From Paracyclopina nana (taxonomy: Eukaryota > Arthropoda > Copepoda > Cyclopoida > Cyclopettidae): DNA of 64,000 bases. Below are positions 1 to 64,000 of this stretch, in pieces. A program made the position numbers and the translations under genes. Where the stretch lies: NCBI GenBank assembly GCA_019096065.1, contig JAGUCH010000002.1:17372501-17436500 (forward strand). Direction: 5' to 3'. Below the pieces are notes generated by a model. That model was not told the DNA's origin and did no database searches. It saw nothing but the letters and a program-made list of their open reading frames with translations. Numbering within the stretch: the first letter of the stretch is position 1; each line of letters starts with the position of its first letter.

Positions 1-1758
<1,758 letters not shown>

Positions 1759-2449
1759 TTTGCTTCTGCCGTTGATGATGCACTTCTTCCTCAGACGCCG
1801 GGCTCCAAAGGAAAGGATCTTTTCCTTAGCACAGCAGTGGTTTCAGTGGCCTCACCACTGACTACGTCACGTCACACTCCCGAAGTGATATTATTCAGCT
1901 GCTATGTCTTCTTCCACCACAAAGACGACGAGAATCGTTCTGCCCGACTGCCCATCATCGCGTCACAGCCAACATAGGGAAAGTTGGGAAGCGAGCCGCC
2001 TCATTTGAAGCGCCATTTCTTTAAAATTATTCTCTATTTGGCAGAAATTCGTCCAATTCACGCCTTTTGTTTGTGATAAAGATTTCAGATTAACGGCTTT
2101 TTTAACGCACTTCACTTTGACGAGTTTTTTAAATAATTTATTAATTCGAATAAAAAGGATTTAAATTTTCCGTCAAATTTCAAATATTGTAAATATTATA
2201 AAAGATCAGTACAACATTCTTGATCCGAGCAACTTAAAATGGAGTTAATATGTGAGTTTGTGTTTAAATAAAGCTTTTTTTAATGAGCTTCCTTAAAAGT
2301 GAGATGGGCTTTAGAAAAACCAGCCCGTTCCACTTGAAGCTATCTCAGCTGATAAGTTCAAAACAAGAATCTCAACTTTAGAAGCTCAACTATTGCTCAA
2401 GTATCTCAACGCGGATTGAACAAGGATTTGAGCGAGGCAATATTTTTTG

Positions 2450-3288
2450 AAGAAAAAAGTCTCAATCAAGATAGCAAAACTGGCTGGAACGGATTCTGGA
2501 GTTCGCGTGTCACTATGGCGGAGGCTTTTAAAGCACATTTCGAGGCTGTGCAGAAGAATTCGCGAGGCTTTTGCGAGCTGCTTGGGCATTGTCGTGGCTC
2601 CAGACGAGGACCAGTTGATTCCACATGAAGATCCCTATGACGTCCACGGGGTAAATATTCTACCATTTTGCAAATTGAGTCATCCGCTGAACATTTCAGC
2701 ATGTGCAAAGTTTCAATTGCAATCATGTGTGAAACGTGACTCAGACTTGCACACTGAGTGACAGCTTGCAATTATTTATATTTAAAATATTTTTGCATTT
2801 TTGCAGGCATTGGAAGACAACAGAGGCCCCTTGTTCTATCCTAGTCCGAATGTGGCGAGACAAGCTCATCAGCTCACAGTTGATGAGCAAATCATGATTG
2901 CAAGGAGAATAGGCTTGATTCAGCACTTGCCAATCCTGTCATTTGATGGCAGCAGCAGCAAAAAGAGCAACGAGTGAGTCCAATATCTGCTTTCTAAAAA
3001 ATTACGATTCAAAAAAAGAAGCTCTGCTGCTGCTCAAATAATCCGAAGCTCATTCAACTTGGACACCTAAGTAGAAATAATGGAAATTTTCTATGTTGCA
3101 GGTGCGTCATTTGCATGATCGACTTCGCCATGGGAGATTCCGTCCGTTATTTGCCCTGCTTGCACACTTTTCACACAGAATGCATTGACAACTGGTTAAT
3201 GCGAAGCTTTACATGTCCCTCATGTATGGAACCGGTCGATGCTGGCCTTTTAATCACATACGAAAGCAACGATTCAAACCGAAATTGA
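2450..3288 (+). CDS. RNF11: RNF11-like RING-H2 E3 ubiquitin ligase (5' end uncertain)
   Basis: Three exons are supported: about 2450-2652, 2807-2973 and 3102-3288 (stop), joined as DVHG|ALEDNRG and NE|CVICM with consensus splice sites. Exon 2 carries the RNF11-type segment HQLTVDEQIMIARRIGLIQH. Exon 3 is a complete C3H2C3 RING (CVIC, then C.H.FH.EC, then C.SCMEPVDA) nearly identical to the family. RNF11 is a small ubiquitin ligase that partners HECT ligases and A20-type complexes on endosomal membranes. No in-frame ATG lies in exon 1, and the N-myristoylation start (MGNC-like) of the family is not visible, so an additional upstream 5' exon is likely; one weak candidate starts at 2239 (ATG, followed by a GTGAGT donor). 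The PPxY-type motif is not obvious, with LFYPSPN in its place. The product is certain for exons 2 and 3, less so for exon 1. Confidence 0.88.
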
Positions 3289-3331
3289 AATTGACTGTCA
3301 GAACAAATGGATGCTACTTTATCTTTAACCC

Positions 3332-3337
3332 AATAAA
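3332..3337 (+). other. Polyadenylation signal AATAAA (RNF11-like gene)
   Basis: A canonical AATAAA lies 44 nt after the RNF11-like stop codon and about 100 nt before the next gene starts, so the intergenic distance is very short. Confidence 0.6.
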
Positions 3338-3439
3338 ATTATCAATGACTAATTGCCTTCATTTGGTTTCTTCCCCAAGTAGAAAGCCAGTTTCAGGTAG
3401 AGAGCTTTTTTCATACCTGGGCCAGTGAAGCAGATCAAC

Positions 3440-6400
3440 ATGGCTGATCCAGACACTTTGATCAAGGGCAAAATTCACTATTTTGCCCGAGAAAAGTACT
3501 ACCACTCAATGCAGGTATGCTAGAAGATATATCCAATTTACCCATTTATTTTTGGCATTCTCTTTGCTTTCCAGGTGGCTGCAGTTGAGGGGATGAAACG
3601 CTTCAGTGGTGATCCCGTGTTCAGGTTCTTTTATGGAGTTGCTCTGGTTCTGGAAGGAAGAACCCAAGAAGGTATCAGGGAGCTTGACCCATTACAGGGC
3701 TACCCTGAGGTAAACAGGAGTTAATTTTCCGCGAAACGATCATATATCAGATGGCGCCACTGTAGAGGGATTAAAGTGTTGCCAGATGACTTCCTTTTCC
3801 ACTGCTGCCTTTTTGGCGCTTTTGGTGAGCGTCCGGCGCAATAATGAGCAGGAGGTCTCATTCGCTGTGAAAATGAACTGAAAATCACTTTTAAATGCTG
3901 ATTTGGTGCACTATGGATGCTTTTAGGTCATGCTAGGCTCCCTTTTGGCTCTCATTCATGCCCACAAGCAATGTTTGACCATCGACAAAGAGGCTGTTGC
4001 TTTGTACGACTCCAAGCTGAAGGATGAGCGGAAAAGGGCTGATGACCAGGCGCTCTACTTTGCTGGCATTTTTCTGCTCTATGTGGATAAGGTGGACAAA
4101 GGCCGTGAATATGTGGACAGGCTGCTCAAAATCAACCCTTTGAACAAGGATGGCCTCATTTTGAAAGGCTGGATTGAGGTGAGATCAAAATTATCCTCAG
4201 GAGACCTAAGCATCTTTTTTTGTATCACCAGGTGCTGAGCCTGAGGGAAAGCACCAGCAAAAATGCAATTCAATACTTTGAGTCTGTGCTGAAGACCAAC
4301 AACAGGAACATTGAGGCTCTCTTTGGCAAGGCCAAATTCTTTGAAATGAGTGGGAATTTCGAGGAAGCCAAAGATGTGCTGAGCAGCTTGATTGTGTCCT
4401 ACTCCAAGTTTGCTCCACCCCTCATTGAAAAGGCCAAAGTGGAGCTGGCCCTCCAGGATTGGGAGCAGGCTGAGGACACCATCAATAGAGTTGTGGCCTT
4501 TGAGCCCAAAAATGTTGAGGCTCTCAAGTTCAAGATTCTGCAGCTGGTTTGCAGAAAAGGCGCCTATGAGGAGGCAGCCTTGCAGCTGAAAAGGCTGTTT
4601 TCAGAGCTGGAAAAAGTGGAGCCCAAAAATGCCTACCAGTTCACCTGCAATGCTCAGCTGTTCTCCAGACTTTGTGGGAGGAATGCCCTTGTTTTGGAGG
4701 CCACCAGCATGTTTGCTGAAAGAGCTGCAAGCATTGCATCCACAAACTCAATGGCAATGGCTGAAGTGGGCAGACAGTGCATTTTAAGGGGCAAGGTAAA
4801 CATTTCTGATTTTTTTAGTAAGGCTCTAATTTATTTGATTGCTAGATTAAAGAGGCCCAGAAATTCTACAAGACTGCAACCAAGCTTGATGAGACCTCAA
4901 TCATTGCCTTGAGTGGAATTGTGTCATGCCAAATCCTGGATGGGCAATATGAAGTAGGAAAGGAGCAACTGGATTTTCTCAAAGGCAAGAGTAGCCCATT
5001 TTTGCTAATTTTATCATTAAAATAGTTTCAATTCTGGGTCATGATCCTTATACTGCAAATCATACAGACAAAAAAGGAATGATTCACTAAACTTAACCAT
5101 TTTTCGCCACTCCCCCCTCAAAAGCGCCAAAACGATTGAATGCGCAAAAAGCTCACATCTGGTATTCCCTCCATTCTGCAGTAGCGCCACCTAACGTTGA
5201 TCTCTTTAAGCCAAAGGCGTAAAGTTGCTAGATTCGCAGCGCCATCTAGCCAAGCTGCTTGACCTTAGTACATTTGACTTTGCTATGCTACATCAATGAT
5301 CGAAAATCGGCGATTGTTCAGCTTCTAGATTTCTAGTGCCAAAAACTTCATTAAGATGGCATAATCTATGTACAAAATAGCACCCTTTCAAGCCAAAAAT
5401 CATTAAGCAACTCACACAAAATTTCAAACTTTTCATTGTTGAAGCCAAATTTTTTGAGCCTGGTAAATCGTTACACAAGTTTCACGGTTGACAGTTATTC
5501 CAAACATGCTTGCTCAAAAAGCTACTTAGACATCTGACCCAAACCAACAATATTTATATGAAAGCTTATTTCCCTTGGGTTCATTTGGTATTTTGAATCC
5601 TGGCCTTTCCCTACCTATACCTTGAAATTTAAAAAAAACTTCTACATTTTTGTGTTTTGTAAGAATATTTGTAGATGAAAATACCTTCCAAATTGTGTGC
5701 TCTAACTTTTTTGACTTGATATGCAAGTCTCTAAAATGCCTAGAAAAGGAGATTTTTAAAGCTGAAACACCATGTGACTAAAAAATCAACTTAAAAGTGT
5801 TATACCACTTTAGAAAACGTTTTTTGCGAGCTTGTATCTCCTTTCATGTTCACCCTAGCGATTTCATTATAAAGTTAAAAAAGTTGGATCTTACAATTTC
5901 AGATATGGTGAATTTTATTCATTTTGCCAGAAAAATGTCCCATATAAGAGATACAGGGTTTTTTGAGAATTTGTGTCATAGGCAGGGATAGACCAGGATT
6001 TCAAATTTTGTGCCAAACGAACCCTTCATAGTAAGTTGATAGAAGACACCCTATCCGAGATGAATTCGACCACCCCAACAACTTATAATTTTTGAAACCT
6101 CTTCAACCAGCTGCTTCGAGGCTGTAAAAATGGTTATATCAATTTCCGGCGCCCATCACTACATAAGATATAAAAACAGCTCCTGCCTAAACCGTTCAAG
6201 TTATTTTAAAAAATATTACTTCTATGACCCCCTCTAAAATTGAAAGTTCTAAAAAGACCTAGCAATTTTTAGGCAAAAATTCACTTTATGCAATGTGCAT
6301 CAAGTTAATAAATGTTGCAAAAAGTATAGTACAGTTGGTACTGAATACCAAAATAAGCTGATATCTCATGAACAGAAGATTCTAGCTAAGTGTCATTGAA

Positions 6401-9400
6401 ATAATTTTTTCTTCATTTTCAAATTTTGGGGTGGGTGTATTTAGCATATTTTTCAAAAAAATGAGCTGTTGAAGGGGCAAAAGTAGCTTTTCAAATTCTT
6501 ATGTTGTGATGGGCGCCGGAAATCGATTCAGGCATTTGGCCCCTGAAAAACCACATGAAAGACCTTTCAGGTGGTCGAATTCATTTAGGTTAGGTTTGCT
6601 GCCACTTTTCTGTGCCTTTCAGAAGAACATGTATATGTTTTTCCAATGAGAAGCGCCCTCTAACGGACAAATTTGTCCCTCCGCTGCCTTATAGAAATAC
6701 AAACTAATGGACCTGGAGGAGTGGGGACGACCAGTCAGAATGCCTCAAACAGGTCTGAAATTCTCTACATGAGTGCCTTGCTTGGCAGGCTGACCAACCA
6801 AGTGTCTGATCAAGTCTTGACCCTTCTGAATGAAGCAGTGGATTCCCATTTCAAGTAAGATCCCTGAAAACCCTTGACAGGATGCTCATGATGCTCTCCC
6901 TGATCATTTTCAGATGTGTCAGGGGAATGATTTTCGGATTTGATTACCTGACAGTGTTGAATCCGGATTTTGTTGCGGATCTGGTCAAGGAGTACTTGCT
7001 CTATGCTCCCAATGATCCAGTGCAGCAAGGCCAAGCTGTGCCTTCAGGTGAATCATCCTCAATGGTCTTGAAATGGTCAGTTCAATGAAGTGTTTTCCTT
7101 TGCAGCCCTGAAGCAAGTGCTGATGATCCTTGAGACTGTGACAAGAGCCTGTCCAGGTCTCAGGGATGCCTTGTTCTTGGTGTCAAAGGCCAGGTTTCTG
7201 GCTGGAGACACCAAAGCTGCCCTGAGCACTTTGCAACATGTCGTGGACAACTTGGACTCAACCATGGCTGAAGCCCATTTGCTCATGGCTCAAATCCAGG
7301 TGTACCAAGGGAACTATTTGAGCGCCCAGCAAAGCCTCGAGGTTGGACTCAGCCACAACTTCGAGGTCAAAGATCATCCTCTATTTCACCTGATCAATGC
7401 CAAAGTCCAAAAGGACCAGGGGAAGATCAGCGAGGCTGAGAAAACGCTCAAAAAAGCCCTTGAGCTCACACTCAAGGAGCAAGAAGCAGCTAGAAAGCCA
7501 AAAAAGCCTGGCTCGACTAATCCGGACCAGAGCAAGAAAATCGCTTTCACCACCACTGACCAAGCTACGATTTACCTTGAGTTGGCGGATTGCTACAGAA
7601 TCCAGGGAAAGTCTCAAGAAAGCAACAGGATCATGCAAGAAGCCATGTCCAAGTTTCAGGTATGCCATTAGTAAATCGAGCGAAGCAAGCCTCCCTCCGA
7701 AGAAGGGCTGGAGTTATTGACCTTTAGATGTTGCCCATTAGCCCTCGAGTTTATTTGTTTGCCTACTTTGACATTTGCCCTTTTGGACATTATTGCTTAT
7801 GTACGTTTGCCCTTTTGGACAATATTGCTTATTTACGTTTGCCCTTTTAAACATTTGTCCTTCTCGACATTTGCCCTTTTGGACATTATTGCTTATTTAC
7901 GTTTGCCCCTTTAAACATTTGCCCTTTTGAGTGCTTGCCTCTTTGAGATGGGTTATTACAAATTAACTTATGTCCAAATAGGCAAATGTTCAAATGGGCA
8001 AAGTTCCATAGCAGCAAATGTCCAAGATGGCAAATGTTCAAAATGGCAAATGTCCAAAGGGGCAAATGTACAAAGGGGCAAAGTTCCATAGCAGCAAATG
8101 TCCAAGATGACAAATTTCCCAAATGGCAAATGTCAAAAGGGGCTAATATCCAAATTGGCAAATGTCCAAATGGGCTAATATACAAATTGGCAAATGTCCA
8201 AATGGGCAAATTGTCCTCTAGGACAATGTACCAAAGGGGCAATTAACCAAAGTTCAAGGCAAAAGACCTTAGTTTGAGACAAAAGACCACAAAGTTCAAG
8301 GAAAAATGTCCAAAGAGTTGAATGTCCACAAATAGGCAAAGTTCCAAAAGCGGCGAATGTCTACGGTGGCAAATGTCCCAAATGGCAAATGTCAAAAGGG
8401 GCTAATATCCAAATTGGCAAATGTTCAAATGGGCAAAGTTCCATAGCAGCAAATGTCCAAGATGGCAAATGTCCCAAATAGCAAATGTTCAAAATGGCAA
8501 ATGTCCAAAGGGGCAAATGTTCAAATGGGCAAATGTTCAAATGGGCAAAGTTCCATAGCAGCAAATGTCCAAGATGACAAATGTCCCAAATGGAAAATGT
8601 CCAAAGGGGCTAATATCCAAATTGGCAAATGTCCAAACGGGCAAAGGACAAATGTCCAAAGGGCCAATGTCCAAAGGGCCAATGTCCAAAGGGCCAATGT
8701 CCAAAGGGCCAATGTCCAAAGGGCCAATGTCCAAAGGGCCAATGTCCAAAGGGCCAATGTCCAAAGGGCCAATGTCCAAAGGGCCAATGTCCAAAGGGCC
8801 AATGTCCAAAGGGCCAATGTCCAAAGGGCCAATGTCCAAAGGGCCAATGTCCAAAGGGCCAATGTCCAAAGGGCCAATGTCCAAAGGGCCAATGTCCAAA
8901 GGGCCAATGTCCAAAGGGCCAATGTCCAAAGGGCCAATGTCCAAAGGGCCAATGTCCAAAGGGCCAATGTCCAAAGGGCCAATGTCCAAAGGGCCAATGT
9001 CCAAAGGGCCAATGTCCAAAGGGCCAATGTCCAAAGGGCCAATGTCCAAAGGGCCAATGTCCAAAGTGGCAATTGCCCTTAACATCCAAGGGCCAAAGGG
9101 ACTCAACCAAAATAAATTTGCTATATGTTTGCCCACAGGCTACACCAGAAGAGATACGATTTACTGTTGCCAATGCCGACCTTGCCCTGCAGAGAGGTGA
9201 AACTGATACTGCGTTGGACATTCTGAGGACAATTGGATCTGAGCAGCCCTATTTCATCCAGGCAAAGGAAAAAATGGCTCAAATTTACCTGCATCACAGA
9301 AAAGACAAGAAAATGTACGCCAATTGCTACAGGCAAATTGTGGAAAAGTCTCCTACACCTCAAAGCTATGTTCTTTTGGGCGACGCCTACATGGCCATAC

Positions 9401-12229
9401 AGGTAAAACTTACCATTATTATGTTAGCCAATTTTTTTGAAAGCCACATTTTATAAGTCAATTTTTTACAATCTGTGTATTTGGGCTAGCTATTTAGCTG
9501 CAACTAGTCGCTTTGGGTGTCTATAACAATGTCTGATGGAAACAGACACTTTGCCTGTATAGCTAATTTGCCATTTATTGTCCACTTGGCTTTTAAAATA
9601 GCTACTTTGGCTGTAAATAGCCACTTTGCCTTCAAATACCCTCTTTGGCAGTAAGTAGCTTCTTAGGCTGTAAAAAGCCAATTTGCCTTTTAATACTAAC
9701 TTTGGCTGTAAATGGCTACTTTTGTCTGTAAATAGCCACTTACCTTTAAAGACCGAATTTGGCAGAAAATCACTACTTAGGCTGCGGCTGAAAATAGCCA
9801 CTTTGCTTTTAAATACCCCACTTTGGCTGTAAAAAGCTATTTTGGCTGTTAAGCACTACTTTGGCTGTACATAGACTATTTGGCTGTAAATAGCCAATTT
9901 AGCTGTAAATAGCCAATTTAGCTGTAAATAGCCACTTTCTGGCTGTAAATAGCCAATTTGGCTGTAAATAGCCAATTTGGCTGCAAATAGACACTTTGGC
10001 TGGCCAATTTGGCTGTAAATAGCCAATTTGGCTGTAAATAGCCACTTTGGCTGCAAATAGACACTTTGGCTGTAAACCATTTGGCTGTAAATAGCCACTT
10101 TGGCTGTAAGTAGCCGATTTGGCTGCATATATCTTCTTTGACTGCCAAGAGCTACTTTGGCTGTAAATTGCCACTTAGGCTGTAAATTGCCACTTTGGCT
10201 GTAAATAGTTACTGTAAATAGCAATGCAGGATAAAAAAAGTTATATTGACTATAATTGCCCTGTCAAACGGAAATAGCCACTATTTGGCTGAAAATAGTC
10301 ATCTTTGGCTGAAATTGTCATTTTTTGGCTGAAAATAGTCATTTTTCGGCTGAAAATAGCCATTTTTTGCTCAAAGTAGCCACTTTAGGCTTTTTATGTT
10401 AATGCCTAATACAGCGAAAATTTCCTAGGTTTTCCTGAGTGAGCCTTCATTGACATAAATCAAGTCCTATCTTTCAGGAGCCTGAGAGGGCCCTCGAAAT
10501 TTATGAGGAGGCCAGGAAAAGGAATCCCAGGGACACTCAGCTGGCCGCCAAAATGGGCCAAGCTCTTCAGAAGACCCACCAGTATGGCAAGGCCATCAAC
10601 TATTACCGCGAGGCCGTGAAGAATGAGGACCACAGCAGCCTCAGATTTGACCTGGCCGAGCTGCTCATGAAGCTCAAGACCTATGACAAGGCCGAGCGGG
10701 CCATCAACGAGGCCCTGAAGGAGGAGGCCAAGTCGAACGATCTGGCCTCTCTGATGGCCCAGGCCAAATTCGTCACCCTGTTGGCCACTGTGCACGAGAA
10801 GAATGGCAACATGGAGGCTGGCTTGAAGTGCCTCTCCGAGGCCAAGGAGATCCGGGCCAAGCTGCTCAAGCGGGTGCAAGTGGAGCAGCCTGATGCAGTC
10901 CTGGAGCATAGGCAGCTGAGTGCCTCGATCTGCCACCAGATGGCCGAGCAGGCCATCAATCATAGGGACTTTGACACTGCCATCCAGTACTACAAGGAGG
11001 CCCTGACCTTCCACCCTGAGGATGACATTGCCCTGTGTGCCCTGGCCAGGCTCCACCTGATGAATGATGATCTTGACCAGTGTCAGTACACCTGCATGAC
11101 CCTCCTGAGGAAGGACAAGGAGAACGAGGAGGCCACTGTCATGATGGCGGATTTGGCCTTCCGGAAAAACGACTACGAGGCCGCCATGGTGCACTTCCAG
11201 ACCCTGCTGGAGAAAAGGCCAGACTACTGGGTGGCCCTGGCCAGGCTGGTGGAGGTGATGCGGCGGACTGGCCACCTGGAAGGGGTGCCTGAATTCCTGG
11301 CCAAATCCGAGGAGTTTGTGGGCACCAGGGCCAGCCTGGAGCCAGGCCTGAACTTTTGCAAGGGCATGTTCGAGTGGTACTCTGGCAACCCCAATGAAGC
11401 CCTCAAGCTCTTCAACAAGGCGAGGAAGGACCAGGAGTGGGGCCAGAGGGCCATCTTCAACATGATTGAAATCTGCATCAACCCTGACAACCAGATGCTG
11501 GGCGGCGAGGTGTTTGAGTCCGTGGACTCTGAGGTCACCGCTGACACTAGGGACAGCCAGGAGATGGCTCTGAGGACAGCAGAGAAGCTGCTCAGGGAGC
11601 TGAATCCCAAGCCTGGCCAGCAAATGATGAGTTTCCAGCTGCTCCAGGGCATGCTCCAATTGGCCACCAAGAACAAGGTAGTCATTGAGAAGGCGCTGCA
11701 GGACTTTCTCTCCCTGGCTGCCATGGAGCAGCAGGGCAGGGAGAATGTGGGAGCTGTCATGGGAATGGCCACTGCCTACCAGCTCCTCAAGCAGACTCCG
11801 AGGGCAAGGAACCAGCTCAAGAGGGTGGCCAAGCACAGCTGGAACTTTGACGATGCTGAATACCTTGAGAGGTGCTGGCTCCTGCTTGCGGATATCTACA
11901 TTCAAGGGGGCAAGTTTGACTTGGCCACGGAGCTCCTGAGAAAAGTCCTGATCCACAACAAGTCAAGCACAAAGTCCTACGAGTACATGGGCTATATCAT
12001 GGAGAAGGAGTCCTCGTACAAGGACGCGGCCCAGCATTACGAGTTGGCATGGAAGTTTAGCAACAAGGCCAACCCCACCGTGGGCTACAAGCTGGCCTTC
12101 AACTACATGAAGGCCAAGCGGTTCACGGATGCAATCGATGTGTGCCATGACATCCTTGAAAAGTATCCCAACTATCCCAAAATTCGCAAGGAGATTCTCG
12201 AAAAGTCCAGAGAGTGTTTGCGCAAATGA
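3440..12229 (+). CDS. TTC21B: Intraflagellar transport protein IFT139 / tetratricopeptide repeat protein 21B
   Basis: Ten exons join in frame to about 1342 codons (the vertebrate family is about 1316): 3440-3514, 3575-3709, 3927-4178, 4232-4795, 4846-4984, 6695-6854, 6914-7047, 7106-7659, 9139-9402 and 10478-12229. IFT139 is a core subunit of the IFT-A complex and drives retrograde transport in cilia. The protein is TPR repeats from end to end, and family blocks are visible throughout: DPVFRF near residue 35, LALQDWEQ, AEQPYFI.A.EKMA.IYL.HRKDK before exon 10, then EEPERALEIYEEA-like TPRs, ARKDQEWGQRAIFNMIEIC, PRARNQLKRVAK and the C-terminal [11 protein letters not shown]...[12 protein letters not shown]. 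Exon 5 ends with a GC donor (AAAG|GCAAGA), the only frame-preserving choice. Introns 5, 8 and 9 are enlarged by repeats (described separately). The last exon is duplicated immediately downstream. Confidence 0.97.
5559..6030. mobile_element. MITE family 'GGGTTCATTTGG', copy A (TTC21B intron 5)
   Basis: The left end carries AAAGCTTATTTCCCTTGGG followed by TTCATTTGG and AATCCTGGCC. The right end carries the inverse (GACCAGGATTTCAAATTTTG, CCAAACGAACCCTTC). The interior is A/T rich and non-coding. Related copies sit in an OAT intron (16625-17095) and a LARS2 intron (43399-43853). The termini share inverted symmetry in all three. No transposase is seen. I could not fix a target-site duplication for this copy. 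Confidence 0.7.
6059..6592. mobile_element. MITE with ATGAATTCGACCACC ends (TTC21B intron 5)
   Basis: Outer inverted repeats ATGAATTCGACCACC (about 6059) and GGTGGTCGAATTCAT (about 6572) enclose a second, inner pair, TTTCCGGCGCCCATCAC (about 6140) and GTGATGGGCGCCGGAAA (about 6507). The element is non-coding. It lies directly beside copy A of the other MITE family in the same intron. Confidence 0.65.
7735..9100. repeat. Foldback minisatellite filling TTC21B intron 8
   Basis: From 7735 to about 7935 the strand reads repeats of the type ACATTTGCCCTTTTGGAC. From about 7980 to 9075 it reads the inverse type (GTCCAAAGGGGCAAATGT and variants AAGTTCCATAGCAGCAAATG). The array therefore switches orientation and could fold back on itself. 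The long open frames across it arise because the unit lengths are multiples of three, and they are not genes. Confidence 0.8.
8654..9068. repeat. Near-perfect 15-bp minisatellite (about 28 copies)
   Basis: The unit CCAAAGGGCCAATGT repeats about 28 times head to tail without visible change, four units per 60 bases. It forms the right part of the foldback array in TTC21B intron 8 and ends 70 bases before the exon 9 acceptor. Its homogeneity contrasts with the degenerate copies on its left, implying recent expansion. Copy number in an assembly may be unreliable. Confidence 0.95.
9484..10395. repeat. Minisatellite of self-complementary 17-18-bp units in TTC21B intron 9
   Basis: Dozens of degenerate units of the form TGGCTGTAAATAGCCA(A/C)TT run from the exon 9 donor side to about 80 bases before exon 10. 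TGGCT and AGCCA within each unit are complementary, so each copy is itself a small hairpin. Orientation does not flip across the array. Apparent minus-strand open frames (about 9490-10224) are by-products of the repeat. Confidence 0.85.
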
Positions 12230-12820
12230 AATATTTTTCTTTAAAAAAGTTCTAATTACACTCAATGTTCAGCTGTCCAGCTTGTGAGAAAATACATAGC
12301 GTGTTTTCATTCAAAGGCTACTTTTTCTTAACTTGCTGAATACCTTGAAATGTGCTGGCTCCTGCTCATGGATATCTACATTCAAGGGGGCAAGTTTGAC
12401 TTGGCCACGGAGCTCCTGAGAAAAGTCCTGATCCACAACAAGTCAAGCACAAAATCCTACAAGTACATGGGCTACATCATGGAGAAGAAGTCCTCGTACA
12501 AGGACACGGCCCAGCATTACGAGTTGGCATGGAAGTTTAGCAACAAGGCCAACCCCACCGTGGGCTACAAGCTGGCCTTCAACTACATGAAGGCCAAGCG
12601 GTTCACGGATGCAATCGATGTGTGTCATGACATCCTTGAAAAGTATCCCAACTATCCCAAAATTTGCAAGGAGATTCTCGAAAAGTCCAGAGAGTGTTTG
12701 CGCAAATGAGAGATATAAAATGTGAAAAATTGTTAATTACGCTCAAATCGGTTCAAAGTTCAGCCGACTCCTTGATGAGAAAATACATAACCCGTTTTCA
12801 TTAAGAGGCTACTTTTTTTA
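11855..12820 (+). repeat. 480-bp tandem duplication of the TTC21B 3' end
   Basis: The segment from GCTGAATACCTTGA (11855) through the stop codon and 3' flank to CTACTTTTTCTTAA (about 12330) is repeated from 12335 to about 12820. The two copies are joined directly and differ by scattered substitutions. Confidence 0.93.
12335..12709 (+). pseudogene. Duplicated TTC21B C-terminal fragment
   Basis: This is the coding part of the downstream duplicate. It keeps the reading frame of the last ~120 codons of TTC21B and the same stop (CLRK stop) but has no promoter, start or upstream exons of its own. Differences from the parent are mostly amino-acid changing (LLAD to LLMD, YEYMG to YKYMG, MEKE to MEKK, KDAAQ to KDTAQ, KIRKE to KICKE), which fits relaxed constraint. 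It could still be used as an alternative last exon; nothing in the sequence proves that. Confidence 0.85.
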
Positions 12821-13057
12821 AGGCTTACAATATAAGTGTAAGTGCTTGGGATTCCAAAGCGAAACTACTGATAAAAAATTATTGTCTACAAAACATTAAT
12901 GCGCAGTAGTTTTTCATAATGAAGCTGGTTTTTTTCTCAGAAAAACGAAATTGTTGCCTTGCTTTTCGATCCGACATTTTGTCTCGGCACGCGAGACTGA
13001 GACCAAAAATTCGATCTGTCACTGAAAAGCACAACAACAACTTGAGAACATTGCAGA

Positions 13058-13219
13058 ATGATTCGCATGGGAGGACCATCAGCCTTGGACGAGCAAGAAG
13101 AAATTAAAGCTGCAAACGCCGCGGTTGTGGGAACCACTTTGACTTATTTCATCGTTTGCACCGCCATTCACATTTCGCCATATTTTCTCGAGCAACTCGG
13201 CATTGAAGTGACCAAGTAG
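13058..13219 (+). CDS. TOMM5: Small membrane protein, TOM5-like import receptor subunit
   Basis: A single 53-codon frame starts MIRMGGPSALDEQEEI and ends EQLGIEVTK, with one hydrophobic segment at about residues 21-40 (VVGTTLTYFIVCTAIHI) followed by SPYFLEQL. The order of acidic N-terminal part, transmembrane helix, P..L..L and short tail, and the ~50-aa length, resemble metazoan TOM5. TOM5 is a tail-anchored small subunit of the outer mitochondrial membrane import pore. The match is by architecture and a few residues only, so another small mitochondrial membrane protein is possible. A TTGCAG sits directly before the start codon and could be a splice acceptor of a 5' UTR intron. The stop is 18 nt before the MRPL53-like start. 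Confidence 0.55.
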   Translation: MIRMGGPSALDEQEEIKAANAAVVGTTLTYFIVCTAIHISPYFLEQLGIEVTK

Positions 13220-13237
13220 ACACAGTAAAAGAGCATA

Positions 13238-13783
13238 ATGGCTGCCACATTTTTGACTCGCCATTTGAACCCGCTGATTTTTTCCGCGGCTCCGTCGAGG
13301 TCACACTATGGCTATTTGCCCTTTGAAGGCCGTATACCTCGTATTACCGAGAACACCCTCAACAAAGGCCAAATCAAGGCCATCAATTTGAAGCCTGTCA
13401 AGCGGATTTCTTATCGCGTGGATCCACTTCACCCCAATTCACACTCAATACGCAAGGTAAATATGATGTTTGGTGAGTCGTCGTTATCTTTTAAACAAAT
13501 TTTGCACATTTTCCAGCTGATGACAATCATAAGCAACGAGAAAATAGTGAGAACTGGGCCAAAAACGACGTTTAAAAACGAATTTGTGTCTGATCGTAGT
13601 GAGCCCACAGTGACTCTAACTTTCCATGACAGTGACAAGAAATTAGTGTTTAAATCTGCTTACTTAACCGAGCATGAGATAATTTACGAATTGAACAAAA
13701 TTGTGCTGCCCATGGTGAAGGAAGATACTGCCAAGACATCCGCTTCAGGAAAACCATCTGGCAAGATGACACGTAAAAAGTAG
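13238..13783 (+). CDS. MRPL53: Mitochondrial ribosomal protein L53-like
   Basis: Exons 13238-13456 and 13517-13783 are joined by a 60-nt GT-AG intron, giving 161 codons. The core LKPVKRISYRV...SIRK|LMTIISNEKIVRT and later SEPTVTLTFHDSDKKLVFKS align with the L53 pattern (LRPVK.V...STR.FL..VSSEKVRST and a G/D-rich beta hairpin). L53 is a thioredoxin-like protein of the large mitoribosomal subunit. The first ~45 residues (MAATFLTRHLNPLIFSAAPS) look like a basic mitochondrial targeting sequence. The 60-nt intron is a multiple of three without stops, so unspliced RNA would also read through, but family alignment favours removal. The stop codon is 2 nt before the ARV1 start. Confidence 0.75.
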   Translation: MAATFLTRHLNPLIFSAAPSRSHYGYLPFEGRIPRITENTLNKGQIKAINLKPVKRISYRVDPLHPNSHSIRKVNMMFGESSLSFKQILHIFQLMTIISNEKIVRTGPKTTFKNEFVSDRSEPTVTLTFHDSDKKLVFKSAYLTEHEIIYELNKIVLPMVKEDTAKTSASGKPSGKMTRKK

Positions 13784-13785
13784 TG

Positions 13786-14659
13786 ATGAAGGGCCAAAAG
13801 CAAGCCAAGTTTTGCACTCACTGCGGTGCCAAGTTGCTGGACAAAAATGGCAAGCCAGTGTTTGAACTGTACGATGAAGAACTGCATAAAAAGTCCAATA
13901 TTTTAAAGTTGATGCTTTGCAATGCTTGTGGCCAAGTGGGTGACAAGTACATCGAGTGTGATGGGCCTTTGCTGCTTATTGACCTTGTGCTGCAGTCCAA
14001 GGAAGCGTATAGGCATGTGCTATTCAACGGTGGCTATGAGGGTCTCATCATCAGGATGGCTCTTTTGACCCTGATCTGTGATGGCTACATTGCCTGGGCT
14101 CAATCTGCGGGTGCAGGCGAATTTTTTGAGCAAGAATACGAGTTCTATTTGATGTGCTTCAAGCTAGTACTCGGTATGTGCTACATAATTTTTCGTCCTT
14201 GAAAAAGCTAAAAAACAGCTTTGCCTTTTTTTTCAGCCTTGTCGGCTATGCTTTGCATCATTCTGATCCCATGCTGCTTGTCTGTCAACCTTGGAAAGCT
14301 TCTCCTTGGACTGCTGTTGTCTTACTGTAGTCGATTTTGTAATTTGATAGCCCTTCTTTGGGTGCCCGCACATTTTCAGACTGAATTAAGCCTCACGGAT
14401 TATTTCACCAGTCCAGATGTTATGTGGACATTTATTTCTGCCTTATTTTTCATCTCATCCGTCAGAGTTTACCAAGGTAATGAAGCTCGCCTATATTATA
14501 ATCGTTTGTTTAATCTTTTCTCTTTGTGTTGCAGTCACTCAAGGATCCAGATTGGGAGCCAGTGTTGCTCATATTTTGGTTGGCCATCTTGGATTCCACT
14601 TGATTCGATTAAATTCTGACATTTTAGTGAGTTTGTCACAGATAAATAAAAGGCTTTAA
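13786..14659 (+). CDS. ARV1: ARV1, ER lipid/sterol homeostasis protein
   Basis: Exons 13786-14173, 14237-14476 and 14535-14659 give 250 codons with consensus splice sites. The N-terminus is the ARV1 homology domain: CTHCGAKL, then LCNACGQVGDKYIECD (two CxxC zinc-binding pairs), then the family block SKEAYRHVLFN. Several hydrophobic segments follow (MLCIILIPCC, LLLGLLLSYC, FISALFFISS), fitting a multi-pass ER membrane protein. ARV1 affects sterol and GPI-precursor movement in the ER. The start is two nucleotides after the stop of the MRPL53-like gene, with no room for a promoter or 5' UTR of its own. An AATAAA (about 14644-14649) lies just inside the 3' end of the frame. Confidence 0.93.
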
Positions 14660-14909
14660 ATGTGCTCAGATCTATGGAAAAATTTCAAGGGTGTTTGTGC
14701 ACCCTTACTTTTCATCAATTCCAGAAGAGTTTTTGCTCAATGGAAATCTTGTTTGCTGTCAGGTTTTTTTCCAAAAGTATCAACGAGATTGATAAGGGTC
14801 AAAGCCCAATATGTTGCACACTGATTTGTCACAAAAGTTTGTTCCAGTTCTGACTGGTTCACACCATTCAAGCTGCTGATTGTAGCTTTACCCAGACGTC
14901 TATTGCCAT

Positions 14910-15501
14910 TCAAAATAAGTAACATGAGTCCACTTGTGTCGTAGATTTTAAAAGCATTCGTACTATAGGACGTAAAAGTGCTGCCTTTTCTTGGCTGGGC
15001 TCTCCAATTGCCAAGATGAGCTTATGAAATTTGGATAACGCCTCACGTTTTTTCCTCTTTCCAATTGGGACCATGATGGCATTGTTATTATTGGCAGCAT
15101 TGTTGTTGCTTCCAATATTGATGTTTTGCGAATTGATGTTGTTGTTGTTGTCATTGTTGTTGTTGTTCCGATTATTGTTGTTCACATTGGAAACTATTTT
15201 CAGGTTAGGAAGGCCTCTTTTACTTGGAAAATTTCACACTAAGTTCAACAGCCTCACCTAAATTGAAAGCCACTGTTCCAGCGGCCAAAGCAAAATTCAT
15301 GAACTGAAATGCTCCAATTGATTGAGGGGAGTGACATTTGTTCGGTGAGTCAATTGTGCTGCTTGTTGAAGGCTTCAAAAAAGCATATTTCAATTTCGGG
15401 GGGTCAGTGGCTGGTCCTTTTAAATGCTTTCTCAGGGAATTACTCGTGTTGGTCCAGACTATCAGCACCAAGACGAGGCCGATCACATAGGAGTTCATCA
15501 T
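14910..15501 (-). CDS. Secreted/membrane arthropod protein with Asn-rich core
   Basis: Two exons, 15501-15258 and 15193-14910, join as FNL|VSNV to give 175 residues. The protein has an N-terminal signal peptide (MMNSYVIGLVLVLIVW), then a conserved-looking segment FMNFALAAGTVAFNL directly followed by poly-Asn with interspersed D, I and S (about 45 residues). After this comes IMVPIGKRKKREAL, a basic, furin-like processing motif. The combination of an FMNFALA-type hydrophobic segment, N-rich stretch and GK(R/K)KRR motif recurs, as I recall, in uncharacterised secreted proteins of insects and crustaceans. No function is known to me. The C-terminus after the basic motif could be extended by further splicing; I used the first stop. 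It is convergent with ARV1. Confidence 0.72.
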
Positions 15502-15939
15502 TTTTAGAACAGTTATTTCTCAGGTAGAGGCGCTAACATAACTGATCAGTTTTTGCCCTGGGTTGTACACTCTCCCAACAACTTGTCCCGTTTTCTTGTT
15601 TTCTTACAAAACGTACACATGATGACGACGTTTATATTTTCAATTTATATGAAAAACTTAGTATATAAAGAGATGCCAAGCCTTCAATTGTTCATTAGCT
15701 TGACGGCTCAAGTACCCTCCACTGCTCCAACGGAACTCAAGTTCTTGTTCATATTGGATTATTCACACTGCTCAAGTTTAGAACTTGTCTTTGTCGATCC
15801 TGGTTAGACTGGGACCGAACTTGTCATCACTCTCATCACTATTTTTTCATCTCTTGGAATCAAGGAAGCTTCATCAAAGGTAGCAATAAGTTTTTGGCCA
15901 AAGTTTTCTCTGAGCATTGAAGCAGATTAATTAATATAG
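15502..15939. other. Intergenic stretch before OAT
   Basis: No convincing coding sequence is present. A possible donor (AAAG|GTAGCA at about 15880) preceding the OAT start suggests a non-coding or alternative first exon of OAT around 15820-15880. Confidence 0.4.
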
Positions 15940-17896
15940 ATGCAGGCAACTATCATCAACACCAATGGAAATCATTCCTATCCTACCAAGGCCAAGGTGG
16001 TGGCCAATGGAAAACCCAAGGTTTTAATTAATTGGTGAAACTGCTCACAAACATTCATGGATTATTTTGGCAGGCTCACCACAGCTCTCAAGATCTGTTT
16101 GGCTTGGTGGACAAGTATGGCTCTCATGACTACAAGCCAATTCCAGTGGCTTTGGCCAGAGGCAAGGATATCTTTGTGTGGGATGTTGAAGGGAAACGCT
16201 ACTATGATTTCCTGAGCGGATATGCTGCTTTGAACCAGGGTCATTGCCATCCCAAAATTGTGGCTGCCATGCAAGAGCAATGCGAAACGCTCACTCTGAC
16301 CTCAAGAGCCTTCCAAAATGACCAGTTTGGGGTGTACGCAGAGTATGCGTGCAAACTGCTTGGATTTGACAAGTTGATGCCTACCAACACTGGTGTGGAG
16401 GGGGGAGAGGCTGCCAACAAGTTGGCCAGGAAATGGGGCTACTTGGTGAAGGGCATTCCTGAAAACGAGGCGAGGATCATTTTCTGCCAAAACAACTACT
16501 GGGGACGCACTTTGGCTGCCATTTCAAGCTCCACCTGTGCTTCAGCCACTGTGGGATTTGGACCCTTCATGCCTGGGTAAGTGCTCAAAAAATAGTACCA
16601 GGGCTTGACTCCTATTAGGGGCTGAAAGCTTTGTCCCAAGGGTAGTTTTAAAATCCTGGCCTATCCCTCCTCATAACATAACATTTTAAAAAACCTCTAG
16701 CTCTCTTCAGCGTGCTTTTTTCGATAAGTTGAGCTTCTAATACCCCTCATCAAATCAAAAGGGCTTACTTTTTTTATTTCATAAGCAAATCGCTAGAATG
16801 GTCAGGAAAGGAGATATGGAGTGCCAAACTTTATATTAAATTGTTACAAATGTTTAGCCACTTGAAAAAGTGTCCCTCTGTATCTCTTTTCCCGGTCGTC
16901 CTAGCAACTTGCTTATGAAATTAAAAAAGTTAGATCTTTCAATTTTGTTGGGGGTTATTGAAATGCATGATAGCAATAAAACAAAGTGGTACTGAGCTAG
17001 ACGTTTTTCAAAATTTTATGTTATGGGAAGCGCCAGGCCAGGATTTTATAACTACCCTCAAACAAACCCTTGGGACATAAGCTTTCAGGAAATATATGCT
17101 AGAAAATGAAGTCAATAATTTTGATGAAGGTATGACATTGTTCCCTTCAATGACCTCGATGCTCTGGAGGAGAAGTTGAAGAATCCTAATGTGTGCGCAT
17201 TCATGGTGGAGCCAATTCAAGGCGAGGCTGGAGTGATTGTGCCAGATGATGGATACTTGACTGGTGTCAGGAGGCTTTGCACTCAATACAACGTCCTTTT
17301 CATTGCTGATGAGGTGCAAACTGGACTCTGCAGGACTGGCAAGCTCTTGGCAGTGCACCATGAGAATGTCAAGCCTGACATCTTGATCTTGGGCAAAGCA
17401 TTGTCCGGGGGAACCATGCCAGTGTCTGCTGTCCTTGCCAATGATGACATTATGCTCTGCATCAAGCCAGGTGAGCATGGATCCACCTATGGAGGCAATC
17501 CATTGGCATGCAGGATTGCCAAAACTGCTCTCCAAGTTTTGGTTGAGGAGAACATGGCTGAAAACGCTGAGAAAATGGGCATCATTGTCAGGTATTGGCA
17601 ACACTCATATTAGAACAATAATCAATAATCCATGATCCAAATTCAGGGAAGAGCTGAACAAGATTGACAAGAACATTGTCTTGCAAGTGCGAGGCAAGGG
17701 GCTGCTCAATGCTGTGGTCATTGCTGACCACATTGATGCCTGGGATGTCTGCCTGAAACTGGCTGAAAACGGGCTTCTCTGCAAGCAGACTCACAGGAAT
17801 GTGGTGCGATTTGTGCCAGCCTTGACCATCACTGAAGGGGAATTGCGAAAGGCTCTCAAGATCATCAAGGACACCATTGAGACCTTCAAGAAGTAA
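15940..17896 (+). CDS. OAT: Ornithine aminotransferase
   Basis: Exons 15940-16020, 16074-16576, 17130-17591 and 17647-17896 give 431 codons. The enzyme is a PLP-dependent class III aminotransferase converting ornithine and 2-oxoglutarate to glutamate semialdehyde and glutamate, usually in the mitochondrial matrix. Family blocks are present in order: [68 protein letters not shown] (cofactor Asp), [15 protein letters not shown] (PLP lysine near residue 284), [13 protein letters not shown] and [11 protein letters not shown]. The length is normal. The N-terminus ([19 protein letters not shown]) is weak as a mitochondrial presequence, so either an upstream first exon is missed or the enzyme is cytosolic. 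The donor of exon 1 (AAG|GTTTTA) is weak. Intron 2 carries a MITE. Confidence 0.96.
16625..17095. mobile_element. MITE family 'GGGTTCATTTGG', copy B (OAT intron 2)
   Basis: The ends are AAAGCTTTGTCCCAAGGG (left) and CCCTTGGGACATAAGCTTT (right). Internal inverse segments are TTTTAAAATCCTGGCC and GGCCAGGATTTTAT. It is non-coding and is the best-preserved pair of termini of the three copies in this window. Confidence 0.78.
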
Positions 17897-17932
17897 CAAT
17901 AAGGATGTCTTTTCTCTAGAGCTTAACTAGGC

Positions 17933-17938
17933 GAATAA
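17933..17938 (+). other. Polyadenylation signal AATAAA (OAT)
   Basis: A canonical AATAAA lies 37 nt after the OAT stop codon. Confidence 0.65.
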
Positions 17939-17977
17939 ACATGAGTGACTATACTCATCCAAATTACTCATTTCTTT

Positions 17978-18574
17978 ATTTTATATGATGGAAAGCAATT
18001 TTCGCATGTATAATTCAGTTCACCAATTCGTCTCAGTTCATATAACAACACATGTATAAAGGCTCAGACGTTTTACTTTATCAAGTGACACACATTATAA
18101 AGTATTTTATAAGGTGTGTTGCTCCTCTGCTTGACCAGATATTGTCCAAGAAGTAAATCCCATTGCAGAAAAAAGGAGAAAAAATGCCTTGCATGGGAAT
18201 CGAACCCTGATCATCTAGATGAGGAGACTAATGCTCTACTGACAGAGCTACTGATTTACTAAGAATATTGGGGTAATATTTGTTTTAAGAATGACATCTA
18301 TGCTCTTCTACTAAGCTTAGCTCAGCTTAGTAGAAGTAGCCTCTTTCAGAGATACCTGACAAAACTTGATCTAACACATCTTTTAGCTTCAAAAAGTGCC
18401 AAATTCAAAATGCACACTTTTTAAGTGATTCATTAACACTTTCAGCTACTCTTGCACTACTGAGGGCCTCTCAACCCAAGCCCTCAAAGTAATGGATCAA
18501 ATGCTAAGTCAAGAAGATCGCCTAGTCTGGTAACTTCATTAACATTTGAAAATTACTTTCCATCATATAAAATC
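17978..18574. mobile_element. Inverted-repeat element carrying a tRNA-like sequence
   Basis: TTTTATATGATGGAAAGCAA (about 17979) and its inverse TTACTTTCCATCATATAAAA (about 18552) bound a roughly 600-bp non-coding segment. Its interior holds a tRNA-like sequence on the minus strand. No target-site duplication could be fixed. The rest of the interval up to the COPS3 start (18575-19268) is A/T rich with repeated words such as TTTGACCAGA and no gene that I can see. Confidence 0.6.
18184..18256 (-). pseudogene. tRNA-derived pseudogene / SINE-like head
   Basis: On the minus strand an A-box-like TAGCTCTGTCAGTAGAGC and an exact B box GGTTCGATTCC are correctly spaced, and a T run follows the 3' end, as for RNA polymerase III. 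The D arm pairs (GCTC/GAGC), but the acceptor stem does not (AAATCAG against GCAAGGC) and the T stem has only three good pairs. A functional tRNA is therefore unlikely. Confidence 0.65.
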
Positions 18575-19268
18575 GTATATATATGTAAACAAATTACAAA
18601 ACATGCTTACAAAATGTCTGAGCTCATTTTACAAAGTAAAAATCTCGTAGCATTACTTGGCTCTCGCAAGCTCAAGCCCGCAAAGTTGCCAATCGATTTT
18701 AACTTTAGAAAATTTGCTCAGCTATTTTATTAGCTTGTTTTATACATTGTTTACATATATAAATAGGCATTACATGCACTGCAAATGAAATGAGCTAGCA
18801 TTCTAGAGGTAAATAAATCAGATCTTCTATACATATAAGGGCTCTGCTGGTGAAAGGCACCTTCATAATTGGCACCGCAAAAAAAGGCACTGCAGTGCCT
18901 GCTTTTGACTAGAATTTGACTTTGATTAATTATTAAAGTTTAGCTGTTTGTTTACTTTCTAGACCAGCCTCTTTTGACCAGAGACTGCTTTTTTAATAAA
19001 ATCAGCTGTTTGTTTATTTTTTTCATCTACTTTTTGACCAGAATTTGACCTTGATTAAAAGTCAGCTGTTTCATAATATCAAGCGAAAAACGCTTCTGTT
19101 AACCGTACATACATAGGACAAGATACTAAGAAAAAAATGCATCGCGCATTTAAGTATAACTCGTGCTTTTTGAAGCTCTAAAATAATGCCTGGTAGCGCC
19201 TCGTTAGGTATCTGGTAGCCCTGAATCTGTGAATCGTCAACATTCAAAGCAAAACAAATTCTACTGAA

Positions 19269-21018
19269 ATGGCTTCAGCAGCGATGGAGAATTTTGTGAT
19301 GAATGTGCGTACCTTGTCCAACCAGGGCAACTTTAACGAGCTGAACGAATTCCTGGGGAAAAACATGGAGGTTTTGGTGCGCAATCCCGCACATTTGTCC
19401 TCTGCACTCGAAACTTTGGACATTCAACAGCATTCACTCGGCGTTTTGGCCGTGAGTATTTTTACTGTCAACAAAGATGAGAAATCTCGCGAAATGCCCG
19501 TTTTCCCTACAGCAATATTGCGTTTCGCGGAATTTTCAAACTGTAAAAATATTGCTTTTCGCGGAATTTTCAAACTGTAAAAAAAATGAAAGAATTCAAT
19601 TTTTTCTGCATCACTTTTTAGTTGATTTAAAACTTAAGATTTCAGTGATTTAAGCTAGTTTTCATGGTTTCAGGTGATGTCTGCCAAATTGCAGCAAAGC
19701 CAAATCACTGACTGGGATGATTTGTTCAACCGCTTGACTGTTTTTATCAAAGACTGCAACGGTGAGCAAATCCGTTATGCAGCCCAAAGTTTCGCCGAAC
19801 TCTGCCACCTTTTTGCCGACCAGTTGATCAGGAAAAACACTCCTTTGGTGGGCCTGTCATCTCTCATCAAGGCCATTTCCAAGATCCAGATGAGTGAGAA
19901 ATGCCTCACTTCAGTTCACGCTGATGTCGTCAGATTGGCACTGGCCTCCAAATGCTTCACAAAGCCCATCATTGATTTGCTTGATGTGAACTACAACGAA
20001 ATCGCGAGAGAGGCTTCGGTGAATCCAAAGAGTCTTCTTTTGTTCTTCTACTATGGTGGTATGATTTCAACAGCCACCAAGGTAAAGAGAAAACTTGTCA
20101 CATCTCTCAAAATTGATTGGGCCTTTTTTTTTCTTTGTTGCAGAATTACCAGCGTGCTCTGTACTTTTTTGAGGCCTGTGTCACCATGCCCTCCTTGGCT
20201 GTCTCCCATATCATGATGGAGGCCTACAAAAAGTACATTTTGGTCTGGTTGATCCTGCATGGGGAGCAGAGCCAGGATGCTCTCTCCTTTCCAAAATACA
20301 CTAGCCCAGTCGTCAACAAATATGTGAGGCCACTCTGCTCTCCTTACCACGAAATCGTCAAGGCCTTTTACTCCAGCCAACACTCTGAATTGGCCAATGT
20401 CATGGAGAAGTACAACAACATTTTCAGCGAGGATGGCAATTCCGGACTGGTTAACCAGGTGGTTGTGGCCAGGAAGCGAACCAGCATCAAGCGGCTCACC
20501 AAGACCTTTTTGACACTCAGCCTTGAGGACGTGGCTGCTCGAGTGGGCCTAACCAGTCCTCAAGAAGCTGAGAGACAGCTGGTTGGCATGATTGAAGATG
20601 GAAGCATTTTCGCTGCCATCTCCCAAAAAGATGGTAATCATTGATTCCATTAATTGCTTATTTAGATTCTACTACTTGCTGCCTAGGCATGGTGAGGTTC
20701 CATACGAACCCCGAGAAATACAATTCGGTGAAAATGCTGAGGAAGCTGGAATGCGATGTCGAAAACCTCATCAGTCTGGACAGTCACATTGCTGCCATGG
20801 ATGAGGAGATCACAGTCAACCCCAAGTATGTGAAAATGTGCGGCTCAGCAGGTGCTGCAGGTGGGCAAAGGCCTCCAGTCGCCTCTGAGCTGGATGATGA
20901 GGCTCTAGGCAATGCTTTTCCCAGTTCGGCCTCAGCCAGAGGAAGTAGATCTGGATCACTAGGACCGAGTTCTTCTAACATGGCCAACTCAAACAACATC
21001 AACATCACCACAAACTAA
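19269..21018 (+). CDS. COPS3: COP9 signalosome complex subunit 3
   Basis: Exons 19269-19451, 19674-20081, 20144-20633 and 20687-21018 give 470 codons. CSN3 is a scaffold subunit of the COP9 signalosome, which removes NEDD8 from cullins. Family blocks are clear: LDIQQHSLGVLAV, CNGEQIRYAAQSFA.LCH, YYGGMI.TATKNYQRALYF, VSHIMMEAYKKYILV, the PCI/winged-helix segment RLTKTFLTLSLEDVA, PQEAERQLVGMIEDGSIFA, ISQKDGMVRFH.NPEKYN, and the end of the conserved part MDEEITVNPKYV. The C-terminal tail of about 60 residues is Ser/Gly/Asn rich and longer than in vertebrates (about 423 aa). All splice sites are consensus, and exon 2 begins V-MSAK. Confidence 0.97.
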
Positions 21019-21271
21019 CCGTGTTCAAACTCCAAATTCACCAAAAGTACTCGATAAAGAGCCAAAAATGAAACAATCGCGTTCCAAAAATAATGAAAAA
21101 CTCATTTTTTAGTTGAGTTGGGCATGAGAATGCTAACCAAGAATTTTAGAATCAACTGGCCGAAAGTGGCCAAATTTGGTAACATTTTGTAAGCCTCTCT
21201 GGTAGCGCCACTTAGAACAACAACAACGCGCGAAATTCTTTGACACAAAAATCTGACAAAACTAAGCTAAA

Positions 21272-21709
21272 ATGGATCAAAATCAAGAAGAAGCCCAGTT
21301 ACCTTTAAGAAATTTGGATCTTAATGCAAGGTACATTTGCTTTTAAAGTCCGTTTATTTATGCCGATTAATTTAACAATTGCAATTTTAGCACTGATATT
21401 CAGTGTGACTTTTGCCATGGGGCCAATGCAGGCAAAAAATGCTCCAAAAGTCACTCAAGATGCAAAGGTAAGCTGTTTTGCAACAAAACCTGCGAATCCA
21501 ATGCACACAAGGCTGAAAAGGCTGTTTTGTCTGATGAGAAACCATCAGAGGAAAAGGCCAAAGAATCTACACAACTAGAAAAAAAGGTCATGGACGAGGC
21601 TGCCAAAGTCGAAAAGGCCAAGAAGAAGAAGGCCAAAAAGGCTGCGAATAAGGGGAACAAGAGTAGTGGTGAATTTTGGTGGAATAGCAGTGTTTATGCT
21701 AGTTGGTAA
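21272..21709 (+). CDS. Small Cys/His-rich, Lys-rich protein (possible zinc-binding)
   Basis: Exons 21272-21330 and 21391-21709 give 125 codons (start MDQNQEEAQ). The first half has a regular Cys/His array: CDFCHGANAGKKCSKSHSRC, then FC.KTC and a nearby His. The spacing is reminiscent of, but not matching, a MYND or treble-clef finger. The second half is charged (EEKAKESTQLEKK, KAKKKKAKKAANK) and ends in GEFWWNSSVYASW. The splice brings the Cys array into frame with a clean start, and AATAAA follows at about 21720, so it looks like a real gene. I do not recognise the family. Confidence 0.6.
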
Positions 21710-22014
21710 AAGAGTACTTAATAAAATATACACGATTAAAAAGCATTTAAGTACCTACAAAGTTGCCTAAGAATTTTGATTCTTTTCCTTAAATGCTCAA
21801 ATATTATATGGGATTTAAAAAAGCATTGCTCTGCTAAATATTATATAGCTGTCTTTTTATATATTATTATAGGAATAATTGTGAGATTTTTTGACAAAGG
21901 CCAAAGTTTGGCCTTTTTTCATATAGTTTTGACAAGACTGGTCTCCTAGTGCAAAATAAGAACTGAAACTAGCATATTTTTTGCAACTTTTTGAGCTAGG
22001 AGCGAAACTCGCGT

Positions 22015-23350
22015 AACGTGAATAATTGCAAGAGCAGAATTGCTCTGATCACGCTGATCACAATGAACAAAATGGTCACCCAGAATGCACAGATTGCCCT
22101 GATCACGGGTCCATGGATTTTTAGATCCCAAAGATCCTATAGATAGCAAAGATCCGGGATCTTTATGATCTATGTATTGACAATTTTGTCAATACTTAGA
22201 TCTTCATAGGTCCAAGAGGATCTATATATTGACACATTTCCAGCTAATTAATTGGTAGTCAAAATATAGATCCTCTTTGACCAATGAAGATCTAAGTATT
22301 GACATCTAAAGATCCTAATAGACTCTACAAAGTCAGAACTAAATTTTAGGGTAAACTAAATCAAAATAATTTCAAATAGATACTGTCATAAACTACTTCA
22401 AAACTATTTGAAAAATCTAGCTCATTTATTTTTCAGAATCAAGTCTACAAAATCATCTGCCACATTCTTGGTGAACTTAAGTTAAGCTTCTTCCTAGTAG
22501 TAGTATTAAATATACTCAGAAGGCTTCAGCCTATTCCAATCACGGATGCAAGTATTGTTAGTGAATTGTGCCTGATCCTTTTAACTGACTGTAAAGAATT
22601 TAACACTTGTAAGCTACAGATAACTAATGTTGAACATGCCTATAAGAATAGGCTAGATCATCTTCAAGCCAAAAAAAGAGAGATTAAGGCTGGCCAAACA
22701 ACAATTATTACAAAAATATTATTATCAGTGCTTTTCCCATTATTTTGAGTTGGAAATAAAGCAAATATATACGTTGAATGAGTTTGGTACTACCCTAGTC
22801 TATTAATGAATTTGCGTTGAGCCCAGACATATCTTAAATGTCAATCCTTAGATTCTGTTCCCTGAAGAGGATCTAATTGTTGACCACCATCTCGTAGCTG
22901 GGCAAACTGTCAATACATAGATCCCCTTTGCCCAACAGAGATCTATGTGTTTATAAAATTGTCAACATATAGATCCCAAAGATTTGGGATCTTAACTATC
23001 TATAGTATCTTTGTGATCTAAGTATTTACAGAGCGCCTGATCACTCTGATCACGCTGATCACAGTGAACAAAATGGTCACCTAGAACACACAAATTGCTC
23101 TGATCACGCTGATCACAGTGAACAAAATGGTCACCTAGAACACACAAATTGCTCTGATCACGCTGATCACTGTGAACAAATGGTCACCCAGAACACACAA
23201 ATTGCTCTGATCACTCTGATCACGCTGATCACAGTGAACAAAATGGTCACCTAGAACACACAAATTGCTCTGATCACGCTGATCACTGTGAACAAATGGT
23301 CACCCAGAATGCACAAATTGCTCTGATCACTCTGATCACGCCGATCACTT
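22015..23350. repeat. Satellite-type array with TGATCACGCTGATCAC units and GATC-rich inverted repeats
   Basis: A unit of about 60 bp (GATCACGCTGATCACAGTGA followed by ACAAAATGGTCACC and CAGAAYRCACAAATTGC) occurs once near 22018-22110 and about five times at 23037-23345. Between the two lie inverted repeats of words such as TAGATCCCAAAGATC and GATCTAAGTATTGAC. The region could be one composite element with a satellite at its right end. The short frame at 22566-22748 has no supporting features. Confidence 0.75.
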
Positions 23351-24063
23351 GAGAAGATTATTAAGGCCCATTCTGGATCTAGCAATTGTTGGGAAATGGT
23401 TCTAGTTAGTTGGGTAGCCATAGTATGTATGTATTAGCGGCAGGCTGCTATAGCATTATTACACGCACATTTATTTGCTTCGGCTGCATTGTGGTGTGCA
23501 TACCTTGAATCCGGAATCGTGTTTTCAATAGACTTTATTTCGCTCTGTAAGAGTAGTTATCCATCCTTTCCTTCACCAGGTACAATGTACATAACACTTC
23601 AAAATTCTCCATACGTTTCCTCTTTAAATAACTTACATGCCTAGGCAAGCAATTATATATGAATAGCAGATATCAGGCAGATTGAGCCTATTCAATGGAA
23701 TAATGTCCATGAGCACACGGAGGCTACTAGGCTTTGCAAGCTTAATTTTCATCAGTGGCAGCATTATTCCTAGGCTGGTATCACCGATTGTGACTATATG
23801 TGTACCAACTGAACTCTTGGGCAAGATACGACGATGGATTTGGCCTACTTCGCTCTATAAGGCGGCAAACAAGTCATCTGAGCCACCTTGAAACGTAGAT
23901 CGAGGTGACAAATATTGCAGAACTCTTCTTCGTGTTTTGAGCGTTCTTCACTAAAAATGGTCATGCAGTAATCGTTTGACTGTTTATCGCTAGACATGGA
24001 TGCATTGAACATAGCTGTTGGGGGTTGAAAGACGACTAGCTCTCCAGCATTCTTAGTGGGACT
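23351..24063. other. 3' flank of the bZIP gene; no gene seen
   Basis: There is no credible coding sequence. On the minus strand an AATAAA (23534-23539) would suit the downstream bZIP gene, giving a 3' UTR of about 530 nt. Confidence 0.45.
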
Positions 24064-25333
24064 CTAATGTAGAATGTTTTCTTTTCCTATTTTTCCAGCA
24101 TGGACGAGGGCGTCTTTGTAGAATGCTATTGCAGCCTCGACCGTCTCAATGGACCTCCTCTGATCCACACTGTACTGCCTGTGAACCTTAAGGACGTCTT
24201 GAGCGTGTTTGAACTTCTCACTGAGGATCCCATTGGTGGTTTTCAAGTCATCCGTGTCCTTGATCCGCTTCTGCCTGGACCTCTGGGCAGCATCCTAACA
24301 AATTGAGCGAGGTGATAAGAAACATGAGGCATTCTTTTTTCACTCACTCTGTTCTTAATTTTTCTCCTAAGTTCCTTCATGTCCTTTGCCTGCTCCTCCG
24401 TGCTGCAATTTATTTCGCAGAGCCTGTTAAATTCGTCTATACTTTCCACCTGCAACATGATGATGGAACGGGTTAATTTAAAATGCACCATCAAGCCTGA
24501 GCAGCGCTCACTTTGACCCAGTCGGGAATGATTTCCCTGCTCTTTCGGCTGCGCCGGATCCTGCCCCTGGCCACGCCCCTGACCGAGCTGCCCGCTCCTG
24601 AGCTGGCATCGCCTCCACCGTATGAGCTGGATCTGGAGGAGTTGTCATCGGATGGCGCTGGGCTGTGCAAGTAGCTCGCTTGATGCTCTTCTTGAGGTGC
24701 TGGCGTCGGAACTAGGGGCTCCTCCACAGGCGTGAGAGTGGTTTCAGCGGGGATATGAAAAGCATGGCTTAATGGGGGAGGCTGGGCTCTTTCGAGTGGG
24801 TGGACAGCGGCATGATGGGGAACGAACGAATGGAGTCCTATGGGGTGAATAAAGGGGTACATTTGCGGCCTAGGGAACATGAAGCTGGCTGCACTAGATG
24901 GAGGTTGGAAATGACTCTGCAGCTGCCATGCTGGCGGCCAAGCCAGGGGTATCGATGCTGACCTCAAGTCCAGTTCCAGCTTCATTTTAGAGGGAATCTT
25001 GTGGTTGATGCGCAGCCTGTCTATGTCCTGCTCCAAGTTGATTCGAAACCGTATCTGGGCTGGTGGTCGGAAGGCGTTGGTGCTGTGCTCCGGATGTTGA
25101 ACTGGCTGATGCTTGTACCTTCTCGTGGGTGGTGGACTCAACGACCAGAGAGTGGGCTTTGCATCCGAATCATTTGAAGCGGAATCGTCCTGAGAGCAGC
25201 TCACCGAGGCCAACCCCTTGCGGTGCTTGTTGTACTTTTTGTGGACATAGGCATCGAGATCGGGGGTGGGCGGAGGCTTGTACACCTCGTCGGGGTTGAG
25301 CACAGAAATCTTTTTAGGAATTGCTCCCGCCAT
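24064..25333 (-). CDS. bZIP transcription factor with Pro-rich N-terminus
   Basis: Exons 25333-24512, 24449-24348 and 24294-24064 join in phase 0 to 384 codons (start MAGAIPKKISVLNPDEVYK, preceded by a TTTTTTCAG acceptor that marks a 5' UTR exon). The bZIP basic region is created across the last intron: KELRRKIKNR|DAAQRSRQKR contains the N-x7-R signature, then a short zipper-like helix follows (LKTTNGILSEKFKHAQDVL). The basic region resembles XBP1 (RRKLKNRVAAQ) and BATF (KNRIAAQKSRQ) but has Asp where these have Val or Ile. The leucine heptads are poor, so dimerisation may need a partner. The N-terminal 270 residues are Pro/Ser/His rich, ending in a basic GRIRRSRKSREIIPDWVK. It probably acts in the nucleus. 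I cannot assign it to a named family. Confidence 0.8.
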
Positions 25334-25344
25334 CTTGCGTTGAT

Positions 25345-26756
25345 CTGAAAAAAAGACGTGATGATAAATGATGGGAATACATTGTGTGCATGCAGACGGA
25401 TGTGCAATTTTCATGATGAATTGATGCGTCGAAGATGTACAGTGGTGAAGGAGTTTGTGGGCAACAAAAGCAAAAAAAGTGCGCAGGCTCTAGGCAAGTT
25501 TCAAAGTCAGCAAGCGCTGCCGCAATTTGGCCATGCGTTTGGCTTGAGAGAAAGCCAAGGGATAAATTGCTTCATTAGTGCGATGACCTATTAGCAGAAT
25601 TCAATTCAAGCGCGCACTGCGATTCGGCCAAGGCAAGGTAGATGACAAAGAACAATGGTTTGCATGCCATTTGTGAATTTGGAGCGCAGACGCGTCGAAT
25701 TATTTGCAAAACGACGGGTTTTGCACAAAGTAAATGCAAACGTGTGTGCTTGCGGGCAGCCAAGGCATGCCTAGCTCTCCTTTTTGCGCTGCGAATGCGA
25801 AAGAATATAAGTCCAATGCAGCAAGATTTCAAAGGTTCACCGAGCCGTAATTTCAGTGCAATTTGGCCGACATGGAAATCGAATGACGAACTCGGCCTAG
25901 TTCATCGGTCACACATATTGCCATGTTTTTCAGACGCGATGATGCACTTCTTTCTTAACAATTTATTCGGCTGTCTGTTGCCGATCTTGTCATGGCGATA
26001 TGTGGGAAAATGGGCAAAAGCCAGCGTTTTCGGCCCTTTCTTTCCCATCCTTGGATGTGATCCAGCCACGTTCGCACGACAAAGGCGTGTTTCTGCATGC
26101 TCTGCGAGTCCTGTTACTAGGCGGAATTTTGCATTCTGGCCAGACAATAAAGAGCTGGCGGAGTTCTGCGCACGCACCGCGCGTTGTCGCTGCCAATCTA
26201 ATGGGAGTCAAGGTGGCATTCAAAAGGAGGGCCAAGCAATGGCTGATTATCCGTCTGGCTCGCATGATCACGCCATGGTTTCGTAGAAGCACCGCACCCA
26301 CGCGCAATGGCCGATGATAAGCTTTATTGAAAAAGCTTTTCCCGACGTCAAGCCTCTCGTTGAATCAATCACGCTTTTTTTCCTCCTCCTCGACCCTCCT
26401 TTTTAAGGCTGGAGCCGCGCTCTCCCGTGGATGCACAAGTGCACTTTACGTTGGCGGAAAGTTTGAGAAAGCCAGCTGGCATATGGCATGCATTCGCCCA
26501 AGGTCATTTTTTCGCCTCTCGAGAAATTCCGGTCTTTGCTTTGCGGGGAATTCGCCGAGTATCGATTTCTTTGTTTTCGCACCCCGGATATTCTTTGCGC
26601 CCACTTTTTAAAGGCCATCGAGAAAGCAAGCACTTTTTGGCAATTAAGGCCCACATTCGCGGAAAAACTGAGCCGGCATGCAACGGCGTTTTCGGCGTTT
26701 CCATTTGCCGTTTAAAGAGACGGCGAGCGTTTTTAGAAGCTGTTTTTGCGGGTGCC
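25345..26756. other. Gene-free, moderately G+C-rich stretch upstream of the bZIP gene
   Basis: Several short frames on both strands overlap here, but none has splice structure, codon bias or a recognisable domain. The composition is more C/G rich than the flanking repeats and rich in words like GCGAATTCGC. It may hold promoter and 5' UTR DNA of the minus-strand bZIP gene. Confidence 0.4.
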
Positions 26757-27332
26757 GTCACTAAGGCCTAAAATGAGGTGGGTTTTAGGATCTAAAATCA
26801 AAGTGGGTTTTACGATCTAACAAATTGGATTTTAAAGCCTACAGATTTGGCATCAGGGTACTAAGATCTAAGTGGAAAAATCAAATAAAGTTCATCATGG
26901 GTTTTAATATCTAAAGGCCTAGGTTTTATGATCTAACAGCGTGGGTTTTAAGATCTATTGCATCAGAACAAAAAAAAAAGTATTCTCAAAACCATGTTGC
27001 CAACTAAAACCTGAGCAAGCATTACATGAAAATTAAATGCTAAATGCTGAAATGCTATTAGTGAAGTTTTGATAATTGACATTTAATGTTCCAACATTTT
27101 AGACTTTAAAACCTACGCCTTTAGGTCAAAACACCCAGGTACAACAAAATGATGCTTTTCCAATGTAGATCTTAAAACCCAGGTGACTAGATCTTAACAT
27201 CTAGTTGTTAGGCTTTAACATCCAAATCTTTAGCTCTTAAAACCTAGGAGAAAAAAGCTTAGGCTTTAAAACCTATCTTTATTATAGATCCCAAAACCCA
27301 CCCCTATTTTAGGCTTTAGTGACTTCTCCCGT
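26757..27332. mobile_element. Foldback element with GTCACTAA(G/A)GCCTAAAAT ends
   Basis: Left terminus GTCACTAAGGCCTAAAATGA and right terminus ATTTTAGGCTTTAGTGAC are inverse copies. The interior is made of short periodic words, GGGTTTTAAGATCTAA on the left half and their inverse (TTAGATCTTAAAACCC-like) on the right half. It is non-coding and lies 80 bp left of the giant 27.4-33.3 kb element. No matching direct repeat was found at the borders. Confidence 0.75.
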
Positions 27333-27412
27333 TTTTGCAGTACGTTTGGCGCGCGCATCTGCGCTCCGTTTTCGCGAAAATCATTGCGGCCACGATGCAA
27401 TCGATGAAAAGG

Positions 27413-30400
27413 GTCCTACTAAAAGGCACACAATACCCACAATTGGCACACAATGCCCACAATATCCACAAGGCACACAACCGGCACACAATTACTAAAA
27501 GGCACACATCGAGTTAAACAATAAAAATTAATAAATGAATCCTAAAAGAAAGTTTTTAGTTTAGAAATGTGCCAAATATAAAAGTACCTTTTTAAAAATA
27601 CAAGGAATCACAATTTGGCAAATATTATTTAACATAACATAATTTGATGCAGCTTTCAAAAATGTAAAACGAAAATTTTCTGACTCTCCTTTGCACACAA
27701 TGATGGCACACATTGGCGCACAATGGCACACAAAATTAACAACCCAAGCACATGATCCAATTAGTTTGCTTTTTTACTCCATGTGTGCCTTTTAGTAATT
27801 GTGTGCCATCTTGGCACACAATGGCACACAATGGCACACAAAGGCACACAATGGGCCACAGTGGCACACAATGGCACACAATGGCCCACAATGGCTCACA
27901 GTTGCACATAATGGCACACAATGGGGCACACAATGGTGGTACACAATGGCCGGTTGAAACGGCAGCAATGCACTACATAAGGCTTGCTGCAAATCAATTG
28001 TTGTTAACAACAAAAGCACACAAAAGCACATATTGGCACACAATGATGGCACACATTGGCACACAATGGCACACAATGGCACACAACGGCACCCAATGAT
28101 GGAAAACTAATAGCAAACTTTTGTTTTTAGCTTAGCTGTGTGCCAATTATGAAATTAGCTTTTAAAATTATTAAGAATAATAATTTGGCTTTTATTATTT
28201 AATTTAAAAAAAAGATACTTTGGGAGAGCTTCCAAAAATGTAAACCGAATAATTTTCTGACTTTGCTTAGCTGAGATAATGCCAAAATTCGGGCAATTAC
28301 TGCTAAATCCATTGTTATTAACAACCCAAGCACATGATCCAATTAGTTTGCTTTTTTACTCCACATGTGCCCTTTAGTAATTGTGTGCCATCATGGCACA
28401 CAATGGCACACAATGGCACACAATGGCACACAAAGGCACACAATGGCACACAATGGGCCACAATGACACACAATGGCCCACAATGGCTCACAGTTGCACA
28501 TAATGGCACACAATGGGGCACACAATGGTGGTACACAATGGCCGGTTGAAACGGCAGCAATGCACTACATAAGGCTTGCTGCAAATCAAAGTCAGAAAAT
28601 TATTGTGTTTAAATTTTCTTGCATTGCTTTGTTAAAATTTCGGCAAATGCAGCTAAATCAATTGTTTTAATAGTTGTTAACAACAAAAGCACATATTGGC
28701 ACACAATGATGGCACACATCGGCACACAATGGCACACAAAGTCACACAAAGTCACACAATGGTACACAATGGCACACAATGGCTGACTTTCCTTTGCACA
28801 CAATGATGGCACACATTGGCGCACAATGGCACACATTGGCGCACAATGGCAAACATTGGCGCACAATGGCACACAATGGCACACAATGGCACACAATGGC
28901 ACACAAAGGCACACAATGGCACACAATGGTCCACAATGGCACACAATGGCTCACAGTTGCACATAATGGCCCACAATGATGGCACACAATGGCCCACAAT
29001 GGCGCACAATGATGGTACACAATGGCCGGTTGAAACGGCAGCCTTTTGTACAATCCACTACATAAGGCTTGCTGCAAATCAAAGTCAGAAAATTATTGCG
29101 TTTACATTTTCTGGCATTGCTTTGTTTTGCTGAGGTAATGCCAAAATTTTGGCAATTACAGCTAAATCAATTGTTGTGAACAACAAAAGCACACAAAAGC
29201 ACATATTGGCACACAATGATAGCACACATCAGCACACAATGGCACACAATGGCGCACAATGGCACACAATGGCGCTGGGGTAACAAGAGGGAGTATCTAG
29301 CTATAATACATGTGAGAGTCAAGTATAGGCAAGTACGTTTCAATGTGATACAACACACAATGGCCGGTTGAAACGATAGCCAACAAAAGCACACAAAAGC
29401 ACATATTGGCACACAATGAGGGCACACATCGGCACACAATGGCACACAATGGCACACAATGGCACACAATGGCACACAACGGCACACAACGGCACACTAG
29501 GATGGAAAACTTATAGCACACTTTTGTGAACACTTTTGTGAACACTTTGGTGACCACTTTTGTGACCACTTTTGTGACCACTTTTGCAACCACTTTTGTG
29601 ACCACTTTTGTGATTACTTTTCTGACCACAAATGGCTCACAATGAAGGCTTACAATGGCTCATAATGATGGCACACAATGGCACACAATTGAAGGTGGTT
29701 GCCTGTTATTAGCTTAGCTGTGTGCCTAATATGAAATTAGCTTTTAAAGTTTTAAAGAATTAAAATTTGGCTTTTTTCATTTTACTAACAATAAAGATAA
29801 TTTAATCCAGTTTCCGAAAATGTAAACAAATTAATTTTCTGACTATGCTTTGCTGAGATAATGCCGAAATTCGGGCAATTACTGCTACAACCTTTGTGTG
29901 CTTGTTGTGTGCCAACATGAAAGTTGCTTTTAAGAATCCAAAGAATTAAAATTCGGCTTGAACTATTTAACATAAAATAAAGGTAATTTGATGCAGTTTC
30001 CGAAAATGTAAACAAATTAATTTTCTGACTTTGCTTTGCAACTTAATGCCAAAATTCGGGCAATTACTGCTAAATCAATTGTTGTTAACAACTAAAAAAC
30101 AATAGCACACAATGAAGGCACACAATGGCGCACAGCAGCACACAATGGCACACAATGGTACACAATAGCACACAAAGGCATACAACGGAAAGTGGTTGCC
30201 TGTTTTTAGCTTAGCTGTGTCCCAAAAATGAAATAAGTTTTTAAAATTATAAAGAATAATAATTTGGCTTTTTTCATTTAACAAAAATAAAGAAAATTTG
30301 GGTGAACTCCCTTAAAAGTAAACAGAATAATATTTTACTTTGCTTAGCTGAGATATTGCCAAAATTTGGGCAATTACCGCAAAATCCATTGTTATTAGCA

Positions 30401-33304
30401 ACCCAAGCACATGATCCAATTAGTTTGCTTTTTTACTCCATGTGTGCCTTTTAGTAATTGTGTGCCATCGTGGCACACAATGGCACACAATGGCACACAA
30501 TGGCACACAATGGCACACAAAGGCACACAACGGAAAGTTGTTGCCTGTTTTTAGCTTAGCTGTGTGTCAAATATGAAATTAGCTTTTAAAATTACAAAGA
30601 ATTATAATTTGGCTAATCTTATTGAACAGAAAGTAAAGATAATTTGGAGGATCCTCCAAAAATGTAAACTGAATAATTTTCTGACTTTGCTTCGCTGATA
30701 TAATCGCAAAATTTGGGCAATTACCGCAAAATCCATTGCTGTTATACACAAGGTTGCCGTTTCAACCGTTTAATCTGAACCAAAATTCGAAAAATGGTCC
30801 AATTTTTTATTTGCTTACAGTTTTGGAAACTATAAAGCATATACTACAATTTTTATCAGTGAGAAAACTCAGCCTTTCTGCATTTTGACTCCGTAAATCT
30901 CAGCAGCAGGCCTAATGTAATGCGTAACACTTAAAACTGCCGTTTTAACCGTTTAATCAATACCAAAATTCGAAAAATGGTCCGAGAGCATACACTACAT
31001 TTTTGTCTTTGAGAAAACTCAGCATCTCTGCATTCTGAGACCGTAAATCTCAGCAGCAGGCCTTATGTAGTGCGTTGTAAAAAAGAGTGCCGTTTCAACC
31101 GGCCATTGTGTACCATCATTGTGCGCCATTGTGGGCCATTGTTTGCCATCATTGTGTGCCATCATTGTGTGCCATAATGTGCCATCAATGTGTGCCATCA
31201 TTGTGTGCCATAATGTGTCATTGTGTGCCATTCTTGGCTTGTGTGCTACTTTAGAAACATTGGAATTATTGCCCGAATTTCTGCATTATGCAGAGTCAGT
31301 AAATTATTCTGTTTACATTTGAAAGCAATTTTCATGCTGAGTACACAACATTCACACAAATGTCTTGCAGTAATTGCCCAAAATTTGGAATTATCTCAGC
31401 AAAGAGGTCACAAAAGTGGTCACAAAAGTGGTCACAAAAGTGGTCACAAAAGTGGTCACAAAAGTGTGCTATTAGTTTTCCATCGTTGTGTGCCATTGTG
31501 TGATGATGTGTGCCATCATTGTGTGCCAATATGTGCAACTGTGAGCCATTGTGGGCCATTATGTGCCATTGTGTGCCATTGTGTGCCATTGTGTGCCATG
31601 ATGGCACACAATTACTAAAAGGCACACATGGAGTAAAAAAGCAAACTAATTGGATCATGTGCTTTGGTTGCTAATAACAATGGACTTAGCAGTAATTGCC
31701 CGAATTTGGGCATTATCTCAGCTAAGCAAAGTCAGATAATTACTCTGTTCAAATTTTTGGAAACTCTCCCAAAGTATTTTTTTTCAATTAAAAACTAAAA
31801 GCCAAATTATTATATTTTATAATTTTAAAAGCTAATTTCATATTTGGCACACAGCTAAGCTAAGCTAAAAACAAAAGTGTGCTATTAGTTTTCCATCATA
31901 ATGTGCCATTTTGTGCCGTTGTGTGCTATTGTGGGCCATGAATTTTGGCATTATATCAGCAAAGCAAAATCAGAAAAAAAAATTGTTTACATTTTTGGAA
32001 TCTGCATCAAATTATCTTTATTTTTTGTTAAATAGTGAAAGTCAAATTTTAATGCTTTATATTTTTAAAAGCAACTTTCATGTTGGCTCACAACAAGCAC
32101 AAAAGGTCGTAGCAGTAATTGCCCGAATTTTTGCATTATCTCAGCAAAGCAAAGTCAGAAAATTGATTTGTTTACATTTTCAAAATTAAATTTGCACAAA
32201 AAAAAGTCACAAAAGTGGTCACAAGAGCAGTCGCAAAAGTGTGCTATTAGTTTGCCATCATTGTGTGCCATTGTGAGCCATTGTGAGCCATTGTTTGCCT
32301 TTGTGTGCCATTGTGTGATATTGTGTGCCATTGTGTGCCGTTGTGTGGTATTGTGTGCCATTGTGGGCCGTTGTGTGCCATTGTGTGTCATTGTGTGCCA
32401 TTGTGTGTCATTGTGTGCCATTGTGTGCCATTGTGTGCCATTGTGTGCCATTGTGTGCCGTTGTGTGCCATTGTGTGCCATCATTGTGTGCCATTGTGTG
32501 CTTTAGTTGTTAACAACAATTGCTTTTGCTGTAATTGCCTGAATTTTTGCATTATCTCAGCAAAGCAGAGTCAGAAAAATAATTTGTTTACATTTTTTGA
32601 AACTGCATCAAATTATCTTTATTTTATGTTAAATAGTGAAAGCCAAATTTTAATGCTTTATATTTTTAAAAGCAACTTTCATGTTGGCTCACAACAAGCA
32701 CAAAAGGTCGCAGCAGTAATTGCCCGAATTTTAGCATTATCTCAGCAAAACAGAGTCAGAAAAATAATTTGTTTCCATTTTCGGAAACTGCATCAAATTA
32801 TCTTTATTTTATGTTTCAAAGTGAAAGCCAAATTTTAATTCTTTGTTGTGTGCCATTGTGGGCCGTTGTGTGCCATTGTGTGCCATTATGTGCCATTGTG
32901 TGCCGTTGTGTGCCATTGTGTGCTGATATGTGCCATCATTGTGTGCATATGTGTGCTTTTTTTGTTAATACCAATTGAAACAATTGATCTAGCAGTAATT
33001 GCCGAAATTTTGGTATTATCTCAGCAAGGCAATGTCAGTAAATTAAATATTTCAAATTATGTTTTGTTAAATAAAATAAGCAAAATTGCAATTCCTTATA
33101 TTTTTAAAAAGGTACTTTTATATTTGGCACACATCTAAGCTAAAAACATGCAACCACTTTCCAACTTACTTTTACGAATCAATTATTATTATTTTTTTTA
33201 ATTTGATGTCCGCCTTTTAGTAATTGTGTGCCGGTTGTGTGCCTTGTGGGTGGTGTGGGCATTGTGTGCCAATTGTGGGCATTGTGTGCCTTTTAGTAGG
33301 AGCG
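27413..33304. mobile_element. Giant 5.9-kb foldback element built of GGCACACAAT minisatellites
   Basis: The ends carry inverted repeats of about 90 bp (CCTACTAAAAGGCACACAAT at both ends, continuing to CACAACCGGCACACAATTAC). A 10-bp direct repeat GATGAAAAGG lies at 27403-27412 and 33305-33314. The left 3.1 kb has GGCACACAATGG arrays on the plus strand and the right 2.2 kb has the inverse CCATTGTGTGCC. The centre (30740-31100) holds two ~165-bp tandem copies. Arrays alternate with a repeated spacer (for example GCCGGTTGAAACGGCAGC, ATTACTGCTAAATCAATTG). A 10-bp duplication with long terminal repeats suggests a Mutator/Foldback type. No transposase is encoded, and all frames are repeat artefacts. 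Confidence 0.88.
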
Positions 33305-33314
33305 GATGAAAAGG

Positions 33315-33781
33315 CCTCGCGAAACGATGCACTTTGCTTGCTTTTCGGTGCTGCCAAAATGCAAAATTGGCGCGTGCATTTTTTGCTGGATTTGGCTGAA
33401 GTGAAAAAGATTATTGCAGAAACAGACTCTGATCTAGAAAGTGAGACTTTTGAGATGTTCTTGTCTAACTCAGACCTCAATAACTCATCCAAGGAAATCA
33501 GCACTGCTGAAAAGAATGTTCTCTACTACTTGAGTGGCTTTATTGTTCAAAGTGCCTTAAAGCTGAAGTTCAAGACTTGTCCAGATTGCCTATCACTTTT
33601 GGTGGAGAATGAATTGTCTAATGAAGACTACCAAGAGCTACAAAGAATCAAAGAAGGGGACTCTCTTATAAAATGCTCAACAGCTTTTTTTGAAAAAGTG
33701 ATTTTTCAGGCAGAGCTATTTTTTCGCTGTGCTATTAAAAATAGTGACATCCTACCAAAAAAATATTGGATTGGCTGCTAA
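33315..33781 (+). pseudogene. P-element/THAP9-type transposase C-terminal fragment
   Basis: The open frame after the right border of the giant element encodes about 155 residues. They include NVLYYLSGFIVQSALKLK, CPDCLSLL, and LIKCSTAFFEKVIFQAELFFR. This order (YL.GFIV, C..C..L, a Ser/Cys-lined LI..S..F segment and AE..FR) is typical of the C-terminal part of P-superfamily transposases. The catalytic domain and any start are absent, and the frame simply runs on from the repeat. It is a remnant, either the target into which the giant element inserted or a neighbour. Confidence 0.6.
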
Positions 33782-33970
33782 AGGGCTTTTGTGAGGGGAG
33801 AAAATCAGTCCTGCCTGATTGTGGTCACAATCTTGAAAAAAAAAAATTGTAAAAATGTTTTTCCATGTACAGATCAAGCAAAATCGAGACCTGGCCGAAA
33901 AAATGTGGTATCATGCTTCATTTGGTTAATTTTGTTTGAAATTTAGCGCCTAATGTCAACGACAGCAAGC

Positions 33971-34990
33971 CAGAGTTATCAACGGTGGTCGGAAACGAGC
34001 AAAGTGGTCGTTTTTGACTCACTTTGGTCGGAAAAAAAAAAGTTTTTGAAACTGACCAAAACTAGCTAAAAATAGGCACTTTTAGACAAAAAAGGACCAA
34101 AATTCCAATTTAAAATTGCACATTATGGCGTCTGTTACGTAGTACAGTCAGCGCACCCTAGCGTGAAAAGCCGTGTAGTATGTTCACTACAGAGGCAGCT
34201 AAATAGCAATTCGAAATTTGCCAAAAAATTGGCCTTCCCATATGATTTCTCAAAAATTCGATTAAAAATATTTGATCCCTTTTACATTTCATGCTACTTA
34301 GTTAAAAAAAATCAGGCCAATCAGCAGAAAAAAAGCGGGAAAATGCTAAAATTCTTCAATTGCAATGTAATTTGAAATTTTCCGCCTTTTTTTAGACCAA
34401 TCAGAGCAGAGTTAATTAATGTTGGCTTTTATGGCGTTACCAGATAAAAACTTTTTTCATCACATAATTAGTGATTTGGGCTGTTTTATGAAAATACTGG
34501 CAACTTTTAGCAGCTTTTGAGTGCGTAACCTTAAAATATTTTTTTCACACTTTTCCGTCAAAGCGTCATGCGTAAACAGCTGTACTACCTTACAGTGGCG
34601 CCATCTAGCATGATGAATCTCAAAATCAGCTCTTATTCCTTTGAGTAACAATCTTAAATATAGAAACTTAGCAAATAAGATTGGTCTCAATAGAAATATG
34701 AAATTAAAGATTGATTTAGATGAGAAACAGCTTCTCATGAGTAAGGCTACTTTTGTGCTCAGAGATGCAACATCAAAATAAAAATTCTGATTTCTTGTAA
34801 ACATTTTCCGAAGTGACATATTTTTTACAGCAGATAAAAAAAGGTCATGTATGCGTAAGTTTCGGCCGTTTTTGTGTAGGTGGTTGCAAAAGTGGTCGTT
34901 TTTGAAATAGTCTGAAAAATTGTGGTCGCAAAAGTGGTCGTTTTTAGCCAAAAAGGTGGTCGGAAGCCTCAAAATCCGTTGATAACTTTG
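33971..34990. mobile_element. hAT-type MITE (CAGAGTTATCAACGG), full copy
   Basis: The 15-bp terminal repeats CAGAGTTATCAACGG and CCGTTGATAACTTTG (one mismatch) bound 1020 bp. They are flanked by a perfect 8-bp duplication CAGCAAGC (33963-33970 and 34991-34998). The 8-bp duplication and the C-A-G-N-G start fit the hAT superfamily. Sub-terminal GTGGTCGTTTTT words recur. There is no transposase. Confidence 0.9.
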
Positions 34991-35167
34991 CAGCAAGCCC
35001 GCGCACATTTGCCCCTTATTCTAGCATGGAGCCCTTTAGGCCCACCATGCGAATGAGGGTGGCCTCGGGGTTCGTCACTTACCCCACGGACAGGATGATG
35101 ATGATGAGGGTGGCCACCTCGCCACTTTAACAGCGGGACTGTAGTCGTATGTCTTGCTAGCGCAAAC

Positions 35168-35656
35168 TAGTGATGGAACGAGTTTCAGCTTGGCTTGAAA
35201 GCTTGAAGCTAAAACCCAGCTTGAGCTACATAAGCAAAAAGCTTGGGATCGCTCGAACCAAATTTTGAAAAGCTTGAAAAAGCTTGAACCCAAAAATGCA
35301 AAGCTTGAAAAAGCTTGACACCAAAAAATTTCAAAACTTTATCCATTTTTTATCAAAACAAAAAAGGGCAAATTTTAAAATTAGCACATACTCGAGGGAA
35401 TGAAGTACTTAATCAAAGTTAAAGCTATTTCTGTCTTTATTTGCTCTTTTTTGGGTAATTTTGCCAAATCTGGCGACTAATCGCCATTTTTATGTCAAAA
35501 TACTACAAAAGTGAAAAGCTTGAAAAAGCTTGAAATGTGAAATTTCGATCTTGAAAAAGCTTGATAATAATTTTCAAAAGCTTGGGATCGCTCGAACACA
35601 TTTCTAAAAGCTTGAAGCTTGATCAAGCTGAAAATTTCCGGCTCGTTCCATCACTA
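35168..35656. mobile_element. hAT-type MITE (TAGTGATGGAACGAG), copy 1
   Basis: Terminal repeats TAGTGATGGAACGAG and CTCGTTCCATCACTA bound 489 bp flanked by a perfect 8-bp duplication GCGCAAAC (35160-35167 and 35657-35664). The interior is rich in AAGCTTGAAAAAGCTTGA. A sister copy lies at 38465-38944. Confidence 0.93.
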
Positions 35657-35664
35657 GCGCAAAC

Positions 35665-36054
35665 GCAAAAAAACGGAGGAACCGCCGTGACCGCGCGCGC
35701 GCCGTCGCCAATTCCATGCACGAGGCTGACGTAGCGAAAAAGAGGCCAGAATTTCAGGCCGGGGCCAGCGGCCCCAAAAGCCCTCGCCTATCAGGCGCCA
35801 CCAACGCCACCGAGGGGGCGGGAGAGGAAGGGCGGGAGAGGAAGGGCGGGGCGAGGGCTTCGCCGGTCCTTCCTCCCCGGGGTGTTTAAAGTGCATTCCC
35901 GGGCCAGCCTGACTTGGCTGATTGTTGCCATGTGCAAGCGCGCGTGCGCACTCGAGCGCCAGCGCCCCCCTTTGCCACGGCAGCTTGCAAAAAAGCTTGC
36001 AAAACCCAGCCGGCGGTGGATTGGGCGGGCGCTGGAGGTCGCCGCCGGTCGCGG
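35665..36054. other. G+C-rich non-repetitive island
   Basis: About 390 bp of clearly G+C-rich sequence (GGGCGGGAGAGGAAGGGCGG and similar) sits between two hAT MITEs. No gene can be supported. It may be a promoter island or an older unique sequence; the flanking single-copy piece resumes at 36717. Confidence 0.4.
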
Positions 36055-36062
36055 CCATGCGG

Positions 36063-36708
36063 CAGGGTGACCAGATGTGGCTATTAATAGCCAAAGTGGC
36101 TATTTTTGACCCATGTGTGGCTGCTACGGAAATTTAGGCCGAATAGCCATAGCCATTCGTGGCTATTGACTCCTCATTCAAAACATTCGAGCGACGCCTA
36201 GCGGAAAAATTCGGGTAATAACGTAGGCGAAAATTGAATAAAGGCGATGTACCTTTTTTAAGGCAAAATTAAAAAGTAGTAATATCTCGATCCCTCAATG
36301 GCAAGATTTTCACCTACTATTTTGATCACGAACGTCCGATAGCTGCCTCGCTAGTTGATTGTTATTGTTATGAGTGAGGAGTCTATTTTTGAACAGTCCG
36401 AAAATTTGATATTTTTACTAAATAAACGCTTGGAAATCATCAAAAAAGCAGGGGAAAAAATGAAATTTGCAAAATTGGCCAACTTATTTGTTTGATCTTT
36501 TGCCACCAATATATGAAGAAAATCATTATGAAATCCTTGATCCATCCGCAGCAATCCCAAAACTTGGGGAAAAATTTCAGAATAACAAATACTATCTTGA
36601 AAATTCCTAAAAATGTGGCTATTATGAGCAATTTTTCTGAGATAGCCAAACGTGGCTATTTTAGAGGAAAATCTGGCTACAACCCGCTCTAATTTTCTGG
36701 TCACCCTG
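36063..36708. mobile_element. hAT-type MITE (CAGGGTGACCAGA)
   Basis: Terminal repeats CAGGGTGACCAGA and TCTGGTCACCCTG bound 646 bp. The flanking 8-mers CCATGCGG (36055-36062) and CCAAGCGG (36709-36716) match at 7 of 8 positions. The termini fit the hAT pattern. The sub-terminal region repeats TGGCTATT-type words. It is non-coding. Confidence 0.85.
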
Positions 36709-36920
36709 CCAAGCGGGAACAGTGCACGTGTCTAGGTTTTCAAAATTGCGAGCGTGTGTGCAATAGCTTTCGCTCCACTCCGACTTCGCTAGTGCAGTTT
36801 CTCGCCCTCCCATTGGCCCAAATGTGCACAGGCCAAAAAACGAGTAGGAATGAAAAAAAAACCTGCTGGATCCAGCCACCAACTCTTCACTTTTTGCACA
36901 ATTGGACAATATCAAGGTCT

Positions 36921-37349
36921 ATAGACAGCAGCATCATAACAAAGACACTCCATCTACCGAGTTTTTTGAAGAAACACTTGTGAGCCGAGTTCAAAATCAC
37001 ATTTTGTATGCATTAGTCGAGCCACTTTATTTAGGGCAAATAGCTATAGTAAATGGTTACTTTGTTTTTACAAATGCATAGCTTCAGGACTCTAACGTCT
37101 TGATGTTTTAAGTTTTTTGGGTACAATAGATTTAAAACCATTTTATTTTACCGTCATAAAGTAATCCTTCACAAAAATTGATAACTCTTATGTGCTTGGG
37201 TCTTTATTTCGAACTACTTTACGAGTCGCAAAAACGCGCTAACTCAGTTTTTTGGCTCGAGCAGTGTCAGCTGAAAATCACAAATGTTGCCCATAAAGGC
37301 CGCTGGGATCGCCCTACATCAATGTTATTGTTATGATACTTATGTGAAT
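36921..37349. repeat. Dispersed 430-bp repeat, copy 1
   Basis: This segment is almost identical to 46835-47264 (a few differences, such as TTTTTTGGG against TTTATTGGG). Near its ends are inverse words ATCATAACAA and TTGTTATGAT. Both copies hold the same short frame encoding TEFFEETLVSRVQNHILYAL and a further ~20 residues, but with no start or splice context shared outside the repeat. Confidence 0.85.
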
Positions 37350-38257
37350 GGTCAAACAGAGGAGCAGCAACACACCTAATAATCGTTTTTTATTTCGAGC
37401 TGGGGCACGTAAAGTAGGGTCATTAAACAGCTGAGGAGCGAGGATTTTAAAATGGGAAAACTCGAGTACAGCTTTACTAGCCCGAGCCTGCGAGGGCTGT
37501 AATTGTACGAGTGTTTATACAAAATATACAATTTTATATTCTGTAATACGATTTTGGAGTGTTTTACTGACCAGGCTGCCCTGTGCCCTAGAAAATACTG
37601 CTCGGTTCTTAGTTGCTACGTGAATATCACTGGCTCTCATTAGCTAGCATCCAGTGGGTTGGGAGCAATTGGGCTTTGCTCACGGTGTAGTTACATTTTT
37701 CCGAATAAGGTAAAAAAGATGGCATTAGGAGTACCCTCCCATTCTTTTTCTAAGTCGCTTTAACTAGTTTTTCGCATAATCGTTATCATTTGGCTTTTTG
37801 ACTTTTAAAAACTCAATATTTGGCGTTCTTGTCAAGAAACAAGAGATTTTCTGCCTTTTCCAGAAAGCTCCACCGTGTATCAAGCTTTATTTTCATGGGC
37901 AAATTGTCCTACAAAGCATGCAATTATTAGTCAATTTGCCCATAAAATGACTACAAAACTAGATTAAAACTTGCTTTTCAAAAATTAGAAGACTAAAATA
38001 TTAGTGAAGTAGTTGAAATATATCAAATCTGGTTGCTTTAAAAATTGATCGGAGGTTCAATATTTTTAGATCGGGGCTAGTAGTGGGGCGGGTGCAAACA
38101 GAAACGGATCGAAATTCAATTTTCAGCCCTCTTAGCTTACGCTGCTATTAGCTGGAGTATCATTAGCTCCTCCTAGCGGCAAAAATCATAACTACCAGAG
38201 CCTCCGTGAGCAAAGCCCAATTAGGTAGATTTTTAAAATCCACTTCTTCAGATGTGT

Positions 38258-38330
38258 TCCTATGGCACAATGGTTAGAGTGCTAGGCTCTTGATTCAGCA
38301 GTCTAGTGTTCAAACCCCAGTCATTCCTTA
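38258..38330 (+). pseudogene. tRNA-derived pseudogene
   Basis: TGGCACAATGGTTAGAGTGC (A-box-like) and GTGTTCAAACCCC (B-box-like) have tRNA spacing and are followed by a T9 run. The acceptor stem (GTTCCTA against TCATTCC) and anticodon stem do not pair well, so this is a decayed or tRNA-derived sequence rather than a working tRNA. Confidence 0.55.
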
Positions 38331-38464
38331 CCTTATTTTTTTTTCTTTATCTGGCTTAAATTATGGTTAAAGTCCCATACATAGCATGCAACTTTCATGT
38401 ATTACCTCGGATTTTAAAATGGAAAAACACTCGCACAATTACAGCCCTTGCAGGCTCGGGCTAG

Positions 38465-38944
38465 TAGTGATGGAACGAGTTTCAGCTTGGCTTGAAAGCT
38501 TGAAGCTGAAACCCAGCTTGAGCTACATAAGCAAAAAGCTTGGGATCGCTCGAACCAAATTTTGAAAAGCTTGAAACCAAAAATACAAAGCTTGAAAAAG
38601 CTTGACACCCAAAAAAAAAAACTTAATCCATTTTTAATCAAAACAAAAAGGGCTGATTTTAAAATTAACTAATACTTGAGGGAGAACTTAAATCTTAAAT
38701 CTAAGTTTAAGCTATATCTGTCCTTATTTGCGCTTTTTGGGTAGTTTTTTCAAATCTGGTGACTAATTTCCATTTTTTATGTTAAAATTCTAAAAAAGTG
38801 AAAAGCTTGAAAAAAGCTTGAAATGTGAAATTTTGAGCTTGAAAAAGCTTGATAATAATTTTCAAAAGCTTGGGATCGCTCGAACACTTTTCAAAAAGCT
38901 TGAAGCTTGATCAAGCTGAAAATTTCCGGCTCGTTCCATCACTA
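38465..38944. mobile_element. hAT-type MITE (TAGTGATGGAACGAG), copy 2, nested
   Basis: The termini are the same as the 35168-35656 copy, the length is 480 bp, and it is flanked by a perfect 8-bp duplication CGGGCTAG (38457-38464 and 38945-38952). It is inserted in the right arm of the long-TIR element. Removing it and one duplication restores an arm that matches the left arm. Confidence 0.95.
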
Positions 38945-39354
38945 CGGGCTAGTAAAGCTGTACTCGAGTTTTCCCATCTTAAAATCCTCGCTCAGCTATT
39001 GAATGACCCTACTTTACGTGCCCCAGCTCAAAATAAATAACTAGTTAGTGACTTTGAATCTAATTTCTCACCTCTTTTTTCCAACTTCTTTGGAATTTGG
39101 ATTAATTCCATGGAAGATGAGGGGCATTAAATTACTTAAAATCCCTCAAATTTGATTCCAGGGCCGTTAAGTATTTAAAATCCCCCAAATTGCTTAGAAA
39201 GAACTGTGATATAAAAGAGCTGAGTCAGATCGGTAAACTGAATTATAACACGAGGAAATCGTATTGCAGTATATAAAATAAAAGTTGACATTGGACGAAA
39301 TGCATTTTTCCCCCTTTTTATTCGGTGAACGAAATTCAAAGAAGAAAATAAACC

Positions 39355-40347
39355 TCACTTCTTGGATCGATTCTTCTTGGCCACTTTACCGCCGCTGCAC
39401 AGTGGGCCACGGAGACCCTTCTTTCTCCATTTCAGCCAAATTATGAAATCCAGTTTCAAACACTTTTTTATCTTAAAATAGTTCGAATGGGTTCTTGGTG
39501 ATCAGAAATGACCATTTAAAAGGCTCTAAATTCAATTCGATTTGTGAATTCATGATCATTTTTGAGAAGCATCCCGAATTTGCTAAAAAAATCTAAGCAA
39601 AAAGAAATGTCAAAAAGTGGCTACAAGCTTCTACTGTTCCATTAGAACCATAATTTTTTTGTTGAAGCCTTAGATTAGAATTAGTCTAAGTATTTTAGGT
39701 CTCAAGAGAACAGGATTTCATTAAAAATAAGGGTCAAAATTGACCCAAAAAGATGAATCTTCTATTTGCATGTAAAACTAAACTAAATATTAGCTGAACT
39801 TTTTAAGTCCAAGGTTGTCCAACCCATAACACTGTCAAATTAGAGAAAAAGTAATATGAACGGGGTTGGATTGCAAAAAAAGTGCGTGAATTTGCGTAAG
39901 ACTTTGCTAGAAAGAGTCAAAAGTTCCAGTTTTACAGTAATTTGGGGGCTTTGCTAATGCGCTGCCGATTTGACGAAAAATAAGAAATGGAGGAAAATGC
40001 TTCAACGGGGCCCACTGTGCGCTGGTTGGTTTCTTCTTCTTTTGCAACTTTTGAATTTTCCGGGTTGACAGCCACTTGGGATAATTGCCATGTTCGTCCT
40101 TGAGTGATTTCTTCGAATATTTCGACTTTTCGCTGACGTCCATAACGGCCTCATTCGAGTCAAGCTGGATGGTGACATCTTCAGTTTTGTCCGCGTTTTG
40201 CATCAGCATATCAGAGCCGTCCTGGCTTTTGAGCTCCTTTGCAGCTTCCAGCATCTTGACAAGCCTTGTATTTTCACGCTCACCATACCGAATCCGCTTC
40301 ACGGCCTTCATTTTTCGCTTCCACTTACTCCTCAAGCTTTTGGCCAT
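39355..40347 (-). CDS. LLPH: LLP homologue (nucleolar learning-associated protein family)
   Basis: The start MAKSLRSKWKRKMKAVKRI is nearly identical to the family N-terminus. The block SKKSLKDEHGNYPKWLSTRK matches the conserved DQHGQYP.W segment, and a basic tail follows. LLPH is a small basic nucleolar protein linked to ribosome biogenesis. The frame is interrupted by a 622-bp element at 39398-40019. Splicing 40347-40016 to 39394-39355 (donor CACA|GTGGGC inside the element end, acceptor CTGTGCAG at its other border) restores a basic C-terminus ending GGKVAKKNRSKK and gives 123 codons (family about 129). Without splicing the frame ends in unrelated residues at 39907. An AATAAA (39317-39322, minus) follows the spliced stop. 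Confidence 0.88.
39398..40019. mobile_element. Transib-like element (CACAGTGGGCC ends) inside LLPH; candidate transposon-derived intron
   Basis: Inverse ends CACAGTGGGCC and GGCCCACTGTG bound 622 bp, flanked by a 5-bp direct repeat CGCTG (39393-39397 and 40020-40024). CACAGTG/CACWATG ends with 5-bp G/C-rich duplications are characteristic of the Transib superfamily. Deleting the element and one CGCTG yields a continuous LLPH frame (KKKKPTSGGKVAKKNRSKK). No transposase is encoded. The assignment to Transib rests on termini and duplication length only. Confidence 0.85.
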
Positions 40348-40405
40348 TGTCTACAATTCTTCTTTACGCTTAGCTCAATTTAGTTGAGTTGAGTTTTCTT
40401 CACGC

Positions 40406-41164
40406 ATGTCCCAGTTTGTTATGAATTTGGGCACGCATCGAATTTGTGTCGATCCAACCAAAATTGCTGCAATTAAGCATTGTTTTTCCATTGCTTTGAA
40501 GACTATAAAAGCTTCAAAATGCCAGATATTTTTCATAAGCAAAATAATAAAGGAGCAAATAATTTTTTCCCGTCCATATGAGTTTTGCATCATGGCATCA
40601 TTTATTCAAACTGCCTTAAAAAAAGTGCTCGGTTCACGCAAAATAAAAACAACAGCGGCAACACTCTTGATGATGTAAACACAAAACACTGCAAAGTCTT
40701 CATTCTAGTCTTGGAACGATCAAGTCAGAGACTTATATATCAAGAGAAGTGCTACTGGGCGAGGCTTAAGGGGGCGTGTTTGCAGATCTGCGGCACGCCC
40801 CAAAAGAGACTACAATGGAATTTTGGTCGCGGCTGGTTGAATTTGGGCCAGGGCAGACTTTTGGTTGCTAATAACTCCTAAATGAGTCAACTTAGCCAAA
40901 TTAGTCTTATTCAGCGAGCGGCTCAAATCTTTTCTCTTTTATAAATATTTTCACAACTATTATTAGGAATTAAAAGTTGTAATACAGAGGTGCGGGTTGG
41001 CGTTTTCCTTTCTGGATCAAAACAGCCCGCTGACTATTTCATTTGAACAGCCGACCTAAACATTTTCAAAATCACTTGTAGCACTTGGCGCCCGCTCGCG
41101 TGCAGTGAGAATGCAAGAAGAAGCACTTCTCTTTCTATATAAGTCACAAGAATTAAAGTAAAGG
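40406..41164. other. Divergent intergenic region between LLPH and LARS2
   Basis: LLPH (minus) and LARS2 (plus) diverge from this ~800-bp interval. Short plus-strand frames (about 40406-40881) show no domain, and their codon content looks random. The interval probably holds both promoters. Confidence 0.4.
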
Positions 41165-44100
41165 ATGGCAAGCCTAAAAGGCCTCGGTTCGGCCTACCTC
41201 AAGTCTTTTCCTAAAAGTTACATGAGCTTTGGTCGAGTCAGGACCATTTTTAGCTTGACTGGTGAGTGGCCAAAGTACTTGGAAGATAATCATCTCAAAG
41301 CCATTGAGCAACATTGGAAGCCTCTCGTTCCTCAGCTAGTAAAAGAAGCCCAATCCTCTGTTGGCAAAGAGGAAACAAAATACATTCTGAGCATGTTCCC
41401 CTATCCCTCTGGTCAACTTCATATGGGTCATGTGCGCGTTTATGCCATATCTGACGCCATGGCTCATTATCATAGGCTGATGGGCTACAAAGTCATTCAT
41501 CCCATGGGATGGGATGCGTTTGGCCTTCCAGCTGAGAATGCCGCAATCGAACGAAACATTCTGCCTCAAGAATGGACACGGAGAAATATCGAAAGCATGA
41601 GGAGCCAACTAGATGAACTTGCTTGCCTCTTTGACTGGGACCGCGAATTTGCCACGTGCGATCCAAATTATTACAAGTGGACTCAGTACTTTTTTGTCAA
41701 AATGTTCAAGGAAGGGATGGCTTACCAGAAGGAAGCCATTGTGAATTGGGATCCTGTGGACCAAACTGTGCTGGCAGATGAGCAAGTTGACAATCAGGGT
41801 AGATCCTGGAGATCAGGAGCCCTCGTTGAAAAAAGACCACTGAAGCAATGGTTTCTGAGAACGACCCGTTTCTCTAAAGATTTGTACAATGGATTAGACA
41901 GCCTCGATAAGGACAATTGGAGGGATATTGTCAAAATTCAACGGAATTGGATTGGAGAATGTGATGGTACTAATGTTGATTTTGAGCTCGAAAGCAGCGC
42001 TCAAAAGCTCACCGTTTGGACTGACAAGCCTGAATTACTGTCTGAAGTGGCCTTTATAGCCATAACATCAGACCACATTTTGAGCCACACTGAGAGCATC
42101 CTTGCTAGTAAGCTGTTCATCTTCTATAATAATAAGCATAATAATGGCTTATATGTTTCTTTTCAGCGTTTGGCGAAACGGGTAAAATTATGAATCAATA
42201 TGCCATTAATCCGTTCACTGGTACTAGAATTCCTATTCTTATACTTGACATGCAAGGAGAAATGGAAGCTTTTCTGGGTATACCAAGCATTTCAAGCGAA
42301 CACTTGTCCATTTGCCAAGCTGCCAATATTCTATATTTGCCAGAAAAGGTGAATGATTGTAGCTCTGAAGAAGCTCTGGCAAAATTAAGAGAACTCAATG
42401 TAGGCGGGCATTGGACATCTTCCAGGCTCAAAGACTGGCTTGTTTCAAGGCAAAGATACTGGGGCACTCCCATACCAATAATCCATTGCTCTGATTGTGG
42501 AAGTGTGCCAGTCAAAGAGTCAGATTTGCCTGTTGTACTACCCGTTATGGAAACTCTTTCAGTCAAGGGGAAATCTCCACTATTGCACGCTGACGAGTGG
42601 GTCAATGTGCCATGCCCAAGTTGTGGACAAAGTGCCCAACGAGAAACAGACACAATGGACACTTTTGTAGACTCATCATGGTACTTTGCACGCTACCTGG
42701 ATCCAAGGAATGAAAATGAGCCATTTGGCTGGGAGGCAGCAGCCCAAAATCTTCCAGTTGACTTGTACATTGGTGGCAAGGAGCATGCCACGTTGCATTT
42801 GTACTTTGCTCGATTTTTCACCCACTTCATGCACCACATAGGAGTGAGCCCTGTGAAAGAGCCTTTCCAAAACTTGCTGGTGCAAGGCATGGTCAAGGGC
42901 AAAAGCTTCCGGATTAAAGGCACTGGCAAGTATTTGGCACCAAGTGAGGTCTCAGAGCACACTGCCAAGGGCGAAGTAGTCATTGAAGAATGGGAAAAGA
43001 TGTCCAAATCTAAATACAATGGAGTGGATCCTGGAAGTATAATTCAACAGTATGGCAGCGACACCACAAAATTACTCATTTTGTCTGATGTCAGTCCACA
43101 ATCAGACAGAAAATGGAACCCAGAGGACTCTCACCAAAGAATTGAAGGCATGCAAAGGAGAATATGGAAGTTGGTTTACCAAATGATAGAGCTACAAAGC
43201 AGGCAAGATGTCCCTGAGCTCAATAAAGACAAGTTCGAAGAGCAGTCAATGAAATGTTGGGACGCTCGGAATTTCTACTTGAGAGTAAGACACATCACTC
43301 ATTCAATAATTTTAAAGACTTACTGCATAATTCACATTGACTTGAAGAAGGTCCTAACCCAAACTCTTTTTTACAACACCCAATAAATATACATTTTCTG
43401 AAAGCTCATGTTCTAAGGGTTCATTTGGTTATAATTTAAAAATCTGGCTTCCCATAACATAAAAATTTTCGGAAATGTCTAGCACCTACAGTTTATTATT
43501 TTTGGTGATTATATCAATAGCAATGACCCACTCAGAAAAAAGAAATTCAAATTAATCTGTAAAATGCACTCAAATTGAGAAGTTTGCTACCAAACGTATT
43601 ATGCAAAATTAATCAAGTTGGTAGCAAACAACTTTCAGCATGGTTATATCTCCGTTTATGTTCATCTTAGCAATTTTACTATGAAGTAACATCAGTTTAA
43701 TTTTTGAATTTTAGCGATTGAAGCAAACTATCCTGAAGAATAAACTGTTATTGAGCTAAACGTTTTTAAAAATTTGACGTTATTGGAAGCAATAGGCCAC
43801 AATTTTTATTTCAACGCCAAATGAACCTTTGAGACTCAGGCTTTAATATATAATTTTTGGGTATTGTACATAGCTCGGGTTAGATCCTTTGTCAAGTCAA
43901 TTTGATAATTATACATAGGGAGTGAACTATGCGCTGAGAGAAACTCAAAATTTGGCCATGGTGCAAGCCCGCATTCAAGGTCTTTTGGGTGACCTTTGGA
44001 CTTGTCATGGGAGGGTGAAAAGAGACTCTGGTGAATTTCAACGCGCCCTAGCCACAGCTGTCATCCTTTTGGCACCCATGGCACCACACTTCTCATCCGA

Positions 44101-44581
44101 GCTCTGGAGCGGCCTTGCCAAATGTGTGCCCATCATCAAAAATTCCCAGGACTTTGCATGGGACAAATCAGTGTTCCATCAAGCCTGGCCTGAATTGGAC
44201 TCGAATTATTGCCTCAAGTTGCTCGTGCAGAGAAATGGCAAGCCCCTCACTGAGATCCCTGTTGCTCTGCGGGAGTTCAGAGACTTGAATGAAGAGGAAG
44301 CGTTCAACTTGGCATGCTGCGACCAAAAGGTCCAGGAGGATGACGTGCTTGCCAGGAGCTCCAGGCGCAATTTCACCAAGTTGGCAGACTTTGAGGCAAC
44401 CCTAGATTTCAAGGTGGAGGAGCCAAAGCTCACCAAAGAGGAGAAACAGCGACTGAAGGAAGAGAAGAAAGAGGCCAAAAAGTTGAGGTTGCAGAAACGA
44501 GAGGAGAAAATCGCAAAGATCCAGAGTGACATTGAGGCCAAGCAGCAGCGGGGGCGCAAAATACAAAATGATGCTGAATGA
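41165..44581 (+). CDS. LARS2: Leucyl-tRNA synthetase, mitochondrial
   Basis: Exons 41165-42107, 42167-43284 and 43919-44581 give 907 codons (family about 903). The enzyme charges mitochondrial tRNA-Leu. It is a class Ia synthetase: HIGH-type motif HMGH near residue 87 (FPYPSGQLHMGHVRVYAISD), MGWDAFGLPAENAA, the editing insertion, RQRYWGTPIPIIHC, a Cys4-like ribbon (CSDCGSVPV, CPSCGQS), ETDTMDTFVDSSWYF, VDLYIGGKEHA.LHL and KMSKSKYNGVDP near residue 592. The anticodon-binding helices follow in exon 3 (LLAPMAPHFSSELW). The C-terminus has a charged extension of about 55 residues (KLTKEEKQRLKEEKKEAKKL and on) that is not usual for this enzyme. The N-terminus is suitable for mitochondrial targeting. 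Intron 2 holds a MITE. Confidence 0.97.
43399..43853. mobile_element. MITE family 'GGGTTCATTTGG', copy C (LARS2 intron 2)
   Basis: Left AAGGGTTCATTTGG with sub-terminal CCCATAACATAAAAATTTT, and right AAATTTGACGTTATTGGAAG with CCAAATGAACCTTT, are inverse. It is about 450 bp and non-coding. It ends about 65 bp before the exon 3 acceptor. Confidence 0.75.
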
Positions 44582-44596
44582 GAGCATATATTCTTC

Positions 44597-45148
44597 CTTC
44601 CTCTTCAGAGCATATTTCAATTTCTTTGTCAGCTATAGTGAGGTTCTCCATGGAACCTTCCTTAGCTTCTTGCGCCTCAACCTCCAGGGGCTTGAGGTCT
44701 TCAACGTCATGGTCCTTCTGGAGGATGTCAACATTCTTGTAGTCCTCTTCAGTCTGTTGCTCTTCTTACTGCTTTTGGTGCTCAGCTCGAGAATATACCC
44801 ATTTGGCAATTTGGTGGGACAAGTTGCAGTCCTGTTCAAGCAATTGACTTGAATGAAGAGGAAGTGTTCAACTTGGCATGCTGCGACCAAAAGGTCCAGG
44901 AGGATGACGTGCTTGCCAGGAGCTCCAGGCGCAATTTCACCAAGTTGGCAGACTTTGAGGCAACCCTAGATTTCAAGGTGGAGGAGCCAAAGCTCACCAA
45001 AGAGGAGAAACGGCGACTGAAGGAAGAGAAGAAAGAGGCCAAAAAGTTGAGGTTGCAGAAACGAGAGGAGAAAATCGCAAAGATCCAGAGTGACATTGAG
45101 GCCAAGCAGCAGCGGGGGCGCAAAATACAGAATGATAATGATGCGTAA
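44597..45148. pseudogene. Duplicated junction: tail of the neighbouring minus-strand gene plus tail of LARS2
   Basis: The interval 44597-44848 is a copy of the 3' part of the minus-strand gene (source about 45302-45560). The interval 44849-45148 is a copy of the last ~97 codons of LARS2 (source about 44287-44581), still open with its own stop. The order shows a tandem duplication of a ~565-bp block that straddled the two convergent gene ends. The LARS2 copy differs at a few residues (EEEAFN to EEEVFN, EEKQRLK to EEKRRLK, end NDAE to NDNDA). Confidence 0.88.
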
Positions 45149-45172
45149 TGAGAGTATTCTGTATATTCTTCT

Positions 45173-46592
45173 TTAACCTAGCTTGAAAGATTGGAGGAAG
45201 GTGAGGAGACAGCAGATCATGGTCACAACCGTAATTATACAAAATGACTTTGTATACAAGTCTCCAGGATCAGTCCCAACTTCTCCAGCAGATACTAGCT
45301 CCTCTCCTCCAGAGCATATTTCAATTTCTTTGTCAGCAATAGCGAGGTTCTCCTTGGAACCTTCATAGCCTTCATCAGCTTCTTGCGCCTCAACCTCCAG
45401 AGGCTTGAGGTCTTCAACGTCATGGTCCTTCTGGAGGATGTCAACTTTCTTGTAGTCCTCTTCAGGCTGTTGCTCTTCTTGCTGCTTTTGGTGCTCAGCT
45501 TGAGAATCGCTCAATACCCATTCGGCAATTTGGTGGGACAAGTTGCATTGCTGTTCAAGCAATTGAGCAACAACAGGTGACTCCTTTCTCTCAGGTCGAA
45601 CCTTTACTGGCTCCAACTTAACAAAGGTCCTCTCATACGACTCAGGCTTTGACAAAGGCTTTGGCATGACGTCAGCTTGGAACTTGCGCTCCTTGGCCTT
45701 CTTCTCCCAAATGTTGAACGAGCATTCAAAGTCCCTGATGTCAGCCCCATTTGTGGCGAAGAAATTCAAAGGCTCGATATGGAGCTCAGTACAAATCATA
45801 GGAGCATGGCTGTTCCTTAGAAATTTGTAGTCTGCCCATTGAGCAACCTTGACAGGACTCCTATTGGGATTCAGGACGTTGCCAAGGAGCAATTCCCAAT
45901 GGCCAACTCTTGGCTGGAAGGTTGGCTTGTCAGCTTTGGCGAAATTTGGCATGAAATCCCCTCTGCAGTCAGTGTTGTCAATTTTGAGTGGGTTCAAGAT
46001 GAAATCCCCCAATTTCAGCTTGCTTGTCTTCCTGCCTTGTCCACTTTTCAGATCTTGTTGATGCATGGTTTTTGGCTTCTTGTTGTAGAAGGTTTTCCCA
46101 ATTTCAGCATACAAGTCCTGGAAAATCTGATACATAGACACTTGTCCTCCAGCTCCCTTGTGGTGGATAAGCTTGCCACAAAGCTGACAAGTGTAGATGT
46201 CTCCTATTATGTGAGAGCAAAAATTAGACAGAATTGTAAGCATTAGTGAATCATTGTATACCTAGTTGGCCATCACGGATGGTAGGGACACACACTTGTC
46301 CCTTGTCATGGCTGACATCATATCGAAACCAGACGCAACCAGCAGAAGATCGCAAAGGGAAAGGATCAGGCAATTTGGCTGCGCATTTGGAGCCTCGACA
46401 CTTGGTGCACAACCGGGGAATGTTGGCAGCAAAAGCGACGTTTTGCTTGGATGGCCGAAAGTTGATCCATTGGCTGGTTGATCTGGAGTTGACATGGACC
46501 ACCCTCTGCTTGGAAAATCTGCCAAAAACCGAGTCAAATTGGGCATTGACTCGTCTCAGAGCCAACGAGGCTTTTTTCATGTCAATATTCAT
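45173..46592 (-). CDS. Unrecognised protein with Cys pairs and C-terminal membrane anchor
   Basis: Exons 46592-46262 and 46203-45173 join as GQL|GDIYTCQLCG, giving 453 codons. Two Cys clusters are brought together by splicing (CTKCRGSKC in exon 1, CQLCGKLIHH in exon 2), suggestive of a metal site. A middle part with WEKKAKERKFQADVMPKPLS is followed by an acidic Gln/Glu-rich stretch (HQKQQEEQQPEEDYKKVD). The end is one hydrophobic helix (SFCIITVVTMICCLLTFL) with a short tail, as in tail-anchored proteins. I do not recognise the family. It is convergent with LARS2, and part of its 3' end is duplicated at 44597-44848. Confidence 0.7.
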
Positions 46593-46834
46593 TTCGTCAT
46601 GAATTTCAGGAAGATTCGCGTTCTACTCTTTGTTTACATTAGACTTAACACGCTTCAGCGTTACCAGACACTCTCAGCAGAAGCGTTAACACGCTTCAGC
46701 ATTACCAGACACTCTCAGCAAAAGCTAGAAACTTAGAAAGTGGTGAAAACAAGCTCATCCTTAGTGAATTGCTCTTGCAATTCTCGTTTCCCTTGAAAAT
46801 GAAAATTTGAACTTAACCATCATATATAAAAAGA

Positions 46835-47264
46835 ATAGACAGCAGCATCATAACAAAGACACTCCATCTACCGAGTTTTTTGAAGAAACACTTGTGAGCC
46901 GAGTTCAAAATCACATTTTGTATGCATTAGTCGAGCCACTTTATTTAGGGCAAATAGCTATAGTAAATGGTTACTTTGTTTTTACAAATGCATAGCTTCA
47001 GGACTCTAACGTCTTGATGTTTTAAGTTTTATTGGGTACAATAGATTTAAAACCATTTTATTTTACCGTCATAAAGTAATCCTTCACAAAAATTGATAAC
47101 TCTTCTGTGCTTGGGTCTTTATTTCGAACTACTTTACGAGTCGCAAAAACGCGCTAACTCAGTTTTTTGGCTCGAGCAGTGTCAGCTGAAAATCACAAAT
47201 GTTGCCCATAAAGGCCGCTGGGATCGCCCTACATCAATGTTATTGTTATGATACTTATGTGAAT
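46835..47264. repeat. Dispersed 430-bp repeat, copy 2
   Basis: This is nearly identical to 36921-37349, in the same orientation, about 9.9 kb away. The flanks differ completely, so the copies are separate insertions or a segmental transfer. It contains the same internal short frame. Confidence 0.85.
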
Positions 47265-47313
47265 TAATTGGAGGCTGCAGTAATTGGTTTTTTTTTAAAT
47301 TAAAAATCATGGC

Positions 47314-47790
47314 CAGAGTTACCAACGGAGTTTTAGACTTCCGACCACCATTTTGGCCAAAAACGACCACTTTTGCGACCACAATTTGTGTGATTATTTC
47401 AAAAATGACCACTTTTCAGACCACCCACACAAAAACGGCCGAAACTCACACAATTCATGCTTAAAATGTCCTTTTTTCATCTACAAAGTCTTTGTAAGAA
47501 TTATTCGGTGTAAAAAATAAGTCACTCAGTAAGGAATTTTTTTTATAAGAAATCAGATTTTTATTATGAGGTCGCATCTCTGAGCAAAAAAGTAGCCCAA
47601 CTCTCAAATGTGCCTAAGATTGTTTCCCGAAGGAGAATTGTGCAAGTTTAAATTTGAATTTTGATCCTCTTATTAAGGGATAAAAGTGCCTATTTTGAGC
47701 AGAAAATTTTCGTCATTAAAAAAAGACCACTTTTCCGACCACTGACCACCAATTTTTTTTCAACCAAATTATGTCAATACGACCACTTTG
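47314..47790. mobile_element. hAT-type MITE (CAGAGTTA), degenerate partial copy
   Basis: It begins CAGAGTTACCAACGG and carries the family words AAAACGACCACTTTTGCGAC in reverse orientation relative to the 33971-34990 copy. The right terminus is decayed (a GACCACTTTGGTCACACGATC region). Confidence 0.65.
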
Positions 47791-48366
47791 GTCACACGAT
47801 CTCTAGGAACAAATTCAATGCTGCCAATTTGTCCATATGATGTCTCCATGATCACAGAGTCTTTTTTATCAAAGTCAAGGCTACGCAACATCTCCAAGAT
47901 CAATTACAAATGCTGCAAAGTCCAGCAAAATCAAGGAGGGCAAAGTGGATCGCGCGGCCTGATTTGATTTTGATTTTAGCGCCAATTTTTTAGTGCTCGA
48001 GTAGGAGGAGCCTGTTAATCAGCTTTACCAGACTTGGAATTTTTACTTCAAAAATTGCTCTTATGTGGCGTTTTCTATCATTGGACAGCTTTTTTATAAA
48101 ACTCACAATTCATAGACCTCTACTTTTTTCGTCAGAAGCCCTTCTATAGCATAGTCAGATGAAGTGTGGAAGTACAGCTGAGATGAGAGGTCACCTTACA
48201 TTATAGATCATCTTGGATAGAGCAATTTTTAGGAAATCTGTCACTCCACCTAATTGCTAATTGGTAAAAGGCTATATAAAAAAGGCAAATAGCAGATATG
48301 CTCAGTGGTTAAAAATGTCCCTTTCACGCTCATCCCAAAAAAGTCGTGAAATCGTCGTATGGCAGT

Positions 48367-48931
48367 CAGAGTTATCAACGGTGGTCGGAAACGACCAAAG
48401 TGGTCGTTTTTGACTTGATTTGGTCGGAAAAAAAATTGGTGGTCGGTGGTCGGAAAAGTGGTCGTTTTTGAAAATGACCAAAACTATCTAAAAATAGGCA
48501 CTTTTAGCCAAAATAGGGCATAATTCCAATTTTCAAAAGCACATTTTTCCTTATGGAAACGATGTGAGATAGATAAAACTCACAAAAAAGCTTGATCTAA
48601 AAAATATTAACAGTGAAAACTCCACTTTGATGAACAGCAGCTTCTGAAGAATCAGGCTACTTTTTGCTCAGCGTTAGGACACCAAAATAATTATTCCAAT
48701 TTCATGTAAGATTTTTAGAAGTGGCTAATTTTTTACTGCAAACATTGCCTAAAAAGACTTTGTAGATGAAAAAAAGACAGTTCATACTTAAATTGGGAGA
48801 GTTTCTGCCGTTTTTTGGTAGGTGGTCGGAAAAGTGGTCGTTTTTGAAATGTTCTGAAAAATGGTGGTCGCAAAAGTGGTCGTTTTCGGCCAAAAAGGTG
48901 GTCGGAAGCCTAAAAATCCGTTGATAACTCG
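48367..48931. mobile_element. hAT-type MITE (CAGAGTTATCAACGG), shorter copy
   Basis: Termini CAGAGTTATCAACGG and CCGTTGATAACTCG bound about 565 bp with sub-terminal GTGGTCGTTTTTGA words shared with 33971-34990. The flanking 8-mers do not match clearly, so the duplication has decayed. The stretch between this and the previous copy (47791-48366) holds no gene that I can see. Confidence 0.75.
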
Positions 48932-49129
48932 GCATAGCACCTTTTTCTTATAGAAGTTAGCTAAAAATCGGCTGTCTTAGGAGCCTGCAAATGCTCCATT
49001 TTTGTACCTGGGCACAGTTTTTCCACAGCTTTTTGAGGTTTGAGTTAATTAGGGCACTTCCTTATGAGTGCTTTTCCCTGAACTTGAAAAGACAATCAAT
49101 TGAAGATTAGTAGCTAAATGGCTTCATGG

Positions 49130-49750
49130 CAAAAGGGGAAACCGAACTTTGATCTACGTTTTTTAAGATCTACATGGCGTTTATGTTTTATGATCTACAC
49201 TCATATTTTTAAGATCTAAGGCGGAGAAGCTGGAGACAATTTTGTGCCTGTGTTTTAAAGTCTATTGGAGTCTGTTTTAAGATCTACTATGATCTGTTTT
49301 AATGCCCTCATGTTTATCTACAATGACTATTTCAGTTGTAACTAAAGCAGTCCTACAAACCTTACATAGGTTAAGTCTGTCCTTACAGAATGTTGAATTG
49401 GGTCTCCTAGCAACCTTAGCCCAATTTTCACACATTTTGTTTGGTTTGTAAGACACTCTATTTGTAAAGGTTATTATTGAAAAAAAATCATTTAATATTT
49501 AGGAATATTTGAGACTTTGCCAAGAGGCCTTTTTAATGCAAATTTTCTTGCTTGCTCATAATCACCTGAAGCTAGCTTAAAGCCATGCTATAACCAGTAA
49601 TACTCCTCAGTTGTGTAGATCAAAGTACTCAGGTAAAAATGTTACCAAAAAATCCAACATCCACCTTAAACCGAGAGTAGATCATAAAACAGACGCCATT
49701 AGACCTTAACTTGTAGATTTTAAAATTTTAGATCCAAGTACTGGCACCCC
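49130..49750. repeat. Foldback array of TTTTAAGATCTA words
   Basis: The left half has repeated TTTTAAGATCTACA-like units and the right half their inverse (GTAGATCATAAAACAGACGCC against GGCGTTTATGTTTTATGATC on the left). It is non-coding. The stretch 49751-50339 contains nothing I can assign. Confidence 0.65.
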
Positions 49751-50339
49751 TCTCCAGAGCTACTTTCCTTGTTTGTAGGTGCAATTGCTTGAGGAATTTT
49801 GCAAGACTTGCTTGCTATCTTTAGCCAGTTTCTCAATTTCCTTTAATCCATATTTTCAAGAGTCTTTTTTCTGGCTAACCAAAGTCAAACTTCATGACAG
49901 TAGTTAGTAGATTTTAAGGCACCAAAAGTACCAAATGCATTCATAAATTTGGGAGTCCAAAATTGGAAAAAGGCAAAATGAGAGAAACAAATGTAGGTTG
50001 GATCAACTTTATTTTTGTGAAACCTGATGAGGAACAAAAAATGCCTCACTTCCAACTGTTTCATGCACTCAATTACCAAAAGCAACAAAAAAGGCTAACA
50101 AGAAATCCAAAATGTGTTTTGGTTTATTGTTGAAATCATATCTTGAAACCATTAATGGCAGGCCCAGCAGACAAAAAATGTATGTGAGTCTGGCTAGCTT
50201 TGCAGTTTATTTACAAAGGACTTGGATATAAATGTTGTGATTAGTCTCCCAGACACATATGAATCGTGGGCGTGGTTCTGGAGCCTGAATTAGAAGTATT
50301 GTTAATTAAACCCCACGGTGATTTGCAACACATACAAAT

Positions 50340-51010
50340 CTAGATAAAGTGGGTGCCGGTATTAAGATCGAATTTAGGGGGGATTTTAAAGCCGAATTGA
50401 TAAGGGATTTTAAAGTCGAATCACCTGGATTTTAAGATCGAAATGAAATTGATAGTGGGTAATAAGATCGAAGGGGAACACAAAAAATGAGCCTCTACCT
50501 TGATTTTAAAGTCGAAACATCTAGATTTTAGAGCCAAACCGAATAGATTTTAAAGTCAAAACACCTGGATTTAAAGTCGAAAAACTCAGATTAAAAAGTC
50601 GAATTTAGGAAAAATAATCAGAACAAAAATAACTTATTAAAGAACTAAAATAATAGCTCTAATTTGTTAGGGCCAAAAAGCTTGAAACATTTTGAACCAT
50701 AAGTTCAATAATTCCTTTGATTTTTGTTTCAAAAAAGCATTCAAAAAGTTGGGTTTTTTGGCTTTCTTGCTAATGCTTCATTGATGGAGCTTAGCAATAT
50801 TTTGGAAAGTACAATTTATTTAGCAAATTCTTATTGTACATTTCACCTTAAAATCTTAGTGTTTCTACTTTAAAATCCAGGCATAGTTTGGCGTTGTAAT
50901 TCACCGTTCGATCTTATTACCCTGAGACTCAAAATCCATCGGACTTATTGCCCTACACTTTCGACTTTAATACCCAGTCTCTAAAAAAGCTTCGACTTTG
51001 TAATCCCATG
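50340..51010. repeat. Foldback array of TTTTAAAGTCGAA words
   Basis: Plus-strand units GGATTTTAAAGTCGAA and TATTAAGATCGAA dominate the left part, and the inverse (TTCGACTTTAATACCC, TTCGATCTTATTACC-like) the right. A short remnant of the same type appears at 53919-53940 (AAATTCGATCTTATT), so the next element probably inserted into this array. Confidence 0.65.
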
Positions 51011-51539
51011 TTGATTTCGATGGAAACTTTCAGACTATGGGGGTTATTGTGGAGCCCTGGGCTCGCATGTTGAGCTGGCAATTTGAAATTTGGCATGTGC
51101 ATTCGTCTCCCCATCGCACATGATCTTTATTAGCGGCATTTTTTGATTTTCCGCCAAATGACAGACTTCCATTTTTCTCCGCTCCCAGTTGACCAAATGA
51201 CCTGAATTTTTGCATGTAACCCCAATTTTGCTAGGGCTACAATTTCTATTAATAATATTTTTTCAAAAAATCACTTTTAAGGGGACCTGTCTATGAGCGT
51301 TTTCAGTATTTTTGCCATATCTCTGGCAAGCACCAACTAAATGAGCTGAATTTTTCGTGTCTGACCGTAATTCTGCATCTGCTACCTTTTCTATTAATGA
51401 TATTTTTTCAAAAAGTCACTTTTAAGTGGACCTGGCTATGAGCCTTTTTCATTTTTTCATATATTTAGTAATCTCGTTTTTACTGAAGCAAAATAGAGCT
51501 CAATTGTGGCAACTGAGCTGAATTTTCGTATGCCATCTT

Positions 51540-52260
51540 AAAGCTAGACACATTTTGTACAGTCGGAATAAGTTAGACACCTTTTAGCATAGTCATTTTA
51601 GGTTAGACACATTTTTTATGACTATCATGTTTTAGCACCTTTTGGCATAGATAGATTCTGTTATAATGTCAAGATGTTTTAATTTAGACATCCTAGCATA
51701 GTATTTTAAGGTTAGACACATTTTAATAACTGGCATACTTTAAGTTAGCCACCTTTTGGCATAGCACTTTTAAAGTAGACACCATTTTTGTGACATGAAC
51801 ATTTTAGGTTAGACACCTTTTGGTACTGTACTTTTAGTTTTGACACACCAAGACCTTTTAGGTTAGACAACTCTTGGTACAGTACTTTTAGCTTAGACAC
51901 ACCAAGACGTTTTAGGTTAGACACCTTTTGGCATAGCACTATTTGATTAGACATGTCAAGACACCCCTAATAGTGCTATGCCAAAAGGTGTCTAACCTAA
52001 AAAATACTAGTCACTAATTTGTGTCTACTCAAAGAGTACTGTGCCAAAAGGTGTCTATCATAAAGAATACCAGTCAATGAAATTTGTCTAGGCTAAAAGT
52101 GCTTTCCCAATAGGTGTCTAAATTAAAATATCTTGACTTTATAACAAAATCCGACTATGCCAAAAGGTGTCTATACTAAAGCATAGATGTTGTCTAACCT
52201 TTAGAAACTTGTCGTGTCTAACTTAAAATGACTTGACTTTCTAACGTAAAAAGTTCACCC
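51540..52260. repeat. Hairpin array of TTAGACACCTTTTGGCATAG units
   Basis: Units TTTTAGGTTAGACACCTTTT run in one direction up to about 51955 and as the inverse (AAAAGGTGTCTAACCTAAAA) from about 51972. The whole region could form one long hairpin. It is non-coding and lies inside the 2.9-kb long-TIR element. Confidence 0.8.
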
Positions 52261-52544
52261 TAATTTTCATGTCTGACCGTAAAGCTTATAAAAGGATGCT
52301 GCAAGCATGACCTTCCTGGCACAACTGACCTTTTTGGCCTTTGGGGTGAAAAGTTGGCCAGTGGCTGGCCAGCTAGGAAAGAGCCATTTCTGCTATCCTA
52401 TGTAGCAAAGCAAAACTTCAAGTGTAATTTCAAACCAGCACCAAGAAGTAACTTTTTTTTTAAGTGGTTACTGCAAAAGTTAGCTGGTAGCATGAATTTC
52501 CTGGCACAACTGGCCTTTTTGGCCAATTTACTATGTGACACTTA

Positions 52545-52765
52545 GGCCCTGTTCACCTGCAATGTTATTAGCAAAATAAAGCGCGATATTATGCTGATGT
52601 TTGCAAATATCCGCTTTTTGTAGAATCATATTTCAGATTTTGACTTTGGAATCAATCTATTGGTGCCAAATGCCATCCTGTGTACCAAAATAAAAATTCT
52701 CAGTTTCATTATTCTCTCCAATATTTTGCCAAAATAACAACTAAAATAAGCAAGTGAACGGGCCC
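52545..52765. mobile_element. PIF/Harbinger-type MITE, copy 1
   Basis: Termini GGCCCTGTTCACCTGC and GTGAACGGGCCC bound 221 bp flanked by TTA at 52542-52544 and 52766-52768. TTA duplications with GGSCCTGTT-type ends fit the PIF/Harbinger (Tourist) group. Confidence 0.8.
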
Positions 52766-52797
52766 TTAGCTATGTTTGCAATGAACCATTATTAAAG

Positions 52798-53018
52798 GCA
52801 TGGTTCACCTGCTTATAATATCTGATATTTTGTCAAAATATCGGAGCGAAATACTGAGAAACTGAGAATTTAGATACTGTAGTAGGATGGCTTTCCGTAC
52901 CAAAAGACCAAATCCGAAGAAAAAATGTGAAAAATGATTTTGGAAGTACCTCATATTTGCAAATATCAGCATAATATCGCTCGATATTTTGATCATAATA
53001 TCGCAGGTGAACCAGGCC
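52798..53018. mobile_element. PIF/Harbinger-type MITE, copy 2
   Basis: A 221-bp relative of the preceding element, with ends GGCATGGTTCACCTGC and GCAGGTGAACCAGGCC. The left flank has lost a clear TTA. The interior shares ATTTGCAAATATCAGCATAA with the copy at 62212. Confidence 0.7.
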
Positions 53019-54310
53019 TAAGCCAATGTGTCATTGATCATAGGCAAATCCAACAGGGTATATTAAGTAACTGAATACATCAGGTAGATAAGTTTCAACC
53101 AAGTCCTGAAGTATTTGTCAAGCCCTGAATTTAAAGGCAAGTCCTGAATTTTCAGGCAAGTCTTGAAGTTAGAGGCAAGACTTGAAGGTAGAGACAAGTC
53201 CTGAAGTATTGGCCAAGTCCTGAAGTATCAGCTAGGTTGTAATGTAAATCACATTTCAGCTTTAGTTTCAACTGATTCAAAGTATTAGGTCAGCCTAATT
53301 TATATTATGGTATGTATTGGCAATAGTTTATATTCCTAGTCTGGTAAAAATGCTATTCTTTGTAAGCAGATTTGTAGCGTTCATAACCAAACAGAGTTTT
53401 TTCCCTTTATTTTTATTACAGATTTCAACAGATATACCCACTTGAGCTCTGCTTTGATTAGGTAAAAACGAGATAGCTAAATACATGAAAAACGCTCATA
53501 GCCAGGTCCACTTAAAAGTGACTTTTTGAAAAAATATCATTAATAGAAAAGGTAGCAGATGCAGAATTACGGTCAGACACAAAAAATTCAGCTCATTTAG
53601 TTGGTGCTTGCCAGAGATATGGCAAAAATACTGAAAACGCTCATAGACAGGTCCCCTTAAAAGTGATTTTTTGAAAAAATATTATTAATAGAAATTGTAG
53701 CCCTAGCAAAATTGGGGTTACATGCAAAAATTCAGGTCATTTGGTCAACTGGGAGCGGAGAAAAATGGAAGTCTGTCATTTGGCGGAAAATAAAAAAATG
53801 CCGCTAATAAAGATCATGCGCAATGGGGAGAGGAATGCACGTGCCAAATTTCAGGCTGCCTGCTCAACATGCGAGCCCAGGGCTCCACAATAACCCCCAT
53901 AGTCTGAAAGTTTCCATCCCCAAATTCGATCTTATTTGATTTGATTTTTTATGCAAGTCATCATGTTATGACCATTTCAGTCATTCATCATCAATCCCGG
54001 CCAACTTCCTTTTGAGTGGGTTGTGCATGCTTCTGACAAGAACTACCAAAATCGATCTTAGCTCCTTGGCCAAGTTATGTAACGCAGCCATTATTCCACT
54101 AAATGACAAAGGAACATCTGACGCTTTTCACGGGGCCAGCCATGTAGGTTTTTTTTCATCTTGCAGTATATTTCATCATTTTCAGTAGGAATATCAATTG
54201 GAGCAAAATTATAGGAGCAGCCAGAAGAATACTTTTTTGTTCACACGCCGACAAAAAAATGGTCTTTTTGTGCAAAATAAATATGGACAAGCAAAAATCC
54301 TTGCGAAGCT

Positions 54311-55561
54311 TCAGGTCTCTTCTTCGTGAAATCTGCTGTCCATAGGGAAATACTTGATGAGCGTTTGGTAGATCAAATTAGGATCCACAGATACGTCCGC
54401 TACAGCTGTGTATCGCACCCCATGCAAAGTCTGTCCGCTTTCTTTGCTGATTGTGCCGTATTCGCCGATGATGAACTTGTCCACCTTGCTCTGAACGTTA
54501 TAGATTTTTGCATCTTCAGTGTGCTGAACCTCGACTTTGACATCATCCAAAGTCGCCTGCTGTTGCTGCTGCTCCTCTTCAACGTACTGACCTGGGTTAT
54601 CTTCATGATACTGCCCTGGGTTGACTTCAGTGTATTGGCCAGGATTGACCTCATGGTATTGGCCCGGGTTGATCTCATAGTATTGGCCAGGGTTTGACTC
54701 GTGATACTGCCCTGATAAGATCAGTTGGGTCAACTGCAGTGTCGTCGTTTCTGGCTCTGAGGGATTGTCGGTCACCTCTTGGGAAGACTCTGCCGCAACT
54801 TCCTCGGTGGTGGCTTCCTCAAAAACTGTAGTCATAGGAGCCTCTGAAGTGACAGTTGTCGTCACCAATTCAGGTGCTGTAGTGGTCAAGTCTGTGGTCG
54901 TGCTTGTTGGCGTGGCAGTAGTAGTGGAGAGTGTGGTCCCCTTGACCGTTCTGGCAGTGTTTTGCCTCCTTTTGGCAACAACCACATAGGGCGTGGCTTT
55001 GATGAGTCGCTGAAATTCCTGGGATTTGCCAATGGCTCTCGGCTGGTACCTGCTGGATGCTCTTTTCGTGTAGAAATCTGTATTGTGAGTGGTAGGCTCC
55101 TCTGTGTTGGTGGAGAACGTTGAAATGATGGATGATGGCGTTGTAGTGAGCAGAAGGCTTTCACTTGTGCTCAAGGGTGTCGTCAAAGTGGTCTCTTCGG
55201 ATGTGCGTTGTCTGGCTCGCTCCAGCAGGTTGGCGAACGTGACCCCGTTGAGGAAAAGAGGCTGCTCCAAGGTAGTGGCCTCCGGTCGGAGAGTGGAAGA
55301 AGACGCCTCAACGTTGAAGTCATTGAAGAATGCAAGCCCAGTGTCTGACCTGGTCTGTATGGTTCGTTCCCCTCGCGCCACCTTTCCATCCTCCTCACTG
55401 CTAGGGAAAGCGAGGACAGAAACTGAGGCCGAGGCCGAATCCGGATTGCGTTGCTCGTGCACCCATCTCAGCCATAAGGGATTGATGGCTTGAAAAGCGG
55501 CGGACTCAAGGCAATCGATGTTTATTAAAGGGTTGAGCATGAGCACTGAAATGGCCACCAC
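54311..55561 (-). CDS. Secreted cuticle-type protein with NPGQY repeats (first exon missing)
   Basis: The exon 55561-54311 encodes 416 residues to the stop and begins right after a strong acceptor (TTTTTTCAG|GTGGTGGCC), so an upstream exon must supply the start. The N-terminus (VVAISVLMLNPLI) looks like the rest of a signal peptide. A Ser/Thr-rich region (TTATPTSTTT, TTTAPELVTTT) is probably O-glycosylated. It is followed by six tandem (H/Y/T)E.NPGQY units (about residues 285-340), a poly-Gln run and a conserved end (YNVQSKVDKFIIGEYGTIS, SGQTLHGVRYTAVAD). The repeat and end module are typical of arthropod extracellular or cuticular proteins as I know them. One candidate start exon is an ATG directly followed by GTGACT near 63947, which would put the 8.2-kb element in intron 1; this is speculative. 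Confidence 0.85.
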   Translation of the reverse strand: MVAISVLMLNPLINIDCLESAAFQAINPLWLRWVHEQRNPDSASASVSVLAFPSSEEDGKVARGERTIQTRSDTGLAFFNDFNVEASSSTLRPEATTLEQPLFLNGVTFANLLERARQRTSEETTLTTPLSTSESLLLTTTPSSIISTFSTNTEEPTTHNTDFYTKRASSRYQPRAIGKSQEFQRLIKATPYVVVAKRRQNTARTVKGTTLSTTTATPTSTTTDLTTTAPELVTTTVTSEAPMTTVFEEATTEEVAAESSQEVTDNPSEPETTTLQLTQLILSGQYHESNPGQYYEINPGQYHEVNPGQYTEVNPGQYHEDNPGQYVEEEQQQQQATLDDVKVEVQHTEDAKIYNVQSKVDKFIIGEYGTISKESGQTLHGVRYTAVADVSVDPNLIYQTLIKYFPMDSRFHEEET

Positions 55562-56039
55562 CTGAAAAACAGAGCATAATTGAAAGGACGTGGCTACTTT
55601 GGCCTCCCCCTCCCACAGCTTTTATGGGGAGTGAGTGCCCACACATATATTCGTGCGCACTGTAGCACTGATAGGACGAGTGGTTAAAGGAAGGACGGTA
55701 TGTAGCACTGATGGACAAATTGACCACTCGGCGATTTCTCAGCTCCTGGTGGTCAGGGGGAGCTGGGGTAATTTTTTTCGGAAACTAGACCCTAAAATCT
55801 ATCATTTTGCCAAGTTTCATCAAAATCTGAGACATTCTATTCTTATTATACACTGATGGGACCTTATGGTCTTATTATACACTGATGGGACTCAGTCTGA
55901 CTTTTCCTATCTTATTATACACTGATGGGACATGTTATTAGACCACTCCATAATGGTACTTGAATAGCTTTAACCACTCCATAATAAGACTTTTAAGAGC
56001 CACTTTTAACAGCAAGGCCAAAGGCACATCAATTGCCTT

Positions 56040-57240
56040 ATAGTTTGAGTTAAGTTGACCCAAACTGTCAGCTGCAACTGACCTTTTGACTCAAAATTGA
56101 CTTGGTCAAGAATTAAGAGAATTATTAGCAGTTAAGTTAAAATACCGCGTGATGCGCAAGTTTTCTCTCTTGCGAATTCAAAATTAATCAAAAGTTTGAC
56201 TTTGCCTCATATTTTGGGTCAAGTTGACTCAAACTTTCAGCTGCAATTGACATTTTGACTCAAAATTGACTTGGTCAAGAATTTCGAGTTTTTATAGCTG
56301 TCATCTAGTAGCATAACGCGATGCGCAAGTTTTGGCATTTGCGAAATCAAAAAGTGTCATAAGTTTGACTTTGCCTCACATTTTGAGTCAAGTTGACTCA
56401 AACTTTCAGCTGCAACTGACATTTTGACTGAAATTTGACTAAGTCAAGAATTTCGAGTTTTCATGTGCATCACCTAGTAGCATAACGGGATGCGCAAGTT
56501 TTGGCATTTGCGAAATCAAAAAGTGTCATAAGTTTGACTTTGCCTCACATTTTGAGTCAAGTTGACTCAAACTTTCAGCTGCAACTGACATTTTGGCTGA
56601 AATTTGACTAAGTCAAGAATTTCGAGTTTTCATAGCTGTCATCTAGTAGTAAAACGCGATGCGCAAGTTTTGGCATGTCCTTGTAAGAAATGGTCAAGGT
56701 TCTATCAAAGAGTGGTTAATGTTCTATTTGGAAGAGGTCAATGTCACATTAGCAAGTGGTCACTCTGTTTTGTCTTTTTTTATACGTTTTCAGTCCAGAC
56801 TGATTTAGTATAACACGATGCGCAAGTTTCGGCATTTGCGAATTCAAAAAGTGTCAAAAGTATGACTTTGCCTCACATTTTGTGTCAAGTTGAATAAAAC
56901 TTTCAGCTGCAACTGACATTTTGACTCAAAATTGACTTGGTCAAGAATTTCGTGTTTTATTAGCAGTAAAGTAGAAGTACCGCGCGATGCGCAGGTTTTC
57001 TCTCTTGCGAATTCAAAATGAGTCAAAAGTTTGACATTGCCTCATATTTTGAGTCAGGTTTACTCAAACTATCGACTGCAACTGACATTTTGACTCAAAT
57101 TGACTTTGCCAAGTGATTGTGAGGCAAAGTCACACTTTTGCCTCACATTTTGAGTCCAGCTGCCTCGAATTTTCAGCCACAGCTGACATTTTGGCTCAAA
57201 ATTGTCCTTGTCCAGAATTTCAAGTTTCTTTGCAGTTTCG
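56040..57240. repeat. Left arm: tandem ~170-bp repeats
   Basis: Six or so degenerate units, each with TTTGACTTTGCCTCACATTT, GAGTCAAGTTGACTCAAACT, TTTCAGCTGCAACTGACATT and a CGCGATGCGCAAGTTT word, lie here in one orientation. The same units occur inverted at 62450-63430. Confidence 0.85.
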
Positions 57241-57290
57241 AAATAGTAGTACATCAGGATGTTTTAGGCAGATTTTCAAGATTGAGCCAA

Positions 57291-60200
57291 AAATGACCAC
57301 AAATGACCACTCCTTGATGGGACTTATAATAGCATTTATTCCTAGCCAGACAGATTTCCAAGCTTGAGCGAAAAAATGACCACTCCTTGATGAGACTTTG
57401 GCTCCCAAGGCTAAGTCTAGTCATAAGAAAGACTTGTATGACTTAAGCTTGGACTCAAAAAGCAATGCTTTAAGTAATTTAGTCCACAAAAACTTATTTG
57501 GCTAAGCTTTCTTAAGCTCCTAAGAACTGGACTTGACTTATGCAAAAGACCACTCCTTGATGGGACTTTTAATAAGATTTATTCCTAGCCAGACAGATTT
57601 CCAAGCTTGAGCGAAAAAATGACCACTCCTTGATGAGACTTTGGCTCCCAAGGCTAAGTCTAGTCATAAGAAAGACATGTATGACTTAAGCTTGGACTCA
57701 AAAAGCAATGCTTTAAGTAATTTAGTCCACAAAAACTTATTTAGCTAAGTTTTCTTGAGTTACTAAGAACTGGACTTGACTTATGCAAAAGACCACTCCT
57801 TGATGGGACTTTTAATAAGATTTTTTCCTAGCCAGACAGATTTCCAAGCTTGAGTGAAAAAATGACCACTCCTTGATGAGACTTTGGCTCCCAAGGCTAA
57901 GTCTAGTCTTAACAAAGACATGTATGACTTAAGCTTGGACTCAAAAAGCAATGCTTTAAGTAATTTAGTCCACAAAAACTTATTTAGCTAAGTTTTCTTG
58001 AGTTACTAAGAACTGGACTTGACTTTTGCTAATGACCACTCCTTGATGGGACTTTTAAAAAGATTTATTCCTAGCCAGACAGATTTCCAAGCTTGAGTGA
58101 AAAAATGACCACTCCTTGATGAGACTTTGGCTCCCAAGGCTAAGTCTAGTCATAACAAAGACTTGCATGACTTAAGCTTGGACTCAAAAAGCAATGCTCT
58201 AAAAAAATTAGTCCACAAAAACTTATTTGGCTAAGCTTTCTTAAGCTCCTAAGAACTGGACTTGACTTATGCAAAAGACCACTCCTTGATGGGACTTTTA
58301 ATAAGATTTATTCCTAGCCAGACAGATTTCCAAGCTTGAGCGAAAAAATGACCACTCCTTGATGAGACTTTGGCTCCCAAGGCTAAGTCTAGTCATAAGA
58401 AAGACTTGTATGACTTAAGCTTGGACTCAAAAAGCAATGCTTTAAGTAATTTAGTCCACAAAAACTTATTTAGCTAAGTTTTCTTGAGTTACTAAGAACT
58501 GGACTTGACTTATGCAAAAGACCACTCCTTGATGGGACTTTTAATAAGATTTTTTCCTAGCCAGACAGATTTCCAAGCTTGAGTGAAAAAATGACCACTC
58601 CTTGATGAGACTTTGGCTCCCAAGGCTAAGTCTAGTCATAAGAAAGACTTGTATGACTTAAGCTTGGACTCAAAAAGCAATGCTTTAAGTAATTTAGTCC
58701 ACAAAAACTTATTTGGCTAAGCTTTCTTAAGCTCCTAAGAACTGGACTTGACTTATGCAAAAGACCACTCCTTGATGGGACTTTTAATAAGATTTATTCC
58801 TAGCCAGACAGATTTCCAAGCTTGAGCGAAAAAATGACCACTCCTTGATGAGACTTTGGCTCCCAAGGCTAAGTCTAGTCATAAGAAAGACTTGTATGAC
58901 TTAAGCTTGGACTCAAAAAGCAATGCTTTAAGTAATTTAGTCCACAAAAACTTATTTAGCTAAGTTTTCTTGAGTTACTAAGAACTGGACTTGACTTATG
59001 CAAAAGACCACTCCTTGATGGGACTTTTAATAAGATTTTTTCCTAGCCAGACAGATTTCCAAGCTTGAGTGAAAAAATGACCACTCCTTGATGAGACTTT
59101 GGCTCCCAAGGCTAAGTCTAGTCTTAACAAAGACATGTATGACTTAAGCTTGGACTCAAAAAGCAATGCTTTAAGTAATTTAGTCCACAAAAACTTATTT
59201 AGCTAAGTTTTCTTGAGTTACTAAGAACTGGACTTGACTTTTGCTAATGACCACTCCTTGATGGGACTTTTAAAAAGATTTATTCCTAGCCAGACAGATT
59301 TCCAAGCTTGAGTGAAAAAATGACCACTCCTTGATGAGACTTTGGCTCCCAAGGCTAAGTCTAGTCATAACAAAGACTTGCATGACTTAAGCTTGGACTC
59401 AAAAAGCAATGCTCTAAAAAAATTAGTCCACAAAAACTTATTTGGCTAAGCTTTCTTAAGCTCCTAAGAACTGGACTAGACTTATGCAAAAGACCACTCC
59501 TTGATGGGACTTTTAATAAGATTTATTCCTAGCCAGACAGATATCCAAGCTTGAGCGAAAAAATGACCACTCCTTGATGAGACTTTGGCTCCCAAGGCTA
59601 AGTCTAGTCATAACAAAGACTTGCATGACTTAAGCTTGGACTCAAAAAGCAATGCTCTAAGAAAATTAGTCCACAAAAACTTATTTGGCTAAGCTTTCTT
59701 AAGCTCCTAAGAACTGGACTTGACTAATGCAAAAGACCACTCCTTGATGGGACTTTTAATAAGATTTATTCCTAGCCAGACAGATTTCCAAGCTTGAGCG
59801 TAAAAATGACCACTCCTTGATGAGACTTTGGCTCCCAAGGCTAAGTCTAGTCATAAGAAAGACTTGCATGACTTAAGCTTGGACTCAAAAAGCAATGCTC
59901 TAAGAAAATTAGTCCACAAAAACTTATTTGGCTAAGCTTTCTTAAGCTCCTAAGAACTGGACTTGACTTATGCAAAAGACCACTCCTTGATGGGACTTTT
60001 AATAAGATTTATTCCTAGCCAGGCAGATTTCCAAGCTTGAGTGAAAAAATGACCACTCCTTGATGAGACTTTGGCTCCCAAGGCTAAGTCTAGTCATAAC
60101 AAGGACTTGCATGACTTAAGCTTGGACTCAAAAAGCAATGCTCTAAGAAAATTAGTCCACAAAAACTTATTTGGCTAAGCTTTTAAGTTACTAAAAACTG

Positions 60201-62205
60201 GACTTGGCTTATGCAAAAGACCACTCCTTGATGGGACTTTTAATAAGATTTATTCCTAGCCAGACAGATTTCCAAGCTTGAGCAAAAAAATGACCACTCC
60301 TTGATGAGACTTTGGCTCCCATGGCTAAGTCTAGTCATAACAAAGACTTGCATGACTTAAGCTAGGACTCAAAAAGCAATGCTTTGAGTAAATGAGTCCA
60401 TGAACACTTATTTGGCTAAGCTTTCTTAAGTTACTAAGAACTGGACTTGACTTATGCAAAAGACCACTCCTTGATGGGACTTTTAATAAGATTTATTCCT
60501 AGCCAGACAGATTTCCAAGCTTGAGCGAAAAAATGACCACTCCTTGATGAGACTTTGGCTCCCAAGGCTAAGTCTAGTCATAACAAAGACTTGCATGACT
60601 TAAGATAGGAATCAAAAGCAATGCTTTAAGTAAATGAGTCCATGAAAACTTAGTTGGCTAAGCTTTCTTAAGTTCCAAAGAACTGGACTTGACTTTTGCT
60701 AATGTCTACTCCTTGATGGGACTTTTAATAAGATTTATTCCTAGCCAGACAGATTTCCAAGCTTGAGCAAAGAAATGACCACTCCTTGATGAGACTTTGG
60801 CTCCTAAGGCTAAGTCTAGTCATAACAAAGACTTGCATGACTTAAGCTAGGACTCAAAAAGAAATGCTTTGAGTAAATGAGTCCATGAACACTTATTTGG
60901 CTAAGCTTTCTTAAGTTACTAAGAACTGGACTTGACTTATGCAAAAGACCACTCCTTGATGGGACTTTTAATAAGATTTATTCCTAGCCAGACAGATTTC
61001 CAAGCTTGAGCGAAAAAATGACCACTCCTTGATGAGACTTTGGCTCCTAAGGCTAAGTCTAGTCATAACAAAGACTTGCATGACTTATGGTAGGACTCAA
61101 AAAGCAATGCTTTGAGTAAATGAGTCCATGAAAACTTATTTAGCTAAGTTTTCTTGAGTTACTAAGAACTGGACTTGACTTATGCAAAAGACCACTCCTT
61201 GATGGGACTTTTAATAAGATTTTTTCCTAGCCAGACAGATTTCCAAGCTTGAGTGAAAAAATGACCACTCCTTGATGAGACTTTGGCTCCCAAGGCTAAG
61301 TCTAGTCTTAACAAAGACATGTATGACTTAAGCTTGGACACAAAAAGCAATGCTTTAAGTAATTTAGTCCACAAAAACTTATTTAGCTAAGTTTTCTTGA
61401 GTTACTAAGAACTGGACTTGACTTTTGCTAATGACCACTCCTTGATGGGACTTTTAATAAGATTTTTTCCTAGCCAGACAGATTTCCAAGCTTGAGCAAA
61501 AAAAGACCACTCCTTGATGAGACTTTGGCTCCCAAGGCTAAGTCTAGTCATAAGAAAGACTTGTATGACTTAAGCTTGGACTCAAAAAGCAATGCTTTAA
61601 GTAATTTAGTCCACAAAAACTTATTTGGCTAAGCTTTCTTAAGCTCCTAAGAACTGGACTTGACTTATGCAAAAGACCACTCCTTGATGGGACTTTTAAT
61701 AAGATTTATTCCTAGCCAGACAGATTTCCAAGCTTGAGTGAAAAAATGACCACTCCTTGATGAGACTTTGGCTCCCAAGGCTAAGTCTAGTCATAACAAA
61801 GACTTGCATGACTTAAGCTTGGACTCAAAAAGCAATGCTCTAAGAAAATTAGTCCACAAAAACTTATTTGGCTAAGCTTTCTTAAGCTCCTAAGAACTGG
61901 ACTTGACTTATGCAAAAGACCACTCCTTGATGGGACTTTTAAAAAGATTTATTCCTAGCCAGACAGATTTCCAAGCTTGAGTGAAAAAATGACCACTCCT
62001 TGATGAGACTTTGGCTCCCAAGGCTAAGTCTAGTCATAAGAAAGACTTGCATGACTTAAGCTTGGACTCAAAAAGCAATGCTCTAAGAAAATTAGTCCAC
62101 AAAAACTTATTTGGCTAAGCTTTCTGAAGTCTAGTCATAAAAAAAGACTTGCATGGCTTAAGCTAAGACTCAAAAAGCAATGCTTTGAGTAAATGAGTCC
62201 ATGAA
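57291..62205. repeat. 243-bp satellite array with higher-order structure (about 20 monomers)
   Basis: Monomer starts (GACCACTCCTTGATGGGACT) are at 57548, 57791, 58034, 58277, 58520, 58763 and on, exactly 243 bp apart. Each monomer has a second related word, GACCACTCCTTGATGAGAC, about 70 bp in. Variant monomers (for example with TTTTGCTAATGACC at 58034 and 59249) recur 1215 bp = 5 monomers apart. The 64-codon minus-strand frames repeated at 57781, 58996 and 61180 are part of the monomer. Confidence 0.95.
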
Positions 62206-62211
62206 AACTTA

Positions 62212-62433
62212 GGGCCTGTTCACCTGCTTATTATGGCCGTTATTTTGGCAAAATATTGGAGAGAAATACTGAGAAACTGGGAATTTTTATTTTGGAGCAG
62301 GATGGCTTTTGGTACCAATAGATCGATTCCGAAGTCAAAATCTGAAAAATGATTTTACAAATACCGGATATTTGCAAATATCAGCATAATATCGCTCGTT
62401 ATTTTGCTGATAATAATGCAGGTGAACAGGGCC
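62212..62433. mobile_element. PIF/Harbinger-type MITE, copy 3
   Basis: Termini GGGCCTGTTCACCTGC and GCAGGTGAACAGGGCC bound 222 bp flanked by perfect TTA duplications (62209-62211 and 62434-62436). It is inserted at the border between the satellite array and the right arm. Confidence 0.88.
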
Positions 62434-62449
62434 TTAATAGGCTAAGCTT

Positions 62450-63430
62450 GGTAAACTTGTGCATCGCGTTTTTTTACTAGATGACAGCTATGAAAACTCG
62501 AAATTCTTGACTGAGTCTAATTTCAGCTAAAATGTCAGTTGCAGCTGAAAATTTAAGTCAACTTGACTCAAAATGTGAGGCAAAGTCAAACATATGACAC
62601 TTTTTGAATTCGCAAATGGCGAAACTTGCGGATCGCGTTATACTTATAGGTGACTGCTATGAAAACTTGAAATTCTTGACTTAGTCAAATTTCAGTCAAA
62701 ATGTCAGTTGCAGCTTATAGTTTGAGTCAACTTGACACAAAACGTGAGGCAAAGTCAAACGTATGACACTTTTGAATTCACAAATACCGAAACTTGCGCA
62801 TCGCGTTATACTTATAGGTGACTGCTATGAAAACTCGAAATTCTTGACTTAGTCAAATTTCAGTCAAAATGTCGGTGCAGCTTATAGTTTGATGCAACTT
62901 GACCCGAAATATCCGACAAATTCAAATTTATGATTCGTTGTGAATTCTTAAGAGTGAAAACTTGCGCATCGGGCGGTACTTCTCTTTTACTGCTAATAAA
63001 ACACGAAATTCTTGACCAAGTCAATTTTGTGTCAAAATGTCAGTTGCAGTCGATAGTTTGAGTCAACTTGACCCAAAATATGAGGCAAAGTCAAATTTTT
63101 GATTCATTTGAATTCGTAAGAGTGAAAACTTGCGCATCGCGCGGTACTTCTCTTTTACTGCTAATAAAACACGAAATCCTTGACTTAGTCCAATTTCAGT
63201 CAAAATGTCAGTTGCAGCTGATAGTTTGAGTCAACTTGACTCAAAATGTGAGGCAAAGTCAAACTTATGACACTTTTTGAATTCGCAAATGCCAAAACTT
63301 GCGCATCGCGTTATACTACTAGGTGACTGATATGAAAACTTGAAATTCTTGACTTAGTCAAATTTCAGTCAAAATGTCAGTTGCAGCTGATAGTTTGAGT
63401 CAACTTGACACAAAACGTGAGGCAAAGTCA
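62450..63430. repeat. Right arm: inverse copies of the left-arm repeats
   Basis: Units read TGTCAGTTGCAGCTGATAGT, TTGAGTCAACTTGACTCAAA and ATGTGAGGCAAAGTCAAAC, the inverse of the 56040-57240 arm, about five units. Confidence 0.85.
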
Positions 63431-63471
63431 AATGCAGTGGATCTGCCTATAAAATGAGCTGAAATAACTGA

Positions 63472-63602
63472 CCACTCCTTGAAGGACATTGACCACTCAC
63501 TGATGGCCAGAAAATGACCACTCACTGATGGCCAAAAAATGACCACTCACTGATGGCCAAAAAAATGACCACTCACTGATGGCCAAGAAATGACCACTCC
63601 TA
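63472..63602. repeat. Short 23-27-bp tandem repeat
   Basis: ATGACCACTCACTGATGGCC with an A-run spacer is repeated four to five times. The CACTGATGG word links it to the element termini. Confidence 0.85.
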
Positions 63603-63844
63603 ATTGGGAAAGGTTGCGAGATAATTCAAAAAATGAAATTAGGGAGTGGTCATCGTTCTGATGGCTAATGGCATTGATGGGACAACCCACCCATTTTCAA
63701 GTATTTGGTATCAAATGAATTCTACTGACCTCAGGAACTCATTTGACCCAACTTTCCCTTGAGGTCCCATCAGTACGTCCCATCAGTGCAGGCCGTCCTC
63801 ATTTATTTAGTCACTGATGGGACTCGAGTCTTATCAGTGCTACA

Positions 63845-64000
63845 AATGAACAACACTATAGTGTAAACCAGGTGCATTGAATTGTGACAGAAACTGATGC
63901 GAGGTGATTAATTCAGTAAAACGGGTTTGCTTCTTTGCGAGTCACCATAGAGTTGCCGGATGCATAAACGAGTTCTCTGAGCTTCAGATGGAATGCCAAT
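63845..64000. other. Right-edge single-copy sequence
   Basis: Outside the giant element the last 156 bp look unique. On the minus strand an ATG directly followed by a GTGACT donor-like sequence (about 63947) could be the missing first exon of the cuticle-type gene. Evidence is weak. Confidence 0.25.

Follow-up and report, generated by a model that had tools for sequence, protein, structure and literature searches.

Can a DNA transposon that lands in an exon be born as an intron, with splice sites at its own ends? This question is raised by the LLPH gene of the copepod Paracyclopina nana, located on the minus strand of the 64,000-nucleotide stretch of DNA analysed here (the window). An earlier note had proposed that a transposon lying in this gene has become one of its introns. 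We find that one part of this proposal, the Transib insertion and its splice geometry, is supported, whereas the status of intron remains a proposal, given a weak donor, stronger acceptors inside the element, the youth of the insertion and the other copies lacking the geometry. We consider it likely that a recent Transib insertion created in LLPH a latent, frame-neutral intron.

The LLPH gene starts at 40347, and its residues 1–105 match the Pfam family PF10169 (E 3.7e-21). A 622-bp element (39398–40019, no strand assigned) interrupts its coding sequence. On the minus strand, the part preceding the candidate donor, which ends with the CACA of the element, occupies positions 40016–40347, and the 3′ coding end (GGKVAKKNRSKK and the stop) positions 39355–39394. 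The ends of the element are CACAGTGGGCC and GGCCCACTGTG, i.e., an 11-bp inverted repeat with CACAGTGGGCC at both ends (39398–39408 on the plus strand and 40009–40019 on the minus strand), and both flanks carry the target-site duplication CGCTG (39393–39397 and 40020–40024). The window contains two exact matches to this 11-mer, which are the two ends of the element, and two matches with one mismatch, both within simple-repeat DNA. CACAATGGGCC at 27847 and 28449 was considered as a pair of element ends and rejected, being simple-repeat DNA. Scripted in silico excision of the element and of one CGCTG gives a 122-residue stop-to-stop frame ending in TSGGKVAKKNRSKK, with the tail GGKVAKKNRSKK. The ten best relatives of this protein are 61–66% identical to it. 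By manual count, the tail motif G-K-(V/I)-x-K-(K/R) is present at or near the end of 12 of the 21 aligned relatives, and its strict form, G-K-V-x-K-K, in 4 of the 21. Hence, the inverted ends and duplication, the location within the coding sequence of a ribosome-biogenesis gene and the restoration of a conserved C-terminus, all three claimed in the earlier note, are confirmed. An intact second LLPH locus, which that note had envisaged as a counter-argument, was rejected: LLPH gives a single match in the 91.95-Mb assembly.

The element belongs to a family. Searching the genome with it gave 70 first-look places, and all 40 of those scored were matching; an internal 24-mer was found, at 3 mismatches or fewer, at 57 places in the genome versus 0 for a control pattern. 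A perfect 5-bp duplication, taking the best choice among near-matching ends, flanks 39 of the first 40 copies. The same is true for 51 of the 53 copies of a wider set, in which 4 of the last 17 of 57 copies were dropped for want of an accepted end pair and the 13 retained were selected with at least 4 of 5 duplication bases matching. The duplication consensus in the copy set is C-R-N-Y-G. In the copy L028, one additional base separates the element end from an otherwise matching CATTG duplication. The copy located in LLPH differs by a single alignment column from each of four other copies, by 2 and 10 columns from two more and by 35 from L015. Because of this one-column difference from four other copies, the insertion in LLPH must be recent. 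An Rfam search gave no match at gathering thresholds.

What kind of element is it? According to PMC7204232 and PMC8355894, Transib and RAG-like elements have ends beginning with CAC that resemble the heptamer of the recombination signal sequence (RSS), and they make 5-bp duplications. The ends of the 622-bp element begin with CAC and contain the RSS-heptamer-like CACAGTG, and its family makes 5-bp duplications. Moreover, the genome harbors a full-length partner of 3,020 bp (L049:1504-3014 and its continuation in L077; G000:C1, about 2177476-2180495), which ends in CACAGTGGGCC on both sides, has the same CGCTG duplication as the copy in LLPH and contains a stop-to-stop frame of 703 codons. The first 389 residues of this frame match the solved chain 6pqn (E 1.4e-13, aligned residues 179–379), which we take to be the Helicoverpa Transib transposase. 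A Pfam search of this protein gave no family, and a protein database search with it (7,993 candidates scored) gave one relative, 38% identical. The first 13 bases of the full-length element are those of the LLPH element, and 35 of its last 45 bases, reversed, equal the left end of the latter. The resident partner, sharing ends and duplication length and matching 6pqn, supports a Transib origin for the LLPH element, which agrees with the "Transib-like" label of the earlier note. Judging from the similarity of the ends, the 622-bp element is a non-autonomous copy (MITE) that a resident Transib transposase probably mobilised in trans. The genome has 23 stretches matching the 389 residues; the partner's own sequence is among them, and some stretches belong to a single element; Transib is therefore diverse here. 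Compared to cut-and-paste Transib transposons and their non-autonomous derivatives, the family shows the same CAC-initial ends, the same duplication length and a resident partner encoding a Transib-type transposase; it differs by one copy that splits a host coding frame with splice-ready borders, and by a duplication preferring C-R-N-Y-G. We also observed a second non-autonomous family, of about 455 bp with CACAGTGG-type ends (L059:1504-1957; L078-L089). A search for it scored 40 of 348 first-look places, and a perfect 5-bp duplication flanks 13 of the 13 copies read.

How could such an insertion leave a gene with a splice-ready border? On the coding strand, the element starts with CACA|GTGGGC and its far border reads CACTGTG-CAG|CG, the CAG being given by the duplication (CAGCG on this strand). 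Removal of 40015–39395, i.e., of a candidate 621-bp intron GTGGGC...TGTGCAG on the minus strand, keeps the LLPH frame and adds only Ala-His. The six bases left behind are CACA and the CG that ends the duplication. Since 4 + 5 − 3 = 6, the frame survives wherever the duplication, read on the coding strand, starts with CAG. Thus, a donor contributed by the GT lying four bases into the heptamer, an acceptor drawn partly from the duplicated target and an intact frame with two extra residues were all correctly described in the earlier note, and the geometry is more general than it had claimed. In the scenario that we favor, a non-autonomous Transib copy inserted very recently towards the 3′ end of the coding sequence of LLPH, a single-copy gene, duplicating CGCTG. 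Its heptamer provides the GT, the duplication starting with CAG completes an acceptor, and removal from GT to CAG always leaves exactly six extra bases. LLPH would then hold a latent frame-neutral intron, and the family would consist of general-purpose mobile elements and not of specialised intron makers. The element end followed by CAG is present at 13 places in the genome, 4 of which, including that of L049, have no accepted partner end within the fetched stretch.

The earlier note went further and proposed that the element has become an intron. On this reading it would be a working spliceosomal intron, with 40015–39395 removed in the main product and two extra residues in the protein. Several observations point in this direction. 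The proposed pair (donor −0.46 bits, acceptor +0.19 bits, summed score −0.28) is the first of the 26 GT-AG pairs restoring the LLPH tail, and the first of 15 under narrower limits. Its donor, though weak, has the highest score of the 11 GTs examined around the insertion. Moreover, LLPH is single-copy, and the linker ahead of the tail motif, where the element inserted, varies in length among the 21 aligned relatives. No AATAAA or ATTAAA was found on the sense strand of the element; the sole such signal between 40347 and 39300 is a native AATAAA (39317–39322, minus strand), past the native stop and beyond the element. Nevertheless, the donor falls below all four donors of LARS2 and OAT (0.94, 1.08, 1.69 and 4.82 bits), and the acceptor, unremarkable among five acceptors of neighboring genes (−4.1 to 3.53), is surpassed by two acceptors inside the element. 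These are ATTTCTTTTTGCTTAG (39593–39608, minus strand; site 39592), which has the top score at 4.23 bits, and another with its exon side from 39582 (0.44 bits). All these scores come from a generic matrix and were compared with only these four donors and five acceptors. The reference exons of OAT, and one of LARS2, were checked against solved enzymes; the joined frames of both genes are open, the final LARS2 piece matched nothing, and the LARS2 intron borders are our own reading. Six other copies lying in host-like frames lack the geometry. Finally, conservation cannot bear on the matter for so young an insertion: at such an age, an intact LLPH tail beyond the element says nothing about selection. 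Taken together, we regard a working intron as rather unlikely.

The strength of the internal acceptors brings in another outcome, in which splicing would use sites inside the element, for example from the donor of the terminal repeat to the strong acceptor at 39592, and would result in a mixture of aberrant products. Indeed, the best-scoring acceptor of the region is internal. The summed score of this pair would top those of the frame-restoring pairs, although the pair itself does not restore the frame and would therefore yield a product without the LLPH tail. We find this outcome decidedly improbable.

The element could also simply stay in the messenger. The LLPH frame is open into the element as far as 39907, where the earlier note had correctly placed the read-through stop, and the last 12 residues would be replaced by 37 others, the insertion being tolerated or carried by one haplotype only. 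The weak donor and the absence of AATAAA or ATTAAA within the element are consistent with this reading. So are the copies that also split SRCR and HhH-GPD-bearing frames, as expected for recent, partly harmful insertions. On the other hand, the replaced tail carries the G-K-(V/I)-x-K-(K/R) motif found in 12 of 21 relatives. For read-through, we consider the chances to be evenly balanced.

Is the geometry at LLPH more than chance? Within the copy set, YAG occupies duplication positions 1–3 on 16 of 102 strands. The geometry is thus common by chance, and a splice-ready border would be expected in roughly one coding insertion out of six. Further copies sit in open frames: one interrupts a Patatin domain (E 1.1e-22) and one an SRCR domain (4.6e-7), two lie a short way downstream of HhH-GPD and ankyrin matches (below Pfam cut-offs), and two fall in a membrane-protein-like and an LNR-like frame (weak matches). 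None of these six other host-like frames has YAG at duplication positions 1–3 on the coding strand, leaving LLPH as 1 of 7. Two more copies, L024 and L075, in retroelement- or virus-like frames, also carry YAG on the coding strand. An excess of splice-ready insertions was rejected: YAG on the coding strand was counted in 3 of 10 frame-interrupting copies, and the chance of at least 3 of 10, calculated by hand from 16/102, is about 0.2. These ten copies (L001, L009, L014, L024, L025, L031, L037, L042, L060 and L075) were picked by eye, leaving out L013 and L035 (frames across the site, no convincing Pfam match) and other frames of at least 70 residues. Coding-like sequence at the 53 insertion sites, compared to 1,522 control windows, gave a one-sided p of 0.21. 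The test lacks sensitivity, since even the LLPH site scored 1.12, below the threshold of 3.72; its codon model came from 12 stretches mostly picked by eye, and the threshold was set from known coding windows. With this weak coding test, nothing here sets the 622-bp family apart from an ordinary transposon. A dedicated Introner family, in which many copies act as introns with fixed splice sites, is not supported, the other host-like frames lacking the geometry.

In the patatin frame, one pair using the element's own donor and ending four bases past the duplication brings no length change. Another, with the same donor, reaches a summed score of 4.79, versus −0.28 for LLPH, and costs 10 residues. 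Element donors might thus be used at other acceptors too. For the SRCR frame, the best pair that keeps the frame reaches −2.04 at a cost of 25 residues; for the HhH-GPD-bearing frame, the best one reaches −3.10 at a cost of 15. The copy in the patatin-like phospholipase frame (L060) lies within a G-x-S-T-G-S-like motif, and the domain spans the site.

Exon transposons removed by splicing have precedents. Maize Ds and dSpm and nematode Tc1 insertions are spliced from messengers, as shown by RNA. The LLPH case resembles them as an exon transposon with candidate splicing at or near its ends; in those cases splicing is proven by RNA, and the elements belong to other superfamilies. Introners derived from DNA transposons, as PMC9860276 describes them, include families that bring their own 5′ splice site while recruiting the 3′ one, and others that add codons, which lends some support to a working intron in LLPH. 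The likeness is close: the legend of its Fig. 2C describes a 5′ site in the element and a 3′ site supplied by the insertion, and that of Fig. 2F codons added from 4 bp of element and duplicated bases. On the contrary, those Introner families are sets of similar introns, while here a single host-gene copy has the geometry and its splicing is a prediction. The mechanism is therefore not new in kind; if real, it would extend the known Introner mechanism to Transib. Our literature searches found no paper linking Introners with Transib and, among the best matches listed, none on RSS heptamers as cryptic splice donors. For Introners and copepods, PMC9860276 alone was pertinent, as judged by titles and abstracts.

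A bolder reading is that the V(D)J-type heptamer CACAGTG acts as a built-in donor. In this case, Transib elements with this heptamer, inserted where the coding strand reads CAGNN, would be born as introns adding exactly two codons in any phase, Transib would be a possible source of introns, and LLPH would be one at birth. We hold this to be unlikely. The case can be compared with the "split receptor gene" model of V(D)J recombination (PMC8355894): in both, a coding exon is interrupted by a Transib-type element with CAC ends, but there the DNA is cut, whereas any removal at LLPH would take place at the RNA level. The birth of an intron is rarely caught in the act. For LLPH, the empty site and the donor family are available, together with a candidate mobilising element and the precise prediction, valid in any phase, of two added codons. 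Should the element prove to be spliced, Transib would count among the sources of introns, and these would be linked to the RAG/RSS system; if it is not, LLPH offers a clean example of chance splice-ready geometry at a transposon end.

Repeats were also noticed elsewhere in the window. The LARS2 intron at 43285–43918 is mostly a high-copy repeat (98 matching stretches; 380 first-look places, 40 scored), which implies that long element-filled introns are handled here. The OAT intron at 16577–17129 is likewise mostly a high-copy repeat (84 matching stretches; 421 first-look places, 40 scored). The matches mostly cover from about base 49 to 620 of the 634 bases of the LARS2 intron, and from 46–65 to about 521 of the 553 bases of the OAT intron. 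These two long introns were rejected as Introners because the repeats sit within short host introns. A second copy of the 3′ end of LARS2 lies downstream of the first (44282–44599 and 44846–45174, 94.5% identity). About 20 tandem copies of a 243-bp unit, with 95% matches, extend over 57300–62130, and short-unit minisatellites occupy 7970–9072 and 9596–10208.
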